DNA of 64,000 bases from Arthrobacter sp. B1805 (lineage in GTDB: Bacteria; Actinomycetota; Actinomycetes; Actinomycetales; Micrococcaceae): assembly GCF_002929745.1 (NCBI RefSeq), contig NZ_PJIQ01000010.1, forward strand, positions 1 to 64,000. The letters run 5' to 3'. The stretch's first letter is position 1; each line of letters starts with the position of its first letter. Shown in pieces: positions 1-64,000 of this stretch. A model generated the notes under the pieces. It was given only the letters and a program-made list of their open reading frames with translations. It made no database searches and was not told the DNA's origin. The position numbers and the translations under genes are program-made.

Positions 1-71
1 TCAGACATCTCCACTAAGCCCGGAGGTTCTCCCCTTTCACAAGACCGGAAACGCCACCAACCTCATGGCCG

Positions 72-107
72 GGTACATCTAGTACCTGGCATCGAGTTGA
101 GGTACTA
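72..107. promoter_or_regulatory. Inverted GGTAC/GTACC repeats
   Basis: GGTAC at 72-76 faces GTACC at 82-86, and TAGTACC at 80-86 faces GGTACTA at 101-107. The symmetry resembles a regulator-binding site, but no intact gene starts nearby, so the target is unknown. Confidence 0.25.
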
Positions 108-161
108 TATGCAGACTTATCCACAGGGAGCTACCTGCGACCGACCCCAAACGGGGTATGT

Positions 162-563
162 CACGGGGGTGCCGATTCGGTACCCTCGTGAACCGGCTCA
201 ACGGTGCCGCAAATTTTGCGGCACCGTTCGCGCCCGTGACGGCCAGCCGAGCGGAGCGAAAGCGCAGGTCCGACGGTGGTGGCGATTCGACACCACCGTG
301 AACGGTCGCGGTGAGGTCGCAGCGGATGCGGCTTGGTTCGCGGGGGCAACGGCGAAACTCCTGGTCGGACGGTGGTGCCAATTTGCCACCACCGTCACGA
401 GAACCACAACGAGCAGCACAGCGGGCCGAGGTCGCAGGCTGGACGGTGTGGGAAATTTTCCCCGACCGTCGCCCCGCGAGTGTGGTGCCGCCGATTCGAC
501 GGAACCACCCCGGCCGGGAGTAAAAGCCCTGGTCGCACGGTTCCGGCAATTTGCCGGAACCGT
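162..563. repeat. Cluster of seven interrupted palindromes
   Basis: Seven palindromes of 27-29 nt lie at about 162-190, 201-227, 273-299, 368-395, 442-470, 482-509 and 537-563. Arms are variants of ACGGTGGTGCC. The centre is either GATTC (1st, 3rd, 6th) or AATTT/AAATTTT (the others). Several are preceded by a related stretch that ends in GGTCGG or GGTCCG, so the repeated unit is nearer 50 nt. No convincing reading frame covers the segment. The long frames that cross it are a by-product of the repeat composition. It could be a binding array, a hairpin cluster or an RNA-forming repeat. Confidence 0.75.
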
Positions 564-657
564 CACCCCCACCCCGACATGCAGGCGCGCCGGAGCGTAT
601 CGCGGTCGCGTGGTGGCGGTGCTCATCGTCGGGTTCCTCCGGTCGTGTGGGCAGGTG

Positions 658-1745
658 TCAGTAGGTAGGTGCGCACCCGTTCCCACGGGAGTCGTCGGCG
701 CGTGCGGTGGCGATGCCGACGCCCGGCCCCGCCCGGCTCGCGGACGGTGGGCCGTAGCGCCGGTACTCGATGGGGGTCACGCCCATGTAGCGGCGGAAGA
801 TGCGCGAGGCTTGCCCGCAGTGGTGGCACCAGCCGACCCGTTCGGTGATCGTGCCGATGAGCAGATCGGTTTCGCGGATCAGGCGCGCCATCTCCTGTAC
901 GCGCAGGATCGACAGGTACACCGGCGGCGTCACCCCGAACGAGTCCTTGAACACCCGATTGAGCTGACTCGGCGACAGGCAGGCGTGCGCGTCCAGTTCG
1001 GTGAGCGGCCACTGCCTGGCGATGTTGCTCTGCATGAGCGCCGCCGTGCGCATAATCTCGCGGCGCACCGGCTTGAACTCCCGCCACCGGGGAGGCGCGA
1101 CCCGCACGGCCCGCTGCCGAGAGGTCAGCGGCGGCACCTCCACCGGCGCGTGACGAACCAGCGGCGCGATGGCGGCGAGCACCGTGAACAGCAGCGCATA
1201 CGCACGGAAGTAGCCGCGCGGCGATTGGTCTTCGCCGGTGAGTGTGGCGAGTTCATCGAGGATCGGCCCGAGCCGTTCGGCCTGCGATTCTCCGACGCGC
1301 AGCACCTGCACCGGATCGGGATACAGGTGAGTTGCGAGGTCGCGTGCGGCTTCGCCGTCCGCGAGCACGTCGAGGTGCTGCCAGAACAACTGCTCGACCA
1401 GTAATCGGTATCCACTGCCACTGTCCTCACCGTGACGGTGCCCTCGGGTTCGTACCCGAACTCGACGTTCGGGGCGACCAGCACCACATCACCCACCGAC
1501 GCCGACCCGCCCGCATCGGCATCGGCATCGGCATCGGTGAGGATGATCGAGCCGTCGCGCACGACCACGAAGCGCACACAGTCATAGGCGGTCGCCGCCA
1601 ATATGCGACGGTGACGGATGCTGGTGACATAGACGCAACTCCACGGCTCGACCGGCTGCACTATCGCGGGGTGCGGCGACTGCGGCGTCCTTGTAGGCTC
1701 ATGACCGGTCGGCGTGGTCGCCGGGCGTTCGAGTAGCAGCGACAT
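658..1745 (-). pseudogene. AraC-family regulator, frameshifted
   Basis: Reading from 1745 (RBS GGAGGT just upstream) gives an N-terminal cupin-like sensing domain that stays in frame through VAVDTDY. The frame is then lost at about 1400-1402. Restoring one base there continues into LVEQLFWQH and on to a normal C-terminal double helix-turn-helix domain ending GVTPIEYRRY. The span is one base short of 363 codons, which fits a single-base deletion. It is a paralogue of the adjacent AraC gene (1893-2804). A run of four GCATCG hexamers (1513-1536) encodes a DADADADA stretch absent from the neighbour. It may be a true pseudogene or an assembly error in one base. Confidence 0.8.
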
Positions 1746-1892
1746 GACGACCTCCCTTCTCTGACCACCCCCGAGCAACCAGGGGGAAGAACCGGCCTAC
1801 CAAGCACCGGCGGTCGCGGCGAAGCAGGAGACGAGCAGGCCGGGCGTTTCCCGGTCACTCCGGCACTTTGCCGGGCAGCGCGACCGGCTCGG

Positions 1893-2804
1893 TCATGGGA
1901 GGTCGGTCATGAGCGGGCGCATGTCTCGGTAGCGGCTCGGTGTCACTCCGGTGTGCGCTGTGGATGCTTCTACCGCGCGCGACCGGCTCCGCCACCCCAC
2001 CCGCTGCCCGGTGGCGGTGACGGTGATGTTCGTCTCGCGTAGGAGCCGCGCCATCTCTTGCACGCGGAGCATCACCAGGTAGGCGGTCGGGGTCTTCCCG
2101 AACGTGTCCGTGAACACGCGCACCAGGTGCTTCGGAGAGAGCCGCACCAGGGCTGCCAGTTCCGCGAGCGTCCACGGGTGCGTGATCCGGCTGTGCAGCG
2201 CGTCGCGCACCAGCATCGCCTCACGACGCAACGGTTCAGGCACCCGACTTCGAGCGGAGAACGGGCGAGCGCGGGCACGTTGCAGCCGGGTCAGCCGCAC
2301 CGTCGAGACGCGGATGCACGGCGCGATCACATCGGTGATGAGGAACCAGAGCGCCTGCATCCGATGGAACCGTTCCAGGTACTTGCCCTCGACGGTGAGG
2401 GCGACCAGCTCGTCCAGCCACGGCAACAACCGCCCGGCTCGATCCCGGCCCAGGTGCAGTACCTGGGCAGGTTCGGTGTACACCTTTCCCGCGAAGTCGT
2501 GGGCGTCGAGGCGGTCGTGCAAGATCGCGGAGTGTTGCCAGAAGAACTGATCCAGCGCCATGTCGGTGTCGATGTAGACCGTCGTATAGGTGACCCGCCC
2601 CTCGGGTTCGACGCCGAACAGCACGCTCGGCCCCAGCAGCACCGCGTCGCCAAAGCTGACGGGTTGCTGTCCGAACTCGCTGAACACGATGGCCGTGCCG
2701 TCACGGATCACAACGAGCCGGACAACGTTGTACGCCGCCAGGCCCACAGGTCGATGCGTCGTCCGTGTCCGAGCCGACAACGGCGGGGAGATGCGCCTAT
2801 CCAC
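1893..2804 (-). CDS. AraC-family transcriptional regulator
   Basis: 303 residues. The N-terminal half (about 20-150) is an AraC-type ligand-sensing domain of the AraC_binding_2 style. The C-terminal 100 residues carry two helix-turn-helix motifs, with the family phrases LAALVRLSPKHLVRVF and GVTPSRYR. It is a DNA-binding transcription factor; the effector is unknown. The GTG start overlaps the stop of the upstream NmrA-like gene (2797-3486), so it is the third member of the MFS-NmrA-AraC operon and probably translationally coupled. The second HTH (residues VEASTAH) diverges from the paralogue at 658-1745. That may reflect compensating frameshifts or simple divergence. Confidence 0.85.
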   Translation of the reverse strand: MDRRISPPLSARTRTTHRPVGLAAYNVVRLVVIRDGTAIVFSEFGQQPVSFGDAVLLGPSVLFGVEPEGRVTYTTVYIDTDMALDQFFWQHSAILHDRLDAHDFAGKVYTEPAQVLHLGRDRAGRLLPWLDELVALTVEGKYLERFHRMQALWFLITDVIAPCIRVSTVRLTRLQRARARPFSARSRVPEPLRREAMLVRDALHSRITHPWTLAELAALVRLSPKHLVRVFTDTFGKTPTAYLVMLRVQEMARLLRETNITVTATGQRVGWRSRSRAVEASTAHTGVTPSRYRDMRPLMTDLP

Positions 2805-3486
2805 TCATCGGGTGCTTTTCTGTCAGTTCACTGGGCCATGCGATGAGTTGCGTGCGAGTGTCGTCCTTGGTGGAAGTCTCCGCGACTGCCGCTCCGAAGT
2901 CGGCATAACTGATCGCTTGTCGGGTGAACGCAGTCTCGTCTGTGGAAGGGGAGACTCGTTCCCAGCGTGCTGTCGTCGGCCCCTCCGGTTCGTAGACGGG
3001 CGGCGGGATCAGATACGCCCATTCTGATCCTGCGTTGCCCGCTTCGAGGTGGTCGCGCAGCATGGCGTGTGCTCTCCCGCGCGGCAGTGTGGGTTCTGGG
3101 AACCGGGGGTCTTGCCAGAACCGTCTGTCTCCAGGGAGTCGGAGTGCTCCTGCTCCGCCGACCGTGACGATCCGGGCCGGAGCGCCGTTGGCCTTGGTGC
3201 TTGCCTCGATGAGTCGATCATGTACGGCCACGAGTTCGGTCGGGGCGATGTCCTCACGCAGTCGGATCGCGTTCATGACGACGTCGATGCCGTGCATTGC
3301 TTGCGTGAGACTGGCGTTCTCAGCGATGTTCACGACCGTGGAGGTCAGCGATGCAGCAGTCTTGGCGAGCCGCGTGGTGTCTGCCGGATCGCGCAGCGCA
3401 GCGGTCGCCTCGATGCCTGCGGGGAGATGAGCGAGGATGGCGGCTCCGGTGCGCCCGGTCGCGCCGAGAATCAGGATGCGAGTCAT
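2797..3486 (-). CDS. NmrA/SDR-type NAD(P)-binding protein
   Basis: 229 residues, beginning MTRILILGATGRTG. The GATGRTG nucleotide-binding loop is at residues 8-14, typical of atypical short-chain dehydrogenases of the NmrA/NAD(P)H-binding group. No catalytic YxxxK is obvious, so the protein may act as a redox sensor or reductase; the substrate is not predictable. It starts with an ATGA overlap on the stop of the MFS gene and ends overlapping the AraC start, so the three genes form one coupled operon. Full length for the family. Confidence 0.85.
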   Translation of the reverse strand: MTRILILGATGRTGAAILAHLPAGIEATAALRDPADTTRLAKTAASLTSTVVNIAENASLTQAMHGIDVVMNAIRLREDIAPTELVAVHDRLIEASTKANGAPARIVTVGGAGALRLPGDRRFWQDPRFPEPTLPRGRAHAMLRDHLEAGNAGSEWAYLIPPPVYEPEGPTTARWERVSPSTDETAFTRQAISYADFGAAVAETSTKDDTRTQLIAWPSELTEKHPMSG

Positions 3487-4706
3487 ACAGGTACCTCCGA
3501 AGCGGGCGTGCGGGTGAGTCGGGCGAACCCGGTGAGGCTGGCGACGGCGAGCACCATGAGCGCGGCGAGACTGACGAGCAGGATCGGGAAGTCCAAGCCC
3601 AGGTAGGCAGTGAGTGGGCCGACGCTGGCACCGAGGAACAGCACGAATCCGTTGAGCGCCATCCCACCGGCCCGGTTCGGGGCGGCGGTCTCGCCGAACA
3701 GGGTGATCATCGCGGGCACCGCGAGCGCGACCCCAGTGACTCACACGAGACTCGCCAGCGCCGTGCCCGCGAGGGATGCCGAGAGTGCGGCTTCGATCAG
3801 CAGCCCAATCGCGGCGAGGGCGAACCCGGCACGTGCAACCCCCGCGCCGCCGAGACGCTTCGCAATAGCGCCCGCGAAGAGGGAGGCGAACATGCCCGGC
3901 AGCCCGACGAGGCGGAGCCAGATCACCTGCGATGAGTCCAGGCAGAGGTCGGTCAGGTGCGGGCCGAGGCCGGTGTACATGCCGACGAACGACAACAGCA
4001 GCGTTAGGTGCGCGAGGCTCAGTAGCAGCACCGAGGGGCGTGTGGCGACCCTCCCGACTACGGCGAAGCGACGCACCAGGCTCGCATCGTCTCTGCGACT
4101 GTGCGGCTCGGTGACGAGCACGGCGACGCCGATCATGCCGAGGCCGAGCATGATGCCGGAGAGGATGAACACCCACTGCCAGCCCAACGTCAGGCTGAGC
4201 GCGGAGGCGAGTACTTGGCCTGCGATCCCGGCAACGAGGAATGCCGTCGACATGGCCCCGATCGCCGTTGCCCGACGCTTCAGCGGGGTCGCTTCGGCCA
4301 GATACGCGAGCGCAACCGGCGCGAAACTCGACGCCATCACCCCCTGCACCCCGCGCAGCGCAGCAAGCATCGGCACCGTGGAGGCGAAGCCGCAGGCGAT
4401 GGTCGCGACGGTGAGATACACCAGGCCGATGAGCATGATCCGCTTCCGCCCGTACTGATCGGCCAACGGCCCCCAGATCAGGAACCCGACCGCATAGCAC
4501 ACGCTGAACACCGTCGAGAGCGCGAACGTCACATCAGAGCCGAGTTCCGCACCGATCGGGGCGATCAGCGGGATTGCCGCGTACAACTGCGTGAGCACCA
4601 GCAGCGCCGTGACCACGAGCAGCACGACCACGCCGTTCCCTGCCGGGTGCTCGCGCGCCTCGCCTGCTCCCGCTATCTGTTCCGTCGAGTTCGCAGACAC
4701 CACCAC
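3483..4706 (-). pseudogene. MFS efflux transporter with internal TGA
   Basis: The first 321 residues show an MFS drug/proton antiporter: N-terminal helix TALLVLTQLYAAIPLIAPIG, then the loop GPLADQYGRKRIM between helices 2 and 3. Codon 322 is TGA (3741-3743). The same frame then continues with VTGVALAVPAMITLFGE to a natural end at 3483, giving about 406 residues in total. This is a single nonsense change in an otherwise intact inner-membrane exporter. Its 3' end overlaps the NmrA-like gene by ATGA. The divergent TetR gene (4806-5390) with operators between them is the expected repressor. Readthrough or a sequencing error are alternatives to inactivation. Confidence 0.85.
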
Positions 4707-4709
4707 TCC

Positions 4710-4733
4710 AAATCCAACGTTTCCGTTGGATTT
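4710..4733. promoter_or_regulatory. TetR-type operator, copy 1
   Basis: A perfect palindrome with 10-nt arms AAATCCAACG / CGTTGGATTT around a 4-nt spacer lies 4-27 nt upstream of the MFS start, in the divergent MFS/TetR intergenic region. Position and symmetry suit binding by the TetR protein encoded at 4806. Confidence 0.75.
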
Positions 4734-4760
4734 GACTGTAGTAGGCTAACCGCGAAGACG

Positions 4761-4774
4761 CAACGTGAGCGTTG
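4761..4774. promoter_or_regulatory. TetR-type operator, copy 2
   Basis: CAACG-TGAG-CGTTG repeats the core of the operator at 4710-4733, with about 46 bp between centres. Flanking bases (AAACCCAACG on the other strand) extend the similarity. It sits 32 nt before the TetR start, suggesting autoregulation. Confidence 0.65.
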
Positions 4775-4805
4775 GGTTTACCGCACGAGACGGGAGGTGG
4801 GAACG

Positions 4806-5390
4806 ATGGGCTGGGATGTTGAGGGCAGGAAGCGCCGCATCCTCGACGCGGCGGTGGCCGAGTTCGCCGCGCACGGGCCGCACGGCACGACCATCGAGCG
4901 CATCGCCAAGGCCGCCGGGGTGAACAAGGAGCGCGTCTACACGCACTTCGGGGGCAAGGACAGACTTTTCGCCACCGTACTGCGCGAGGAACTGGCGAAG
5001 GTAGCCCGCGACGTGCCCGTCGAATCATTCGCAACCGAGGACGTGGGCGACTACGCCGGGCGCGTCTACGACTACCACCGCGAGCACCCCGAACTCGGCA
5101 GGCTCATGCGCTGGGAAGGGCTCGTCTTCGACACCGAAGTACCCGACGAGGCCGAGCGGCGCGAATACTACGGATACAAAGTCGCCGCCATGACCGACGG
5201 ACAGGCCAAGGGCACAGTAACGAGCGACCTCGACGCCGACCACCTGATGTTCCTCGTGCTCTCACTCGCCGGATGGTGGTCAGCGGTACCGCAGGTCGCC
5301 CGCATGATCACCGGAGCCGAGAGCGACGCCGAACACGCACGCCGCCGTGCCTCCGTCGTCACCGCTGCCCGAAGACTCATCGGGCAGTAA
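4806..5390 (+). CDS. TetR-family regulator
   Basis: 194 residues. The N-terminal HTH spans about 10-55 (ILDAAVAEFAAHG, then TTIERIAKAAGVNKERVYTHF, with the usual YxHF ending). The C-terminal ligand-binding domain contains the pattern found in TetR proteins of the TetR_C_33 type. ATG at 4806 is chosen because GGGAGGTGG lies 7 nt upstream and homology starts there. Divergent from the MFS-NmrA-AraC operon, with two shared palindromic operators between; it probably represses both directions. Confidence 0.9.
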   Translation: MGWDVEGRKRRILDAAVAEFAAHGPHGTTIERIAKAAGVNKERVYTHFGGKDRLFATVLREELAKVARDVPVESFATEDVGDYAGRVYDYHREHPELGRLMRWEGLVFDTEVPDEAERREYYGYKVAAMTDGQAKGTVTSDLDADHLMFLVLSLAGWWSAVPQVARMITGAESDAEHARRRASVVTAARRLIGQ

Positions 5391-5617
5391 TCAGGTCACG
5401 AAGTTCGCCGAGAAGACTAGTCACTTCATCGAACCGAACTCCGAAAGTTCCCTCGAACTTTGTGACGCCAACTCTTGCCAGCGACACTCTGTGCGACGCT
5501 CTCGCGCTGACGCTCGGCTCCATCAGTCATCTGCCCCCTATCTCAGTGAGGCACGTATTTTACGGCGGGGCCGTAGTGCGCACCTCTCTCACGAGACGAC
5601 TCGTGAGGGAGGCCAGA
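5391..5617. other. Gene-free leader of the relaxase gene, possible oriT
   Basis: No gene is seen. GAACT-CCGAA-AGTTC (5436-5450) and a perfect 8-bp inverted repeat with 4-nt loop, CTCACGAG-ACGA-CTCGTGAG (5588-5607), lie just before the relaxase start. MobF relaxases often act on an oriT next to their gene, so this segment is the natural candidate. No nic site can be assigned by eye. Confidence 0.35.
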
Positions 5618-8600
5618 GTGAAGGGTGGAGTGAAGCTGTTCCACGGCAGCGGTGCTGCCGCGCGCGCCTATGTCGAGGCCGACCGCTCCCGCGCTGACGA
5701 GTACTACCTCGGCGCAGACCAGGCCGTGGCCGAGTACGCCGTGATCGACGCGACCGGCGAGGTCACCGCTGCTCGGTCGCTGTCGGCGGATGAGTACGAA
5801 GCCTGGGTCGATTGGGTGAACCCGGACACCGGGGAGTCGATGGGTACCCCGCGCAAGCCGGGCAAGGTGCGTCGGGGGTCGCCGTTGTTCGCGGAGATGA
5901 CGATCAACGCGCCGAAGAGCCTGTCGGTCGCCGCCGCACTCCACCCGGACGTGTCCGAGGCGTTGGACGCGACGCAGCGGGATGCGGCGCGGGAGATTCA
6001 GCACTTCCTTGGTCAGCATTCGGTCACGTTGGCGGGGCCGCGCGGCGCGCAGGAGGTGCTGCCGGTCGAGCACATGCAGACCGTCGCGATCACGCACAAG
6101 ACGAGTCGTGCGGGTGATCCGCACCGGCATATCCATTTCCAGATTGGCACGAGGGTGTGGGCGGGCGGGAAGTGGCGGGCGCTGACCACGGCGGCGTTGT
6201 TCCAGCAGCAGGGCGCGATCCGTGCTCTCGGTACGGCGGTGATCGCCGCGCACCCCCAGCTCGCCGCCACGCTCTCCGAGCATGGCCTGACCCTCGACCC
6301 CGTAAGCGGTGAGGTTGTGGAGTTGGAGCCGTTCAACGCCGTCATGTCGAAGCGGTCGGCGCAGATCAGACGCAACCTGGAACGCATGGAGGCCGAGTGG
6401 CAAGCGAAGCATCCCGGCGAGACGCCCGGCCCGGTGTTGACCGCTCGGATGCAGGACGCGGCGTGGGCGTTCCAGCGGCCCGGCAAGAAACCGGCGGACT
6501 TGAAGAACGAGCAGTGGTGGCAGCAGGAACTCCGAGACGCCGGCTACCACCCCGAGAGCTTGCAGCACCCCGACACCGTTGCGCCGGCATCGCTGGATGA
6601 CCTCAGCGTGCAACAGGTCGCCAGTCGTGCGCTGGATCGCTGCGCGGCGGCTGCATCGACCTGGACACCGCACACCGTGCGAGAGCACGTCACCCGCATC
6701 ACCACCGAGGCAGGCGTGCAAGCGACCCCGGCGGAGTTGCGCGAGTTCATCGACCTCGCCACCGGACTCGCCGCCTCGGATTGTTTCTCGGTGCTGCCGC
6801 CGGGCATGGTGCAACCCGAGCACGTCGCCCACCTCACCAGCCTTGGCGTCGTCGCCGCCGAGACCGCACTCCGCGACCAACTCACCGCCGCGACGCCGGA
6901 ACGGGAGCCGAAGCACCCCGACGTGACCGACGCTGCGCAAGCCGCCGGACTCGACACCGGGCAGACCGTGGCCGCCGCTGCCGTCGCCTCGACCAACCCG
7001 CTCGTGATTGTCGAGGGCGCGGCGGGCGCAGGCAAGACCACCATGCTCGGCGTCGCCATCGAGGTTGCAGCCGAGCACGGGCGATCCTCGCGGGTGGTTG
7101 CGCCGACGTTGCGTGCGGCGCAGGTCGCCCACGAAGAACTCGGCGTGCCCGCAACCTCCGTCGCGGCGCTCGTGTATGCGCATGGGTGGCGGTGGAACGA
7201 GGACGGCGTATGGACACGCCTCGCACCCGGCGACACCGACCCTGCAACCGGGAACATCTACACCGGCCCACCAAACGACGCCGTGCTGTCGCGGGGTGAG
7301 CGGGTGATCGTGGACGAAGCGGGGATGCTCGACCAGGACACCGCCCTCGCTCTGCTGACCGTCACCGCCGAGGCAGGCGCGTCGGTCGCGTTCGTGGGCG
7401 ACCGGGCGCAGCTCCCGGCGGTCGGGCGCGGCGGGGTGCTCGACATGGCCGCCCAGATTCGTGGCCGTACCTACGACATGACCGAACTCCACAGGTTCAC
7501 CGATGCCGAGTATGCGGCGTTGACGTTGGTCATGCGTGACCGGGAGCACCCCGGCGACGTGTTCGACCGACTCGCCACGATGGGCCTCGTGACCTTGCAT
7601 GCCGACGAGGAAGCGGCCCGCGAGCACATCACCGCCCACGCCCACGACGGCGAAGCGATCACCGTCGCCACCAACGACGAGGCCACCGAGCTGAACGAGC
7701 ACATCCGCGCCGGGCGGGTCGAGCGCGGCGAGGTCGACGACACTATGACGACGACCGGCAGCGACGGGCTGAGCATCGGCGCTGGCGACCTGATCCAGAC
7801 CCGGAAGAACAGCAGCGACCTCGGCGTGGCAAACCGGCAGCAATGGATCGTGCAGCATGTGACCGACGAGGGCAGCGTCTACGCCCGCGAAGTCAGCGGC
7901 GGAGGCAAGCACAGCCGCACCGTCGCCCTCCCCGCCGAGTACGTGAGCGAGTGGGCGCACCTGTCGTATGCCGCGACCGCCTACGGCGTCCAAGGCGCAA
8001 CCGTCGATGCCTCCCACACGGCCTTGTCGGAGGCGACGAGCGCGGCAGGCGTCTACGTCGGCATGACGAGAGGCCGCCAACAGAACCAACTCCACGTCGT
8101 CGCCGCTGATATGGCGGATGCGCGGGCGCGGTTCGTTGAGGCGATGGAACGCGACCCGGCAGACCGTGGCCTCGACCACGCCACCGCCCAAGCCATCGAC
8201 GCCGTGCAAGGCCTCGTCAGCGATGGCCCCGTGCAGCTCATCACCGAAGAACTCGCCCGCCTCACCGCCGAAGCCGAACGAGCCGAACGTGCGGCGGAAC
8301 GCTGGGAGCAGACCGCTGCCAGGTTCGACGCCCAGCGCGCAACACACAAGACCGAGGACGACGAGCACGCCGACGTGCTCCGCCACGCCGAGGACGAGGC
8401 GGCGCGCATCCGTGCCGAAATCGCGGAACCGTTGACGGTGCAGGCCGAGGCAGACGGCACCACCTATCTCGATGCTGTCGAGCGCGAGGCCGCCGCAAGC
8501 AGCCGACTCGCCACCGTCGGCAGGCTCGGCAGGCGCAAGGCCCGCGCGGAGCACCGCCAGACGAGCGAGCACACCCGGACGGTTCGGGCACGGGTGCGCG

Positions 8601-9073
8601 AAACATGGGGCGAACCACCCCGCACCACCGACACCCTGCCCGAGTGGGCGGCACGACAGGCCGAGCGTCGCGCCGAGGCCGATCCCCGCGTGATCGACGC
8701 CGCCCAGCACGTCGAGGCCGCGCGAGCCGACCGTGACGAGTTGCGGCAGCGGCACGAGCAGGAACGCCGGGCGTTGCTGGTCAGCGAGTACGGGCCGCAG
8801 GCGGTGATGCGCCACCGGGTCGGGATGCGCCTGCCGAACCCAGCACAGCAAGCAGGACAGGCGCACCAGCAAGCCACCGCGCTCCGAGCCGAGGCCGACT
8901 ACCTCCGCGCGCTACCGATCCGCGACGCCGCCGCACGGATCGAAACCACCCGCGCCGAGCACGAAGCAAGGCAGCAAGCACTCGCCGAACGCGAACGGCA
9001 ACTCCGCGAGCCGACCGAACGCGACCCGCGGCGCAACGACCCGCGACATGACGGGCCAGCACGCGGCCTATGA
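5618..9073 (+). CDS. traA: MobF relaxase-helicase (TraA/TrwC-like)
   Basis: 1,151 residues. It nicks and unwinds plasmid DNA at oriT for conjugation. The N-terminal TrwC relaxase domain has tyrosines at about 29-30 (DEYYLG) and the metal-binding histidines H169, H171 and H173 (HRHIH). The middle is a RecD/TraI-type superfamily 1 helicase: Walker A GAAGAGKT at 467-474, VDEAG at 565-569, GDRAQLPAVG after it, and YVGMTRGR at 813-820. The C-terminal 250 residues are charged, coiled-coil and Arg/Glu-rich. GTG 5618 is preferred because GAGGGAGG lies upstream and homology begins at once with KLFHGSG. The type IV channel genes that would serve it are at 34-45 kb. Confidence 0.93.
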   Translation: MKGGVKLFHGSGAAARAYVEADRSRADEYYLGADQAVAEYAVIDATGEVTAARSLSADEYEAWVDWVNPDTGESMGTPRKPGKVRRGSPLFAEMTINAPKSLSVAAALHPDVSEALDATQRDAAREIQHFLGQHSVTLAGPRGAQEVLPVEHMQTVAITHKTSRAGDPHRHIHFQIGTRVWAGGKWRALTTAALFQQQGAIRALGTAVIAAHPQLAATLSEHGLTLDPVSGEVVELEPFNAVMSKRSAQIRRNLERMEAEWQAKHPGETPGPVLTARMQDAAWAFQRPGKKPADLKNEQWWQQELRDAGYHPESLQHPDTVAPASLDDLSVQQVASRALDRCAAAASTWTPHTVREHVTRITTEAGVQATPAELREFIDLATGLAASDCFSVLPPGMVQPEHVAHLTSLGVVAAETALRDQLTAATPEREPKHPDVTDAAQAAGLDTGQTVAAAAVASTNPLVIVEGAAGAGKTTMLGVAIEVAAEHGRSSRVVAPTLRAAQVAHEELGVPATSVAALVYAHGWRWNEDGVWTRLAPGDTDPATGNIYTGPPNDAVLSRGERVIVDEAGMLDQDTALALLTVTAEAGASVAFVGDRAQLPAVGRGGVLDMAAQIRGRTYDMTELHRFTDAEYAALTLVMRDREHPGDVFDRLATMGLVTLHADEEAAREHITAHAHDGEAITVATNDEATELNEHIRAGRVERGEVDDTMTTTGSDGLSIGAGDLIQTRKNSSDLGVANRQQWIVQHVTDEGSVYAREVSGGGKHSRTVALPAEYVSEWAHLSYAATAYGVQGATVDASHTALSEATSAAGVYVGMTRGRQQNQLHVVAADMADARARFVEAMERDPADRGLDHATAQAIDAVQGLVSDGPVQLITEELARLTAEAERAERAAERWEQTAARFDAQRATHKTEDDEHADVLRHAEDEAARIRAEIAEPLTVQAEADGTTYLDAVEREAAASSRLATVGRLGRRKARAEHRQTSEHTRTVRARVRETWGEPPRTTDTLPEWAARQAERRAEADPRVIDAAQHVEAARADRDELRQRHEQERRALLVSEYGPQAVMRHRVGMRLPNPAQQAGQAHQQATALRAEADYLRALPIRDAAARIETTRAEHEARQQALAERERQLREPTERDPRRNDPRHDGPARGL

Positions 9074-9176
9074 GCATCAGCAGCACGTCGCGTCGGCGTG
9101 ACGTTCACAGCAGCCCCGCAACCCGAGCCACAGACGCCCAGCGCGATTGTCGGCCGTTCGACGTACACTTGAATAC

Positions 9177-9413
9177 ATGACACCCGACACCGCAACTCTG
9201 ATCCGAGACGGCCTCGCGCTCGACGCCGATCAGCGCGCGGTCGTCGCTAACGCCCTGCTCGAAAGCCTCCATGATGCAGACGACGAGAGCGAGGTCGATG
9301 CAGCCTGGCGTGCCGAGGCTACCCGGCGACTGGCCGAGGTGCGTGAGGGTGCGGTCGATCTGGTGGATGCCGACGAGCACTACGAGCGTTTGCGCGCCTT
9401 GCTCACCGCATGA
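9177..9413 (+). CDS. RelB/addiction-module antitoxin
   Basis: 78 residues, acidic, of the addiction-module antidote type (TIGR02574-like): GLALDADQRAVVANALLESL, then an acidic D/E run, then AWRAEATRRLAEVREG. It should bind and neutralise the toxin at 9410 and repress the pair. The stop overlaps the toxin start by ATGA. ATG at 9177 is used; an upstream in-frame start at 9147 lacks homology. Confidence 0.88.
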   Translation: MTPDTATLIRDGLALDADQRAVVANALLESLHDADDESEVDAAWRAEATRRLAEVREGAVDLVDADEHYERLRALLTA

Positions 9414-9727
9414 CCTTGGCCCAGCGAGAGCACCCCGAGGCCGTCGCGGAGTTCGACGCCGCCGTGCGCTGGTACGAAGACCAGGAGCCAGGGATCGGCC
9501 TTGCGCTCATCGACCGAGCAAGGCAAGCCCGGAAAGACCTCGACCAATGGCCGAACGCCGCCCCACCATTCACGACCGCTGACGATGGCACCGTGATCCG
9601 CAGCAAGGCCGTTCGCGGATACCCGTACCGCATCGTCTACACGGTGGAGCCGGACACGATCCTGATCCTCGCCTACGCCCACGAGCGCCGCGAACCCGGC
9701 TACTGGCTCCACCGGCTGAACGACTGA
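9410..9727 (+). CDS. RelE/ParE-family toxin
   Basis: 105 residues with the RelE/ParE fold signature: AVAEFDAAVRWYEDQEPGIGLALIDR near the N terminus and the C-terminal strands YPYRIVYTVEPDTILILAYAHERREPGYW. Proteins of this fold cut ribosome-bound mRNA or poison gyrase; which applies here cannot be decided by eye. The start overlaps the antitoxin by 4 nt. The pair follows the relaxase and probably stabilises the plasmid. Confidence 0.9.
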   Translation: MTLAQREHPEAVAEFDAAVRWYEDQEPGIGLALIDRARQARKDLDQWPNAAPPFTTADDGTVIRSKAVRGYPYRIVYTVEPDTILILAYAHERREPGYWLHRLND

Positions 9728-9744
9728 ACAGCACGCCGCCGGGC

Positions 9745-10546
<802 letters not shown>

Positions 10547-10583
10547 TTACCAGATCGGTGACGATTTTGGTGTTCTTGGTGGA

Positions 10584-10985
10584 CTAATGACCGTTCTCGG
10601 GCAGGTCAGAGTCCCGCGCGGCGGCTTCGCCGTTGTCGAGGGACGCAAGCGTGGCCATCTGGTCGGTGCTAAGGCGGAAGTCGAAGACCGAGAGGTTCTC
10701 GACCAGGCGTTTGGGGTCTGACGATCTCGGCACCGGCACGAGGCCCTGCTGCACGTGCCAGCGGAGCACCACCTGTGCCGCCGTTCGTCCGACGTCCGCC
10801 GCGATCTGCACGATCGTCGGGTTCTCCCGCAGCTCGGGCCCGCGGCCGAGCGGGCTCCAGCTCTCGGTCACGATACCGAGCACCTCGTGCGCGCGTCGAG
10901 GAACGGTACGGGCGATGTCGGGGCTGAGCTGGATCTGGTTCACGTCGGGCACGACCCCGGTCGCGGAACCGACGACGGCGGTGCG
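10584..10985 (-). pseudogene. Aldo/keto reductase, C-terminal fragment
   Basis: Only the last 130 or so residues of a 2,5-diketo-gluconate-reductase-type aldo/keto reductase remain: TGVVPDVNQIQLSP, VTESWSPLGRG, AAQVVLRWHVQQGLVPVPRS and the NADPH-site region DPKRLVENLSVFDF. The N-terminal half with the catalytic Tyr/Lys is missing. Homology stops at about 10980, exactly where an IclR fragment begins on the opposite strand. The open frame upstream to 11033 is antisense to that fragment. Not expected to be active. Confidence 0.8.
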
Positions 10986-11364
10986 AGTCGCTTCACGGTT
11001 GGGCAAGGAGATGCCGGCCCATTGCACCTCCACGGGAAAGGTTCTCCTGGCGCAGCTCCCGCGAGAACAATTGGACCGTCTCTACCCCGACGAGCAACTC
11101 TCACAGGTGACTCCGCAGTCGATCCGTACCAAGACCGAGCTCCTCGCACAACTGGATCTTGTCGCGAAGCAGGGCTATGCAACGAACCGGGAGGAGAGCG
11201 AGGAGGGCGTGGCCTCGGTGGCCGTGGCCGTTCCCTCGGCGAGCGGGCTGCGGTTGGCGATCAACGCATCTGCCCCGGTGTTCCGCTTGCCTCCCCGCAA
11301 GGTGAAGACCCTCGTCGCACTCCTCGATGAGGCAGCCGTACGTCTGGCCGACCTGACCTCCTGA
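10981..11364 (+). pseudogene. IclR-family regulator, C-terminal fragment
   Basis: About 125 residues of the IclR effector domain: MPAHCTSTGKVLLAQLP, then KQGYATNREESEEGVASVAV and APVFRLPPRKV. The N-terminal winged helix is absent; it was replaced by the truncated aldo/keto reductase at the junction near 10980. The open frame continues upstream only because it runs antisense to that gene. Cannot bind DNA. It probably once regulated the hydrolase genes that follow. Confidence 0.8.
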
Positions 11365-11488
11365 AGGCTCGTCGTCTCTTTCCCCTGCGACCTGGTGCAG
11401 GGGTCGTTCGGCGCGTTCTGAAGAGAGCTCGAGCCATGCTGGACTGTTGGCGCCGCGCAAGCTATTGTGTCTTCTAGTTAGGAACAAG

Positions 11489-11503
11489 TTCTGCTCAGCA
11501 GAT
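11489..11503. promoter_or_regulatory. Palindrome TTCTGCTCAGCAGAT, candidate IclR-type site
   Basis: TTCTGCTC/AGCAGA is nearly symmetric and lies 22-36 nt before the hydrolase start at 11526. A near-identical palindrome is at 49640-49654 upstream of the aromatic-acid island, and both follow the phrase GCGCCGCGCAAG. Both loci carry IclR genes or remnants. Confidence 0.4.
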
Positions 11504-11525
11504 AAATATGCGAAGAGGATGATCA

Positions 11526-12248
11526 ATGCAGATCGTACTGGTGCACGGCGGATGGGTAGGCGGCTGGGCGTGGGACGGCGTCGCCGACGAATTGCGCAGA
11601 ATGGGGCACGAGGTGATCGCGCCGACGCTGCGCGGTCTCGAAGACGGTGACGTGGACCGCTCCGGCGTCACGATGAGCATGATGGCGCGCGATCTGATCG
11701 ATCAGGTAAGAGAGCTCACCCAGCTCGACATCGTGCTCGTCGGTCATAGCGGCGGAGGTCCGCTCATCCAACTCGTCGCTGAGGCGATGCCCGAGCGCAT
11801 CGGCCGGGTCGTCTTCGTCGACGCCTGGGTGCTGCGCGACGGCGAGACCATTAACGACGTGCTCCCCGATCCGTTGGTCGCAGCGATGAAGGCGCTTGCG
11901 AGTCAGTCCGACGACAACACCATCGTCATGCCGCCTGAGCTCTGGGCCGCGTCTATGCAGGACATGTCCCCGTTCGAGCAGCAGCAGCTCGCCGCGCTCG
12001 AGCCGAGGCTCGTCCCAACGCCGGCAGGCTGGTCCAATGAGCCGATCCGCCTCGACCAGTTCTGGGCGAGCAGCATCCCGTCAAGTTATGTGTTCCTCGC
12101 TCAGGACCAGGCCGTTCCCGCTGAGATCTACCAGGCCGCGGCCGGGCGGCTTGATAGTCCGCGCACGATCGAGATCGACGGAAGCCATTTGGTGATGCTC
12201 ACGCATCCGGAGAGGCTCGCACGGGCCCTCGACGCCGTCATTGCCTAA
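11526..12248 (+). CDS. Alpha/beta-fold hydrolase (esterase-like)
   Basis: 240 residues, beginning MQIVLVHGGWVGGWAWDG, the usual HGG oxyanion-hole strand. Nucleophile elbow GHSGGG with Ser75, acid region near 195 (DQAVPAE), and catalytic His221 in GSHLVMLTHPE. It resembles small esterases and plant hydroxynitrile-lyase/methylesterase-type hydrolases; the substrate is unknown. An RBS-like GAAGAGGA precedes ATG. It is followed 16 nt later by a second hydrolase, so the two form an operon behind an IclR remnant. Confidence 0.88.
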   Translation: MQIVLVHGGWVGGWAWDGVADELRRMGHEVIAPTLRGLEDGDVDRSGVTMSMMARDLIDQVRELTQLDIVLVGHSGGGPLIQLVAEAMPERIGRVVFVDAWVLRDGETINDVLPDPLVAAMKALASQSDDNTIVMPPELWAASMQDMSPFEQQQLAALEPRLVPTPAGWSNEPIRLDQFWASSIPSSYVFLAQDQAVPAEIYQAAAGRLDSPRTIEIDGSHLVMLTHPERLARALDAVIA

Positions 12249-12264
12249 CAGGCCTGGGGAAGCT

Positions 12265-13179
12265 ATGGATTCGATTTCACGCCCAGACGACGTCGCGCCG
12301 ATCTCGTACACCGAACTGGCGCCGTCGGGTGCGCCTGCTCGGTGGATCGTCCTCGTGCACGGGGGTGGTGTCTCGAAGGAGTGCTATCTCGAGACGCCCG
12401 ACGGCCGACAGGGCTGGGCGGCACGATTGGTATCGCTTGGCTACGGTGTGCTGGTGGTGGACTGGCTGGGGTTGTCCTATGAGGCGGCCCAACACGTCGA
12501 TGATCGTGCGGCGTCTGCGCGGCTGGACTATGAGAGCGTGTGCCGAGGGATGGGCGTGTTCCTCTCTGGTCTCGGCCGGAACGTCGTGCTGGTCGTGCAC
12601 TCGATGGCAGGTCCGATTGGCTTCCGCCTCCTAGAGACGCATGGCGATCTCATCGACGGGCTCGTAGCCGTCGCTCCGGGCCCGCCTGGAAATGTACAGG
12701 CGGTGCCCGAGATCGTGAGGGAGTCCGACCAGGAGGTCTCCATCCGTGGAGCGGCCATCGACTGGACCATCCCGAAGATGGGTTTCTGGGAACCCACAAG
12801 CGCCTTCGTGAACGACAAGGCCATCGGACCCAGCCGGCGGTTCCCCCGCGAGTGCATCGAGGTGTTCCGCCGCACCCTTCGGCCGATCCCGGCCCGGATG
12901 CTTTATCAGCGTCAGAACATCGGTGGGAGCCAAATGAGGATCGGGCCGACCGACGCGTTCACGAACAAGCCGATTCTCGTCTTCACGGGTGGAGCCGATA
13001 CCGACCACCCCTCGCAGCTGGATCAGGACATCGTGGCCTGGCTCACCGATCAGGGCGCCGCCGTCACCTTCTGGTCGTCCGAACTGCCTGTTCTCGCTGG
13101 GAACGGCCACATGCTGATGGTCGAAGACAATAGCGACGAGCTCGCTGACGAGATCGCGCGGTGGATCACGGCGCTCTGA
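12265..13179 (+). CDS. Alpha/beta-fold hydrolase
   Basis: 304 residues. HGGGVSKECY provides the oxyanion hole and VVHSMAG the nucleophile elbow with Ser113. The late histidine in AGNGHMLMVEDN completes the triad. The sequence resembles esterases that act on small esters or lactones; no signal peptide, so cytoplasmic. ATG 12265 is preferred over an upstream TTG at 12241 because GGGGAA sits just before it. It is co-transcribed with the preceding hydrolase; tandem hydrolases suggest sequential ester/lactone hydrolysis in a lost catabolic route. Confidence 0.85.
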   Translation: MDSISRPDDVAPISYTELAPSGAPARWIVLVHGGGVSKECYLETPDGRQGWAARLVSLGYGVLVVDWLGLSYEAAQHVDDRAASARLDYESVCRGMGVFLSGLGRNVVLVVHSMAGPIGFRLLETHGDLIDGLVAVAPGPPGNVQAVPEIVRESDQEVSIRGAAIDWTIPKMGFWEPTSAFVNDKAIGPSRRFPRECIEVFRRTLRPIPARMLYQRQNIGGSQMRIGPTDAFTNKPILVFTGGADTDHPSQLDQDIVAWLTDQGAAVTFWSSELPVLAGNGHMLMVEDNSDELADEIARWITAL

Positions 13180-13251
13180 CTCGCCACCGTATCGTCCCGG
13201 CCATTATTTCAGCCGACCCGACGTCCCCAACAGCGGAGGAGAACGCCAGTC

Positions 13252-13620
13252 GTTTCCTTCGTGTCACTCGAGGGAACGCTGTGCCAGCTCGTTGCCGACT
13301 ACGACTTGGTCGATCGGGCCCTTGCTCGAACTCCTCATTTCATACGTCTGGCGATGGACTCAAGGGAGATGTTCGCCGACGGCCGCGTGCAACTCCAGGT
13401 CATCGGTGGACAGCTGAGGCGTCTGCCACGACGCATCGAGACGATCGGTTCGCAGCTCGAACGGAACGTTCGGGCTGAGCATAAGGATGTTCCGAGACCT
13501 CCAGGAACGCGGATGGATCGGTTCGTTGGTCGGGGAGCTGACGACCACCCTGGTTGGCGTGGCGCTTATCGTCGCTGCGGTGCTACTTTCGGTCTCGGGG
13601 GGTGGCCCCCAGCTCGCCCC
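13252..13620 (+). pseudogene. UbiB/AarF-like kinase, C-terminal fragment
   Basis: The piece SLEGTLCQLVADYDLV, then VIGGQLRRLPRRIETI, runs in one frame to about 13467. One-base slippage then gives TFGLSIRMFRDLQERG and a hydrophobic helix (LVGVALIVAAVLLSVSGGGP). This is the C-terminal part of actinobacterial ABC1/UbiB kinases, whose tails are membrane-embedded. The kinase core is missing. A decayed fragment at a recombination junction. Confidence 0.6.
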
Positions 13621-13625
13621 GACGT

Positions 13626-14079
13626 CGCACTCCTACCGTTCCTAGGGGCGGGGTGGTCGGCCTCGCGGGCAGGCTCCTCGTGCTGAGGCCGCTGCGCACC
13701 TCCTTGATGCGCACCACGCTGATCGCCGGATCCTGGCAAACTATCCCGCGACGCGAATTCGCAGGGGGTGTCGGCGCGACTTTCGATCGACGTACAGTGC
13801 CGTCCGTTAACAAACGATCGGTTCGTGCGACCGAACTGTCGAACGCCTGTGCATCGCTGCGGCGAGTTCCTCATGGCGCAGTACCTGGGTTTCGCTTCCG
13901 GAAGAAGATTTCACGAACCCCAGCGACACGGTGTTGCGGTGACGTTCGACGAAAGAGAAGAAGGATGGCCCGGCGAATCCCAATCGCGCGAAGTCTCGCC
14001 TTCGAAATGACAGAAGCGCTCCTGTGCTCGCGCGTCGGTTACTTCGCACCTTCTAGGTGTGACGTTATCAATTAGGGTG
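13626..14079. other. Gene-free spacer
   Basis: About 450 nt between the UbiB remnant and the relaxase remnant. No frame with family features, no hairpin with a T-tract and no repeat stand out. Confidence 0.5.
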
Positions 14080-14202
14080 ATGACGACCGGTGACGGGTAC
14101 CGGTACCTGCTGAACTCTGTCGTGTCCGGTGACGGCGACCGCGACGCCTCGTCTGTGTTGACGCGGTATTACGCGGAGGCCGGGACTCCTGGCTCGATGT
14201 AG
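14080..14202 (+). pseudogene. MobF relaxase, N-terminal fragment
   Basis: Forty codons read TTGDGYRYLLNSVVSGDGDRD and then LTRYYAEAGTPGSM before TAG at 14200. This matches the first 45 residues of MobF relaxases, including the YY pair that nicks DNA. The rest of the gene is absent. It is not homologous in register with the intact relaxase at 5618, so it derives from a different conjugative element that once inserted here. Confidence 0.7.
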
Positions 14203-14216
14203 CGCCGAGGGGGTCG

Positions 14217-14567
14217 CTACTGGTCGGTTCCGACGTTGTGTTCAACCCAGTCGCGCAGATGCTTCAACGGGGCGGCTGCGCTGTGTCCGAGGTCAGTAAG
14301 TTCGTACTCCACGCGAGCGGGAACCTCGGGGTAGACGGTGCGAGTGAGCAGGCCGTGGTCTTCGAGACGCTTGAGGGTCTGGGACAGCACCTTGGGGCTG
14401 ACGCCTTCCAAGCGTCGTTTGAGTTGCCCGTTGCGTTGCGGCCCGTCTTCGAGCGCACCGATGGCCAGGGCGCTCCACTTGTTGGCGAGCAGGTCGAGCA
14501 TGTCGCGGCACGGACACATGGCCGCGTACACGTCGTTCCGGTCGCACTCATCCACGGTCTGACTCAT
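14217..14567 (-). CDS. HxlR-family regulator
   Basis: 116 residues, a winged-helix HxlR protein: CPCRDMLDLLANKWSALAIGAL, LSQTLKRLEDHGLLTR (recognition helix) and VEYELTDLGHS (wing). The conserved cysteine in MCPC is the usual redox or electrophile-sensing residue of this group. Divergent from the oxidoreductase at 14639 with a 71-nt shared promoter region, the classic arrangement for a regulator that controls both. Confidence 0.9.
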   Translation of the reverse strand: MSQTVDECDRNDVYAAMCPCRDMLDLLANKWSALAIGALEDGPQRNGQLKRRLEGVSPKVLSQTLKRLEDHGLLTRTVYPEVPARVEYELTDLGHSAAAPLKHLRDWVEHNVGTDQ

Positions 14568-14593
14568 ACGTTCATGGTATCCGATGGGTACTA

Positions 14594-14612
14594 GGTTGCC
14601 TTGACGGTAACC
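14594..14612. promoter_or_regulatory. HxlR operator candidate
   Basis: GGTTGCC-TTGAC-GGTAACC is an imperfect palindrome midway between the divergent HxlR (14567) and oxidoreductase (14639) starts. Related GGTATCC and GGTACT half-sites lie at 14575-14592. Confidence 0.55.
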
Positions 14613-14638
14613 AGTAGGTCTGGGGAACCATAATTGGC

Positions 14639-15646
14639 ATGACGGCTACGACTGCGATCGGATACGAGAAGAACCTCCCCGCCACCGACCCCGAGGCGCT
14701 GACCGCCCGCGAGGTCGAGGTGCCCGAACTTGGACCGCATGACTTGTTGGTCGAGGTCGAGGCGGTCTCGGTGAACCCGGTCGATGTGAAACTGCGGGAA
14801 GGCGCTCCTGCGAACGGGTTCAAGGTGCTCGGCTTCGACGCCGCCGGTACGGTGCGCGAGGTCGGCTCAGCGGTGACGCTGTTCGCTCCGGGTGACGAGG
14901 TGTACTACGCGGGCAGCATCGACCGGCCAGGTACGAACCAGCGCCTGCATGTTGTGGATGAGCGGATTACGGGGCGCAAGCCGCAGGTGCTGTCGTTTGC
15001 CGACGCTGCTGCGCTGCCGCTGACGGCGATCACCGCCTGGGAGACCCTGTTCGAGCGGCTCGCCCTTACCGAGGACTCGACCGGCACCCTGCTGGTGATC
15101 GGCGCGACCGGCGGAGTCGGATCGATCATGCTGGCACTGGCCGACGCGCTCCTGCCGAACGTCACCGTGATCGCCACCGCCTCCGACGATGAACGCTCCG
15201 CCTGGGTGCGCAACCTGGGCGCGGAGCATGTGGTGAACCACCGCGACGACCTGGCTGAGCAGGTGCTCGCCGTCGCGCAGGATGGCGTGGACTGGCTGTT
15301 CACCGCGCATTCCGCGGGGCAGATCGAAACCTATGCGCGGATCGTTCGAGCGTTCGGGCATATTGTCGCCATTGACGACGGTCCGCGCGACGTGTTCCCG
15401 CTCAAGGGCAAGAGCATCGCTTGGCACTGGGAACTGATGTTCACCCGCCCGCTCAGGCAGACCCCGGACATGATTGAACAGCACCAGCTCCTGAACACTG
15501 TCGCTGACCTTGTAGATCAGGGCCGCATCCGCACCACGGCCACAACGACACTCGCGCCGATCTCACCGACCACACTCCGCGAGGCGCACGAGTTGGTCGA
15601 GAACGGCCGCACAGTCGGCAAGGTCACCGTCCACAGATGGGAGTAG
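14639..15646 (+). CDS. Zinc-type alcohol dehydrogenase-like quinone oxidoreductase
   Basis: 335 residues of the medium-chain dehydrogenase/reductase superfamily. The N-terminal GroES-like domain contains VSVNPVDVKLREG. The NADPH loop GATGGVG starts at residue 155. It lacks the zinc ligands of true alcohol dehydrogenases and matches the zinc-binding-alcohol-dehydrogenase-family quinone reductases (QOR type), which commonly pair with HxlR regulators that sense electrophiles. The likely role is detoxification of reactive carbonyls or quinones. The stop is only 35 nt before the Acr3 remnant, so its promoter may also drive the arsenic genes. Confidence 0.88.
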   Translation: MTATTAIGYEKNLPATDPEALTAREVEVPELGPHDLLVEVEAVSVNPVDVKLREGAPANGFKVLGFDAAGTVREVGSAVTLFAPGDEVYYAGSIDRPGTNQRLHVVDERITGRKPQVLSFADAAALPLTAITAWETLFERLALTEDSTGTLLVIGATGGVGSIMLALADALLPNVTVIATASDDERSAWVRNLGAEHVVNHRDDLAEQVLAVAQDGVDWLFTAHSAGQIETYARIVRAFGHIVAIDDGPRDVFPLKGKSIAWHWELMFTRPLRQTPDMIEQHQLLNTVADLVDQGRIRTTATTTLAPISPTTLREAHELVENGRTVGKVTVHRWE

Positions 15647-15681
15647 ACTGAAACCGCGCGCACGCGCATGTTCACAGGCGA

Positions 15682-15915
15682 GTGCGTTTGCAGAACCTCG
15701 GCTACGCACGGACGACGACGCTGGCCTTCACCGCCGCAGGAAACAACTTCGAGCTGGCCATCGCGGTGGCGATCGGCACCTTCGGTGTCACCTCCGGCCA
15801 GGCTCTGGCCGGCGTCGTCGGACCGCTCATCGAAGTCCCAGTCCTCGTCGCCCTGGTCTACGTCGCCCTCTGGGCACGCAAACGCTTTTTCTCGACCTCT
15901 CCCCTATCCGTCTAG
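15682..15915 (+). pseudogene. acr3: Arsenite efflux permease Acr3, C-terminal fragment
   Basis: Seventy-seven residues, beginning [20 protein letters not shown]. The [13 protein letters not shown] block is the signature of the penultimate helix of Acr3/ArsB3 permeases, followed by the last helix [17 protein letters not shown]. The first 280 or so residues and any upstream arsR are missing. The fusion to sequence after the oxidoreductase stop shows a deletion or recombination at about 15660-15690. It cannot export arsenite alone, so this arsenic block lacks its own pump in this window. Confidence 0.88.
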
Positions 15916-15941
15916 TTCACTTCCTCTTTCAGGAGACTCCC

Positions 15942-16364
15942 ATGACTACAGAAGCCACCAAGAAGCCCTCCGTCCTGTTCGTCTGCGTGCACAACGCCGG
16001 CCGCTCCCAGATGGCCGCAGCCTTCCTCACCACCCTCTCCCAGGGCGCCATCGAGGTCCGTTCCGCCGGATCGCAGCCTGCCGAGAAGATCAACCCGTCC
16101 GCGGTCGAGGCCATGGCAGAAGTCGGCATCGACATGTCCCATGAGATCCCGAAGGTCCTCACCACCGAGGCAGTCAAGGAATCCGACGTCGTCATCACCA
16201 TGGGCTGCGGCGATGAGTGCCCCTACTTCCCCGGCAAGCGCTACGAAGACTGGGTCCTCGAGGACCCGGCAGGCAAGGGCGTGGAATCCGTCCGCCCCAT
16301 CCGGGACGAAATCAAGTCCCGCATCGAAGGACTCATCGAGTCCCTGACCCCCGCCGCTAAGTAA
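15942..16364 (+). CDS. arsC: Arsenate reductase, LMW-phosphatase type
   Basis: 140 residues. P-loop CVHNAGRS with Cys15 and Arg21, two further cysteines C89 and C93 ([11 protein letters not shown]) that relay the disulfide, and D108 in the EDP loop as general acid. This is the thioredoxin-coupled ArsC class (as in Staphylococcus pI258), which reduces arsenate to arsenite. The thioredoxin reductase gene 27 nt downstream fits that coupling. RBS TCAGGAGA upstream of ATG. First intact gene of the arsenic block. Confidence 0.93.
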
Positions 16365-16390
16365 CCCACCGGATATCGAGGAGACTGCCA

Positions 16391-17368
16391 GTGAGCACCG
16401 AACAGCTGATCATCATCGGATCCGGCCCTGCCGGATACACGGCCGCGATCTACGCCGCCCGAGCCGGATTGAGCCCGTTGGTCCTGGCCGGGTCCGTCAC
16501 GGCCGGCGGTGCACTGATGAACACCACAGAGGTTGAGAACTTTCCAGGCTTCCCGGCCGGGGTGCAGGGCCCGGAGTTGATGGAAGGCCTGCAACAGCAG
16601 GCCGAGAAGTTCGGTGCCAAGGTCGTCTTCGACGACGTCACCGAAGTGGACCTGACCGGTCACCTGAAGCGGGTCACCACCGGTGCCGGCGAATCCCATG
16701 AAGCGCCTGCGGTGATTCTGGCGACCGGATCCGCGTACAAGGAGCTCGGCCTGCCCGAGGAGAAGAAGTTCAGCGGGCATGGGGTGTCCTGGTGCGCGAC
16801 CTGTGACGGGTTCTTCTTCCGCGATCAGGACATCATCGTCGTCGGCGGCGGGGATTCGGCGATGGAGGAAGCGACGTTCCTGACCCGTTTCGCCCGGTCG
16901 GTGACCGTGGTGGTGCGCCGTGACGAGTTGCGGGCCTCACGCATCATGGCCCAACGGGCGAAGGACAACCCGAAGATCAGTTTCGCCTGGCACTCCGCGA
17001 TCACCGCCATTCATGGGGAGGCCAAGGTTTCCGGCGTGACGCTGACCGATACCCGCACCGGCGAAACCCGCCATCAGGCCGCGACCGGGATCTTCGTCGC
17101 GATCGGTCACCTGCCCCGGACCGAGCTCGTCGCCGGGCAGGTCGACCTGGATGAGGAGGGCTACATCAAGGTCGACTCCCCCACAACGGTTACAAACCTC
17201 ACCGGAGTCTTCGCCTGCGGAGACGCGGTCGACCATAGGTACCGTCAGGCCATCACCGCAGCCGGCACCGGCTGCGCGGCCGCACTGGACGCCGAACGGT
17301 ATCTCGCCGCGCTGGAGGATGCCGACAGCATCGCGACCGCCCTGGTCGAGGAACCCACCCACGCCTAG
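16391..17368 (+). CDS. trxB: Thioredoxin reductase
   Basis: 325 residues with FAD-binding [17 protein letters not shown] at the N terminus, the redox-active CATC at residues 135-138, the NADPH loop [10 protein letters not shown], and the C-terminal FAD motif [20 protein letters not shown]. It regenerates reduced thioredoxin for ArsC. GTG start with GAGGAG upstream. Actinobacterial ars operons commonly carry a dedicated trxB next to arsC; no thioredoxin gene is seen here, so a host thioredoxin must be used. Confidence 0.95.
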
Positions 17369-17407
17369 ACACATTCATTGCCCATGCCATTGCTGAAAGA
17401 GGACACC

Positions 17408-18781
17408 ATGGATTCGCTGACGAACCTCCCGGTTGCCGTGATCGGTGCCGGACCCATCGGGCTGGCCGCGGCTGCCCACCTGCTCGAACAAGGCCTGGAG
17501 CCGGTCATTTTCGAGGCCGGGCCCACCGCTGGTGCCGCGATTGAGCAGTGGCGGCACATCCGCCTGTTCTCCCCGTGGCGATACAACATCGACGCGGCCG
17601 CAACACGGCTGCTCGAAAGCACGGGGTGGGAGTCTCCGCGTCCGACGGCGCTGCCCTACGGCGGGGAACTGATCGACCAGTACCTGACCCCACTGGCCAC
17701 GACAGAGCCAATTGCTTCCCGCCTGCACACCGGTGCGCGGGTCGTCGCCGTCACCCGTCAGGGCATGGACAGAACCCATACCAGGAACCGGGAGAACACG
17801 CCCTTTCTGGTCCGGGTCGAACACACCACAGGGCAGACCAGCGACCATGTGGTGGCAGGGGTCATTGACGCGTCCGGGACCTGGTCGACGCGTAATCCGC
17901 TGGGCGTCTCCGGCCTGCCGGCCATCGGCGAAGACGCGGCCACCAGCCGGGTGTCCTCCCCGCTGCCGGACGTGAAGGACAGGGACCGGGCAGCTTTCGC
18001 CGGCCGCCGTGTTCTGGTCGTCGGTGCCGGCCACTCCGCGGCCAATACCCTGATCAGCCTCAGCGAACTGGCCAAGGACGAGCCCAACACCCGGATCCTC
18101 TGGGTAGTCCGCGGACCCTCCGCAGCCAAGGTGTATGGCGGTGGGGACCTCGACGGGCTGCCGGCCCGCGGGCAGCTCGGCTCGCGGCTGCGCCGACTTG
18201 TTGAATCCGGGGCCATCGAACTGCACACCGGATTCAGCATCAAAGCCCTCCACGACGGAACGAACGGTGTGACGGTGGAGTCGGTGGACGGCCGCACGGT
18301 GCTGGCCGATGTCATCGTGCCCTGCACCGGGTTCCGGCCCGATCTGGGCATCTTGCAGGAACTGCGCCTCGACCTGGACCCTGCCGTGGACGCGCCACGT
18401 GAGCTCGGCCCGCTCATCGACCCGGAATTCCACTCCTGCGGAACCGTCGCCCCGCACGGGGCGAAGCTGCTGGCCCACCCCGATCAGGACTTCTACATCG
18501 TCGGGATGAAGTCCTACGGTCGGGCACCCACCTTCCTCCTGGCCACCGGTTATGAGCAGGTCCGCTCCGTCGCGGCCGCGCTGGCCGGAGACCGGGAAGC
18601 CGCGGACACGGTGCATCTGGAACTACCCGAGACTGGCGTCTGCTCCTCCGACGCCGGCACCAGTTGCGATGCCCCGGCGCCGGCTGCGGAAAGAGAGTCT
18701 TCCTGCTGCGGGGCCCCGGAACCGGTCCTCATCGGCATCCCGACCGGACTGGCCCATGGCCGCTCCGCGGACAACAACTAG
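17408..18781 (+). CDS. arsO: ArsO-like flavin monooxygenase
   Basis: 457 residues. FAD loop VIGAGPIG at residues 11-18, a second Rossmann loop VVGAGHSAAN near 200, and the flavin-monooxygenase phrase WRHIRLFSPWRYN. It matches the ArsO-type flavoproteins found in actinobacterial ars operons. Their chemistry is not fully settled; a role in oxidising or handling organo- or trivalent arsenic is proposed. The C-terminal tail is cysteine-rich (GVCSSDAGTSCD, then SSCCGAPEP), which could bind As(III); that is inference. ATG 17408 is chosen over TTG 17378 because GAAAGAGGA lies 4 nt upstream. Confidence 0.8.
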   Translation: MDSLTNLPVAVIGAGPIGLAAAAHLLEQGLEPVIFEAGPTAGAAIEQWRHIRLFSPWRYNIDAAATRLLESTGWESPRPTALPYGGELIDQYLTPLATTEPIASRLHTGARVVAVTRQGMDRTHTRNRENTPFLVRVEHTTGQTSDHVVAGVIDASGTWSTRNPLGVSGLPAIGEDAATSRVSSPLPDVKDRDRAAFAGRRVLVVGAGHSAANTLISLSELAKDEPNTRILWVVRGPSAAKVYGGGDLDGLPARGQLGSRLRRLVESGAIELHTGFSIKALHDGTNGVTVESVDGRTVLADVIVPCTGFRPDLGILQELRLDLDPAVDAPRELGPLIDPEFHSCGTVAPHGAKLLAHPDQDFYIVGMKSYGRAPTFLLATGYEQVRSVAAALAGDREAADTVHLELPETGVCSSDAGTSCDAPAPAAERESSCCGAPEPVLIGIPTGLAHGRSADNN

Positions 18782-18795
18782 ATCAGGAGCATGTC

Positions 18796-19455
18796 ATGAC
18801 TCATTCCTCCCGGGGCCTCGGGTTGCAGGACCATACCGAGGTCCTGCACCGGATCAGTGAACGCCTCGCTGAGCGTTTCACCGGAGTCTTCGCCGCCGAG
18901 ACGGTCGAACGGTACGTCTTCGAGTCCTACACGGCACTTGCCAGGACCGCGACTATCACCACGTATCTCCCAGCCACCACCGAGCATTTCGCCGCTGACA
19001 GGCTCACCGCCCTGGCCACCTCAAAGGGCATCTCGGTGTCCGAAGCCCCGGAAGTGCTTTTCGTCTGCGTGCAGAACGCGGGACGCTCTCAAATGGCGGC
19101 GGCGCTGCTGACAGTGGAGTCCAAGGGCAGTATTCGTGTCCGCTCCGCCGGGTCCATGCCCGCAGCGGAAGTCGACCCGAACGTCGTCACCGTCATGTCG
19201 GAGATGGGCCTGGACCTGACCAGGAACTATCCCAAGCCCCTCACCGATGACGTCGTGCGTGCCTCCGATGTTGTGATCACCATGGGTTGCGGTGATTCCT
19301 GCCCCATCTACCCAGGCAAACACTACGAGGACTGGGACCTCCCCGATCCCGCAGGAGAATCCCTTGACCGTATCCGTGGAATCCGTGACGCTATCCACGA
19401 AAGGGTCAAAGCCCTCACCACTTCTCTCCTGGAAAAGGATCAATCGCCGGCATGA
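18796..19455 (+). CDS. arsC: ArsC with N-terminal three-helix domain
   Basis: 219 residues. Residues 1-80 form a helical domain (VLHRISERLAERFTGVFAAETVERYVFESY) found in mycobacterial and corynebacterial arsenate reductases. Residues 85-219 are an LMW-phosphatase-type ArsC with P-loop CVQNAGRS (Cys91, Arg97), cysteines in GCGDSCPIYPG and acid loop LPDPAG. The N-terminal domain is seen in multidomain ArsC proteins of Actinobacteria, some of which use mycothiol. CAGGAG precedes ATG. The stop overlaps the next ArsC by ATGA, so they are translated as a pair. Confidence 0.88.
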   Translation: MTHSSRGLGLQDHTEVLHRISERLAERFTGVFAAETVERYVFESYTALARTATITTYLPATTEHFAADRLTALATSKGISVSEAPEVLFVCVQNAGRSQMAAALLTVESKGSIRVRSAGSMPAAEVDPNVVTVMSEMGLDLTRNYPKPLTDDVVRASDVVITMGCGDSCPIYPGKHYEDWDLPDPAGESLDRIRGIRDAIHERVKALTTSLLEKDQSPA

Positions 19456-19886
19456 ACCAGACACCCACTCCCCCGAGCGTGCTGTTCGTCTGCAGCAAGA
19501 ACGGCGGCAAATCCCAGATGGCCGCCGCCCTCATGCGCCAACTCGCCCACGGCGGCATGACAGTTCACTCCGCGGGAACGAAGCCCGGGAAGGCGCTCAA
19601 CCCGCAGTCCGTGGAATCCCTGCACGAGCTCGGTGCCGACGTGGAAGGGGAATACCCCAAACCCGTCACCAAAGAGCTGCTTGAGAACGTGGATACCGTC
19701 ATCGTCCTCGGAACAGAAGCGAAAGTTGAACCACTCCCTGGACAACGCTTCGAAATATGGGAAACCGACGAACCCTCAATGCGCGGCATCGAAGGAATGG
19801 AACGAATGCGACTGGTCCGCGACGACATCAAACACCGCGTAGAGCAGCTACACACCGAACTGACCTCCCACGGCCAGGATGCTTAA
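19452..19886 (+). CDS. Arsenate-mycothiol-transferase-like LMW phosphatase
   Basis: 144 residues with the same fold as ArsC but with P-loop CSKNGGKS: Cys14 is kept and the invariant Arg is replaced by Lys20. The C-terminal cysteines of thioredoxin-linked ArsC are absent. This variant loop resembles the corynebacterial ArsC1/ArsC2 arsenate:mycothiol transferases, which need one cysteine and use mycothiol/mycoredoxin. Coupled by ATGA to the preceding gene. The block would thus hold both thioredoxin- and mycothiol-type reductases. Function by family similarity only. Confidence 0.75.
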   Translation: MNQTPTPPSVLFVCSKNGGKSQMAAALMRQLAHGGMTVHSAGTKPGKALNPQSVESLHELGADVEGEYPKPVTKELLENVDTVIVLGTEAKVEPLPGQRFEIWETDEPSMRGIEGMERMRLVRDDIKHRVEQLHTELTSHGQDA

Positions 19887-19911
19887 CCGCTCCTAGTGTC
19901 ACCCCAATAAG

Positions 19912-21045
19912 TCAATTCCCATTCCCTCCTGCGAGATCCACCTCGCCAGCTTTAGATAGGATGCGGGTTGTTGCACTAGGGGTGAGATCGCGTTTCAGTG
20001 CGTAGTAAAGCTCGCGAGTGACGAACCGTTTGAGGCTGCGAATGGCGTCCGCGGAAGAGTGCCCCTGGGCGCGTTTACGGTCGCGATATGCCTGGGATCG
20101 CTGGTCGTAGCGCAACCGACAGATGGTCACGAGGTAGATCGCACGGTTGGCACGGCGGTTCCCGCCACGGTGCAGTCTCATCCGGTGAGTTTTGCCGGAA
20201 GACACGGGTATCGGGGCGACTCCGCAGAGCCGGGCGAAGGCTGCCTCGCTCGGGAAGCGGTCGATGTTCTGCCCCGCAGTGACCAGGAGTTGAGCCACGG
20301 TGACGGGTCCGACTTGAGGCAACGCTGCCGTTGTTGGGGCGACCGCTTCAACAAGTTTGGTGATGTGCTTCTCGGTTGCGTTGATTTCAGCGGTCAGGTT
20401 GAAGATGCGCCGACCGAGTTCTCGGAGCGTGTATTTCACCGCATGATTGGGCTCGTCCAGACGGGTACTGTCTGGGCGTAGCGCGCGGGCTTGAGTGGCT
20501 TTACCCTCGAGGGTCTTAGCGTCGAGCTGCTCACGCATGCCATTCGGAGCGGTGATCAGCACGTCGCGTAACTGCACAAGGGCCGCCGACCGTGATTTCA
20601 CGGCTGAGTCTCGCAGCAGGTGCAGGTTACGGATAGCTTCGACCGCGCCGGTAGTGTCCTTCGCCGGTGAGGAGCATTCGCCCGACATGACTTTTCGCGC
20701 CGCGGCTTCAGCGTCGATGGCATCGTTCTTGCCTGAGCGGCTTCGGGTAAGGCGGTGTCCCCGATTCACTTCGACAACATCTATGCCGGCGGCTAACAAA
20801 TGACGAGTAAGACCTGCCCCGTAGGAGCCGGTGCACTCAACGCCAGCGGCGTTGATGATGCCGTAACCGGCCGCCCAGTCCAGAAGCTGCTGGTAACCGG
20901 GAAGGTCAGTGGTGAATTGCTTGTCACCCAGGAGGACGCCGTGCTGGTCCAGCACGGCAGCGTGATGCAGCTGCGAGTGGGTATCCACGCCAATCGTGAC
21001 GGCGGTTACCGGCTGGGTAGTCGTTTCAGTCGTTGCAAGGCTCAT
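19912..21045 (-). CDS. IS110 transposase (DEDD)
   Basis: 377 residues. N-terminal RuvC-like DEDD domain: D21 (IGVDTH), E70 (GVECTGSYG), D108 and D111 (KNDAIDAEAA). C-terminal transposase_20 domain with LPQVGPVTVAQLL and the serine-containing region GVAPIPVSSGKTHRMRLHRGGNRRANRA. Full length for the IS110 group, so it may be active. ATG 21045 is used; the upstream open frame is non-coding leader. Confidence 0.93.
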   Translation of the reverse strand: MSLATTETTTQPVTAVTIGVDTHSQLHHAAVLDQHGVLLGDKQFTTDLPGYQQLLDWAAGYGIINAAGVECTGSYGAGLTRHLLAAGIDVVEVNRGHRLTRSRSGKNDAIDAEAAARKVMSGECSSPAKDTTGAVEAIRNLHLLRDSAVKSRSAALVQLRDVLITAPNGMREQLDAKTLEGKATQARALRPDSTRLDEPNHAVKYTLRELGRRIFNLTAEINATEKHITKLVEAVAPTTAALPQVGPVTVAQLLVTAGQNIDRFPSEAAFARLCGVAPIPVSSGKTHRMRLHRGGNRRANRAIYLVTICRLRYDQRSQAYRDRKRAQGHSSADAIRSLKRFVTRELYYALKRDLTPSATTRILSKAGEVDLAGGNGN

Positions 21046-21200
21046 GCGTACTCGTTCCTGTCCATGAAAAACTTCGGCGAACACGGATGACCGGGCCGGG
21101 CGGACAAAGCACTGAAGAGCCCTAATTCGCCACGTTCCTATCAAGTCACACCCCGTCCGGCCCGGTCGCCATAGGTGGGCGGCAGGGAAGGCGAGCCGAC
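21046..21200 (-). ncRNA. Candidate IS110 bridge RNA region
   Basis: The leader between the element end and the transposase start contains a strong inverted repeat: GTCCGGCCCGGTC at 21155-21167 pairs with GACCGGGCCGG at 21089-21099, enclosing about 55 nt. IS110-group elements are known to encode a bridge RNA in this position that guides target and donor DNA. The exact RNA ends and guide loops are not determined here. Confidence 0.5.
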
Positions 21201-21342
21201 AGCTCTCCACCTGGACAGTTCCGGCACCGATGGTGCCGGTCGTCAGCTAGCGGGTAAGTCAGGAACGCTCCCTGCCACCTGTCACCCATCCTGCCTCAGT
21301 GCGCTAGCGGGGGAGGCCGCCGCGCCAACTCGGACACCGGCC

Positions 21343-21374
21343 GGGGCAGGGAACCCTGTGCGGTCCCCTGCCCC
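21343..21374 (-). terminator. Hairpin after DUF4192 gene
   Basis: GGGGCAGGG and CCCTGCCCC form a long GC-rich stem (extended by ACC/GGT) 12 nt past the stop at 21386. There is no clear U-tract. Confidence 0.55.
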
Positions 21375-21385
21375 ATACTCGTTGC

Positions 21386-22420
21386 TTACGGTCGGTAGGC
21401 GGTCTTTTCGTTTTTGACGCATTCAGCGAGCTGGCCGGTGTTCACCAGTTGGGTGAGTAGGTAGGCGAGCTTGCTCGTGGGGTCAGCTTTGCGGGCTTTG
21501 GTGAGGTACTGGGCGGCGATGGAGGACCGGCCTTTGTACCAGTTGATCCAGCCGAGGAACGCGAACAGGGGTGCGCGGGCTCCGGAAGGGGTATGCCGGA
21601 GCAGTTCGATGATGAGTTCCTGGACGGCATCCACACGGTTCCAGTCCGGGGTTCCTGTGTACTTGCCGAGGAACACGTCAGCGAAGGTGCCCAGGTCATC
21701 GTCTGCGCTGATGGTGTCTGCAATGATCCGGTCCCGCAGCGCTGGAGTGTGCAGGGCGGCGATGAGCTGCAGGGCGGTTTCTTTGTCCGGTTCGGCACCG
21801 AGGCTTTCCTGCCACAGTGCCCGGTTCTCGGTCATGACCGGGGCGGTCCAGTCTGTGGGGTCCTCGATCACCCATCCGGTGATGATGTCCGCGACCCGGT
21901 CAACGTTCGTGTCGTCGCCGGTGTAGTCGGGATTCGCGGCTGTTTCCCGTGTGGTCGTGGAGCCTTCGAACACCATGTGAGCGCTGAGTGCGCTGTCGGT
22001 GATTTCTTCCAGCGAGCGGGAGGTGCAGCAGTCGTCGTCGTCGCAGAAGTAGGTCATCCACTCGGTGGAGGTCACGAGCCAGCTGTCTCTGATGGGCATC
22101 CCGGCGGTGTCCAGCAGCTCGTCAATCACATTGGCGTGGTCGCCGTAGGGTTTGGTGCCGTCGATGGTCGCTCGGTCGGTGTAGACAGCGAGCAGGACAC
22201 CGTCAGCGTGGACGTCGTGGGACAGGTAGCCGAGGACCGTCTGGGCGAACAGTGCCGGGTCTGTGTCCTGCTGGGGTACGTCAATCCGCATGGTGGCACC
22301 GACCTGCTTACCGCGCAGGGTCAGGAACACGAACGAATCTGCGGGGGTGAACCCGAGGTGGTGCGGGATGTAGGCCAGAATGTCGGCTGCGGATGAGACG
22401 GAGATGGGTGTCTTGCGCAT
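21386..22420 (-). CDS. DUF4192 protein
   Basis: 344 residues. The N-terminal phrase ADILAYIPHHLGFTPADSFVFL is the DUF4192 hallmark (many relatives read LLAxVPxLLGFxPxxSLV). A cysteine pair occurs in CDDDDCCTS. The biochemical role of DUF4192 is not established; it is common in Actinobacteria and on their plasmids. ATG 22420 follows AAAAGGAGCAAC. It is preceded by a long leader whose structure is shared with the leaders of the next two genes upstream (24275 and 25037). Confidence 0.85.
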   Translation of the reverse strand: MRKTPISVSSAADILAYIPHHLGFTPADSFVFLTLRGKQVGATMRIDVPQQDTDPALFAQTVLGYLSHDVHADGVLLAVYTDRATIDGTKPYGDHANVIDELLDTAGMPIRDSWLVTSTEWMTYFCDDDDCCTSRSLEEITDSALSAHMVFEGSTTTRETAANPDYTGDDTNVDRVADIITGWVIEDPTDWTAPVMTENRALWQESLGAEPDKETALQLIAALHTPALRDRIIADTISADDDLGTFADVFLGKYTGTPDWNRVDAVQELIIELLRHTPSGARAPLFAFLGWINWYKGRSSIAAQYLTKARKADPTSKLAYLLTQLVNTGQLAECVKNEKTAYRP

Positions 22421-22682
22421 GATGTGTTGCTCCTTTTCGCGGTGGGGTGAGGTGCTTGTGGTGGTCCAGCAGTTGGTCTCTCCCCCGTTGTTTTTGCCTG
22501 CTGGCAAGCTTGCTTGCTTGGTCCCGACGGAGCCGGGTCAACCCCGCAGGGGCAAGGAAACAGAAAGTCCGGCAAGGAAATAAGCGACGTAGGAGCGCCG
22601 TCCGGAGATTCTGGGGCCGCAGCAGCGCAGCTGTTGACCTGGTGGAGCGGGGCCACATAATCCGTAGGACAGCAGCAAAAAA
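22421..22682 (-). promoter_or_regulatory. Structured leader, copy A
   Basis: A 260-nt leader of the DUF4192 gene. Core hairpin at 22613-22561 (minus sense): CAGA...TCTG outer stem, TCCGG...CCGGA inner stem, loop containing GGCGCTCCTACGTCGC. Downstream comes CCAGCAGGC, then GGGGGAGAG, then CTGCTGG and the RBS. The far upstream end has TTTTGCTGCTGTCC (22680-22667). Copies B and C share the layout. Confidence 0.7.
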
Positions 22683-22815
22683 CGCCGTAGGCAGATCAGC
22701 GGGGACGGACGCAACCGCCAGGGAGCGGCCGGCACCGTACACAGTCCGGAGCGCCAGCGCAGGACCGTTTGGGTGGGAGGGCAGGTGAGGCCTGCTACTG
22801 TCTTCGTCGGGTAGT

Positions 22816-22837
22816 GCCCCGTCCGTTTGGGCGGGGC
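22816..22837 (-). terminator. Terminator after ParB-like gene
   Basis: GCCCCGTCC-GTTT-GGGCGGGGC forms a nearly perfect 9-bp stem with a 4-nt loop, 17 nt beyond the stop at 22854, followed on the minus strand by ACTACCCG. Confidence 0.65.
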
Positions 22838-22853
22838 GCCCTTCCCTTGTTGG

Positions 22854-24275
22854 TTAGCCGGCTTCGGCGTACTGGGTTTCCTCGGCGATCAGGTCTTCCT
22901 CGTCCAGGTGCACGTCCTCGAAGGTTTCCGTGTCTTCTTTTGCGGTGTTTGCTTTGTCGGTGGCCATGGCGTGGTCGGTGATGATGCTTTCGACCTCGCT
23001 GAGGGTGTAGCCCCAGTCCTGGAGTTGGAACAGGTAGTAGGCGGCCTGTTGACCGGGGCGACGCCATGAGTCGCGGCTCAGGTCGGATTCGTGGGCGGCG
23101 AGCATCATGGCCAGCACCATGGTGTCGGGGTTGGTGCTGGTCTTGTCTGTGAGTTCTTTGTAGGAGCGGTAGCTGGGCTCTTTGACTCCGGCTAGCCCTG
23201 CTGCCAGTTCCTGCTTCTGCGCGGTGGCTTTGGCAACACTGTTGCCGTAGTTGGCCAGCGTGGTCGCGGTGAACCGTGCCCAGCCTGTGGGTGGGTTCTT
23301 CCGGCTCAGCAGGATCATCAGCCACTGCTGGCGTACCTCGGTCGAAGCGTCCCAGAGCTTGTTGTTCTTAATGACCTGTCGTCGTTCTTCCTTCTGTTCC
23401 TCGGTCATCGGCCCTGACTGGGTGCTGCTGCTCGGCCCACCGTAATACGGCTGCAACGTGTACCCGCTGGCTTCCCAGTTGGCGATGACCTTCCGAACGC
23501 TGACGGCGTTGTTGTTGTAGGTGACGGTGAGGACAACAGCGTTCGCGTCCTCCTCCGTTGCCGGGGTTCCATCTGGGCGGATTAGTGCGTGGGGGTACTG
23601 GTGTTCTGGCATCTGGTAGCCAGCTGCTTCGACCACTATCGTCCCGGCCTCTCTGTGCTCGACCGTGGCTTCGGCGAGCAACCGGAAGGTTTCGCGTTCA
23701 TTGCGCAGGTACTGCACGGTGTGATCGAACCGGGCGGGTTCTTGATCGAGGGTCTCCTGCAGGCGCTCCAGGGCTTCGGTGTCGTCGCTGAACTCCTCGA
23801 GCGCAGCTGACTGTTCCAGCGTCCAGCCCTGGGCCAGAGCTCTCGTGGCGGTCTCGTTGGCGCGAACCTTCAACGCGGTTTCCACGGTGGTTTTCTTCGC
23901 CCCGGTTTTCCGGGCGATCTGGGTTGCTGAGACGCCGAGCAGGGACAGCTGGTGGAACGCTTCGGCGCGGTCGTGGTCGGTGAGGGCTTGCCGGTGATCG
24001 TTCTCTACAACCTGCTTGGCGAGCCTGTCAGCCTCTGTGAGGCTCTCCCCCACGTAGACGGGGATCAGTGGCAGCTTGACCTCCACGGAGCCGATGGTGC
24101 GCCTCTGCCCGTACAGGACGTGCACTCCCCCGCTCTCGGTGCGGTACGCGACGACGGGCTGGAGGACGCCGTGCTCTTTCAGTGAGGCGAGGAACGGCTT
24201 GTCGAGCTGCATGTCAGCGCGGACGTTCGCGTCAACGGTCAGAGTGGCTGGGTCGAGCATTTCAAGGACAGTCAC
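22854..24275 (-). CDS. ParB/Spo0J-family nuclease-like protein
   Basis: 473 residues. Residues 5-100 are a ParB N-terminal domain (LTVDANVRADMQLDKPFLASLKEHGVL, then VLYGQRRTIGSVE and VVENDHRQALTDHDRAEAF). An HTH of the KorB/ParB kind follows (LLGVSATQIARKTGAKKTTV). The long C-terminal part is unique and ends acidic. It has no ParA partner next to it; the plasmid's parA pairs with the small protein at 27679. It may therefore be a KorB-like regulator or single-strand DNA protein. The GTG at 24275 is selected by AAAAGGAGCAACATC upstream, mirrored at the DUF4192 gene. Confidence 0.85.
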   Translation of the reverse strand: MTVLEMLDPATLTVDANVRADMQLDKPFLASLKEHGVLQPVVAYRTESGGVHVLYGQRRTIGSVEVKLPLIPVYVGESLTEADRLAKQVVENDHRQALTDHDRAEAFHQLSLLGVSATQIARKTGAKKTTVETALKVRANETATRALAQGWTLEQSAALEEFSDDTEALERLQETLDQEPARFDHTVQYLRNERETFRLLAEATVEHREAGTIVVEAAGYQMPEHQYPHALIRPDGTPATEEDANAVVLTVTYNNNAVSVRKVIANWEASGYTLQPYYGGPSSSTQSGPMTEEQKEERRQVIKNNKLWDASTEVRQQWLMILLSRKNPPTGWARFTATTLANYGNSVAKATAQKQELAAGLAGVKEPSYRSYKELTDKTSTNPDTMVLAMMLAAHESDLSRDSWRRPGQQAAYYLFQLQDWGYTLSEVESIITDHAMATDKANTAKEDTETFEDVHLDEEDLIAEETQYAEAG

Positions 24276-24526
24276 GATGTTGCTCCTTTTCGCGGTGGTG
24301 GTGAGGTGCCTGTGGTGGTCCAGCAGTGGCCCTCTCCCCCGTCGTTGTTTGCCTGCTGGCGGAGCTTGCGGAGCTGTGCCTGACGGAGCAGTGCTCAACG
24401 CCGTAGGTGCAAGGAGACTGGGAATGATGGAGGGAACAAGCGACGCAGGAGCGCCGGAATCATTAGTGGGCTCCGTAGCCGGCGTAGCCGGTTGACGCTG
24501 TGGAGCAGGCACGTACGATCCGAAGG
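24276..24526 (-). promoter_or_regulatory. Structured leader, copy B
   Basis: A 250-nt leader of the ParB-like gene. Core hairpin at 24467-24417 (minus sense): ACT...AGT outer stem, AATGAT...ATCATT inner stem, loop GGCGCTCCTGCGTCGC. The remaining blocks (CACGTACGATCC, CCAGCAGGC, GGGGGAGAGG, CTGCTGGACC, AAAAGGAGCAAC) match copy A or C. A frame happens to stay open through the leader, but the shared RBS points to the start at 24275. Confidence 0.7.
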
Positions 24527-24568
24527 AATCTCAATGATGTTGTCAACGCACTATTGGCCTGCCGGCGA

Positions 24569-24598
24569 GGTGTCCCGACCGGTTGTAGCCGGGACACC
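24569..24598 (-). terminator. Hairpin after the 142-residue gene
   Basis: GGTGTCCCG and CGGGACACC form a perfect 9-bp stem with a 12-nt loop, 11 nt after the stop at 24609. Confidence 0.6.
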
Positions 24599-24608
24599 CT
24601 CAGAGTTG

Positions 24609-25037
24609 TTAGCTGGTCCAACCGGGGTATGGTCTGCGGTCCGCGGCACCCAGCTCGGCTGCCGTGGCTGGGAGGTTTCCGGGACCGTCGGACTGGCCTG
24701 CCTTCCAGTGGAAGAACACTTCCTCGGTGATGGCTTCAAAGCACGCATCTTGGGAGCGGAACCAGTGCGCGTTTGTGTCGCCCTCTACATAGGTTCCGTA
24801 ACCGAACAGCTCTCCAGACTCGTCACGGGTGCGGGCCACAGCGAAGACGATCAGCGGCCAGGCGCCGGCATCCCAGCCGTCGGATCCCCAGTTCGGCAGG
24901 GCTGACCAGCCGGTGCCTTCGAGGGTTTCCATCCAGTCGTACCCGTCCCCCATCCGGTCATCGGCGGGAAGCCCAGGGGCGGCGACGGTTTCGTTGGTGT
25001 CTATGGTGGTCGTGCGGGTCATTGCTGCAACGCTCAT
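24609..25037 (-). CDS. Conserved plasmid protein of unknown function
   Basis: 142 residues, acidic, not recognised. It is Trp-rich (YDWMETLEGTGWSALPNWGSDGWDAG), then WPLIVFAVARTRDESGELFGYGTYVEGD and a C-terminal AHWFRSQDACFEAITEEVFFHWKAGQ, which suggests a small globular alpha/beta protein. ATG 25037 follows GAAGGAGCG. It carries the third copy of the structured leader and precedes the ParB-like and DUF4192 genes, so the three probably respond to the same signal. Confidence 0.65.
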   Translation of the reverse strand: MSVAAMTRTTTIDTNETVAAPGLPADDRMGDGYDWMETLEGTGWSALPNWGSDGWDAGAWPLIVFAVARTRDESGELFGYGTYVEGDTNAHWFRSQDACFEAITEEVFFHWKAGQSDGPGNLPATAAELGAADRRPYPGWTS

Positions 25038-25311
25038 GGGTTCGCTCCTTCGGTTCATAGGCAGGGCGGGAAACCTTTGGTGATCAGCGGTTCTGGTTCC
25101 CTCTCCCCCACCATGTTTTTTGCCTGCTGGCGGAGCATCGCGGAGCTGTGCCCGACGGAGGCGGAGCCAACCCGTGAGGGCAAGCGGGCAGAAGTTCGGT
25201 AAGGAAATAAGCGACGTAGGAGCGCCGAACCGAAGTCCTGGACGCGCAGCCGGCCGCAGGCCGGTTGAACCGCCGGAGCGGGCACGTATGATCCAACGGA
25301 CAGCAGCAAAA
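25038..25311 (-). promoter_or_regulatory. Structured leader, copy C
   Basis: A 270-nt leader of the 142-residue gene. Core hairpin at 25240-25189 (minus sense): CAG...CTG outer stem, TTCGGT...ACCGAA inner stem, loop GGCGCTCCTACGTCGC. It also has CACGTATGATCC, TTTTGCTGCTGTCC (25311-25298), CCAGCAGGC with an A6 run, and GGGGGAGAGG. Confidence 0.7.
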
Positions 25312-25401
25312 GACAAAGAACGCTTTACTGTCCGAGCGGACGCGAGGCCCGTATTAGTACAGGCAGGCACCGTGCCGAGCAATAGCCGGCTTCTCGGCCT
25401 C

Positions 25402-25851
25402 TTACATCATTTGGGTGCTGTTCTCCGCCAGCTCACGCTTCAATCGTTTGTTCGCGCCGTAGGCTGCGAAAGTCGCTAGAAGGGGCAATGCGGTCAGCGA
25501 CACCAACCCGATGTTGCCGTGGAATATCGCAGCGGCAATGACGATCCAGCTCAGAGCCGCCGCATAGTAGACCGGAACGACAGCAGTCCGCCCCAGCACA
25601 GACTCGGACGCAGCTTCGCTCCCCCGCGTTCCATGAACTTGTTTCCGGCTGTAACGTGCAGCCCAGGTTGCCAGGGCGGTAATGATGAGTGGGAAGCTCA
25701 GCAAAAGAAGGGCTCCGTCGGTAATGATTCCCAGCGTGGCAAGTACACCGAGCCAACACAACGCCGCAACGAAGCGCGTAATGACGACCAGTTGCGCGGC
25801 CATGTTTAGTCGGGTCGGCAGCGGAATCGTGAGGTCACCGGTCTCGGCCAT
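25402..25851 (-). CDS. Small membrane protein, four predicted helices
   Basis: 149 residues. Hydrophobic segments at about 16-36, 40-60, 95-115 and 117-135 (for example LLLLSFPLIITALATWAA and ALSWIVIAAAIF), with a basic cytoplasmic loop ARYSRKQVHGTRG. No family recognised. ATG 25851 follows AAGGAGCTG. It lies downstream of IS110 element 2, which may have separated it from an upstream promoter that resembled those of the neighbouring genes. Confidence 0.7.
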   Translation of the reverse strand: MAETGDLTIPLPTRLNMAAQLVVITRFVAALCWLGVLATLGIITDGALLLLSFPLIITALATWAARYSRKQVHGTRGSEAASESVLGRTAVVPVYYAAALSWIVIAAAIFHGNIGLVSLTALPLLATFAAYGANKRLKRELAENSTQMM

Positions 25852-26014
25852 GACAGCTCCTTCACCACACGAGTTCCCCCAGATAGGAAAACTCCGTGGA
25901 CCCATGAGAACACGAATACCCCGGACACACTAGCCCGCAGAACCCCCAGTGTGAAACCGCTATGAAGCCCGAGGCTCTGCTTCATCGAAAGGGGGAAATT
26001 CCTCCTCCGATAGC

Positions 26015-27220
26015 TCACGCCACCCGCGCAGGTGGTGCGGGTTTGAGCTCATATGTAGTTCCGTCGCGGAGCATGGCCCAAAGGACGTTGAGCCGACGTC
26101 TGGCCAGGGAGAGTAGCGATTGAGTGTGGGTTTTGCCCTCTGCCCGTTTGCGGTCGTAGTACGCCCGTGACGCGGTGGAACTTTTGAGGCTGGACATGGC
26201 CGCCATGTAGCAGGCCCGCAGGAGCCGACGGTCGTATCTTTGCGGTCGGTGGTGGTTGCCCCTGATTCTGCCGGAATCCTTGGGCGCCGGAGCCAGACCA
26301 GCGACGCCGGCGAGCCGGTTCACGCTTTCAAAGATGGTCAGATCCCCACCTGTAGCGCCGAGAAACTCCGCACCGAGCAGTGGGCCGAAGCCGGGCATGC
26401 TCAGCATGATCTCGGCTTGGTGATGTTCACGGAAGCGCTCCGCGATTTGTATGTCGAGGGCATCGATCTGGCTCTGAAGCTCGAGCACCTCCTGCGCGAG
26501 CTCAGCGACCATCGGTGCACCAACACGCTGAGCCGGCACCGTCGTGTACTGCGATTTCGCTGCATTGATGGCTCTTTCGGCCACATCGGCGCTGCTACGG
26601 GTTCCCTGGCTCCTGAGCCAGCTGTGCAAACGCTTCTGCCCGAGCCGGCGCAAGGCGTCGGGGGTCTGATACCGGGTGAGCAGCAACAGTCCGGCTTTGG
26701 ACCTGCTGTAATCGAAGGCCTGTTCCAGGGCTGGGAAGTATTCCAGCAGCTGTGCCCGTAACCGGTTGATCGCGCGGGTGCGGTCGCAGGCCTTGTCCGT
26801 GCGTCGGGCTGTGAGGATCCGCAGGTCAACACTGATGTCATCTCCAGTACGAACTGGTTGCAGATCCCGGCGCATGCGGGCCTGGTCGGCGATGACTGCG
26901 GCGTCCTTCGCATCAGTCTTGCCGTCCCCTCGGTAGGTCCTTGAGGCGTGATGTACCGTACGGCCCGGGATATAGAGCAGGTGTTGGTCGTGGGCTGCGA
27001 GCAGGGCAATCAGCAGTGCGGCTCCGCCGTGGTTCAGATCGACGGCCCAAACCACCTCTCCCCCGTCACCGAGCGCAGCAACGGTGCAGATCAGTTCCAG
27101 CAGGTCCGACTCGTCATTGGCAATTCGCTGAGACAACACACGGTTTCCCTGATCATCAATGACGACACAGTGGTGATGGGTTTTACCGGCATCGATCCCG
27201 GCCCACAATTTCGGCAACAT
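26015..27220 (-). CDS. IS110 transposase (DEDD)
   Basis: 401 residues. RuvC-like N-terminal domain: D10 (WAGIDAG), D61 (WAVDLNHGG), D103 and D106 (KTDAKDAAVIAD). C-terminal transposase_20 domain with SMPGFGPLLGAEFLGATGGDLTIF and GLAPAPKDSGRIRGNHHRP. Complete and probably functional. The second acidic position is Asp where element 1 has Glu. ATG 27220 follows GAAGGGAGACC. Confidence 0.93.
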   Translation of the reverse strand: MLPKLWAGIDAGKTHHHCVVIDDQGNRVLSQRIANDESDLLELICTVAALGDGGEVVWAVDLNHGGAALLIALLAAHDQHLLYIPGRTVHHASRTYRGDGKTDAKDAAVIADQARMRRDLQPVRTGDDISVDLRILTARRTDKACDRTRAINRLRAQLLEYFPALEQAFDYSRSKAGLLLLTRYQTPDALRRLGQKRLHSWLRSQGTRSSADVAERAINAAKSQYTTVPAQRVGAPMVAELAQEVLELQSQIDALDIQIAERFREHHQAEIMLSMPGFGPLLGAEFLGATGGDLTIFESVNRLAGVAGLAPAPKDSGRIRGNHHRPQRYDRRLLRACYMAAMSSLKSSTASRAYYDRKRAEGKTHTQSLLSLARRRLNVLWAMLRDGTTYELKPAPPARVA

Positions 27221-27420
27221 GGTCTCCCTTCATCGGCGGATGTGAAACCCAGCAGATAACCGCGCCGTCGTGTCCTTATCCAGCGATCACTTGGTGTCGC
27301 GTCTCTCAATCAGCGGTCGAGTCATCATGGAAGCGACGGGCGGCCAATCCTTCGAAGCCATAACAACCGTCTGGCACAGCAGCAAGAGCCATACCCATCA
27401 CCCCTGGGTAGCCAAGACAC
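27221..27420 (-). ncRNA. Possible IS110 bridge RNA region, element 2
   Basis: Two hundred nt of non-coding DNA upstream of the transposase, the position where IS110-group elements encode their bridge RNA. No strong hairpin was picked out by eye. The call rests on family position alone. Confidence 0.3.
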
Positions 27421-27457
27421 TACAACTGCCCTGCGAACTACCTGCTCAACAACATAA

Positions 27458-27471
27458 GGACAGCAGCAAAA
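27458..27471 (-). promoter_or_regulatory. Isolated copy of the leader 5' block
   Basis: TTTTGCTGCTGTCC in minus sense, identical to the 5' block of leaders A (22680-22667) and C (25311-25298), followed by TTATGTTG as in A. No core hairpin follows; IS110 element 2 begins shortly downstream. Confidence 0.5.
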
Positions 27472-27525
27472 CAGAACAGGTTTCCTGTCAGCCCGAACGC
27501 AATGAGGTCCTAATCAGTGGCGCAA

Positions 27526-27550
27526 GAGCCCCCATCCGTGATGGGGGCTC
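27526..27550. terminator. Terminator-like hairpin after parAB
   Basis: A perfect 10-bp stem GAGCCCCCAT / ATGGGGGCTC with a 5-nt loop, about 130 nt past the parB stop (27679). No strong T-tract on either side. Confidence 0.55.
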
Positions 27551-27678
27551 GGGAACTTACCTGGTCACACGTTCTTCTGCGGAAGAGCGTGTGATGTGCC
27601 CTCGCGCACGAGGCAATGGAGCTGGCCATACCCGCCAGTTCCTCGCCCTTGGTGGTTGATGCAGTCGGCTTCAGCAAA

Positions 27679-28242
27679 TCAGCTGCCCACGGGCCGCCCT
27701 CGGCGCACTCCGCGGGTACCCTTCCTGTACCGCTCACCACCGTTGTACTTCTCCTCCAAGCGTTCAACTTCACGCTCCAGCACGGCGCAGATGAAAGCCG
27801 AGAGAGATTCGTGGCCTTCGGCTGCGGACGTATCTACGAATGCAGCACGCATCCTCTCGCCGAATTCTGGCGGCTCCCAGTACCCAGTCTTCTTTAGCTT
27901 CTTTTGAGCATTCTCGGAGACAGGCGCGGCGAGCGGCTGTTGTGCAACCTCCGGCTCCGGATCTGGTCTGCCCGGTGGCTCAGGTGCTGCAATAGGCTGC
28001 ACAGGCTGTCCGTGCTGCTGCGTCAACCTCTCCGGTTCAGCCGCCGGTTCAGGGACAACCTCTGGCTCGTCCCTGGTACTTCGCACAGCGTGGAGGGTGG
28101 GTGCCGGCGGTGGCGGTTCGGCAGCTGCACCCATCTCTTCGACAACACTGCGGGAGGGCGCCTTCTTCATACCTTTGGGGCGCAGCTTCGCCAGCGGGTC
28201 CACCTCCCCTCCCCTTCTGGGGGCGGGATCAGGGCGGCTCAT
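27679..28242 (-). CDS. parB: ParB-type centromere-binding partner of ParA
   Basis: 187 residues. The N-terminal 100 are basic then Pro/Glu-rich and probably disordered, a common ParA-activating arm. The C-terminal part (TGYWEPPEFGERMRAAFVDTSAAEGHESLSAFICAVLEREVERLEEKYNGG) looks like a ribbon-helix-helix DNA-binding fold. Small RHH partners downstream of a Walker ParA are the type Ib partition arrangement. The start overlaps the parA stop by ATGA. The likely centromere is the iteron field just upstream of parA. Confidence 0.75.
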   Translation of the reverse strand: MSRPDPAPRRGGEVDPLAKLRPKGMKKAPSRSVVEEMGAAAEPPPPAPTLHAVRSTRDEPEVVPEPAAEPERLTQQHGQPVQPIAAPEPPGRPDPEPEVAQQPLAAPVSENAQKKLKKTGYWEPPEFGERMRAAFVDTSAAEGHESLSAFICAVLEREVERLEEKYNGGERYRKGTRGVRRGRPVGS

Positions 28243-29066
28243 TCCCCACTCCCCTTCCAGATCAGCTGTGCAAGCTGCTCAAGATCGGACCTGAGGATGT
28301 TCGCTGCGGACCCGAATGATCTGAGGGGCTGGGATGCTGCTTGGGACCTGGCGAAGATTTCGCGGTCGGGCAGCGGCGGATCCAGCACGAGGTCGCCGAA
28401 GTCGCTGCGCACCTTGTTGATCCAGTAGGTCTGATCGGACCGGCCCTTGCGCTCCTTGTTGATGATGACGCCGACCAGCTCGATGTCCTCGTTCAGGTTC
28501 TCCTGCACCTCGGCAATGGTCGTCACGATCTCCGACAGTCCTTCGACTGAGGAGACGCGCGGTTCGGTGACCAGCACTGCATGGCTGGCGGCGGTCAGCG
28601 CGTTCACGGTGAGGAGGCCCAATGACGGCGGGCAGTCGATCAACACGATGTCGTACTCGTCGGCCACTCCCTTCAGTGCGATACGCAGACGGTGCTCGCG
28701 GGCCATCATGGAATCGCGCTCCCGCGACGCCAGGTTCCGCTCAGAAGCTATGAGGTCAACCGTGGGGTAGTCCTCTCCCCTGTCCGCTCTGGCTTGCCAT
28801 TCCTCACCGGCCGGGATGATGGCATCTCCGGCTACGCCAGGGGCAATCTTTTGGTTGTTGTCCGGATCCCCATAGAGGACATCGTTCAGGGTGAACTCTG
28901 GCTCCGTTACCCCCATCGCCGACGTGGTGTTCCGTTGCGGATCAGCGTCGATCACTAGGACGGATTTGCCGAGCTTCTGGGAGAATGACTCGGCGAGCCC
29001 GGTGACGACGGTGGTCTTACCGACCCCGCCTTTCTGGTTGCAAACTGCAATGATTCTCGCCGGCAT
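28239..29066 (-). CDS. parA: ParA partition ATPase
   Basis: 275 residues. Deviant Walker A KGGVGKTT at 12-19, switch I region DADPQRNTTSAMG, and Walker B IVLIDCPPSLGLLTVNAL. No N-terminal HTH, as expected of type Ib ParA. It drives plasmid segregation by ATP-dependent patterning on the nucleoid together with the RHH protein at 27679. The genes are transcribed away from the iteron region. Confidence 0.95.
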   Translation of the reverse strand: MPARIIAVCNQKGGVGKTTVVTGLAESFSQKLGKSVLVIDADPQRNTTSAMGVTEPEFTLNDVLYGDPDNNQKIAPGVAGDAIIPAGEEWQARADRGEDYPTVDLIASERNLASRERDSMMAREHRLRIALKGVADEYDIVLIDCPPSLGLLTVNALTAASHAVLVTEPRVSSVEGLSEIVTTIAEVQENLNEDIELVGVIINKERKGRSDQTYWINKVRSDFGDLVLDPPLPDREIFARSQAASQPLRSFGSAANILRSDLEQLAQLIWKGSGE

Positions 29067-29209
29067 CTGCCAGTACCTTCCGTAGTCGCGCTGCGGTCGA
29101 GCCGAGACTGACAGGAAGCGTCCTGGTCAGGGACGAACCGGGCCGGCAAGACCGATTTTTCTTCACAGTAGCGGTGGCCGGCTGTTCCCAGTTCGCGCCA
29201 CGCGGGACG

Positions 29210-30260
29210 AGGGAGTAATGGTAGTCGAACTTCCATTACTCCCACCGGTAGCTTTGGAAGTGTTAGTACCGTTACTACCATTGGAAGTCTCGGGGGTAAC
29301 GGATGCAATGTACCCGTTTTTCTATTGGAAGCCTTACTTCCAATGTTCTTTACTTCCATTACTACCGTTGGTGGCTCGCACCCTCGACGAGAATGGAACC
29401 AATGCTTCCAACGGTCACTTCGCTGCCAATACTTCCATTGCTACCGGGACCCGCTCCGGTTGGCGACAGTGAAACGGTAGCTATGGTTCCATTACGTGAA
29501 ACACTTGGAATAGTGCGGATTGGGTCGTTCCAAGGCCGCCACTTCTGGCAAGGAATCCGGGGCATACGGACGCAAAACTTCCATTACTTCCTGCGGCGAC
29601 TCGCGAAGCCATTTTGCCAACCTGGCTTGAGTCCCGCCCCCTGCATCCTCACCTCGAAGCAAGCAGGTGGTGCGGTCCAATTACTTCCGATACTTCTATG
29701 ACTACCTTTACTACCGCCGGAAGTTTTGGAAGTTCCGGGAGTATTACTACCGCAACTTCTATTACTGGCTGCAACCACTACCAATGTGAGTAATGGAACC
29801 ATTACTCCTCTCTGGTCACCCATCCGGCCAGCTGTTCAGACCGTACCTCGGCCCTTCATCAAGATTCCTGAAGGTGGCCGGCTGGAGGCTGGCGACAATC
29901 CGCGCTGGGCTCGTCCGGTCCACGATGAGCTTGGCCGGCATGTGCAGCGCGTGGCGTTTCACTGACCAGGCGTTGCCTCAGTGAAACGCTCATCCGGATC
30001 TTCGGTAGTAATGGAAGTCTCGGTGACAACCTTAAATAGGTGTAACGGGACCGTTGGTGCCAAAACTTCCATTTCACCGAATGGTTCCATTGGGTGCCGT
30101 AGCTCCATGTGGAAGCTATGTTCAGTTTCGGAAGCTTCCGAAGTAGTGGAAGTTTTCCGCCGGTTTCATCAGGCACGGTGCCACATCGCGAAGGCATAGT
30201 GGGGGAGTGGAACCAATGTCACCGTTGTCAACAATGGTGGTATCGGAAGTAACGGTAGTT
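29210..30260. repeat. Iteron field, probable origin/centromere
   Basis: More than 20 degenerate copies, in both orientations, of a motif close to GTAGTAATGGAAGT (cores TTCCATTACT or AATGGAAGT). They fill 29213-29500, 29570-29800 and 30000-30260. Dense examples are 29228-29243, 29350-29372, 29575-29590, 29678-29772 and 30004-30017. The stretch lies between parA and rep and has lower GC than its surroundings. It has no gene. Such fields serve as the binding region for Rep or for ParB; both are possible because both genes flank it. Confidence 0.8.
29954..29989. repeat. Perfect 12-bp inverted repeat in iteron gap
   Basis: GCGTTTCACTGA (29954-29965) and TCAGTGAAACGC (29978-29989) flank 12 nt. It sits in the one section (29830-30000) without iterons, which suggests a separate function: a terminator past rep, an ssi/primer site or a resolution site. 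Confidence 0.6.
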
Positions 30261-32078
30261 TTATCCGGTCAGACGGAACGCCATCTCCGAGAGCTCCCAA
30301 TCATCGGGAGGAGGCTCAGCGAGATGCCAAGGATAGGAGTCGCCGGGGGAGAGGAGCGGTTGACCTTCGATGGCGCGTCCAGCAAGCCAGGAATGCCAGG
30401 CTGCACGTTCCTCCCGGTAGTGGGTGATTTGGGCAGTCACGGCGTCGATGACGCCCAAGTACTCGGCGAGCCAGGCCAGACTGCCGGACGGGTCGATTAA
30501 CCAGCCGCGGTTGTCTGGACCGCCCCGGGATATCAGCTTCCAGGAGGCGAGGATCTCCAGCGCCTCAGTAACCGCGGTCCGGCTCAGCGCCGTTGCCTCC
30601 ACCAACTGCGTGGTCGATAGGGGAGTGGGGGAGTGCTCGAGCGCCTCGTACACGAACGCGGACGGTAAGCCGAGTTCTCTGAAGGCTGGCCGGAGCGAGT
30701 GGAGTTTGCCGGCACGCCAGGACATCGCTTCTGCAGCGCTCTGAAGATCTGTCGGAAGCGTGAGCATGTACTGATCGGCATGGGTTCCCTTGGCTTCGAC
30801 GACCTGAGTGATGAGCGGTTCGGGTTCGTGGCGGAGTGCCCTGAGATGGGAGGCCACCGTGGTGTGGTCCATACCGGTAGCTACAGCGATCGAGCGAACA
30901 CCGAATTCAATGAACCTGCTGCCTGTCATATGCGCTGCGGCGCCCATGGCACGAAGGACCATCCTGCGTGCCATTCCCTGACGGCTGCCTCGGTAACGTA
31001 CTTCGGCAATAGCCAGGGCATTGCGCCAGACCCGGATGAATCTGTGCTCGTGATCTGAACCAACGATAGAAGAACCCAGTACCCCCCCCCGCTGTGTATT
31101 TGGCTGGCTTGTGGGGTATTTACGGACATTGTTATCACCGTCCTTGTGGAGCTTCTGATTTGCTCTGACGTGTCCGATGGCTTTGTCCCAGTCGCGCTTG
31201 AGCGCCGTCGACCGGTGGGACGGCGCGTACCGAGCAAAGAACTGCGCAAGCCCTGGCCAGAGCCCCTGCTTCATCCGTCGGTCAACGTCCGTCATGGACA
31301 GCCCAGCGGCCGCAGCCGCGACCAGTACGGCCTGGCGCGCCTCGGAGGGTGAGTTGTACCGCGCGGTGTCGTACATCCCCTTGGTGGCGATGTCGAGCAT
31401 CCGACGAGACATCCGGTTACGCGGACCGTCGATCTTCGCTCCGTCGTCGTCGGGCCTCTCATAGGTCTGTTCGAGCCGGAGCGCGCGCACACCGGCTATC
31501 TCCGCCCGAAGGTTGTCCCTGAGCGACTGGATCAACGGAGCAGCGTTGGGCCGGCGTGCGATGTCGTAGGCCATGGACAGGCTCATATCGAGAATCTGGT
31601 GCCCGCCGCGCTTGTGTACGGCACCAGGGGTGCGCATACAGCCGCGGTCAATGCTCTGGTGGGGCGACTTATCCAGGCTTCGGTATCGGGTGCCTATGGC
31701 TTCGACAAGCTCTCGGGCCTCATGGAAGGGCAAGCGTTCAGCGAGCGGGACGTAGATGTGGCGGCCGCCGTTGGGGGAATGGTCGGCGATCCAGCGGATA
31801 CCGTGCTTGTATAGCCAGCTGGTGAAGAGGTGAACCTCGGCGTCCACCCGGTCAATGCCATCTACGGATGAGTCGAAATCGAAAAAGAGCGCTCGGCAGG
31901 TCCCGTCCTTGCCGAAGATGCGTACCGCTGCCGGCATAGTAGGTGCTTTATCGGTTAGGTCCCGCTCGTTGTGCAGGGGGTAACTCCGGCCTCCGTCTTT
32001 GGAGATGCGGACGCGCGGTTGCCCGGCCAAGAGTGGCGCGAGTGCTGCAAAGACGGTCGCGGGGTCATCTTTGACCAA
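30261..32078 (-). CDS. rep: Replication initiator, AEP primase type
   Basis: 605 residues. The N-terminal 250 form an archaeo-eukaryotic primase-like domain: CRALFFDFDSS (metal-binding acidic motif), ADHSPNGGRHIYVPL, and RGCMRTPGAVHKRGG. The C-terminal third has winged-helix elements (SRFIEFGVRSIAVATGMDHTTVASHLRAL, and LSTTQLVEATALSRTAVTEALEIL) for origin binding. Such proteins initiate replication of many actinobacterial plasmids. Next to it lie iterons and parAB. The TTG at 32078 is the first normal start codon in this frame, yet it lacks an RBS; the frame is open back to about 32180, so the true start is uncertain. Confidence 0.85.
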   Translation of the reverse strand: MVKDDPATVFAALAPLLAGQPRVRISKDGGRSYPLHNERDLTDKAPTMPAAVRIFGKDGTCRALFFDFDSSVDGIDRVDAEVHLFTSWLYKHGIRWIADHSPNGGRHIYVPLAERLPFHEARELVEAIGTRYRSLDKSPHQSIDRGCMRTPGAVHKRGGHQILDMSLSMAYDIARRPNAAPLIQSLRDNLRAEIAGVRALRLEQTYERPDDDGAKIDGPRNRMSRRMLDIATKGMYDTARYNSPSEARQAVLVAAAAAGLSMTDVDRRMKQGLWPGLAQFFARYAPSHRSTALKRDWDKAIGHVRANQKLHKDGDNNVRKYPTSQPNTQRGGVLGSSIVGSDHEHRFIRVWRNALAIAEVRYRGSRQGMARRMVLRAMGAAAHMTGSRFIEFGVRSIAVATGMDHTTVASHLRALRHEPEPLITQVVEAKGTHADQYMLTLPTDLQSAAEAMSWRAGKLHSLRPAFRELGLPSAFVYEALEHSPTPLSTTQLVEATALSRTAVTEALEILASWKLISRGGPDNRGWLIDPSGSLAWLAEYLGVIDAVTAQITHYREERAAWHSWLAGRAIEGQPLLSPGDSYPWHLAEPPPDDWELSEMAFRLTG

Positions 32079-32169
32079 GGCGACACGCGGGGCGCCCGTT
32101 TCTGAATGTTCTGGGCGCTCGAAGATGCGCTGCTGTACGATGAGGATGTTCCTTCCGATGAGGGGGGAA

Positions 32170-32212
32170 CAGATAAGCCCTCGGACTTATCTGACGCAAA
32201 TCCCGTGAGGGA
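32170..32212 (-). promoter_or_regulatory. rep leader inverted repeats
   Basis: CAGATAAG and CTTATCTG (32170-32193, 8-nt spacer), then TCCC-GTGA-GGGA (32201-32212), lie in the 230 nt between the RHH gene and rep. The position suggests copy-number control or autoregulation of rep. Confidence 0.5.
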
Positions 32213-32275
32213 TCTGTACTGGCTTTTCACCTGGTCGCCGGCAAGCATTTAGGTGAAAGGCTGCAACTTCGTCAT

Positions 32276-32302
32276 AAGAGGCCCGCCATGTGCGGGCCTC
32301 TT
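32276..32302. terminator. Bidirectional-type terminator
   Basis: AAGAGGCCCGC-CATGT-GCGGGCCTCTT: an 11-bp perfect stem with a 5-nt loop, 7 nt past the stop of the RHH gene at 32309. It insulates that gene from rep. Confidence 0.8.
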
Positions 32303-32308
32303 CATGCG

Positions 32309-32539
32309 TTAAGAGGCCACTGCGATAGGCAGTTCCTCCTGGTTATCCCGTGCGGTCAGATCGACATGCTGCAGGCGCATAGCCAAAGCAGACTCTATGA
32401 AGTCGGTGATGGTCAGACCCTCGAGCTCGGCTGCTTGTGCAACCTGCTCAGCCATACGCGTGGGAATTTTGCCACCCACGAACTGACGAGGTCCCTTGCT
32501 TGGGCGCCCGCCTCCGCGGGGATGTCCTGATGTGGCCAT
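32309..32539 (-). CDS. Small ribbon-helix-helix protein
   Basis: 76 residues. GGKIPTRMAEQVAQAAELEG followed by TITDFIESALAMRLQHVDL is a typical RHH/CopG fold (strand then two helices). Basic, Gly-rich N terminus. Likely a repressor of rep or of itself; it precedes rep with a terminator between. The longer open frame upstream (to 33304) has no RBS or homology and is not taken as coding. Confidence 0.75.
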   Translation of the reverse strand: MATSGHPRGGGRPSKGPRQFVGGKIPTRMAEQVAQAAELEGLTITDFIESALAMRLQHVDLTARDNQEELPIAVAS

Positions 32540-33180
32540 CGTCCATCTGTCCTTTACGTCAGTGCGTCCCGCCGACCTGTAGCTGGCCGGTGATTCGCGG
32601 GGCGGATCCTCATGAGTTGAGCCCCGTATTGCATTCCCTAGAAGGGCTGAACCAATTACTGTTTTCAACTCATGAGCAAAGTACCAAAGTCTTTCGCCAT
32701 TGTGTGGGACCTTCGACAGCTTCTCGTGTCCGGATACTCCTGACCCCCCTTCCCAGTGGTGGCGCGGTAGCACGGGCCTGCTTCCAGCAGGAACCGTATA
32801 CCTGCCCGCAGGCTCGAGCGAGGTTCCAATGTTAGTAATGGAACCAATACTGAAAACAGATAAAGAAACCTGCTGGCGTCCTGTTATCCGCCGGGGAAGT
32901 CGTGAAGTGGAAGTAATGGAACCCTTCTCACCTCGCCTCACAGGTTCGGCGCGCAACTCAGGCACCGATCCTGACCAACATCTCGGAACGACGGATCCTC
33001 TCCCAAAATATTGCCGTCTTCGGCGTGTCGCCATCTGGATGGTCTCAGTACTTACAATCCGTTCGCGAGTGCAGCCACTGGTGCGAACGATGGTTGGGAA
33101 TGGGAAGGCTTCGCCGCGGATATTGCTGGCTGCCTCGCAGGTCAGCTTCGTTTCAAGCAGTACTGCCCCAGATGCATAAG
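32540..33180. other. Gene-free segment with outlying iterons
   Basis: 640 nt with no supported gene. Two more copies of the TAATGGAA motif appear near 32833-32845 and 32910-32922, 2.5 kb from the main field. The rest shows no clear feature. Confidence 0.5.
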
Positions 33181-33783
33181 TCATTGGCTCATGTCCTGAA
33201 ATTGGTGTCCTACGACGTACCAACGTTCGTCGTGTTTTTCTAGGTAGATTGTGACGATTCGCTGGCCGGTGGCGGTCAGCTTTTCTCCGTCTCGGCTTTC
33301 CCACCGCCAGCTGACGTCATAGGCGCGGATTGCTTTGTCCTCGGTGACGTCTTCGGAGACGTCGCCCGGCGCCGGAACGATGGAGGGGGAGCTGTATGCC
33401 TGGTGTTGGGCCGGTTCGAGCCAGGAACCTTGGGCTGCGTTACGTTCGGGTTCAACCTGCTGGGCGGCCCAGTCCTCACTCATCAGTGGTTTGGCGCGGA
33501 CGGCAGCTGCCGTCTGGGTGCGGTCGTTAGTGGTGTCCCAGGAATGGAGCATCAGCGCTGCAATCTCTGCCGTTGAATCAGCGTCGGTGCGGTCTGCGTC
33601 CGACGCTTCTATGAAGCTCCCCCCGCCCGGTGTGGGCTGGGCAGTCGCCGGATCGGAGGTGGCCGGGGCAGAGGTCTCGGGGGTTGCTCCGGCGCGGTCC
33701 TCGCTGGCACCGCAGGCGGTGAGTGTGAGGGGCAGGGCTAGGCAGATACCGGCGGCCGATCGGTATGCGCGGGAGCCTCTCAC
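33181..33783 (-). CDS. Lipoprotein of the conjugation cluster
   Basis: 200 residues. A signal peptide with lipobox LTAC puts the lipid-modified Cys at 24. A Ser/Pro/Thr-rich linker (30-65) follows, then a domain ending RIVTIYLEKHDERWYVVGHQFQDM, which looks like the NTF2-like C-terminal domain found in TcpC/VirB8-type or related transfer proteins (inference). The GTG start overlaps the stop of the SLT/M23 gene (GTGA). Probably anchored outside the membrane to help the transfer channel or protect the wall. Confidence 0.7.
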   Translation of the reverse strand: MRGSRAYRSAAGICLALPLTLTACGASEDRAGATPETSAPATSDPATAQPTPGGGSFIEASDADRTDADSTAEIAALMLHSWDTTNDRTQTAAAVRAKPLMSEDWAAQQVEPERNAAQGSWLEPAQHQAYSSPSIVPAPGDVSEDVTEDKAIRAYDVSWRWESRDGEKLTATGQRIVTIYLEKHDERWYVVGHQFQDMSQ

Positions 33784-34883
33784 TGGGGCCACGCTCCTTT
33801 TTCTTTGAGGATCGGTTCGGGGTCGATGTTGTAGCCCTCGTAGGGGAAGACGAGGTCGGGAGCGTCCGGCGCGTAGATCTCTAGGTGAAGATGCGTCGGG
33901 ACGGCTCCGAGATCGGCTTTGTTGCCCTCGGTCCCGATGACGGCGCCCCGTGTGAGCTCGTCTCCTTTGTGGACGGCGTAATCGTTGAGATGGCAGAAGG
34001 CGAATCCGAAGTCTGGGTCGTCGCCGTTTTCTTTGGCGATGACGCATCCGTCTTTGTGGTTGATTCCGGTGATGCGTAGGTCGGTTGGGGCGATGACGGT
34101 TCCTCCGTCGCCATGTCCGGCGCCGGGTGTGGCGATGTCCACTCCGACGTGGTTCTGTGCCCAGTCCGGGAGCCCTGCTACGTTGCGTTGCCCGTACCCC
34201 GACGTGAATTTCCCTCCGGGCAGGGGAGTGGTCCACTCTCCGTCGCCGAGGTCGCCGTCCCATGTTCTTGCTCCGATGGGTGCCTTGCATTCCGCCGAGA
34301 AGCTGCCTTGCGCAGTGTCCAGAATGCTGTTGACGTACTGCTGGGTCTCCTGAAAGGGGGGAATTCCCTGGTGTTCTCGTACCGCGCCGGGGCCGGCGTT
34401 GTACGCGGCGAGGGTAAGACGCACGAGGAGGTCAGCGTCGCCCCCGGCCAACGTCTGGACGTCGTTCATCAGGGCGGCCATGTAGCGGCCGTAGGTGGGT
34501 ATCGCATCACGTGCTGAGAATGGATCTCCGCCGTTGCCGTAGCTGGCCCAGGTTGCGGGCATGAATTGCGCGACGCCTTGTGCGCCGGCGGGGCTGCGGG
34601 CGTCCTCGCGCCACCCTGACTCCAGAGCCAGCTGCGCGGCGACCACGCTGGAGGGAAGGCCAGCCGTTTCGGCGGCATCTTCAACGAGGGGACCCCACCC
34701 GTTGGGCACTGTCGGAACGGAGCCGTTCCCCTCATCGGCGACAACGCACGAGGCGCGCTCCAGCTTCTGTGCTTCTTCCTCCTCGGCGACGCTTGTGGTG
34801 AGGAGGACAATCGCCATGACTGCGGACACGGGCGCAGCTACCAGTGCGACCGCACCGCAGCCGAGAGCTTTCCCCCTGGACAT
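33780..34883 (-). CDS. Lytic transglycosylase fused to M23 peptidase
   Basis: 367 residues. One N-terminal membrane segment (about 8-30). An SLT lysozyme-like domain spans 60-190 (AAQLALESGWREDARSPAGAQGVAQFMPATWASYG, with ESGW as the catalytic Glu region, and LTLAAYNAGPGAV). A LytM/M23 domain spans 220-350 (NHVGVDIATPG, then VPTHLHLEIY with the Zn-binding HLH). It is the VirB1 counterpart of Gram-positive conjugation systems (like TcpG/Orf14) and opens peptidoglycan locally. Overlaps the lipoprotein gene by 4 nt. Confidence 0.92.
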   Translation of the reverse strand: MSRGKALGCGAVALVAAPVSAVMAIVLLTTSVAEEEEAQKLERASCVVADEGNGSVPTVPNGWGPLVEDAAETAGLPSSVVAAQLALESGWREDARSPAGAQGVAQFMPATWASYGNGGDPFSARDAIPTYGRYMAALMNDVQTLAGGDADLLVRLTLAAYNAGPGAVREHQGIPPFQETQQYVNSILDTAQGSFSAECKAPIGARTWDGDLGDGEWTTPLPGGKFTSGYGQRNVAGLPDWAQNHVGVDIATPGAGHGDGGTVIAPTDLRITGINHKDGCVIAKENGDDPDFGFAFCHLNDYAVHKGDELTRGAVIGTEGNKADLGAVPTHLHLEIYAPDAPDLVFPYEGYNIDPEPILKEKGAWPQ

Positions 34884-34930
34884 GACTTCCTAACCCGTTG
34901 AGACCGTTGAGTTGTGGCTTGTGCTCGGCT

Positions 34931-36352
34931 TTACAGCTGATCGGTGAGGTCAGCGGTGGCTGACTCGTACGCGTGCCGGGTGGCGGGGTTGAGGATGTCG
35001 TAGTTGAAGGCCATGCCTTCCTGGAGGGACCGGTCGAACGGGACGACGGCGATTGCGGCGAGGCCGATCGCTTTGCCGTACTCCTGGAGCCACGCCAGAC
35101 GTTCAGCGTTGGGCTGCGCCGTGTTGGTGACCACGAGAATGGACCGGGAGAGTTTGTCGCCGTGTCCTTCTGCTTGGACTCCCTCGACGGTTGCCTCGAG
35201 GAGCCGGCAGTCGTCGGCTTTGTTCTGCGCGACGAAGACGAGGGAATCGGCGACGTCGACGGCGGCGCGCCAGGTCGATGCTTGGGCTGAGTTGCCGGTG
35301 TCGAGCAGGATCAGGCTGTACAGCGAGAGTAGGACATCATGTGCGGCCTTGACGGAGTTACCGTCGACCCGTCGCCTGTCGGCTCCTTCTGGTGGGGATG
35401 CGAGGACGTGGATCCTGTCATCGCCCTGTGGCCGGACATAGCGGACGAGGTCGCTGGTACGTCGGGTTACCGATCCCAGGTTTCGGATCAGGTCCAGCGT
35501 TGTCCGGTCGTGGGAGCCGGCGAGAGCTCGTTCCCCGAGTGTTCCTTGGTTCTCGTTGAATTCACCGGCGAGGATGTTGCCGCCCCGGATCCGCCCGTAG
35601 GTCGCCGCAAGGTGGTAGGCGACGGTTGTCTTGGTGGCCCCGCCCTTGAGTTGGACGACCGCGACTGTGCGGTGCGAGTCGAGGGGACGCTGGATGCGGC
35701 AGCGCCGGTCGCGGTTGGCCTGTTCCGCGGCCGTAGGTGCCAGGTTGGTCTTGAACGCCGCGTTCATCCAGCCACGCCATCCCTCTCGGGCAGGGGTGAG
35801 CGCTTTCTCTGCAGGAATCTCCGGCCGCAACCGGATGCGAGGGTCGCCGGGTTCGACCTGAATGGCAGCGGGCACAGCGGCTGGTGTCACTGATGGAAGT
35901 GGTTCGTGTTCAGTTTCGGCGGCGGCCACCATTGGTTCGTTTCGCGCCGGGTCCTCAACAGTGCCCTGCTTGGCGGTGGGGTACTCATCAGGGGTAGCCA
36001 CGTCCACGGCGACGCTGCCTGCAGAGGAAGTGTCCGAGTATCTGGCGGGTGCCCCTGATTTGGCCGCCTGCGGCGTGCCGCGCCGCGCTGCGCGCTTGGC
36101 CCGCACGGAAGAGTCTTCCACCACTGAACCGTCGACGTCGACGATCAGGAAAGACTCCGGGTTGGTGGGGGAGGAAGGGTCGATGGCTGTCACTTTGAGG
36201 GGCCGGCCGAGGTCCTTGGCCGTATCGGCGAGGTAGGTGATCGCTTCAGGCATGGAATCGCACTGTCGTTCGACTCCATCGATCACCACCATGACGGTGT
36301 CATCGTCACCGATCGTTGCCGTGCATACTGGCCTACTCAAAGCTTCCGCCAT
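34931..36352 (-). CDS. MinD/ParA-like ATPase of the transfer cluster
   Basis: 473 residues. An N-terminal 200-residue low-complexity region (Ala/Pro/Glu/Thr) precedes a ParA/MinD fold: Walker A KGGATKTT at 236-243, and LILLDTGNSAQAS as Walker B/switch II. The Walker A has Ala-Thr where partition ParA has Val-Gly. Actinobacterial conjugation clusters carry this type of ATPase near virB4/virD4; its role may be channel positioning. It is not the plasmid's segregation ParA (28239). ATG 36352 follows AGGGGAAAAGG. Confidence 0.85.
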   Translation of the reverse strand: MAEALSRPVCTATIGDDDTVMVVIDGVERQCDSMPEAITYLADTAKDLGRPLKVTAIDPSSPTNPESFLIVDVDGSVVEDSSVRAKRAARRGTPQAAKSGAPARYSDTSSAGSVAVDVATPDEYPTAKQGTVEDPARNEPMVAAAETEHEPLPSVTPAAVPAAIQVEPGDPRIRLRPEIPAEKALTPAREGWRGWMNAAFKTNLAPTAAEQANRDRRCRIQRPLDSHRTVAVVQLKGGATKTTVAYHLAATYGRIRGGNILAGEFNENQGTLGERALAGSHDRTTLDLIRNLGSVTRRTSDLVRYVRPQGDDRIHVLASPPEGADRRRVDGNSVKAAHDVLLSLYSLILLDTGNSAQASTWRAAVDVADSLVFVAQNKADDCRLLEATVEGVQAEGHGDKLSRSILVVTNTAQPNAERLAWLQEYGKAIGLAAIAVVPFDRSLQEGMAFNYDILNPATRHAYESATADLTDQL

Positions 36353-36363
36353 CGCCTTTTCCC

Positions 36364-36642
36364 CTAAACGTCGTCTGGTGGAGTTCCTTCGATCGCCGCC
36401 GGTGCGCCTGATCGTGGAATGTTGTAGTGGCTGTTGAGGTGCTCTTTGACGTCGTCCCGCAGGATCAACCATGAACCGCCCAGCTTGATAGCCGGGACCC
36501 TGCCTTCTCGCAGCCACCGATATGTCACTTGCTTATCGGAGAGCCCGAGAAGGTCGGTGAGCTGTTCGATACTGAGCCGTGGCGGCAAAGAATCGAAGAG
36601 GTCGTCCAGTGCCTTAGACACTATGACCACCCCAACCTCCAT
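36364..36642 (-). CDS. Excisionase/MerR-type HTH protein
   Basis: 92 residues with a MerR-like helix-turn-helix of the excisionase (HTH_17) group: LSIEQLTDLLGLSDKQVTYRWLREGRVPAIKLGGSWLI, then RDDVKEHL. In this setting it is more likely a transcription factor of the divergent transfer operons than an excisionase, since no integrase is nearby. Start 36642 (ATG, GGAGG within); GTG starts at 36630 or 36621 are also possible. Confidence 0.8.
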   Translation of the reverse strand: MEVGVVIVSKALDDLFDSLPPRLSIEQLTDLLGLSDKQVTYRWLREGRVPAIKLGGSWLILRDDVKEHLNSHYNIPRSGAPAAIEGTPPDDV

Positions 36643-36775
36643 GGTCAGGACAATACACGATATGATGTGGAAGTAAAGTAAAGTACTGTAAAGTAAACAT
36701 TTAGTAGTAATCCGCCTCAGATCCTGTCTACTATGGTCAGGGTCGAGTCTATGGTCGATATGGGGGCAAAAGTAG
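36643..36775. promoter_or_regulatory. Divergent transfer promoter with AGTAA repeats
   Basis: An AT-rich region between the divergent transfer operons. 36669-36696 contains four AAGTAAA/TAAAGTA units with a CTG break, and 36725-36765 has CTATGGTC twice. It resembles a binding array for the HTH protein at 36364. Confidence 0.5.
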
Positions 36776-37399
36776 ATGGTTAATCGCTGGGGCGATTACG
36801 TGACGCAGGAGCCTGCTATCGCTCCGATGGTCACGGAAACCGAAATCCGAGACGCTGCAGAGGTACTCAGAGGTGTCGCCGGTCCGCAACAAGGCCTTCT
36901 CGGACTGGCCGCCGGCGAAGGTATGGCCAGATTCCTGACGGACAGTTTGGAGGTGTTCTGGCTCGGCGCACATGGCGGAGCCGGTGAGAACACTCTGGCC
37001 GATCTGCTTGGGGGAGTGCCGTGTCACCATCGCTGGCCCTCCCGCTCCGCTGCTGATCCGTCGGTCCAGCCTGCCCACGTCTTTCTGGTGGCCCGCCAGA
37101 ACCACCGTGGCCTCAAAGCCGCCCAGCTTGCTGCCCGTGACTGGGCTGCCGGATCGCACCCGACCATCACATTGCACGGGCTTGTGGTGATTGCAGATGC
37201 CCCGGGCAAGACACCCAAAGCCCTGCACAACCAAACACGCATCACAGCCGGCGGTGTCCCACAGACATGGGTCGTGCCCTGGATAGAAGAGCTTCGCCTC
37301 GCAGGATCAGTTGACCCCGAGTCGCTGGCCCGCGAGCCAAGAAAAGTCCTCACCAATCTTCGTGAGGTCATCAACACCATCAAGACCAAAGGGGACTAG
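36776..37399 (+). CDS. Transfer-cluster protein with degenerate P-loop
   Basis: 207 residues. After a 50-residue N-terminal part comes FWLGAHGGAGENTLADLL, which mimics a ParA P-loop but has Glu where Lys is needed (GGAGENT at 67-73), so it is unlikely to hydrolyse ATP normally. Then HVFLVARQNHRGLKAAQLAARDW and LHGLVVIADAPGKTPKAL. Similar proteins (DUF6668-like) occur in actinobacterial conjugation clusters; function unknown. First gene of the plus-strand transfer operon; it pairs in fold with the ATPase at 34931. Confidence 0.7.
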   Translation: MVNRWGDYVTQEPAIAPMVTETEIRDAAEVLRGVAGPQQGLLGLAAGEGMARFLTDSLEVFWLGAHGGAGENTLADLLGGVPCHHRWPSRSAADPSVQPAHVFLVARQNHRGLKAAQLAARDWAAGSHPTITLHGLVVIADAPGKTPKALHNQTRITAGGVPQTWVVPWIEELRLAGSVDPESLAREPRKVLTNLREVINTIKTKGD

Positions 37400-37403
37400 A
37401 TCT

Positions 37404-37697
37404 ATGGAACTGCTTTTTATGACCCAGGACGCCATCATCAACGCGGGCATCCTGCCCGACTCTGACCCGCTGGCACCTCCGGGCATCGGTGAAGCCTGGA
37501 ACCGCATGGTGGGTGTCGGAAAGTGGATAGCGCTGGGCGTCTGCGTTCTTGGCTTGCTCGTCGTGGGCGGGAAGATGGCCTTCGACGCACGCCGCGGTGA
37601 AACCACGGAGGAAATATCCAGTGTCATCAAGATCGTCCTCGCAGTCTCGATGGTCACCGGTGGAGCCTCACTCATAACCTTCATCTCGGGCGCCTGA
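37404..37697 (+). CDS. VirB2/TrbC-like pilin candidate
   Basis: 97 residues with two membrane helices (about 40-57 and 77-95) around a short charged loop FDARRGETTEEI, the usual architecture of VirB2-type subunits and of small T4SS proteins in Gram-positives. Starts 5 nt after the previous stop. No cleavable signal is clear. Assigned on size, topology and position; sequence alone does not prove it. Confidence 0.65.
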   Translation: MELLFMTQDAIINAGILPDSDPLAPPGIGEAWNRMVGVGKWIALGVCVLGLLVVGGKMAFDARRGETTEEISSVIKIVLAVSMVTGGASLITFISGA

Positions 37698-37733
37698 ACA
37701 ACCGACAACCAGTCTCACTAACAGGAGTACGCC

Positions 37734-38501
37734 ATGGCGGGAACAGAAGAAGAAACCCACAATGCTTGGTGGACCAAACCCACCTTCATCATCTCCGCAA
37801 TAGCCGTTGTCCTCTTGATCGGAATGGGCATCATCCTCTTCACCTTCCTAGGCAATAAAGAGGGACCAGAAGCTGCACCTCCGGTACAACCACAGACGAA
37901 CTCACCCACCGCGACGGCATCGGAGTCAGTCCCCGGCGAGTCCGTGTGCGGCTTGGAAGCCACCGGGGGAACAACCCTGACCTCTGCGCCTGATGACGTG
38001 GAGTGGGAGTTTCTGGGCGGTGTGGCGGCCCCAAAGTCGGTCGAGCACGGGCCCGGGCTCGTCGACGAACAAACGGGAGTTCGCTCGTGCTACTCCCACA
38101 CACCAGAAGGCGCTCTCCTCTCCGTAACCGGCATGCTCGCAGCAAGTGGAGATCCCGAGCTGCTGGTCGCAACTGCCAGGGCCCTGTCTCTGGAAGGGCC
38201 GGGTAAAGACTTGAACATGGAGCGGTATGAGCGACAGATCAATTCGACTGGCAGTGCTGCTCCGCCGATTAAATTTGAGGGTTTCCGTCTACTTTCCTAC
38301 GACGAGGACCAGGCGACAGTCGAGGTTGTCGTCTCGGGCGACAGCGGTTCTGAACTCCTCTACCTCACAAGCTCTTTGATTGTGGAATGGCATCAGGGTG
38401 ACTGGCATGTGAAGTACAAGGACGATGGGACCAGTGGCCCTGTGCAAGGTCAAATTTCGGACCTGTCCGGATATGCACCGTGGGGTCCTGACAATGGCTG
38501 A
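37734..38501 (+). CDS. Membrane-anchored transfer protein
   Basis: 255 residues. One membrane segment at about 18-40 (FIISAIAVVLLIGMGIILF), a Pro/Thr-rich linker (45-65), then an extracytoplasmic domain with strands LLYLTSSLIVEWHQGDWHVKYKD. Topology like VirB8/TcpC, a channel scaffold, or the DUF8175-type proteins of actinobacterial plasmids. CAGGAG upstream. Its 3' end overlaps the virB6-like gene by 8 nt. Confidence 0.7.
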   Translation: MAGTEEETHNAWWTKPTFIISAIAVVLLIGMGIILFTFLGNKEGPEAAPPVQPQTNSPTATASESVPGESVCGLEATGGTTLTSAPDDVEWEFLGGVAAPKSVEHGPGLVDEQTGVRSCYSHTPEGALLSVTGMLAASGDPELLVATARALSLEGPGKDLNMERYERQINSTGSAAPPIKFEGFRLLSYDEDQATVEVVVSGDSGSELLYLTSSLIVEWHQGDWHVKYKDDGTSGPVQGQISDLSGYAPWGPDNG

Positions 38502-40266
38502 GGTTCCCGCGGACGAGAACTGCGGACCCGCCAGCATTGTCTGCGGAGTTCAAGACATCGTCGGCAACGCCGTTTCGGGCGCAGCGGGTAATGCACTGGA
38601 GGCTATTGCCGATGCTGTGACAGCTGCGCTCATTTCGACGATCGCCGAGCTTGGTGCTCTGTGGACGACGATTGAAGCTCCGGACCTGACAACGGCGGCC
38701 ACAGGGCCGGCCGCGGTCCCCGCAGGTGGTGCCTTCAATGACCAAGTTGGGGCCTTCCTCGGATACGTGACGTGGATTGGCATGGGGATCAGTGCGATCG
38801 CCATCATCCTGCTGGCCATCACTCTGGTAACAAACGCCCGTCGTGGCGATGGTTCAGACCTCGTCAACAGGGCAACTCTTCTCTTCGGGGCGACGGCCCT
38901 CGTTGGTGGAGCTACTTCGCTCGCGGGGTTTGTCGTTCCGCAACGGGCAGCGTCTTCCGCTCCTGCCGTGGGCTTCATTCAGGATCAGACGTTCTATCTG
39001 ACCCTCGCTTTAGCCGCGTTAAGCATGGTCGTTGCCGGCGTACGGATCGTATGGACCCAGCGCGGTGAGCCGGCGCAGGACCTTCTGAAGGGGCTGCTGA
39101 CGCTAGCAATCGTGACGGCCTCCGGTGTTGCCTTACTGAACGTTCTGCTCGAGGCAACCGACGCACTCGCGGAGCAAATCATCGACGCAGGCATCGGCGA
39201 TGACTTTCAAGCTGATGTCCAGCTGCTTCTCGGAATCATGCCGGGCGCAGGCGAGGCCGCCGTGTTTCTAGGCGGAAACCAGATGCTCATCATCATCGGT
39301 GGCATCATCGCGGTGTGCATCAACATCGCGCAAATCATGCTGATGGTGCTTCGGACAGCGATGCTGTTCCTGATCGCCGGGGTTCTTCCGCTCTCGGCGG
39401 CATTCATGAATACCGAAACAGGGAAAACCTGGTTCAGCAAGATCGTTGCGTGGACCCTCGCCTTTGCCTTCTACAAGCCCGCCGCCGCGTTGATATATGC
39501 AACCGGTGTCACTCTGACCACCTCCGGGCTTTTCTCCGGTCAGGGGCTTCTGCAGTTCTCCGCGGGGCTGATCCTGATTGCCGCGTCCGTCATTGCGCTC
39601 CCGGTACTCATTGGCTTCCTCAGCCCCGCCCTTGGGGCGATGTCGTCCTCGGGCGGTGGTGCCGGTGCGATGGGAATGGCCGCTCTCGGTGCAGCGATTC
39701 CTCAAGGTGCATCACGGCTGGCACGCAGCCGCCAAGGCTTCGGAAGTACCCCAACCCCGCAGCAAGGACCATCTTCACCGGAGGGATCGTCCTCGCAGGA
39801 TGGGTCGCCCTCTGGCGAAGCCGAAGGGGCCTCCTCAACTGATGCCGCAGGCACAGGCGCTGGAGCTGGTGGCGCAGCTAAAGCAGTTCCCGCTGCTGGA
39901 GCCGCCGTAGCTGCCGCTGAGACAGCCGAGAAGGGCGGCGAAGCTGTCGCTGGAGCTGTCCAGGAAGGGGCTCAGCAAGGTTCTTCTGGCGGGGCCCAGG
40001 GCAGTTCGGGGAACCCAGCACCATCATCACCTCCGGCAGATGCCGGAACGTCAGGAACTGACGGGTTCGGGCCGGGGGTTGCGCCGCCCGGTGGAAGCGG
40101 TGCAAGCCCGTCTGGCGCGACGGCCGCTGGTGGTGCCGCGGGGATCGCTGGTGCTGCCTTGCAGCAAGGCGCCGCACAGATTCAGAAGCAGGCACAGCAG
40201 ATGCAGAAGGAAATCTCGAGCAACACCGGAAACGAGGATCATCCCAATGGCGCAAACCGAAGCTGA
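38494..40266 (+). CDS. VirB6/TrbL-like channel protein
   Basis: 590 residues. At least eight hydrophobic segments between 85 and 400 (for example WIGMGISAIAIILLAITLV, LIIIGGIIAVCINIAQIML and TAMLFLIAGVLPLSAAFM), the polytopic core of VirB6/TrbL proteins. The C-terminal 160 residues are low-complexity Gly/Ser/Ala/Pro/Gln with a final amphipathic Gln-rich helix. It should form the inner-membrane pore of the conjugation channel. ATG at 38494 lies inside the preceding gene, and its end overlaps the SCO6880 gene by 20 nt. Confidence 0.85.
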   Translation: MAEVPADENCGPASIVCGVQDIVGNAVSGAAGNALEAIADAVTAALISTIAELGALWTTIEAPDLTTAATGPAAVPAGGAFNDQVGAFLGYVTWIGMGISAIAIILLAITLVTNARRGDGSDLVNRATLLFGATALVGGATSLAGFVVPQRAASSAPAVGFIQDQTFYLTLALAALSMVVAGVRIVWTQRGEPAQDLLKGLLTLAIVTASGVALLNVLLEATDALAEQIIDAGIGDDFQADVQLLLGIMPGAGEAAVFLGGNQMLIIIGGIIAVCINIAQIMLMVLRTAMLFLIAGVLPLSAAFMNTETGKTWFSKIVAWTLAFAFYKPAAALIYATGVTLTTSGLFSGQGLLQFSAGLILIAASVIALPVLIGFLSPALGAMSSSGGGAGAMGMAALGAAIPQGASRLARSRQGFGSTPTPQQGPSSPEGSSSQDGSPSGEAEGASSTDAAGTGAGAGGAAKAVPAAGAAVAAAETAEKGGEAVAGAVQEGAQQGSSGGAQGSSGNPAPSSPPADAGTSGTDGFGPGVAPPGGSGASPSGATAAGGAAGIAGAALQQGAAQIQKQAQQMQKEISSNTGNEDHPNGANRS

Positions 40267-41764
40267 CACACTCAACGCTCGCCCGCGCGTCTATGGCAAT
40301 TACCGGGTGCCGACCAGCAAGGGCCTTGCTGGCCTGTCGACTGCTGGGACCGTTGTCCTGGTCCTCGGCGTGATCGGCGGAGTCATTCTGATGATGCTCA
40401 ACATGTGGGCGGCTGCTCTCCTGTTCGAAGCCATCATCGCCGTGGTTCTCCTGCTGTCATTGCAGAAGAACAAGCACGGCCGGACGCTGGTTGAGCGTAT
40501 CTTCCGCCGTTTCGGGTGGATGAACGCCCAGTACACCGGAGCCGATGTTTATCGTGCCGGCCCTGTCAGCCGGGTACCGAGCGGGACGACCACACTGCCG
40601 GGCATCTCGGCGCGATCGACCATCAGCGAGCACGCCGACGCGTACGGGCGGCCCTTCGCCCTCCTGCACGTCCCACAGCGGAACCACTACACGGTCATTC
40701 TGGGCTCCGAACCGGATGGTGGCGGCATGGTCGATCAGGAGCAGATCAACCGGTGGGTGGACCGTTGGTCGCACTGGCTCGGCCTTCTCACCGACGAACC
40801 GGGTCTGACCGCGGCCTCGGTCACGATCGAGACAGCACCAGACTCCGGGTTCCGTCTCGCCCGCAAGGTCGAGAGCCGTATTGATCCGGACGCACCGGCG
40901 TTCGCCCGGGCCGTTATTCAGGAAACCGTCGCCGCGCTGCCTACCGGTGCGACGGTGACCCGGGCGTACATCGCGGTGACGTTCCGTGCCACACTGCGGT
41001 CCGGTGGGCGGATCCGGAAGGCCGAGGAGGTAGCAAACGATCTGGCGGCACGGCTGCCGAATATCACCGCGAGTCTGAGCAATACCGGCGCCGGCGTCGC
41101 AACGCCGCTCACGGCGCAGGAACTCTGCGAGACCATCCGGGTGGCCTATGACCCGGCCGAGGCGGTCCTGTTCGATCGCTCCCATGCGGAAGGCAAAGCG
41201 CCGCTGTTGAACTGGAGCGAGGTCGGCCCGCAGGCCGCCGATACGTTCTGGGACCGTTACCACCACAACAACGCGTGGTCGAAGTCCTGGGCGATGTCCG
41301 TCCCGCCCCGCTCCACAGTGCAGGCGAATGTCCTGCAGGCTTTGGTCGCGCCGAGCCCTGAGGTCGTTCGCAAGCGTGTCACCATGCTGTACCGGCCCAT
41401 TGATGCAGCCCGTGCCGCCCAACTGGTGGAAAACGACGTGAACACGGCCACCTTCAACGCGTCCTCACGCAACCGTGCCACCTCACGCGATACCCGAGAG
41501 ACCAGGGCCGCCCGCGCCACCGCCGAAGAGGAAGCCGATGGAGCGGGCCTGCTCAACTTCGCGATGATCGTCACCGCGACCGTCCGCTCTAAACAGGACC
41601 TGCCCGAGGCTGAAGCCGCCATCGAAAACCTCGGGGCATCCGCCCGGATTCGCCTCGAGGAGGCCTATGGCGCCCAGGACTCGACCTTCGCTGCCGGTCT
41701 CCCGCTGGGCATCGTCATCCCGGATCACCTGGCACTACCCAAGACCGTGAGGGACGCACTCTGA
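40247..41764 (+). CDS. SCO6880-family transfer protein
   Basis: 505 residues. Two membrane helices at 25-70 (PrgI/VirB3-like), followed by a long soluble part: RPFALLHVPQRNHYTVILGSEPDG, RTFWDRYHHNNAWSKSW-like region and VTMLYRPIDAARAAQLVE. This is the SCO6880 family, which appears to combine a VirB3-like N terminus with the N-terminal domain of VirB4 and works with the separate ATPase encoded next. Overlaps both neighbours, so translation is tightly coupled. Confidence 0.88.
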   Translation: MAQTEADTLNARPRVYGNYRVPTSKGLAGLSTAGTVVLVLGVIGGVILMMLNMWAAALLFEAIIAVVLLLSLQKNKHGRTLVERIFRRFGWMNAQYTGADVYRAGPVSRVPSGTTTLPGISARSTISEHADAYGRPFALLHVPQRNHYTVILGSEPDGGGMVDQEQINRWVDRWSHWLGLLTDEPGLTAASVTIETAPDSGFRLARKVESRIDPDAPAFARAVIQETVAALPTGATVTRAYIAVTFRATLRSGGRIRKAEEVANDLAARLPNITASLSNTGAGVATPLTAQELCETIRVAYDPAEAVLFDRSHAEGKAPLLNWSEVGPQAADTFWDRYHHNNAWSKSWAMSVPPRSTVQANVLQALVAPSPEVVRKRVTMLYRPIDAARAAQLVENDVNTATFNASSRNRATSRDTRETRAARATAEEEADGAGLLNFAMIVTATVRSKQDLPEAEAAIENLGASARIRLEEAYGAQDSTFAAGLPLGIVIPDHLALPKTVRDAL

Positions 41765-43470
41765 TGACCGTTGATAAAGCAGCCCCCGCACAGGCAAGGT
41801 CTACCGATCCCCAGAACCCTGTCAAGAATGCCGGGAAGAAGCGTGTCCGCCGGAGCACGTCATCGGTGGTGAAGCGGCCGGGTCCGAGGGGTTTCAAGGG
41901 CAGGGGACTCGGTGAGGCGCAGCTGCTGCATCCTGTGCGGGAGATGCGCGGAACGAACTACCAGGTGTGTGGCCTGTACCCGTTCCCTATGGGCGGGGGA
42001 GCGCCGCTTGAGGGTGTGCCGCTTGGCCGGAATCTCCTGTCCAATGAACCGGTCTGCTGTGATCCGATCTCGTGGTTCAAGAACGTGCGGTTGATTTCGA
42101 ATCCTTCCGCGTTCGTCATGGCCAATCCCGGACTGGGTAAGTCCTCTCTCTTGCGGCGTATGGCTATCGGTCTGTGCGCGTTCGGGGTGAATCCACTGAT
42201 TCTGGGGGACATCAAGGGCGAGCACGTGGGCATGATCGAGGAGCTCGGAGGATCCGTCTTGCCGTTGGGGCGCGGGGTCGGGCACATCAACCCGCTCGAT
42301 GACGCGGGCGCACTGGCGGCAACCGAGCTTCTGTCGCCGGCCAAGCGTGAGGAGCTATTGACGGAGTTGCATGCACGTCGGCGGGGAACCATCGCTGCAT
42401 TGATCGCGATCCTCCGCAAGACCCCGCTCGATGAGCGTGAGGGGGCGATCCTCGACCGGTGCCTGCTCGTCCTGGAATCCCGGCACAATGCCGCTGGGAC
42501 CATCCCGCTCATGTCGGACCTCCGCCAGGTCCTCAAAGACCGGCCCGTCGAAGTGCGGGAGGTCGCCCTGGACCGGGGCAACGACGAACGCTACGACTCC
42601 ATCACCGAAGGACTCGAATCCTCACTGAACAGCCTCTGCGGTGCCGGCGCGTTCGGTGACATGTTCTCCCGGCCCTCAACACACCGGATCGACGCCAGCA
42701 AACCCATGGTGTTCGACCTGTCCAGGATCTCCCAAACGGAAACCGACCTGCGGGCGGCGACCCTCATGGCCTGTTGGGCGGCCGGCATCGGAACCGTCAC
42801 CACCTCGAACATGCTCGCCGACGACGGTGTGATCGAACGCCAACGGTTCCTCATCATCCTTGACGAGCTGTGGAACACCCTCGCCGCCGGGCCCGGCATC
42901 GTCGACCAGGTCAACGCCCTCACCCGACTGAACCGCGAGTGGGGCGTCGGCCAGATCATGGCCTCCCACACACCCTCGGACCTCCAGGCAGTGAAAGACG
43001 AAGCCGACCGGCACAAAGCCAAAGGCATCATGGACCGCTGCGGCATCAAGATCCTCGGCGGACTCGCCCGCTCGGAAATGCCGCTGCTGACCCAGTCCGT
43101 CGAGCTCAGCATCCGCGAACAGGAGCAACTGGCAACCTGGCAGGACCCGCCGGCGTGGAACCGTTCCAAGGACGACAAGACGCACTACACCAACGACGAC
43201 GTCTTCCAGCGCACCACCGAAGAAGCGTTCACGGATGAGGAGCTGACCGCGTGGTTGCAGGACGCCGATAATGCTGCCTGGTACTACGACGACCGCTCGA
43301 CGGAGCCGCCGCCCGGCCAGGGGAAGTTCTTCATCAAGGTCGGCTCCCGCGCAGGCATCCCCTTCAGGATGGAATTCACGCCGAGTGAGCGCCTATCCCG
43401 CGTGCACGACACCGAAAAGAAGTGGCACGACGCCAAGCGCACCGCCGCGCAGGAGCGGGGTGAACTGTGA
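41764..43470 (+). CDS. VirB4-like conjugation ATPase
   Basis: 568 residues. Walker A ANPGLGKSS at 120-128 and Walker B FLIILDELWN near 360, followed by the arginine/sensor region GQIMASHTPSDLQAV. It is the motor domain of VirB4 without the usual N-terminal half, which is supplied by the SCO6880 protein upstream. Energises channel assembly and substrate transfer at the inner face of the membrane. Start overlaps the previous stop by one base (TGATG). Confidence 0.9.
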   Translation: MTVDKAAPAQARSTDPQNPVKNAGKKRVRRSTSSVVKRPGPRGFKGRGLGEAQLLHPVREMRGTNYQVCGLYPFPMGGGAPLEGVPLGRNLLSNEPVCCDPISWFKNVRLISNPSAFVMANPGLGKSSLLRRMAIGLCAFGVNPLILGDIKGEHVGMIEELGGSVLPLGRGVGHINPLDDAGALAATELLSPAKREELLTELHARRRGTIAALIAILRKTPLDEREGAILDRCLLVLESRHNAAGTIPLMSDLRQVLKDRPVEVREVALDRGNDERYDSITEGLESSLNSLCGAGAFGDMFSRPSTHRIDASKPMVFDLSRISQTETDLRAATLMACWAAGIGTVTTSNMLADDGVIERQRFLIILDELWNTLAAGPGIVDQVNALTRLNREWGVGQIMASHTPSDLQAVKDEADRHKAKGIMDRCGIKILGGLARSEMPLLTQSVELSIREQEQLATWQDPPAWNRSKDDKTHYTNDDVFQRTTEEAFTDEELTAWLQDADNAAWYYDDRSTEPPPGQGKFFIKVGSRAGIPFRMEFTPSERLSRVHDTEKKWHDAKRTAAQERGEL

Positions 43471-45257
43471 GCTCACTGGACCGCAAGCACAAGGGCGGAT
43501 CCGCCGGAGAAACAGCACTGCTGGCCCTGCTCGTCGCCGCCCTCCTCGGCGTCCCCGCCGCCCTGTACGGGCTCAACACGCTCGGCCACCAGCTGGCACC
43601 ACGGCCCGAGGGGATCCCCGCTGACTTTTGGGCACGGGCGCTGGGAACCTTCACCGGTGCCTTGCCGTGGCGCAGCACGGAATTCACCCTCCTAGCCGCG
43701 GTCGGCATCCTGCTGTGTGCACTGTTTGTTCTCTTCGTCGCCCGGAGCATTCGCAAAGGGACCAAGGCCGTCAAACACGATCGAGCCGCGATACGCATGG
43801 CCTCCCTTCGAGACGTCGGCCCCTTCACGGAGAAGCAGGTCCGCGCCAAAGCGGCCCGTTTCGGCGTCGAGACTCCCGGCGTGATGATCGGGCGCATGGT
43901 CCGCGGTGGAAACACACTGTACGCATCATGGGAGGACACCCTCCTGCACATCTGGGGCACCCGCACCGGCAAAACCACCACACAGGCCGCACCATCCATC
44001 ATCGAAGCCCCCGGACCCGTCATCGCGACCTCGAACAAGCGCGACCTCTCCGACCTCACACGCGACATCCGCGCCGAAGAAGGACAGGTGTGGATCTTCG
44101 ACCCGCAAGGTGTCGCCAACGAGGAACCCACCTGGTGGTGGAACCCGCTGACCTACGTCACCGACAGCGAACGCGCCGCCGAAATGGCGAACAACTTCGC
44201 GCTCGGCTCACGCGCCGTCGAAGCGAAAGGAGGCGACGCGTACTTCGACACCGCCGGCAAGGACCTCCTCGCCGGTCTACTGCTCGCCGCCGCCGTCGGC
44301 AAACAGCCCATCGAACGCGTACACACCTGGCTATCCCGCCCAACCAACGATGAAGCCGTCCGGCTGCTCGACCAAGCCGGATGGATCAAGGAAGCCGACT
44401 CAGTCGGCGGCGTCATCGCGGCCCCCGACAAGCAGCGCGAAGGCGTCTACGGCACCGCACGGCAGATGGCGTCCTGCCTCAAGAACGAGAAGATCGCCGC
44501 CTGGGTGAACCCCACCGGCCCCGGGGACCGCAGACCCCAATTCGTCCCGGAAGACTTCGTCCGGGGAAAGAACACGCTCTACGCGCTCTCGAAGGAAGGC
44601 GCCGGCACCGCCGGACCCCTCGTCACCTCGTTGACGGTCGCTACCGCGACTGCTGCCGAAGAATACGCCGTCACCCAGCGCGGCGGCCGACTCGCCCTCC
44701 CCATGGTTTGCGTGCTGGACGAGGCGGCGAACGTCTGCCGGTGGGGGAACCTGCCCGACCTGTACAGCCACTACGGATCCCGCGGCATCGTCGTCTCCAC
44801 CTTCCTCCAGTCCTGGTCCCAAGGCGTCGACGTATGGGGCGAATCCGGCATGAAGAAACTCTTCTCCACAGCGAACGTCTTCACCTACGGCGGCAACGTA
44901 AAAGAGGAACAGTTCCTGAAAATGCTCTCAGACCTCATCGGCCAGTACCGGTACACATCCGTGTCCACCTCACGCCAAAAAGGTGGCAGCTCCAGCAGCC
45001 GTCAGGACTCCACCGACGACATCCTCTCGGTGGCCGACCTCGCCGCTCTCCCCAAGGGCAGGGCCGTGATGCTCGGATCCGGCGCCAGGTCCGTCCTGCT
45101 CCGCACCGTACCCATCAGTGAGCGTCCCTACGCCGACGAGGTCGCTGCATCAGAAGCCGCCCATAACAGCCCGCAACCAGTCACGGCAGGCGCGACGGAG
45201 CCGGCTGCTGCTGCGGCCGGTGGCTGCAATCGGTGGTCCGCGATGGTGGGGGAGTAG
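43467..45257 (+). CDS. traG: VirD4/TraG type IV coupling protein
   Basis: 596 residues. Two N-terminal membrane helices (15-38 and 72-95), Walker A GTRTGKT at 164-170, then VIATSNKRDLSDLTRDIR, IFDPQGVA and the Walker B VCVLDEAANVCRWGNLPDLYSHYGSRGI. It links the relaxosome (TraA, 5618) to the channel. GTG start overlaps the VirB4-like stop by GTGA. The C terminus is Ala/Pro-rich and ends shortly before the DUF4913 gene. Confidence 0.93.
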   Translation: MSSLDRKHKGGSAGETALLALLVAALLGVPAALYGLNTLGHQLAPRPEGIPADFWARALGTFTGALPWRSTEFTLLAAVGILLCALFVLFVARSIRKGTKAVKHDRAAIRMASLRDVGPFTEKQVRAKAARFGVETPGVMIGRMVRGGNTLYASWEDTLLHIWGTRTGKTTTQAAPSIIEAPGPVIATSNKRDLSDLTRDIRAEEGQVWIFDPQGVANEEPTWWWNPLTYVTDSERAAEMANNFALGSRAVEAKGGDAYFDTAGKDLLAGLLLAAAVGKQPIERVHTWLSRPTNDEAVRLLDQAGWIKEADSVGGVIAAPDKQREGVYGTARQMASCLKNEKIAAWVNPTGPGDRRPQFVPEDFVRGKNTLYALSKEGAGTAGPLVTSLTVATATAAEEYAVTQRGGRLALPMVCVLDEAANVCRWGNLPDLYSHYGSRGIVVSTFLQSWSQGVDVWGESGMKKLFSTANVFTYGGNVKEEQFLKMLSDLIGQYRYTSVSTSRQKGGSSSSRQDSTDDILSVADLAALPKGRAVMLGSGARSVLLRTVPISERPYADEVAASEAAHNSPQPVTAGATEPAAAAAGGCNRWSAMVGE

Positions 45258-45260
45258 TCG

Positions 45261-45665
45261 GTGGACATCGGCATCGCCGACGAGGCGAACAACGACGTGA
45301 CGGAGGAGGAACCGCGCCTGTACTACGCGAACGTGGAACAGTTCGTCACCCAGATGCTCGCCCAGCAATACCGCAGGCCCGTCGACCTTGCAGGCCGCGG
45401 CAACACCTTCACCTGGTGCAGCAAATGGTGGCTCCACGCCGAAGCCGTCAGCCGGCTCACCGCACTATGGCGGGCATGGGAAGCCTCACGGCTCGACCCG
45501 ACCACAGGAATGATCGTCTGGTGGCGAGACCACGCCGACGCCACCATGCGCATACTCTTCGCCCAGGACGGACCCTTCGCCGGGTGCACACCCCGCGAAC
45601 ACAAACCCACAGGCATCCCGTTACCCCTTACTCCACCGCCAGCAGGGCTATTCGACCTGGACTAG
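45261..45665 (+). CDS. DUF4913 protein
   Basis: 134 residues. LYYANVEQFVTQMLAQQYRR and RGNTFTWCSKWWLHAEAVSRLTALWRAWEASRLDP followed by MIVWWRDHADATMRILFAQDGPF are the hallmarks of DUF4913, a Trp-rich family regularly located after virD4 in actinobacterial conjugative elements. Function unknown. GTG start with GGGGGAG upstream; last gene of the transfer operon. Confidence 0.88.
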   Translation: MDIGIADEANNDVTEEEPRLYYANVEQFVTQMLAQQYRRPVDLAGRGNTFTWCSKWWLHAEAVSRLTALWRAWEASRLDPTTGMIVWWRDHADATMRILFAQDGPFAGCTPREHKPTGIPLPLTPPPAGLFDLD

Positions 45666-45673
45666 CTGAACCC

Positions 45674-45922
45674 ATGCTGCGGGTCATCCGCCTGTGGGCG
45701 GGTGGAGCCCGAAGGACAAAGCTCAAAGCCGTCCACCCTCGAGTAGTGCTGGCCACCGGGGGTGACGTTCCAGCTCAGCTCGCTGCCTTGGGCGTAACTG
45801 TTCCGGATGCTACTCCTGCCGCCTTCGTGCTGTTCACCGATCCGATCGATATGAATATAAAAACCGTGCTCAACACCCCGCGCGTCGCCGTGCGCCCACA
45901 CTGGACGGCCGACTTGTACTGA
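45674..45922 (+). CDS. Small hypothetical protein
   Basis: 82 residues, not recognised: LRVIRLWAGGARRTKLKAV, then VLATGGDVPAQLAALGVTVP. It begins 8 nt after the DUF4913 stop in good codon context, but its 3' part overlaps an antisense remnant and it may itself be a truncated gene. Confidence 0.35.
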   Translation: MLRVIRLWAGGARRTKLKAVHPRVVLATGGDVPAQLAALGVTVPDATPAAFVLFTDPIDMNIKTVLNTPRVAVRPHWTADLY

Positions 45923-45924
45923 GG

Positions 45925-46066
45925 TTATCGACATAGCATCGTGAAACCGAGCATGGGGCGGCCATTGTGGGTTGAAGAGATGAGTGCGGTTCCAATCCGC
46001 GATAAATCCTCCGACTGCGGTGGCTACAGCGATGGTGCGTAGGACAGTGCGTGCCGGTTTCATCAT
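45925..46066 (-). pseudogene. N-terminal fragment of a small membrane protein
   Basis: MMKPARTVLRTIAVATAVGG followed by FIADWNRTHLFNPQWPPHARFHDAMS resembles the start of small four-helix membrane proteins (the DWNxTHxFNPxWPPHARFH phrase is characteristic of a DUF6640-like family). Homology ends at about 45925, where the frame enters unrelated sequence. A decayed fragment. Confidence 0.55.
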
Positions 46067-46298
46067 TCATCCACCTTTTCATTATCCGAACTGCCGACGT
46101 GGGTTCTTACCGCTCCCTTAACACGACCACGATGGGCTGTATCAAGGGGCGGGCCTTTCCTCGTACATCCGTTAACAAGGTTCTGCCACATTGTTCGGGG
46201 GGTGATTTGGCCAAGAGTAGTGGATCCGTCTCCGAAGGTCTCGACCACACCAAGTGGGTCCACCTTGATATTGCCGGTGAGGCGGACCTGGTGTTTTC

Positions 46299-46799
46299 TC
46301 AGACTGAGGTGATCTCGGTGGTGGTGTGGAAGTTGCGATTCCATCGCATCAGAGGTTGTGCTTCTGCTGAGCTGACAGCTTGAATGACGTCGCCGATAAC
46401 CAGGACTTGATCGTGCACTTTGGTGGTGCTGTTTGTGGTGCACCAGTAGGTTGCCAGTGCATCTGGCAGCCATAGTGCGCCGGATGGGGACGGTTTTGCT
46501 CCCGCGCTGGTGAGTGCTGCTAGTCGCTGCTGTTGGGTGGTCGGTCCGGTGAGTTGTTTGACCAGCGGTAGATGTGCATTGGTGAGAACGGAGACAGCCC
46601 AGGGAGCGCCGGAGGTGATGGCTGGCAGGGCGGCTCGGTCCTGGCCTATCGAGATGGCCAGGGTGAAGGGGTTCACCGATGCTGTGAGGACGGAAGCGGC
46701 GATGAAGAAGTGGTCGTGGTCACCGCTGCGGACTGCGACCAGCGTGACGCCGCTGCCGTAGCGGGCGAAGGCCTCATAGTGCGAGGGATGACTACTCAT
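46299..46799 (-). CDS. Flavin reductase family protein
   Basis: 166 residues: FARYGSGVTLVAVRSGDHDHFFIAASVLTASVNPFTLAISIGQD is the FMN-binding split-barrel core of HpaC/DIM6 flavin reductases. It uses NAD(P)H to supply reduced flavin to a monooxygenase. Complete and probably functional. ATG overlaps the broken fprA stop (ATGA), so it was once translated downstream of a ferredoxin reductase; with that gene broken its expression may be reduced. No partner monooxygenase is in the window. Confidence 0.8.
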   Translation of the reverse strand: MSSHPSHYEAFARYGSGVTLVAVRSGDHDHFFIAASVLTASVNPFTLAISIGQDRAALPAITSGAPWAVSVLTNAHLPLVKQLTGPTTQQQRLAALTSAGAKPSPSGALWLPDALATYWCTTNSTTKVHDQVLVIGDVIQAVSSAEAQPLMRWNRNFHTTTEITSV

Positions 46800-47925
46800 A
46801 CTGCCACCGCCTTTCCAAGAGCGAGAGCGGCCAGTTCCTCACGGTGATAGACATTGATTTTGTCGCGACCGATGTCCGCGCCGGTGTCCTTCTCATACTG
46901 ATCTACTCGCAGCCATCCTTCCCAACCGATCCTTTCCGCCGATGTGGTGGAAAGAACCCTCTCGAGTGGGTCGCCGTTTGGGGGCGCGACGTGGTTCGAA
47001 GGCGATGCGTCTGTCTGGGCGATATTCGCCATCAGTTGGATTGACTGTCCCTTTACGGTTCTGCGTTGAGAATCGAACGGGACCCCGGGTATTGGTGAAC
47101 TGGCGTACCCGACCGCGCGGTAAACCTGTCCGACTGGGTAGTGGCGCAACTCGCCTCTGCTTTCAACCGTTCCGTTGACCAAATGGCGGGTGCCGTCAAC
47201 GGTGAGCCCTTCAACGTGGGTGACCTCTTCGAGGCGGGCCGGTGCTTGCATGAAGTGCAGATGGATCCGTCGGGATGCCGTTAGGGAAGGCATCTTCCGT
47301 TCTGAGAACTCCATCAGTGTTTCAGCGACCAGTTTGCGCTGCTTGGAACTGTTCATAATCTCCTTTGAGGAGCGGTCGAATACCATGTCCAAAGCATCGA
47401 CGATGATGTCAACATCGCGTACATTATCCAGTTCCCGCATTTCCATCGGAGAGAATTAAGCCTCTGCCGGACCCGGTTGGGCGAATACATGGATGTCTGT
47501 GATGCGGCTACCGCGAAGCGCCTCGTAGACGTGATCGGGAATGTCAGTTGTCAGCAGGTCATGGGCGTGCTTTGCTAACATCCGTGCCACGTCCAGCGCG
47601 ACGTTCCCAGCCCCGAGGATAGCAACATGCTCGGCGTCGAAGGACCACGGCTGCGGAACATCCGGATGCGCATCATACCACGAGACAAACCCGGAGGCAC
47701 TAACTGCCTGCTATATCGACTCCCGGAATCGGCAGTGGCACATCGGCGTTGGCCCCGGTTGCCAGAATAACCGCGTCGTATGCAGCGCGGAGGTTTTCAA
47801 CGCTAACGTAAATGTCGACGTCGACACCGGCAACCAGCCGGTGAAGATCCCGGCCGGTCCGGCGCCGACGCCGATACTGACACGGCGAGTGGTACTCACG
47901 TAAATTTCTCCATTCACCGTGGTCG
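46796..47925 (-). pseudogene. fprA: Ferredoxin-NADP reductase (FprA-like), broken
   Basis: Pieces in order: VSIGVGAGPAGIFTG (FAD loop), AAYDAVILATGANADVPLPIPGVDIAGS, FVSWYDAHPDVPQPW, VAILGAGNVALDVARMLAKHA, and FSPMEMREL to ASRRIHLHFMQAP. This is the adrenodoxin-reductase type FprA. Lesions: an internal deletion near 47850, a frameshift near 47700, an in-frame TAA at about 47459-47461, and a scrambled or deleted stretch after GVPFDSQR before GWEGWLRVDQYE. Not functional. Confidence 0.85.
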
Positions 47926-47984
47926 GCTCCCTCACCCTGCATGAGGGCGACCGCCCATCCGGTCTGTTACTGGGGTCTCTTGTT

Positions 47985-48146
47985 ACTGGGCCGGCTTCGG
48001 AGTTGCTGCCTGCTGCAAACCGGGAGGCGACGTTATCCCAGTTGACGATGTTCCAGAAGGCCTCCACATAGTCAGGCGCACGTTCTGGCAATCGAGGTAA
48101 AAGGCCTGCTCCCACATATCCAGCATCAGCAGCGGGGTAGTAGCGC
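47985..48146 (-). pseudogene. sodA: Superoxide dismutase C-terminal fragment
   Basis: TPLLMLDMWEQAFYLD then, after a frameshift near 48085, DYVEAFWNIVNWDNVASRFAAG. This is the Fe/Mn superoxide dismutase C terminus; DMWEQAFYLD contains the metal-binding Asp and the conserved Trp-Glu region. The N-terminal half is missing; the sequence joins a ferredoxin fragment on the other strand at about 48147. Confidence 0.85.
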
Positions 48147-48147
48147 C

Positions 48148-48363
48148 TGTATCGACGAATGCCCGGTGGACTGCATTTATGAGGGTGAACGCACGCTCTA
48201 TATTCATCCGGATGAATGCGTCGACTGTGGGGCCTGGGAGCCGGTCTGCCCGGTGGAGGCCATTTACTATGAAGACGACGTGCCCGATGAGTTCCAAGAC
48301 TACTGCCGGGCAAATGTGGAATTCTTCGACCAGGTCGGGGCGCCGGGAGGGCAACCAAAGTAG
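48148..48363 (+). pseudogene. fdxA: Ferredoxin FdxA fragment with lost cysteine
   Basis: ACIDECPVDCIYEGERTLYI followed by HPDECVDCGAWEPVCPVEAI matches the 7Fe/4Fe ferredoxins of Actinobacteria. The first 15 or so residues are missing, the second cluster motif reads CVDCGAWEPVCPV (Trp for the third Cys), and the C terminus is cut after APGG. It cannot hold a normal [4Fe-4S] cluster. Remnant of a redox gene set together with sodA and fprA. Confidence 0.85.
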
Positions 48364-48551
48364 GGTCGCTGTCTTTCGACCATCCCCTGGTAGCGCCCTC
48401 CCGCCCCAGACATAAGATGACTGAGGCTAGTCATGGAACCTTTGACATCGGGAGATCCATCGGAGTTCAGCGATGCTGTCCTGCTGTGCCCCGCCGGCAC
48501 GCCACGGTGCACGACGGGCGCCACTGAAAATTTGGATGGGCATTGGGCTAA

Positions 48552-48725
48552 CTCGACCTGCTTGATGTCCTCGCCACTCCCAGCCACGAGAGCTACGCCG
48601 ATCTGAAGGCCTGGGTGGGCTGGACCACCGGGCCATGGCAAGATTTCGACCCAGAACAGCTCGATATCGACTCCGTGAACAACGAACGCATGACGACACC
48701 TGCTTCTGGGTTTACGCCGTGGTAG
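48552..48725 (+). pseudogene. pRiA4b ORF-3-like protein, C-terminal fragment
   Basis: LDLLDVLATPSHESYADLKAW and WQDFDPEQLDIDSVNNE match the C-terminal repeat of plasmid pRiA4b ORF-3 proteins (usual phrase DFDPEAFDLEEVN). Traces of the preceding domain are visible back to 48430 with frame breaks. Truncated next to the IS481 remnant. Confidence 0.6.
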
Positions 48726-48749
48726 AGCATCGCTCCAAGTTGTATTGAC

Positions 48750-49535
48750 CACAGAGGTCGGTGACGGTGTGCGTGGCTGGGCGACATGAAGAAGACCTCC
48801 GGGTGGAGTGGGGCTTGTCTAGAGTCCATTTCGCACGCACGGAGGTCTTCATGTCCCTGCTCACTCCGAAGGGCCGGCTGTTATTGGCCCAGTGCGTTGT
48901 CGATGATGGTGGCCGTTGCGCCGGGCAGCAGAACGGTTCCACGTCTCGGTAACCACTGCTGCACGCTGAGCTCGCCGGTATCGCCAGCACGGATGCGCGG
49001 CGATGATGGACGCCTCCAGCCGACCACATCATTGCCCGCTTCGCACGCCGGCCAGGGCGGAGCGGCGGATTATCGGGATGCGAATCAACCGGCGTTGGGG
49101 ACCGGTCCGGATCGGGTACCACCTCGGGGTGCATCCCTCGACGGTGCACCGAGTTCTGGCACGGTACGGACTGGCCAGGCTATGTTGGCTGGACCGTGCC
49201 ACCGTCCGGGTGATCCGACGCTACGAGCACACCAAGCCGGGGGACCTGGTGCATGTGGACATCAAGAAACTCGGCCGGATCCTGACGGCGGCGGTCACCG
49301 CGCCGTCGGCAGGGGCGCCGGGACGGCAAACAAGACCCGCACCGCCGCCAACCGGCGGCCCGGCTATCACTACCTGCACAACGCGGTCGATGGCTATTCC
49401 CGGCTTTTCTACACGGAGATCCTCAGCGACGAACGCAAGACACCGCAGCAGGGTTCTGGGAACGGGCCGGAGCGTACTTTGCATCCTGCGGATCACCTGC
49501 GCAACGTGGCACAGGGCCTTGCATGGTGAAGATAT
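48750..49535 (+). mobile_element. IS481-family element, degenerate
   Basis: Starts near 48750 with TATTGACCACAGAGG, resembling IS481 ends, and holds a broken transposase. The right end is lost. An 11-bp inverted repeat GAAGACCTCCG / CGGAGGTCTTC (48791-48801 and 48840-48850) precedes the transposase start. Confidence 0.7.
48851..49530 (+). pseudogene. IS481 transposase, frameshifted and truncated
   Basis: SLLTPKGRLLLAQCVVDDG, RWGPVRIGYHLGVHPSTVHR, GDLVHVDIKKLGR (first catalytic Asp), GYHYLHNAVDGYSRLFYTEIL (second Asp) are found in three frames. Frameshifts lie near 48905, 48960, 49300 and 49440, and the final catalytic Glu region is missing. Inactive. Confidence 0.88.
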
Positions 49536-50253
49536 GTAGCAACGTTCAGCAGCATTTGCGTTCACCTCGTGCAGTACCCCCGCTTCCGCTGTCGACGGTG
49601 AAGCACGCCGCATCAGGGTTAGCGCCGCGCAAGCATAACTTCTGCTCTGCAGAGTAATAAAAAAAAGTTCTATGAAAATCTCCGGAGATATTCTGTTAGG
49701 CAGAGAACTCGCTGGTAGACTTGGTACAAAGGAACACGAAGCCGTGAGAAGGAGGAGTTGCTGATGCTGTCCGGTCAATGGGCATGCCCGTGAGCAAGCT
49801 ATCAATCCTGCTGCTCTGTAGAGGTCCGAGAGGGCGCTGCCTGAAGTGCAGTCGTAATCTTCTGGACCGTCTTCCGTCCCAGCTGAACTGCGCTTCATGG
49901 CAAATCACGCGACCACGGTCGATGTTGTAACGCATTCCACCGCTGTTGTAGGCAACGACACTTGTTCAACGGCATATCCGTCGGATAACTGGCGCACATA
50001 AAATTCATGTACCGCTCCCGGACTTTCGGTGAAATAGGACGATTCCAGGCCTTAGAGGTCGTGCTGTACGCATTGGGCGTTCTTGCCGCCGGTTATGTTC
50101 CCTCCGCCTGCCAGCCCTCAGGTCCATTCTCACAGGGGATGCCGACTTCGTCCGCTCCGGCCCTGCCTGACCTTAGCCAGTCTTGGTAGCAACTTGCGCA
50201 GTTTGGATCTCCTTGAAAGCGAATGACTTTGATCCCCAACCAGAGAAAGAATT
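49536..50253. other. Lower-GC upstream region of the aromatic island
   Basis: About 700 nt without a supported gene, of lower GC than the flanks. A short frame at 49672 (MKISGDILLGRELAGR) may be a truncated gene start. The segment holds two palindromes (49640-49654 and 49678-49689) and probably the promoter for the aldehyde dehydrogenase. Confidence 0.5.
49640..49689 (+). promoter_or_regulatory. Two palindromes, candidate IclR-type sites
   Basis: TTCTGCTCTGCAGAG (49640-49654) nearly repeats the palindrome at 11489-11503. ATCTCCGGAGAT (49678-49689) is a perfect 12-bp palindrome with the same TCCGGA-type core as 59665-59679. An IclR gene lies 10 kb away in the same island. Confidence 0.4.
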
Positions 50254-51708
50254 ATGAACCTGCAGGACATAAGTGCTAGAGCTTGGAACGTTCTTGTCGA
50301 TGGCGAGGCACTTCCAGTTACCAAGAGCTATGAAATCGAGGATCCGTCTACAGGCCGGAGTCTTGCCAGCATCCCTGATTGTTCAGCGGACGACATTGAT
50401 CGGGCGGTTCAAGCAGCGAAGACAGCGCAGCCAGATTGGGCTGGGTTGCCTCCACGCCAACGGGCGGTTACGCTGCGTGCGCTTGCCGCGCACGTGAAGG
50501 CTCATCGTGAGGAATTGGCGACCCTCGACGCTATTGACGGGGGCTTCACACTAGAGATGATGCGTCGCGACATCGATGGGGCTTTGGAGCTCATCGACAT
50601 TTTCGCGGACATGGCCTTGGAACTAGGTGGAAGGACCATACCCGCAAGCGAGAACCTGCATTACACGACCCATGAACCTTTTGGAGTTGTAGCGCGTATC
50701 GGGGCTTTCAACCATCCCATTTTCTTTGCCCTGTCGAAAATCGCAGCACCCCTTATGGCGGGCAATGCTGTGATCTTGAAAGCCCCAGACCAGGCTCCGC
50801 TCTCATCACTAAGGCTTGCCGAAATCGCGGCCGAAGTACTCCCGAAAAATCTCCTCATAACCATTTCTGGGCGAGGATCCGTCGCAGGACGGGCGATCGT
50901 GAGGCACCCAGACATCCGCCGGATCGGGTTCATCGGTTCAACGGAAACGGGACGGATGATTCAGCGCGACGCTGCAGAAATAGGTGTGAAGCACATTTCT
51001 TTGGAACTCGGAGGAAAGAACGCTCAGATCGTTTTCGCCGATGCCGACATCGAAAAAGCCGCCCAGGGCGCGGTCATGGGGATGAACTTCACCTGGACAG
51101 CCGGACAGAGCTGTGGATCGACCAGCCGCCTACTCGTGCATTCCTCCATCGCCGCCGAGCTCACCGCGCGGGTGTGCGAACTAGTCGGGGACATCAAAGT
51201 GGGCCACCCCTTGGATGAATCCACTCAAATGGGACCGCTGGTCTCCGAAGCCCAGTACCGAAAATCCGAACAGGCAATCAGCAAAGCGACGACCGAAGGG
51301 GCCAGAATTGTTACCGGCGGGGGTAGGCCGACAACCGTCGGCAATTCAGGCTGGTACATCGCGCCAACCGTCTTGGTCGACGTAGCCCCTGGCTCCTACA
51401 TTGAACAAACTGAGATCTTCGGCCCGATCCTGTCAGTCATTCAGTTCGACTCAGACGAAGAAGCCCTACAGATCGCCAATGGCGTTGAATACGGGCTCAC
51501 CGCAACAGTATGGAGCTCGAATATCACACGTGCTTTAACCACCGCCAACAAGGTCGAAGCAGGATACGTCGTCGTCAACGGCGGCAGCCGCCACTATTGG
51601 GGACTGCCCTTCGGCGGCGTAAAATCCTCCGGCGTCGGTCGGGAAGAATCGCTCGAAGAACTGCTCTCCTACGCTGAAATAAAAACAACAACCGTACTCC
51701 TCACGTAA
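50254..51708 (+). CDS. Aldehyde dehydrogenase, aromatic-aldehyde type
   Basis: 484 residues of the NAD(P)+ aldehyde dehydrogenase superfamily. [19 protein letters not shown] and [16 protein letters not shown] bind the cofactor, Glu251 is in SLELGGKN, and the catalytic Cys287 is in GQSCGS. Closest in style to vanillin/benzaldehyde and betaine-aldehyde dehydrogenases. Given the neighbours, it may oxidise an aromatic aldehyde such as vanillin or protocatechualdehyde to the acid; that is inference. First of three plus-strand genes facing the lig operon. Confidence 0.88.
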
Positions 51709-51902
51709 CCCCAACCACCACAACAACACGGCTTACCTAGTCAGCATCAGAGGAGGCCATCATCGATGGCCGATGGTGACTGCGAAGTTGGAAAGGCGTA
51801 GATTCCTGCGGTGAAGTGTGTTCCCTCTTCGGCCGGGCGGTGGAATCCGACAGAATTGTAAGCAGTAGACCGGAGAAAGTTTCTGCAACCGAAAGGGTTC
51901 CT

Positions 51903-52907
<1,005 letters not shown>

Positions 52908-52911
52908 GGTC

Positions 52912-53691
52912 ATGGCAGCGCGTCCCAACATCACCATCATCGGTAAAAAGGGGGCCGGATCCCAGATTACCAATGGGCTCACGGAGGCCGGATACACGGT
53001 CAGCCTGTTCGATCCCGCTTCAAAGGGACCTGCCGATGGCCTGGAGCTGGCTGTGTCAAATGCCGACTTGGTCTTCGCCCTCGGTTCTTCGGCAGGTCCA
53101 TCAAGAATCGCGGAGCGGCTTGTCGCCCTACTAAGGGAAGATGCGCTCTATGCGGATTTGAGCACCGGTACACCCGCAACCAAAAGGCAGCTCGCGGCAC
53201 TCTTTCCCGATGGTATGTTTGCAGACGCGGTCATCGTGCAGCAGGATCCCGTGTCGGCCGATGGGCTCATTATGGACCTCGCCGGTCCCGCAGCCAGGCG
53301 GATGATAGAGCTACTCGAACCGTCTGGGCTGACCCTCAGGTATGTTTCCGAGGTACCGGGTGAAGCAACGGCGCGTAATCTCATCCGCAGTCTGCTGGCC
53401 AAAGGAATTGCCGCTGCTGTCATTGACTGTTTGTGGGCGGCCGAAAGCATGGGCATGCAGAGTTGGGCTTACCAGCAAATACTGGAAGAGTTCGAAGGCG
53501 GCTCAGCGGAGAGAGCCCAGCAGCACCTGTCCGGTACCGCTGAGCATATTAAGCGCCGCCAGATTGAAATCATGGATGTTGTAGCCATGCTCAACGAGTC
53601 CGGGTATGAGAGCACCATGCTTCCCGGGATCGAGTTCAACTACGGGCGCATCCTGCACGGAAAGAAGATTCCGTTCAGCAAGCGCCCGTAG
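52912..53691 (+). CDS. NAD-binding dehydrogenase with DUF1932 domain
   Basis: 259 residues. An N-terminal Rossmann domain (NITIIGKKGAGSQITNGLTEAGYTVSLFDP, with GKKGAG in place of the usual GxGxxG) is followed by a DUF1932 all-alpha domain (ARNLIRSLLAKGIAAAVIDCLWAAESMG). This is a relative of 6-phosphogluconate and 3-hydroxyisobutyrate dehydrogenases. Substrate unknown; perhaps a hydroxy-acid intermediate. It ends 9 nt before the convergent ligC stop. Confidence 0.8.
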   Translation: MAARPNITIIGKKGAGSQITNGLTEAGYTVSLFDPASKGPADGLELAVSNADLVFALGSSAGPSRIAERLVALLREDALYADLSTGTPATKRQLAALFPDGMFADAVIVQQDPVSADGLIMDLAGPAARRMIELLEPSGLTLRYVSEVPGEATARNLIRSLLAKGIAAAVIDCLWAAESMGMQSWAYQQILEEFEGGSAERAQQHLSGTAEHIKRRQIEIMDVVAMLNESGYESTMLPGIEFNYGRILHGKKIPFSKRP

Positions 53692-53700
53692 TCCGGCGTT

Positions 53701-54651
53701 CTAGTACTCAAGCTGCTGCTGCAGGGCGTCGAGCACCACATAACAGGGTAGAACCTGTGCAACGCTCGAGTTAGGCTCGCGCTGTTCCTGGATGGCGGCC
53801 ACGAACTCGCGGTCCTGTAGCTCGATGCCGTTCATCGATACCGCGACCTTGGAGACGTCGATGGCTGTTTCTTTGCCGTCAACGAGATCGTCATACCGGG
53901 CGATGTACGTGCCGGTGTCCCCGATGTAGCGGAAAAAGGTCCCGATGGGGCCGTCGTTGTTGAAAGACAGCGAGAGCGTGCAAATTTTGCCCTTCTCGCT
54001 CTGCAGCTGGATAGACATGTCCATTGCTATGCCAAGTTCAGGATGCTTCGGCCCCTGAACGGCATTGGCCTTTACGATCGTCTCGCCCGTCTGGTACTGG
54101 AACAGGTCGACCGTGTGGGCGGCATGGTGCCACAGCAAATGGTCTGTCCAGGACCGGGCTTGGCCTAAGGCATTGGTGTTGGTCCGACGGAAAAAATACG
54201 TCTGCACATCCATTTGTTGGATGGAAAACTCGCCCGTCTTGATCCGGTTATGGATGTACTGGTGTGACGGGTTGAAACGCCGGGTGTGGCCGGCCATCGC
54301 GATGAGGCCTGTTTCCTTCTGGGCCTCTACGATCTCCTGTACGCCGGCCAGTGAGTCTCCCATAGGGATTTCCACCATGACATTTTTACCCGCGCGTAGA
54401 GCTTCCAGGGTCTGAGCGTGGTGCATCTGAGTGGGAGTAGCGAGGATGACACCGTCGAGGTCATCCTGATCCAACAGCTCGGAGTAGCTGCTGAAGGCGC
54501 CTTCCGCCCCGTACTTATCGGCTACCTCCTTGGCTTTTTCCAGCGTGCTGTGGGCAACATACTGAATTTTGGCGTCAGGAATCTGAGTGATGGCATCAAG
54601 GTGCTTATGGCCGAAGGCACCCAGACCTACGACTGCGAGCTTGACGGTCAT
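53701..54651 (-). CDS. ligC: 4-carboxy-2-hydroxymuconate-6-semialdehyde dehydrogenase
   Basis: 316 residues, Gfo/Idh/MocA fold: NADP loop VGLGAFGHKH, then ILATPTQMHHAQTLEALRAGKNVMVE, and the LigC-typical block WTDHLLWHHAAHTVDLFQYQTGE. It oxidises the hemiacetal of the PCA ring-cleavage product to 2-pyrone-4,6-dicarboxylate. Last gene of the lig operon, overlapping ligB by 4 nt. Full length (Sphingobium LigC is about the same size). Confidence 0.93.
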   Translation of the reverse strand: MTVKLAVVGLGAFGHKHLDAITQIPDAKIQYVAHSTLEKAKEVADKYGAEGAFSSYSELLDQDDLDGVILATPTQMHHAQTLEALRAGKNVMVEIPMGDSLAGVQEIVEAQKETGLIAMAGHTRRFNPSHQYIHNRIKTGEFSIQQMDVQTYFFRRTNTNALGQARSWTDHLLWHHAAHTVDLFQYQTGETIVKANAVQGPKHPELGIAMDMSIQLQSEKGKICTLSLSFNNDGPIGTFFRYIGDTGTYIARYDDLVDGKETAIDVSKVAVSMNGIELQDREFVAAIQEQREPNSSVAQVLPCYVVLDALQQQLEY

Positions 54652-55496
54652 GCTACGTCCTTAGGTGTCAGGATCAGGTGTCCTACAGAGGTGTTGGAAG
54701 CCGGCACGTGGTTGAAGCGGTAGACCTCTTCGACTTGGTCGCCGAGTGCGCCGCGCATGATGAGCCACATAATAAGTTCAACGCCTTCGGAGCCCGCTTC
54801 CCTCATGTACTCGAGATGGGGCTTGTACTGGAGTACCTCGGGCTCGTTGATTAAGTCGTCCATAAACTTCTGGTCCCAGGGCAGATTTATAAGGCCTGCG
54901 CGGGCACCCTGGATCTGATGGCTCATGCCGCCGGTGCCCCAGATCTGAACATTGAGGCCTTCGTCAAACTCTGCCACCGCCCTTCCGATGGCTTTGCCGA
55001 TGGAGAGGCAACGTTCGCCGGAGGGCTGGGGATACATCACGACATTTACGGCTAGTGGGATGACTTTGGTGGGCCATTTGTCCGGGGTACCGAACATGAG
55101 CGACATTGGCACGGTTAACCCGTGGTCCACTTCCAGCACGTTCAACACTGTCAGGTCGAAGTCATCAAGGATGAGTGAGGCCGCCAGATGGGTGGCCAGC
55201 TCCGGTGCACCTTCTACGGAAGGGACCGGCCGCGGCCCGTATCCCTCGTCGCAGATCTCGAACGATTCGGCCACTCCTACGGCGAAGGTGGGCATGATCT
55301 CCATGCCGAAGTAGGAGGCGTGGTCGTTGTAGACGATGATCGCCACGTCCGGGTTGTTGTCCTTGATCCAGTTCTTTGAGAACTCGTACCCCTCGAACAT
55401 GGGCTTCCAGTAGTCCTCTTCTGTACGGCCCATGTCGATAGCTGCCCCTACTGCGGGCACGTGGCTGGTCGCGATGCCAGCGGTGATCTTTGCCAT
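54648..55496 (-). CDS. ligB: Protocatechuate 4,5-dioxygenase beta subunit
   Basis: 282 residues of the type II extradiol dioxygenases. Iron ligands His12 (ATSHVPAVG) and His59 (YNDHASYF) and the downstream Glu (SEGVELIMW) are present, as is the catalytic histidine in GTGGMSHQIQG. It opens the ring of protocatechuate between C4 and C5 with O2. Works as an alpha2beta2 enzyme with LigA, encoded immediately upstream with a TAATG overlap. Confidence 0.95.
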   Translation of the reverse strand: MAKITAGIATSHVPAVGAAIDMGRTEEDYWKPMFEGYEFSKNWIKDNNPDVAIIVYNDHASYFGMEIMPTFAVGVAESFEICDEGYGPRPVPSVEGAPELATHLAASLILDDFDLTVLNVLEVDHGLTVPMSLMFGTPDKWPTKVIPLAVNVVMYPQPSGERCLSIGKAIGRAVAEFDEGLNVQIWGTGGMSHQIQGARAGLINLPWDQKFMDDLINEPEVLQYKPHLEYMREAGSEGVELIMWLIMRGALGDQVEEVYRFNHVPASNTSVGHLILTPKDVA

Positions 55497-55894
55497 TACG
55501 CTTCGCCTCTTTCTTTCTTGGAGCGCCAGCCTTCGATGTTGCGGCCACCACTTAGCATCATTGCCTGGTACTCCTTGACGTCCATGTCGGTCATGGTGCT
55601 CACGGCCTGGACATACGACAGTCCTTCCGCCGCGAAGATTTTGGATAGGAAGTAGACGTTGCCGCCGCTATCGAGCATCTTCTGGAAGTCACGGGTGAGG
55701 ACAGCTTGCTTCTGGTCTTCCGTCATCTCCCACTCGTCCAGGTAGGAGCGCTCGTCGGCAAGAAACCTTTTACGGTTTTCTTCCTTGCGGAGGCTCATGC
55801 AGAATTCGTTGAAATGAAAACCCTCACGGGCTTTTTCAATGGTGAAGATGGTCGTGCCGGGGAGGTCCTCGAATTGGTCGAAATCGGGCTTCAT
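55496..55894 (-). CDS. ligA: Protocatechuate 4,5-dioxygenase alpha subunit
   Basis: 132 residues, all-helical LigA fold: GTTIFTIEKAREGFHFNEFC, ERSYLDEWEMTEDQKQAVLTRDF and GGNVYFLSKIFAAEGLSYVQ. It caps the active site of LigB. ATG 55894 follows GGAGCTG; longer upstream frames are antisense or out of family. Standard size. One base overlap with ligB. Confidence 0.95.
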   Translation of the reverse strand: MKPDFDQFEDLPGTTIFTIEKAREGFHFNEFCMSLRKEENRKRFLADERSYLDEWEMTEDQKQAVLTRDFQKMLDSGGNVYFLSKIFAAEGLSYVQAVSTMTDMDVKEYQAMMLSGGRNIEGWRSKKERGEA

Positions 55895-55896
55895 AA

Positions 55897-56790
55897 TCAG
55901 CTCCAGTAGATATTGTTGGGGTTGGTGACGAGCAGTTTCTCCTGCAGGGCCGGAGTTGTTGCTACCGAGGGGACGTAGTCGACGAGGAGGCCGTCGTCGG
56001 GCATCTCTTGTTTCATGTTGGGGTGAGGCCAGTCGGTCCCCCACAGAACTCGATCAGGGAATTCCTCAACCACAGTTCGCGCGAACGGCACTACATCTGC
56101 ATAATCGGGGGATCCGCTGTTCGTGATGCGGTCCGGGCAGCTGACCTTGGATGTGACGTTCGGGTTCTCCCGCATGAAGCGCAGGAATTCCGCAAATTCA
56201 GGGCCGTCTACGGGTTTGGCGACATCGGGGCGGCCTATGTGGTCAATGACAATAGGAACGTTCAAGGATGTGAAGAAGTCCCACCTTTCCCGAAGATCGG
56301 CTGGTTCGAAGTAGAGCACGACATGCCATCCCAGTGGACGGATTTTTTCGATGATTTCGCGGTAATACGCGTCGGGTTTGGGATCAACGAGACGCTTGAC
56401 GTAGTTGAACCGAACGCCGCGTACGCCGAGTTCGTGCATCCCTGCCAGCTGTCCCGAAGAAACATCGGGTTTGACGGTGACCACGCCGCGGGCCTTGTCG
56501 TTCGAGTGCTCCAGGACATCCAGGAGAGCCGAATTGTCCGAACCGTGGCAAGTTGCCTGAACCACGACGTTCTTTTCGAAGCCGAGGAAGTCCCGCAGCG
56601 CGAACAGTTGATCCCTGCTGGCATCGCACGGAGTGTACTTGCGTTCGGGGGCGAAAGGGAAGATGCTGCCGGGACCGAAAACGTGGCAGTGCGCATCGAC
56701 GGCGCCGTCCGGAACCCGGAACGTGGGCTTGCTCGGGTTGGGGTGCCAGTCGAGCCAGTCGGCATCTTTCACAAAGGTGGGTGTGTTCAT
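55897..56790 (-). CDS. ligI: 2-pyrone-4,6-dicarboxylate lactonase
   Basis: 297 residues, amidohydrolase-superfamily TIM barrel: VDAHCHVFGP (H34, H36), VVQATCHGSDN, VRFNYVKRLVD, VVLYFEPADL, PIVIDHIGRPD and RVLWGTDWPHPN. The metal-independent LigI group hydrolyses PDC to 4-oxalomesaconate. Its start overlaps the ligJ stop by 4 nt, and its stop is 2 nt before ligA. Confidence 0.95.
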   Translation of the reverse strand: MNTPTFVKDADWLDWHPNPSKPTFRVPDGAVDAHCHVFGPGSIFPFAPERKYTPCDASRDQLFALRDFLGFEKNVVVQATCHGSDNSALLDVLEHSNDKARGVVTVKPDVSSGQLAGMHELGVRGVRFNYVKRLVDPKPDAYYREIIEKIRPLGWHVVLYFEPADLRERWDFFTSLNVPIVIDHIGRPDVAKPVDGPEFAEFLRFMRENPNVTSKVSCPDRITNSGSPDYADVVPFARTVVEEFPDRVLWGTDWPHPNMKQEMPDDGLLVDYVPSVATTPALQEKLLVTNPNNIYWS

Positions 56791-57806
56791 CGGACCAAGG
56801 CCTCCAGCTTTTGCTTGAGGCGCGGAAAGACCGTCTGGGCATTGGTGGCGAAGATTCGCTCGCGCTCCTGATCGGTGATTCCGGCCGCGTCAATATAGCG
56901 CTTCGTGTCATCAAAGTACTGGTTGGTCTGAGGATCAATACCGCGGACGGCGCCGATCATTTCGGAACCGAACAGGATGTTTTTGTTGTCGATGACGTCA
57001 AGGAGGAGGTTGATGCCTGGCTGGTGGTACACGCAGGTGTCGAAGAAGACGTTGTTCATGAGGTGCGTATCGAGGTTGGGTTGCTTGAGCATGTCGGCTA
57101 GACCGCGGTATCGCCCCCAGTGGTAGGGCACAGCACCACCGCCGTGCGGGATGATGAACCGCAGTGCCGGGAAATCACCGAACAGATCGCCTTGGAGCAG
57201 CTGCATGAACGCTGTGGTGTCCGCATTCATATAGTGCGCCCCGGTCGCATGGAAGTTGGGATTACAGGAGGCCGAGACGTGGATCATGGCGGGAACGTCG
57301 AGTTCCACCATTTTTTCGTAGAGGGGATACCAGTACTTGTCGGTCAGTGGCAGTGAGTCCCATTTCCCGCCGCTGGGGTCGGGGTTGAGGTTGCATCCGA
57401 TGAAACCGAGCTCGGTGACGCACCGTTCGAGTTCTTTGATCGATTCAGTCAGGTCTGCTCCCGGGGACTGCGGGAGCTGGCATACCCCGACGAATGTTTC
57501 GGGGAAGAGGTCTACGACGCGTTTGATCAGGTTGTTGCAGGCCGTAGTCCATTCGAGGCTGATCCGCTGATCACCCTCGTGGTGGCCCATGGCGGATGCC
57601 CGCGGGGAAAAGATGGTGAGGTCGATGCCGCGATCGTTGATGAGGCGCAGCTGGTTGGACGTGACGGAGTCGATGATGGTCTCGTCGGAGATATCAGGGT
57701 AGGCGGGGCTGGGATGACCTGACTTGAAGGCTGTCAGTTGATCAATCCGCCACTGGTTGTGGAGATCCGGGGCGGTTGTGTAGTGGCCGTGGCAGTCGAG
57801 AATCAT
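56787..57806 (-). CDS. ligJ: 4-oxalomesaconate hydratase
   Basis: 339 residues of the amidohydrolase_2/ACMSD-like family: [13 protein letters not shown] (zinc H6, H8), FSPRASAMGHHEGD, IHVSASCNPNFHATGAHYMNAD, IIPHGGGAVPYHWGRYRG and ILFGSEMIGAVRG. It adds water to 4-oxalomesaconate to give 4-carboxy-4-hydroxy-2-oxoadipate. Overlaps both neighbours by 4 nt. Confidence 0.93.
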   Translation of the reverse strand: MILDCHGHYTTAPDLHNQWRIDQLTAFKSGHPSPAYPDISDETIIDSVTSNQLRLINDRGIDLTIFSPRASAMGHHEGDQRISLEWTTACNNLIKRVVDLFPETFVGVCQLPQSPGADLTESIKELERCVTELGFIGCNLNPDPSGGKWDSLPLTDKYWYPLYEKMVELDVPAMIHVSASCNPNFHATGAHYMNADTTAFMQLLQGDLFGDFPALRFIIPHGGGAVPYHWGRYRGLADMLKQPNLDTHLMNNVFFDTCVYHQPGINLLLDVIDNKNILFGSEMIGAVRGIDPQTNQYFDDTKRYIDAAGITDQERERIFATNAQTVFPRLKQKLEALVR

Positions 57807-58915
57807 GTGATCTCCCAGGATGATTGCGGGACGAAGATGGAGCCCGACATGAGCATTCGGGCGGTGCGAAGCAACGCGGATTTGGTGATGACGGGTTCGC
57901 CGGATGAGGTGTCGACGTCCATGTGGACCGTGAAAACGCCGGAGGGGTGCTCGACTTCAATTTCTACGCCGGCACCGGAATTGCTGAGACGTGCAGCCGG
58001 ATCACCAGTCCGGGCAGCAACGCTGCCTTCGAGCATGCAGGCGGTGGCGACCGAAACGGCACCCAGCACACCGATTGATTCATGGACCCGATGGGGAATG
58101 AACGTGCGGGTGCTGACGAACGCGCCTCCCATGGCCGGTGCCAACAGGCTCATCTTGGGAACCGTCTTGTTGGTGACATCGCCCAGATTCATCAAGTGCC
58201 CCACGTCCAGACGAATCTCTTCAAGTCGTGCTTTAAGCCCGGGATTCGCCTCGAGTTCGGCCGGTGTCTCATAACCCGTGACGCCAAAGTCGGAGGCATT
58301 GAGACAAACCACCGGCATGCCGTTGTCGATACAGGTCACCTCCACGCCCTTGACGACGTCCACCACATTGCCGGTGGGCAGAAGCGACCCACAACTTGAC
58401 CCTGCGACATCTTCAAAATTGATCATGACCGGTGCGTGCGTTCCAGGAACGCCGTCGATACGGGCCGACCCAGCGTAGTTAACGACCCCGCCCGGGGTCT
58501 CCACGAAGGCCGTAGCCTTCGAATCGGTGTTCACCATGTAGATAGAGACCGCCGTGATGCCATCAACGGCAAGAAGAAGACCCTGTTCCAAGGCGAACGG
58601 ACCGACGCCTGCCAGAATGTTGCCGCAGTTCTGCTGGTCGCTGACCTCGGCGCGGTCGGGCCAGACCTGCAGAAAAAGATAGTTCACGTCGATCCCCGGG
58701 CGGCTGGAGCGGCTGACGACTGCCACTTTTGAGGTGAGCGGATGTCCTCCCCCCATGCCGTCAATTTCGCGTGGGTCCGGTGAGCCCATGGCCGCGAGAA
58801 GGAAAGCGTCCCGTACACCGGGGTCCTCGGGCAGATCCTCTGCTAGGAAGTACAGCCCCTTCGAGGTACCACCACGCATCACCGTACAGGGCACTGCCAC
58901 CTGGGTACTGGTCAC
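57803..58915 (-). CDS. ligU: 4-oxalomesaconate tautomerase
   Basis: 370 residues, PrpF family: [52 protein letters not shown] (catalytic Cys in QQNCGN) and [14 protein letters not shown]. PrpF-type tautomerases shift the double bond of 4-oxalomesaconate, as shown for LigU and GalD. Its presence with ligJ makes the lower pathway complete. Overlaps ligJ and ligK by 4 nt. Confidence 0.92.
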
Positions 58916-59592
58916 TTCGCGTAGTCCTCGTATACCAGACCCTTGGCAGCGAGCCTGTCGCGCATGTCGTAAATGTCAAGGCCCAGCTCGCCCGCTCGAA
59001 GACGGACCCGCTTCGCGGTCTCATTCGCTTCACGCTCACGGCCCTTAGCGAGCACAGTTGCCGCGTCCTCGCGTTGGACAACGCAAACACCATCAATGTC
59101 GGCCACGATCACGTCGCCGGGTCGAATGAGCTGGTTGGCAATGACGATGGGAACCTGTACGTTACCGACGGTTTCTTTGACCGTTCCCTGCGCGCCGATG
59201 ACCTTTGACCAAACCGGAAATTTCATGTCGGTTAACGTGTCCACGTCGCGAACACCAGCATCAATGACAAGGCCACGCACGTCATGTGCAACCAGACTTT
59301 CTGCGAGCAAGTCGCCTAAATATCCATCGTTACAAGGGCTGGTTGGAGTCACCACAAGAACGTCCCCGGCCTGGGCCTGCTCAACAGCAACATGGATGGA
59401 CCAGTTATCCCCCGGAGCCACCTCACAGGTGAGCGCATTCCCTGCGATTCTCGCCGGGAAGATGGGCCGAAGGCGGATGTCCAGCAGACCAGAGCGGCCT
59501 TGGGACTCATGAACTGTGGCGACACCCAAGTCAGCAAGCCCATCGACGATGTCGAGAGGGGTACGTGGGGTACCGCGAACTACTCGTGCCAT
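58912..59592 (-). CDS. ligK: 4-hydroxy-4-methyl/4-carboxy-4-hydroxy-2-oxoadipate aldolase
   Basis: 226 residues, RraA-like class II aldolase: [69 protein letters not shown] and [12 protein letters not shown]. It splits CHA into pyruvate and oxaloacetate and may decarboxylate oxaloacetate. First gene of the operon; ATG 59592 with AAGGAG upstream. Confidence 0.94.
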
Positions 59593-59701
59593 AATTCTCC
59601 TTCGAATACTGCGGATAGCGCTGTAACCAGAGAACTTCATGCGGGCACGTTTCTCCAAGGGGAATTCCGGATACCGGAAGACGAGTAGAGGAGCGAGCTA
59701 G
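59593..59701 (-). promoter_or_regulatory. lig operon promoter region with palindrome
   Basis: The 109 nt between the iclR stop (59702) and ligK start must contain the lig promoter unless the operon is read through from iclR. TTCCGG-ATA-CCGGAA (59665-59679) is a perfect 6-bp arm palindrome and a candidate IclR operator. Confidence 0.5.
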
Positions 59702-60514
59702 TCAGTGCTTTACGCGCGTTGTGTCACCTAGACCGCTCTCAACCAACTTTTTGGAAAGGGCAGCGGCTGTCACCTGCATCGTTGGGATCATAAGTGCTAC
59801 ATCTTTAGTTCGACTGGGGACAACAATGCCAAGAGCAGCGATGACCCTGCCGTCCTTGCCCCGCAAAGGCACAGCGAGAGACGTCGCGCCGTAGACAAGC
59901 TCTTCATCAGTTCGTGCAAATCCCTGCGCTTTGATCGTCTGCAACTGAGAGCTCAATCTTTGAGCATCTACTATCGTCTGGTCAGTGAAACGATCCAGCG
60001 AGTTAAGAACAGCTTCGTGCAAGTCTTTCGTTCCGAAAGCCAATAGCACCTTCCCCACCCCCGTAGCGTGTAGGGGAAGGCGGGAGCCTGGCTTACTTAG
60101 CACGGACAACGTTCGGGAACCAGCTATGCGCTCAACCACGAGGCACCTAAGGCCATCGAGTACCGCAATCTGCACAGCCCCATTGCATTGTTCGTAAACG
60201 TCTTCCATGTAGGGAAGCGCCACTTCACGAAGGTCAGCATGCACCGAGGCTAAGATCCCTAGGCGCCAGATTCTGCTGCCTATTTCGTAGTCTCCATCCC
60301 GACCCCGGATCAAGGCCGAATGCTCCTCTAGTTCGTGAACGAGACGGTGAACTGTGGTTAAAGGCAAATTAGATCTGCGCGATATGGAGGTAAGAGACTG
60401 CCTGCGGTGCTTCGTATCGAACGTGGCCAGAACGGCGATGACACGACCGCTTACCGATTTCACCACAGGCTCCTTCTTCGCCAGAGGGGCAGAGTTTACC
60501 GTACTACTAAACAC
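59702..60514 (-). CDS. IclR-family regulator of the aromatic island
   Basis: 270 residues. N-terminal winged helix (SLTSISRRSNLPLTTVHRLVHELEEHSALIRG) and C-terminal IclR effector domain (SRLPLHATGVGKVLLAFG, then GFARTDEELVYGATSLAVPLRG). Members such as PcaU/PcaR and the lig-cluster regulators respond to protocatechuate or related acids. Same strand as lig and 110 nt before ligK; divergent from the ABC importer. GTG start at 60514. It probably activates or represses both. Confidence 0.9.
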   Translation of the reverse strand: MFSSTVNSAPLAKKEPVVKSVSGRVIAVLATFDTKHRRQSLTSISRRSNLPLTTVHRLVHELEEHSALIRGRDGDYEIGSRIWRLGILASVHADLREVALPYMEDVYEQCNGAVQIAVLDGLRCLVVERIAGSRTLSVLSKPGSRLPLHATGVGKVLLAFGTKDLHEAVLNSLDRFTDQTIVDAQRLSSQLQTIKAQGFARTDEELVYGATSLAVPLRGKDGRVIAALGIVVPSRTKDVALMIPTMQVTAAALSKKLVESGLGDTTRVKH

Positions 60515-60895
60515 TTGCAGCGATCCGGAATTCTCATAGAGAAGTTACCTTTTCCACGGGACGCGCCGTCTCGGTGGGTCTACCACGCCGGCGTTCCGAG
60601 GCCGGCGCCCGTATACATGATGCCTAACTGGTCTTGTCCCCATCCAACCAAGAAATGCCCAATTTTTGCAGCTCCGTTGTGGTGCCGGAGCCGGAGCCAT
60701 GACGGTCGGCTTCTGCTGCTTTCGGCGCAAGCACTCCATGGTTACGACTGTTGCGGTGCCTCCTACAAGCCACTAAAGACCCGCAAGCCACTAAAGGCCC
60801 GGATGCTCTGTCTTCCAGAATATGAATCTGGACAGCAGCGATGTGATGTGCTTCACTGGGTCAACGGATCTGACACGAAGATGAGGGAGAACCGA
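60515..60895. promoter_or_regulatory. Divergent iclR / ABC-importer intergenic region
   Basis: 381 nt with no supported gene. A tandem repeat of an 18-nt unit (CAAGCCACTAAAGACCCG, second copy with G for A) occupies 60766-60801 upstream of the importer operon. The region should hold both promoters. Confidence 0.5.
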
Positions 60896-61900
60896 ATGAA
60901 GTTTGAAACGATAGGGCGCCGCGGATTTCTAAAAATCACGGCCGCCGCTGGTGGGACTTTATTTCTCGGAGGGTTGACCGGTTGCGGTCAAGACGGAGGG
61001 GCCAACGGTGGGGGTGATGGGGGATATTCGGGCGACGTAGCAGTCACCGGGCTGGCCAGCCTTATCCATTCCGCGCCTTTCTTCATCGCACAGGCGGAGG
61101 GCTATTACGAGGAAGAGGGACTGACCCTCGAACACATTCAGTTCCCGGGAGGACTGGACACTGTGCGAGGGATCGAATCGGGAATTGGCTTCGGCACCTC
61201 CTCCACTATCCCGGTCTTTATCGCGGCCGAAAAGGGTATGGATGTGAGAACCTTCGGTAACGTCTATACTGCGGCTTCCGTCGACTTCATTGCGCTGCCG
61301 ACATCGCCAATTACATCTATTGAAGATGTTAGGGGGAAGAAGGTCGCGGTTAGCACGCCAGGGTCAAATTCCTCGTATTTCGCCGACCGCACGTTACGGG
61401 AGGCGGGCATAATTCCCGGCGAAGACGTTGAACTTATCAGCGTCGGATCAGCCAGCGATTCCTGGACTGCCGTCTCCCAAAACGTCGTTGACGTAGCTTG
61501 GACGGCTTCACCGCTCTCGGAGAAAATCGCTTCGGAAAGCGGGGCGAAGGTAATTTGGCGTTCCCGCGACTTCGTGACGGACTGGTCGGACACGTGCTTG
61601 GTGGCTACGGGATCATTCATAGATGAAAATACCGATGCACTCAAGGGCTGGGGCCGGGCGCTTAAGAAAGCGATGGACCTGATCACCAACGACCTCGAAA
61701 AGGCGGCCGAAGTCTATGGGAAGGCCATCGATTACCAGCCCGCGGTGGCGCTTGAGGCACTCAAGAACTCGCAAAACTTTTACAGCCTGGATTTCACGGA
61801 CGCCCAGCTGGCGGCCGTCGTGGCTGCCGGTAAGGAACAAGGTCAGATTACGAAAGAGCCGGACATTGATGCCATCGTTATGAGGAACTTTTTTTCATGA
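60896..61900 (+). CDS. NitT/TauT-type substrate-binding lipoprotein
   Basis: 334 residues. A Tat-like signal GRRGFLKITAA followed by lipobox LTGC suggests a Tat-exported lipoprotein. Body of the NMT1/SsuA family: GLASLIHSAPFFIAQAEGYYEEEGL, GIGFGTSSTIPVFIAAEKG and KVAVSTPGSNSSYFADRTL. It captures the ligand for the ABC importer encoded next. Ligand unknown; context suggests an aromatic acid. GAGGGAG precedes ATG. Confidence 0.9.
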   Translation: MKFETIGRRGFLKITAAAGGTLFLGGLTGCGQDGGANGGGDGGYSGDVAVTGLASLIHSAPFFIAQAEGYYEEEGLTLEHIQFPGGLDTVRGIESGIGFGTSSTIPVFIAAEKGMDVRTFGNVYTAASVDFIALPTSPITSIEDVRGKKVAVSTPGSNSSYFADRTLREAGIIPGEDVELISVGSASDSWTAVSQNVVDVAWTASPLSEKIASESGAKVIWRSRDFVTDWSDTCLVATGSFIDENTDALKGWGRALKKAMDLITNDLEKAAEVYGKAIDYQPAVALEALKNSQNFYSLDFTDAQLAAVVAAGKEQGQITKEPDIDAIVMRNFFS

Positions 61901-62724
61901 GCCATATATCCCCGATCGATTCAGTGGGACACGACAGTGATGTCGTTTTCGACAATATTGGAATGACTTTCGGTACCGGGACAGGAAGCACTCAAGCAGT
62001 CGCTAACGTTTCAGGAGCGATACCTGAGGGGAAGTTCGTTTCAGTCGTTGGCCCCAGTGGTTGCGGGAAAAGTACGTTGCTTGACATGGTCGGCGGCCTG
62101 CTCAAACCCACGCAAGGCACGGTCAGCATAAACGGTGAGACTGTAACCGGCCCTCGGAAGGACACTGCCATGGTGTTTCAAGAGGACTCCACCCTGCACT
62201 GGCGCACGGTGCTGGATAACGTAGCGTTCGGCCTTGAGGTCAAAGGCCTCCCGAAGACCGAGCGCTATGAGAGCGCGCGTCGAATGATCGAGCTCGTTGG
62301 CCTCTCCGGTTTCGAGGACCACCGCCCGGGCCAGCTCTCTGGAGGAATGAAGCAGCGTGTTGCTATCGCTCGGGCCTTGGCAATGGAGCCCCGAGTTCTT
62401 CTTATGGATGAACCTTTCGGTGCTTTGGACCAGCAGACAAGGCAATTCATTGGCCGGGAACTGCTGCACATCTGGGAAAAGACACGCAATCGCGTGCTGT
62501 TCATCACTCACGATATTCAGGAAGCCGTTTACCTTTCCGATGAGGTTTGGGTCATGTCAGCCAGGCCGTCCGTTGTCAAGGAAGTGGTGACCATCGACCT
62601 GCCGCGGCCCCGACCCGAAGGAACCCATTCGCTGCCCAGATTCCGCGAATTGGAAGACCACTTGTGGGCGCTGGTAAAGGTTGAGGCGGAGAAAACGTTG
62701 GGACCAGGGGCGCGGTTAGCGTGA
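61897..62724 (+). CDS. ABC importer ATPase, NitT/TauT type
   Basis: 275 residues. Walker [10 protein letters not shown] (52-60), Q-loop [10 protein letters not shown], signature LSGGMKQR, Walker [13 protein letters not shown] and switch His in FITHDIQEA. Energises uptake with the two permeases. ATGA overlap with the binding-protein gene. Confidence 0.95.
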
Positions 62725-63521
62725 ACGTCTTGACAAAGCCCGCGCTTGGGCAGCCCAAGCGGAAATTCGCTGATCTGCAGCGCGCTTCGATGGTCCGCTG
62801 GGCCATCATTGTTGCACTTGTTGCTGTTCTCGAGCTCACCACCCGGACAGGCATGATCAGTCAGTCGCTCATGGTGCCACCATCGGTGATTCTGGCTGAG
62901 TTAGCTTCCATCGTACCGACTGAACAGTTTGGGCAGGACGCTGCCCGGACTTTGACTACAATTCTGACAGCGTTCAGCATCGGACTTGTGTTGGGAGTCC
63001 CGCTTGGAGTTTTCTTATGGCGGGTACCGGCTGCAGGGCGCATCCTTGAGCCATTCATCGTCACGGGCTACGCAATGCCTACGTTGTTGTTCTATCCGGT
63101 TCTTTTGGCCGTGATGGGACTCAACGCTGGACCGATCATCGTCATAGCCGCATCTATGTCTTTGATTCCCATTGCCCTGACCACGATGGTTGCCCTTAAC
63201 GCCATTAGGCCGATTCTTCATAAGCTCGCCAATTCTGTCAGCGCTTCCCCTCAGCAATATTATTTGAAGGTTCTCTTTCCGGCGGCGACGCCGCTTATCT
63301 TCCCTGGAGTAAAGCTGGGTTTTATTTATGCTGTTATTGGCACCGTTGCCATGGAGTTCATCCTTGCGTCCCAAGGAGTTGGTTTCCGGGCAGGCTTCTA
63401 CTACCGGGAGCTGAATACGGCTGACATGTGGGCCTATATTGCTGTTGTCATCGTTCTTAGTGTCCTGGTCAATAGCGTTCTTACCTGGCTAGAGAAACGC
63501 ATTAGAAGGGACATGCTGTGA
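62721..63521 (+). CDS. ABC importer permease 1
   Basis: 266 residues, six predicted membrane helices. The BPD_transp_1 (EAA) loop is NAIRPILHKLANSVSASPQQYYLKVLFPAATPLIFPGVKLG. GTG start in a GTGA overlap with the ATPase stop. Forms the pore with the second permease. Confidence 0.92.
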   Translation: MNVLTKPALGQPKRKFADLQRASMVRWAIIVALVAVLELTTRTGMISQSLMVPPSVILAELASIVPTEQFGQDAARTLTTILTAFSIGLVLGVPLGVFLWRVPAAGRILEPFIVTGYAMPTLLFYPVLLAVMGLNAGPIIVIAASMSLIPIALTTMVALNAIRPILHKLANSVSASPQQYYLKVLFPAATPLIFPGVKLGFIYAVIGTVAMEFILASQGVGFRAGFYYRELNTADMWAYIAVVIVLSVLVNSVLTWLEKRIRRDML

Positions 63522-64000
63522 GTACCGATGTAACGACTCCTTCGTCGCCCAGAGTTGCCCCGCCCCAAGGAGCAGGCAGATCCAGGGTTGTCTGGGATAA
63601 TGTCTGGCGTGCTGCTGTGTTGGTAGCCCTGATACTTCTGTGGGCGCTGCTGTCTACGATGAGTGACCTCGTCGCTTCGCCCGCGGAATCCCTTAGTGCC
63701 CTTATGGACAGGTTCGCTGATGGCTCCATCTATCGGCACCTCAACGCAACCATGCAGGCCGTGGCTATCGGGTTCTTAATTGCGGCTGCCGTGGGCTTTC
63801 CGCTGGGTTACGCCATCGGGCGGAGCAAGTTTCTCGGCGCTGTTTTCGACCCCCTCGTGGCAGGCGCCTTCGCCATCCCACGCGTGATCTTCTTCCCCAT
63901 TCTTTTGCAAATATTTGGAGTAGGCGTTGGAGCGCAGTCCGCAATGGCGGCACTGGCCGCAGTATTCCCGATCATGGTCTCAACGACAGCAGGCGTCCGC
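63518..64000 (+). CDS. ABC importer permease 2 (runs off window)
   Basis: The first 161 codons of another NitT/TauT permease: helices AVLVALILLWALLSTM, MQAVAIGFLIAAAVGFPLGY and FAIPRVIFFPILLQIFGVGVG. The frame is open to the window end, so the EAA loop lies outside. GTGA overlap with permease 1. Two distinct permease genes imply a heterodimeric pore. Confidence 0.9.
   Translation, partial: MSTDVTTPSSPRVAPPQGAGRSRVVWDNVWRAAVLVALILLWALLSTMSDLVASPAESLSALMDRFADGSIYRHLNATMQAVAIGFLIAAAVGFPLGYAIGRSKFLGAVFDPLVAGAFAIPRVIFFPILLQIFGVGVGAQSAMAALAAVFPIMVSTTAGVR

Follow-up and report, generated by a model that had tools for sequence, protein, structure and literature searches.

The question raised by this locus is which molecule folds in the leaders of three plasmid genes of Arthrobacter sp. 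B1805, and what the fold is for. The original prediction, made on the 64,000-nucleotide stretch analysed here (contig NZ_PJIQ01000010.1, positions 1–64,000; hereafter the window), was a three-copy leader RNA whose covarying hairpin might be a cis-regulatory RNA or the target of a small RNA or protein. The results presented below indicate that the hairpins are probably folded single-stranded transfer DNA, that is, promoters, rather than a riboswitch or a small-RNA target.

Copies in the window and their relatives

All three hairpins were found where they had been described, on the minus strand like the genes behind them, and the compensating stem changes between the copies were seen as well. 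Each hairpin is the mere tip of a larger structure of ~200 nt that covers most of the leader. The core GGCGCTCCTNCGTCGCTTNTT, searched in the window with up to three mismatches, gave three sites, all in the three leaders, against 0.05 expected from shuffles. Copy A (22490–22683, minus strand), with outer stem arms at 22490–22503 and 22670–22683, precedes a DUF4192 gene of 344 aa (21386–22420, minus strand; PF13830, E 1.9e-38), and its tip GGCGCTCCTACGTCGCTTATTTCC was assigned to 22576–22599 from the sequence and the place of the motif. Copy B (24344–24548, minus strand, outer limits approximate; tip 24432–24455) carries at its distal end an alternative block, CGTTGACAACATCATTGAGATTCC (24525–24548), in place of the poly-T outer arm. 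It precedes a ParB-like gene of 473 aa (22854–24275, minus strand), whose matches to PF02195 (E 1.9e-5, 25 bits, cut-off 26.3) and TIGR00180 (E 3e-12, 46.7 bits, cut-off 58.45) both fall below cut-off. Copy C (25115–25314, minus strand; outer stem arms 25115–25129 and 25301–25314), with a tip assigned on the same basis to 25203–25226, precedes a 142-aa gene (24609–25037, minus strand), which had no match in Pfam or NCBIfam; in other genomes its homologues also follow copies of the element. On either side of the block are IS110-like transposase frames.

A covariance model was built from 44 copies and matched the window at 22518–22657 (copy A, 99.6 bits), 24374–24515 (copy B, 108.6 bits) and 25146–25288 (copy C, 110.9 bits), scores that are high partly by construction because the window copies belong to the model set. 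In keeping with the original claim that no such element was known before these genes, Rfam 15 at the gathering threshold returned nothing for the window and only tRNAs for 18 related loci; a lax threshold on the element region gave only two eukaryotic families (E 4 and 4.8).

The source genome holds six copies by motif search with at most one mismatch (a seventh row, with three mismatches, looks like chance) and seven by the covariance model. The three window copies are therefore not unique. The idea of an element coordinating plasmid genes is retained: it is shared by several plasmid genes and likely coordinates them. Motif-bearing genomes numbered 21 of 38 in the genus and 49 of 197 in the family, and the order-wide model search was positive in 7 of 198 genomes, possibly an undercount given 16 scored candidates per genome and strict filters. 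The genes behind the element encode DUF4192, ParB-like, DprA and ~145-aa proteins. A Clavibacter leader was matched by the model (L189, E 0.0019) and a Microbacterium locus was not (L190); an ArdC-domain gene follows a related element in Mycetocola, a locus read by eye only, and one ParB leader each from Rhodococcus and Pseudonocardia, also inspected by eye, had no such element. The start codon follows the tip at a nearly constant distance, with medians of 182 nt in class I (n=37), 186 nt in class II (n=57) and 162 nt in class III (n=25, a class comprising 38 of the 168 copies), the start codon having been sought 130–260 nt past the tip and being present for 128 of the 168. By eye, a few copies precede sequence without an obvious gene.

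Fifteen loci with motif matches were excluded from the counts as chance or other repeats (L007, L038, L052, L062, L067, L072, L077, L100, L101, L125, L163, L168, L170, L173 and L174). Alignment A2 comprised 44 of 55 representatives (omitting L009, L011, L032, L035, L103, L123, L132, L138, L152, L164 and L175), A3 35 of 40 from class II (omitting L059, L085, L102, L108 and L157) and A4 27 of 32 from class III (omitting L032, L060, L132, L138 and L152). Two other ideas were rejected: a phage origin, the 19-base core having no exact match in the viral contigs, and a leader peptide, the three sense frames being interrupted by stop codons (in 27, 41 and 23 of 86 representatives) and the tip-to-P1' spacing being scattered over all three phases.

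Folding, mispairs and promoter boxes

The proposal of a selected secondary structure around a fixed tip was borne out. The best-sampled subclass, with 35 sequences and 54 pairs, gave a covariation score of 0.152 versus 0.065 in shuffles (0/500) and had 15 pairs altered on both sides versus 9.9 in shuffles (0/500), and covariation dropped when the register was slid by 1–3 columns; further pair types, numbering 30 in this subclass, were not in excess over shuffles (30.2). Folded as DNA, the template strand of the class II copy L053 reached a z-score of -6.3 (0/200 shuffles), and that of window copy C only -1.2, with 22 of 200 shuffles equally good. Comparison of the two strands by fold energy or z-score was discarded, since a similar z-score bias is seen in TPP riboswitches, where the template strand was lower in 20 of 24.

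The strand that folds was assessed from mispairs within the stems, class I being left out of the alignment for pair counts. On the sense strand, class II contained 51 A-C and 9 G-U (G-T) mispairs in 1873 cells, 39 divergent representatives contained 39 A-C and 9 G-U, and class III had 45 A-C and 24 G-T. Counted as parsimony steps, the class II ratio was 39:9 (p 0.004 against a composition null of 61%), and the class III ratio of 32:19 did not differ from composition. The excess is weaker when counted as distinct contexts (A-C to G-T 33:21, 24:8, 13:3 and 4:1), and stem P3a alone is near balance (23 to 18; a previous count in a fixed register gave 37 to 32). An RNA tolerates G-U, so a surplus of A-C over G-U on the sense strand argues that the folded molecule is not sense RNA; A-C on that strand corresponds to G-T wobbles on the other, and a fold of the template strand fits better. 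TPP riboswitches gave 11 GT to 9 AC with ad hoc pairing, 24 to 17 in a misaligned MAFFT set with 110 other mismatches, and 2 GU to 0 AC over 118 pairs in 5 of 10 Infernal alignments shown, sets too weak to act as a clean RNA control.

Read on the opposite strand, the conserved block between the stems gives a sigma-70 -10 box. Within TCCTTCGGAT, TCC pairs with GGA in a mini-hairpin; the -10 of this block is an antisense one, and our first guess of a sense -10 was wrong. In 3 kb of the window, three sigma-70-type box pairs were present where 0.2 would be expected; every copy has one, in the same position, antisense and pointing away from the gene: TTGACC, 16 nt and CATAAT in copy A (22634–22661, plus strand), where the -35 sits in the distal arm of stem P1; TTGACG, 16 nt and TACGAT in copy B (24492–24519, plus strand); and TTGAAC, 16 nt and TATGAT in copy C (25265–25292, plus strand). 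All 48 representatives of classes I and II reached at least 8 of 12 matches on the antisense strand, against 1 of 48 on the sense strand (shuffle means 4.7 and 3.6), and the spacer was 16 nt in 47 of 48. All 35 class II sequences had a TANNAT -10 and a 16-nt spacer, with 8–9 nt separating the -10 from the outer stem; -10 types CATAAT and CACAAT are also common in class I. Class III boxes are weak, mostly 6–7 of 12 on the antisense strand, with sense scores barely lower (five at 7 and one at 8 among 26), and boxes in Microbacteriaceae leaders are unsupported, antisense exceeding sense in only three of seven.

Position on plasmids and comparison with known systems

Of 13 plasmid records searched, 12 bore the motif, with one to five copies each, mostly three or four. 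All 39 copies lay on the strand of the relaxase gene and nearer to it on its upstream side, 38 of them within ~33 kb, so that in these 12 records the copies sit where the leading region is expected relative to the relaxase gene. This co-orientation on the upstream side leads one to expect that the genes' template strand is the one transferred. In six class III loci viewed by eye, over at most 8 kb each, no relaxase was recognised. Genes for ParB, DprA, glutaredoxin and SSB were found near mobF or mobC, and an oriT-like exact inverted repeat lay near mobC in two of three regions, the side on which such a repeat is expected being one that we take as given. On the map of plasmid F, ssb, ParB and psiB genes lie upstream of traM in the same orientation. 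In the window, a MOBF-type relaxase gene (5273–9073) is on the strand opposite to the element block; a MOBP relaxase ~50 kb off would be co-oriented with the block only if the contig were circular, and the contig ends show no circularity.

The arrangement resembles the Frpo/ssi sites of F and ColIb-P9 which, in the available text of PMC9849209 and PMC11541004, lie upstream of leading-region genes including ssb, occur in more than one copy per plasmid, and form a hairpin in the incoming strand that rebuilds a -35 and a -10, with the transferred strand as template (as it would be here, from gene orientation). By contrast, the present element belongs to another phylum, has an invariant tip motif and a bubble at the -10, and numbers one to five copies per record; the products of its gene set include DUF4192, DprA and a 145-aa protein. 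A comparison of the 168 copies with the F leading region (45–67.5 kb) revealed no sequence similarity (best E 0.68, short pieces), and a strict scan upstream of F ssb found no boxes, so F provides no positive control for them.

The EGeRS1 sequences of the Bacillus pLS20 family likewise occur in several copies as structured leaders, directly before the ribosome site of establishment genes, and the present copies precede genes with a presumed establishment role; EGeRS1 is longer (420–750 bp versus ~200 nt). Their authors, in the portion of PMC8708921 available, argue against a single-stranded-DNA promoter because the transferred strand is non-template and they saw no promoter in the fold; the second point is reversed here, and so presumably is the first, to judge from gene orientation. 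Cis-regulatory RNAs of the Rfam type are also structured, covarying 5' leaders, but the wobble pattern here fits the template strand better and Rfam has no match.

Proposed mechanism and rival explanations

We consider it likely, from the sequence features described, that each leader is a Frpo-type single-stranded-DNA promoter for early expression in recipients. In conjugation, the plasmid would enter as a single strand, presumably the template strand of these genes, and the leader within it would fold back on itself. Stem P1 would then supply a double-stranded -35 (TTGAC or TAGAC) and stem P0 a double-stranded stretch within the 16-nt spacer. The -10, together with the 8–9 nt that follow it, would be left unpaired as a bubble, with the outer stem (GTTTTTTGGYTGCTG/CAGCARCCAAAAAAC in class II) closing it. 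The distal arm would become the non-template strand, and in classes I and II the predicted fold rebuilds a -35 and a -10 directed into the gene. RNA polymerase may bind the hairpin, use the gene-side arm as template and run into the gene from start sites near the hairpin base, about 85–95 nt ahead of the start codon; the predicted positions on the minus strand are about 22503–22506 for copy A and 25129–25132 for copy C. The putative establishment proteins (DUF4192, ParB-like, DprA and 145-aa) would be made at once, and second-strand synthesis would abolish the hairpin, turn the boxes away from the gene and stop expression, which would accordingly be transient. The invariant tip may also play a part.

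The sense-strand leader RNA of the original prediction, be it a riboswitch or a small-RNA or protein target, would explain the strong covariation, the near-constant distance to the start codon and the 5' location, and such an RNA could be driven by the sense TTGACA present in copies that carry the alternative upstream block. It is nevertheless very unlikely beside folded transfer DNA: G-U mispairs are outnumbered by A-C on the sense strand, the best conserved of the spacer blocks is an antisense -10, all 12 motif-bearing records have their copies on the relaxase gene's leading side, and Rfam has no match. A further reading takes the boxes as ordinary promoters that act in double-stranded DNA and give antisense or divergent transcripts, and the hairpin as a separate feature; this is highly improbable. 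The boxes are good sigma-70 matches in plain double-stranded DNA and point off the gene, yet such transcripts would start distally and exit the element, which leaves unexplained the placing of the boxes within covarying stems and their pairing to the gene side, as well as why the copies track the relaxase side.

A hairpin that only primes second-strand synthesis, as a single-strand initiation site with no gene promoter, follows the same location logic as a single-stranded-DNA promoter, and the few copies before sequence without an obvious gene would suit it. Frpo of F reportedly serves both transcription and primer synthesis, to go by the title of Masai and Arai 1997. Priming alone is very unlikely, since one to five copies per record exceed the need and most precede a gene at a near-constant distance from its start codon. 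A double-stranded inverted repeat bound by a plasmid regulator, as an operator or cruciform, would account for the class III A-C to G-T ratio, which equals the composition expectation as if neither strand's wobble mattered; with an A-C excess in all classes pooled and in class II alone, and a nested ~200-nt structure with bubble and promoter boxes unlike an operator, this explanation is barely credible.

The single-stranded-DNA promoter is therefore preferred, and the best reading of the sequences is a new actinobacterial family of such promoters, in which the boxes of class III and of Microbacteriaceae are weak or unsupported. In the available text of PMC9849209, PMC8708921 and PMC11541004, the examples that have been characterised come from F and ColIb-P9, and other conjugative elements have candidates proposed from sequence. 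A literature search that reached a minority of subscription papers found no report of single-stranded-DNA promoters in actinobacteria, nor of the leading region of a conjugative plasmid from Arthrobacter. Tentatively, and leaning against it ourselves, we note that Micrococcales conjugative plasmids may have independently evolved multi-copy promoters of this kind with a pre-melted -10 bubble and a tip-docked factor. The invariant tip, GGAAATAAGCGACGNAGGAGCGCC on the template strand, would then be the docking site of a dedicated factor (plasmid SSB, primase or polymerase partner) that licenses early transcription and second-strand priming alike.

A promoter marked in this way would allow establishment genes to be listed by a DNA signature, making the DUF4192, 145-aa, ParB-like and DprA genes candidates for anti-defence or establishment proteins, and leading regions to be oriented where the nic site is not known. 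Given a proper RNA control, the comparison of A-C with G-U mispairs could cheaply separate transferred-strand structures from RNA leaders, and transcription from single-stranded DNA would become testable in a Gram-positive host.

Occurrence and architecture of the element

The original prediction placed hairpins before the DUF4192, ParB-like, and 142-aa genes, and all three (copies A, B, and C) were found at the predicted positions on the - strand, 5' of these genes. A comparison with Rfam, proposed at the same time, returned no family at the gathering threshold for the window or, tRNAs apart, for 18 related loci, and only two eukaryotic families at a lax threshold (E 4 and 4.8). Within the window, the 21-base core was confined to the three leaders (0.05 occurrences expected). 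With at most one mismatch, it occurred at six places in the same genome and in 21/38 genomes of the genus; with at most two, it was found in 49/197 genomes and 16/32 genera of the family, with part of the 2-mismatch places resembling chance. A seventh copy of the own genome (G000:C30:6233–6382, L256) was found by the covariance model and missed by the motif. Organism names among the matches listed from the contig collection were mostly Arthrobacter and relatives, and the plasmid records matching two leader queries (64 with E up to 1 and 66 with E up to 0.01) were mostly from Arthrobacter, Paenarthrobacter, and Pseudarthrobacter.

Arthrobacter-type copies before a ~148-aa gene in two contigs labelled Vibrio cholerae 35D (L057 and L078; WNZI01000052 and WNZI01000054) most likely reflect assembly contamination. 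The same 19-mer was present between complementary arms, with similar sequence, in three gut Firmicutes MAG contigs (L038, L062, and L067; Ruminococcus and Clostridiales); L038 had a covariance-model score near chance (E 0.03), and these places are attributed to chance or another repeat family. Gordonia hydrophobica (L077) carries GCGCTCCTTCGTCGCTTACTCGACC three times in tandem, a short repeat with the tip core in common.

The 168 distinct copies were classed by stem P1 into 43 of class i (GTCAA/TTGAC), 74 of class ii (GTCTA/TAGAC), 38 of class iii (GCAAC/GTTGC), and 13 others. From the distal end, class ii copies comprise an outer stem arm GTTTTTTGGYTGCTG, a mini-hairpin TCC/GGA, the block GGATNNTA, stem P0 (e.g. 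GTGCCCG/CGGGCAC) followed by CTCC, stem P1, hairpin P2, stem P3 (which holds the originally predicted pairs), and the invariant tip. Towards the gene, the tip is followed by hairpin P4, the right-hand arms in the opposite order, a short hairpin, CAGCARCCAAAAAAC, a leader of ~75–95 nt, and the ribosome site. An alternative distal block, CGTTGACAACATCATTGAGATTCC (window 24525–24548; L006, L027, L051, and L059), replaces the poly-T outer arm; it was detected by pattern in 8/168 copies and contains an exact TTGACA on the sense strand.

The predicted covariation was borne out in class ii (35 sequences, 54 pairs), where the covariation score was 0.152 versus 0.065 ± 0.004 in shuffles and both sides had changed in 15 pairs versus 9.9. 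Paired cells amounted to 94.0% versus 88.9%, a percentage biased towards the structure, which was derived from the same alignment. None of 500 shuffles reached any of these values, a count that is not a probability because the sequences are akin. Further pair types (30) were not above shuffles (30.2; 337/500), and pairing fell to 36–51% when the structure was slid.

Folding strand and predicted promoter boxes

The folded molecule had been taken for a leader RNA. Each A-C mispair of the sense strand corresponds to a G-T wobble in its complement, the template strand, and an excess of A-C therefore disfavours a sense RNA. Both types were scored alike, and only mispairs flanked by Watson-Crick pairs were counted. 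On the sense strand, A-C to G-T ratios were 90:29 in 77 representatives, 39:9 in 39, 17:3 in 18, and 4:1 in 8, versus a composition expectation of 305 to 195 from mismatched arms. The excess was weaker across distinct contexts (33:21, 24:8, 13:3, and 4:1), and stem P3a alone was near balance (23 versus 18; 37 versus 32 in another count). Parsimony assigned 39 A-C and 9 G-T steps to class ii (p 1.5e-5 versus half, 0.004 versus 61%), and 32 and 19 steps to class iii, with no difference from composition. The leader RNA is thus disfavoured, and these sequence comparisons favour the template strand as the folding strand in class ii and the pooled set, class iii being neutral. Fold energies were lower on the template strand in 36/39 cases with RNA parameters and 38/39 with DNA parameters, as were z-scores in 29/39; this comparison was left out as evidence because TPP riboswitches show a like z-score bias (20/24).

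A sigma-70 scan of 22400–25400 returned three predicted sites (0.2 expected), each in a different copy and with no further site in the region, all opposite to the gene strand: TTGACC-16-CATAAT, TTGACG-16-TACGAT, and TTGAAC-16-TATGAT. Within the distal arm, the highest antisense score was 8–10 of 12 in all representatives of classes i (26/26) and ii (22/22), with a 16-nt spacer in 47/48 and a sense score of at least 8 in 1/48. Class iii was weaker, its 26 representatives scoring 7 (16), 6 (6), 8 (1), or lower (3) in antisense, and 7 (5) or 8 (1) in sense; 6/12 'other' representatives scored at least 8. In the class ii alignment, the -10 box was TANNAT in 35/35 sequences (TACAAT 15, TAGAAT 10, TAAAAT 3, TACGAT 3, TATGAT 3, and TACTAT 1), the -35 box was TAGACG (23), TAGAGG (6), TAGACC (3), or one of three others, and the spacer was 16 nt in 35/35. 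Here the -35 lies within P1 and part of the spacer within P0, and the -10 plus 8–9 nt faces a 17–18-nt unmatched right-hand segment ahead of the outer stem. Folding predictions for single-stranded DNA gave a single long, branched hairpin for the template strand of the class ii copy L053 (-60.9 kcal/mol, z -6.3), and a similar minimum for window copy C, but with a z of only -1.2.

Downstream genes and orientation to the relaxase

Clustering of 134 downstream proteins from the 168 copies yielded, as largest clusters, one containing the DUF4192 protein of the window (53), the ParB-like protein (29), a ~145-aa family (26), and DprA (10). Smaller clusters included, by eye, two that resemble glutaredoxin and one that resembles SSB; domains of DprA, glutaredoxin, and SSB were checked on cluster members or neighbours. 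In class iii, the DUF4192 gene came next in 21/26 copies with a downstream frame. Surroundings of class iii copies (L020, L044, L054, L058, and others) vary, with no relaxase recognised by eye in the six loci inspected; the sequence upstream of L054 resembles, by eye, a tRNA gene 3' end. Class iii copies are possibly island remnants.

Thirteen plasmid records were searched, twelve from lists of records resembling a leader and one found by its ParB-like gene. The motif (at most three mismatches) was present in 12/13, totalling 39 copies; the Citricoccus record had copies by covariance model and none by motif. The relaxase domain was PF03432 in 8/13 and PF08751 in the remaining five. All 39 copies, in 12 records, shared the strand of their own plasmid's relaxase gene and were nearer on its upstream side, at about 3–33 kb with one exception at ~106 kb (NZ_CP014572, 235375). 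The order in NZ_CP084562 is two hypothetical genes, DUF4192, hypothetical, DprA, hypothetical, ParB, glutaredoxin, hypothetical, SSB, two genes, and mobF; in FB24, it is hypothetical genes, DUF4192, hypothetical, ParB, two reversed genes, mobC, and relaxase. In plasmid F, ssb, ParB, and psiB stand to traM in the same relation. In FB24 and CP047900, a conserved GGAGCAAGCT followed by an exact inverted repeat lies 5' of mobC; the window's contig has a similar, imperfect repeat at this place. Judged by other MOBP origins, the side on which the repeat lies presumably agrees with the transfer direction. From co-orientation with the relaxase gene, as in plasmid F, we infer that the transferred strand is the template strand of the downstream genes.

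The window block lies between IS110-like transposase frames (19912–21210 and 26015–27220, named by eye). Its distance from a co-oriented relaxase (C1:107394–107744) depends on contig circularity, and no overlap between the contig ends was found. A MOBF-type (TrwC) relaxase-helicase frame of 1266 aa at 5273–9073 (+), opposite to the leader genes, is followed by a separate TrwC-like piece (9730–9963) and may be truncated or interrupted.

By eye, three Microbacteriaceae plasmids carry a related element that has the same P3 and an outer stem but another tip hairpin; the tip is followed by CTTATTTC or a close variant. The genes it precedes are, on the Mycetocola plasmid (L257, NZ_CP026950; leaders at 2627–2979, 4399–4750, 5642–5938, and 6839–7132), ParB, a gene with an ArdC domain (anti-restriction type), DprA, and DUF3846; on the Clavibacter plasmid, ParB and DUF3560; and on the Microbacterium plasmid, nrdH. 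P3 stems vary among the four Mycetocola leaders, with pairing mostly kept. Boxes were unsupported in the seven related leaders: best antisense scores were 6–8 of 12, a 16-nt spacer was present in 4/7, and antisense scores were above sense in three, equal in two, and below in two.

Proposed mode of action

PMC9849209 describes Frpo of plasmid F as a hairpin by which the incoming strand restores -35 and -10 boxes; the mode proposed here is alike, but comparison with the F leading region showed no sequence homology of the element to Frpo. Known Frpo sequences and near candidates were used for the search in PMC11541004, and PLSDB was searched with those sequences in PMC12826799; the available text of the former does not mention Actinomyc, Actinobact, Arthrobacter, or Micrococc, nor that of the latter Actinomyc, Actinobact, or Arthrobacter. 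The layout of pLS20 EGeRS1 also resembles that of the element, but its authors argue against a single-stranded-DNA promoter there.

In double-stranded DNA, the predicted boxes would be directed away from the gene. Once the template strand has folded, the hairpin would have the distal arm as its non-template strand and the proximal arm, running on into the gene, as its template, so that the same boxes would lead into the gene, with the unmatched segment at the -10 providing a ready-made bubble. On this model, a hairpin of the incoming strand would rebuild -35 and -10 in the manner of Frpo.
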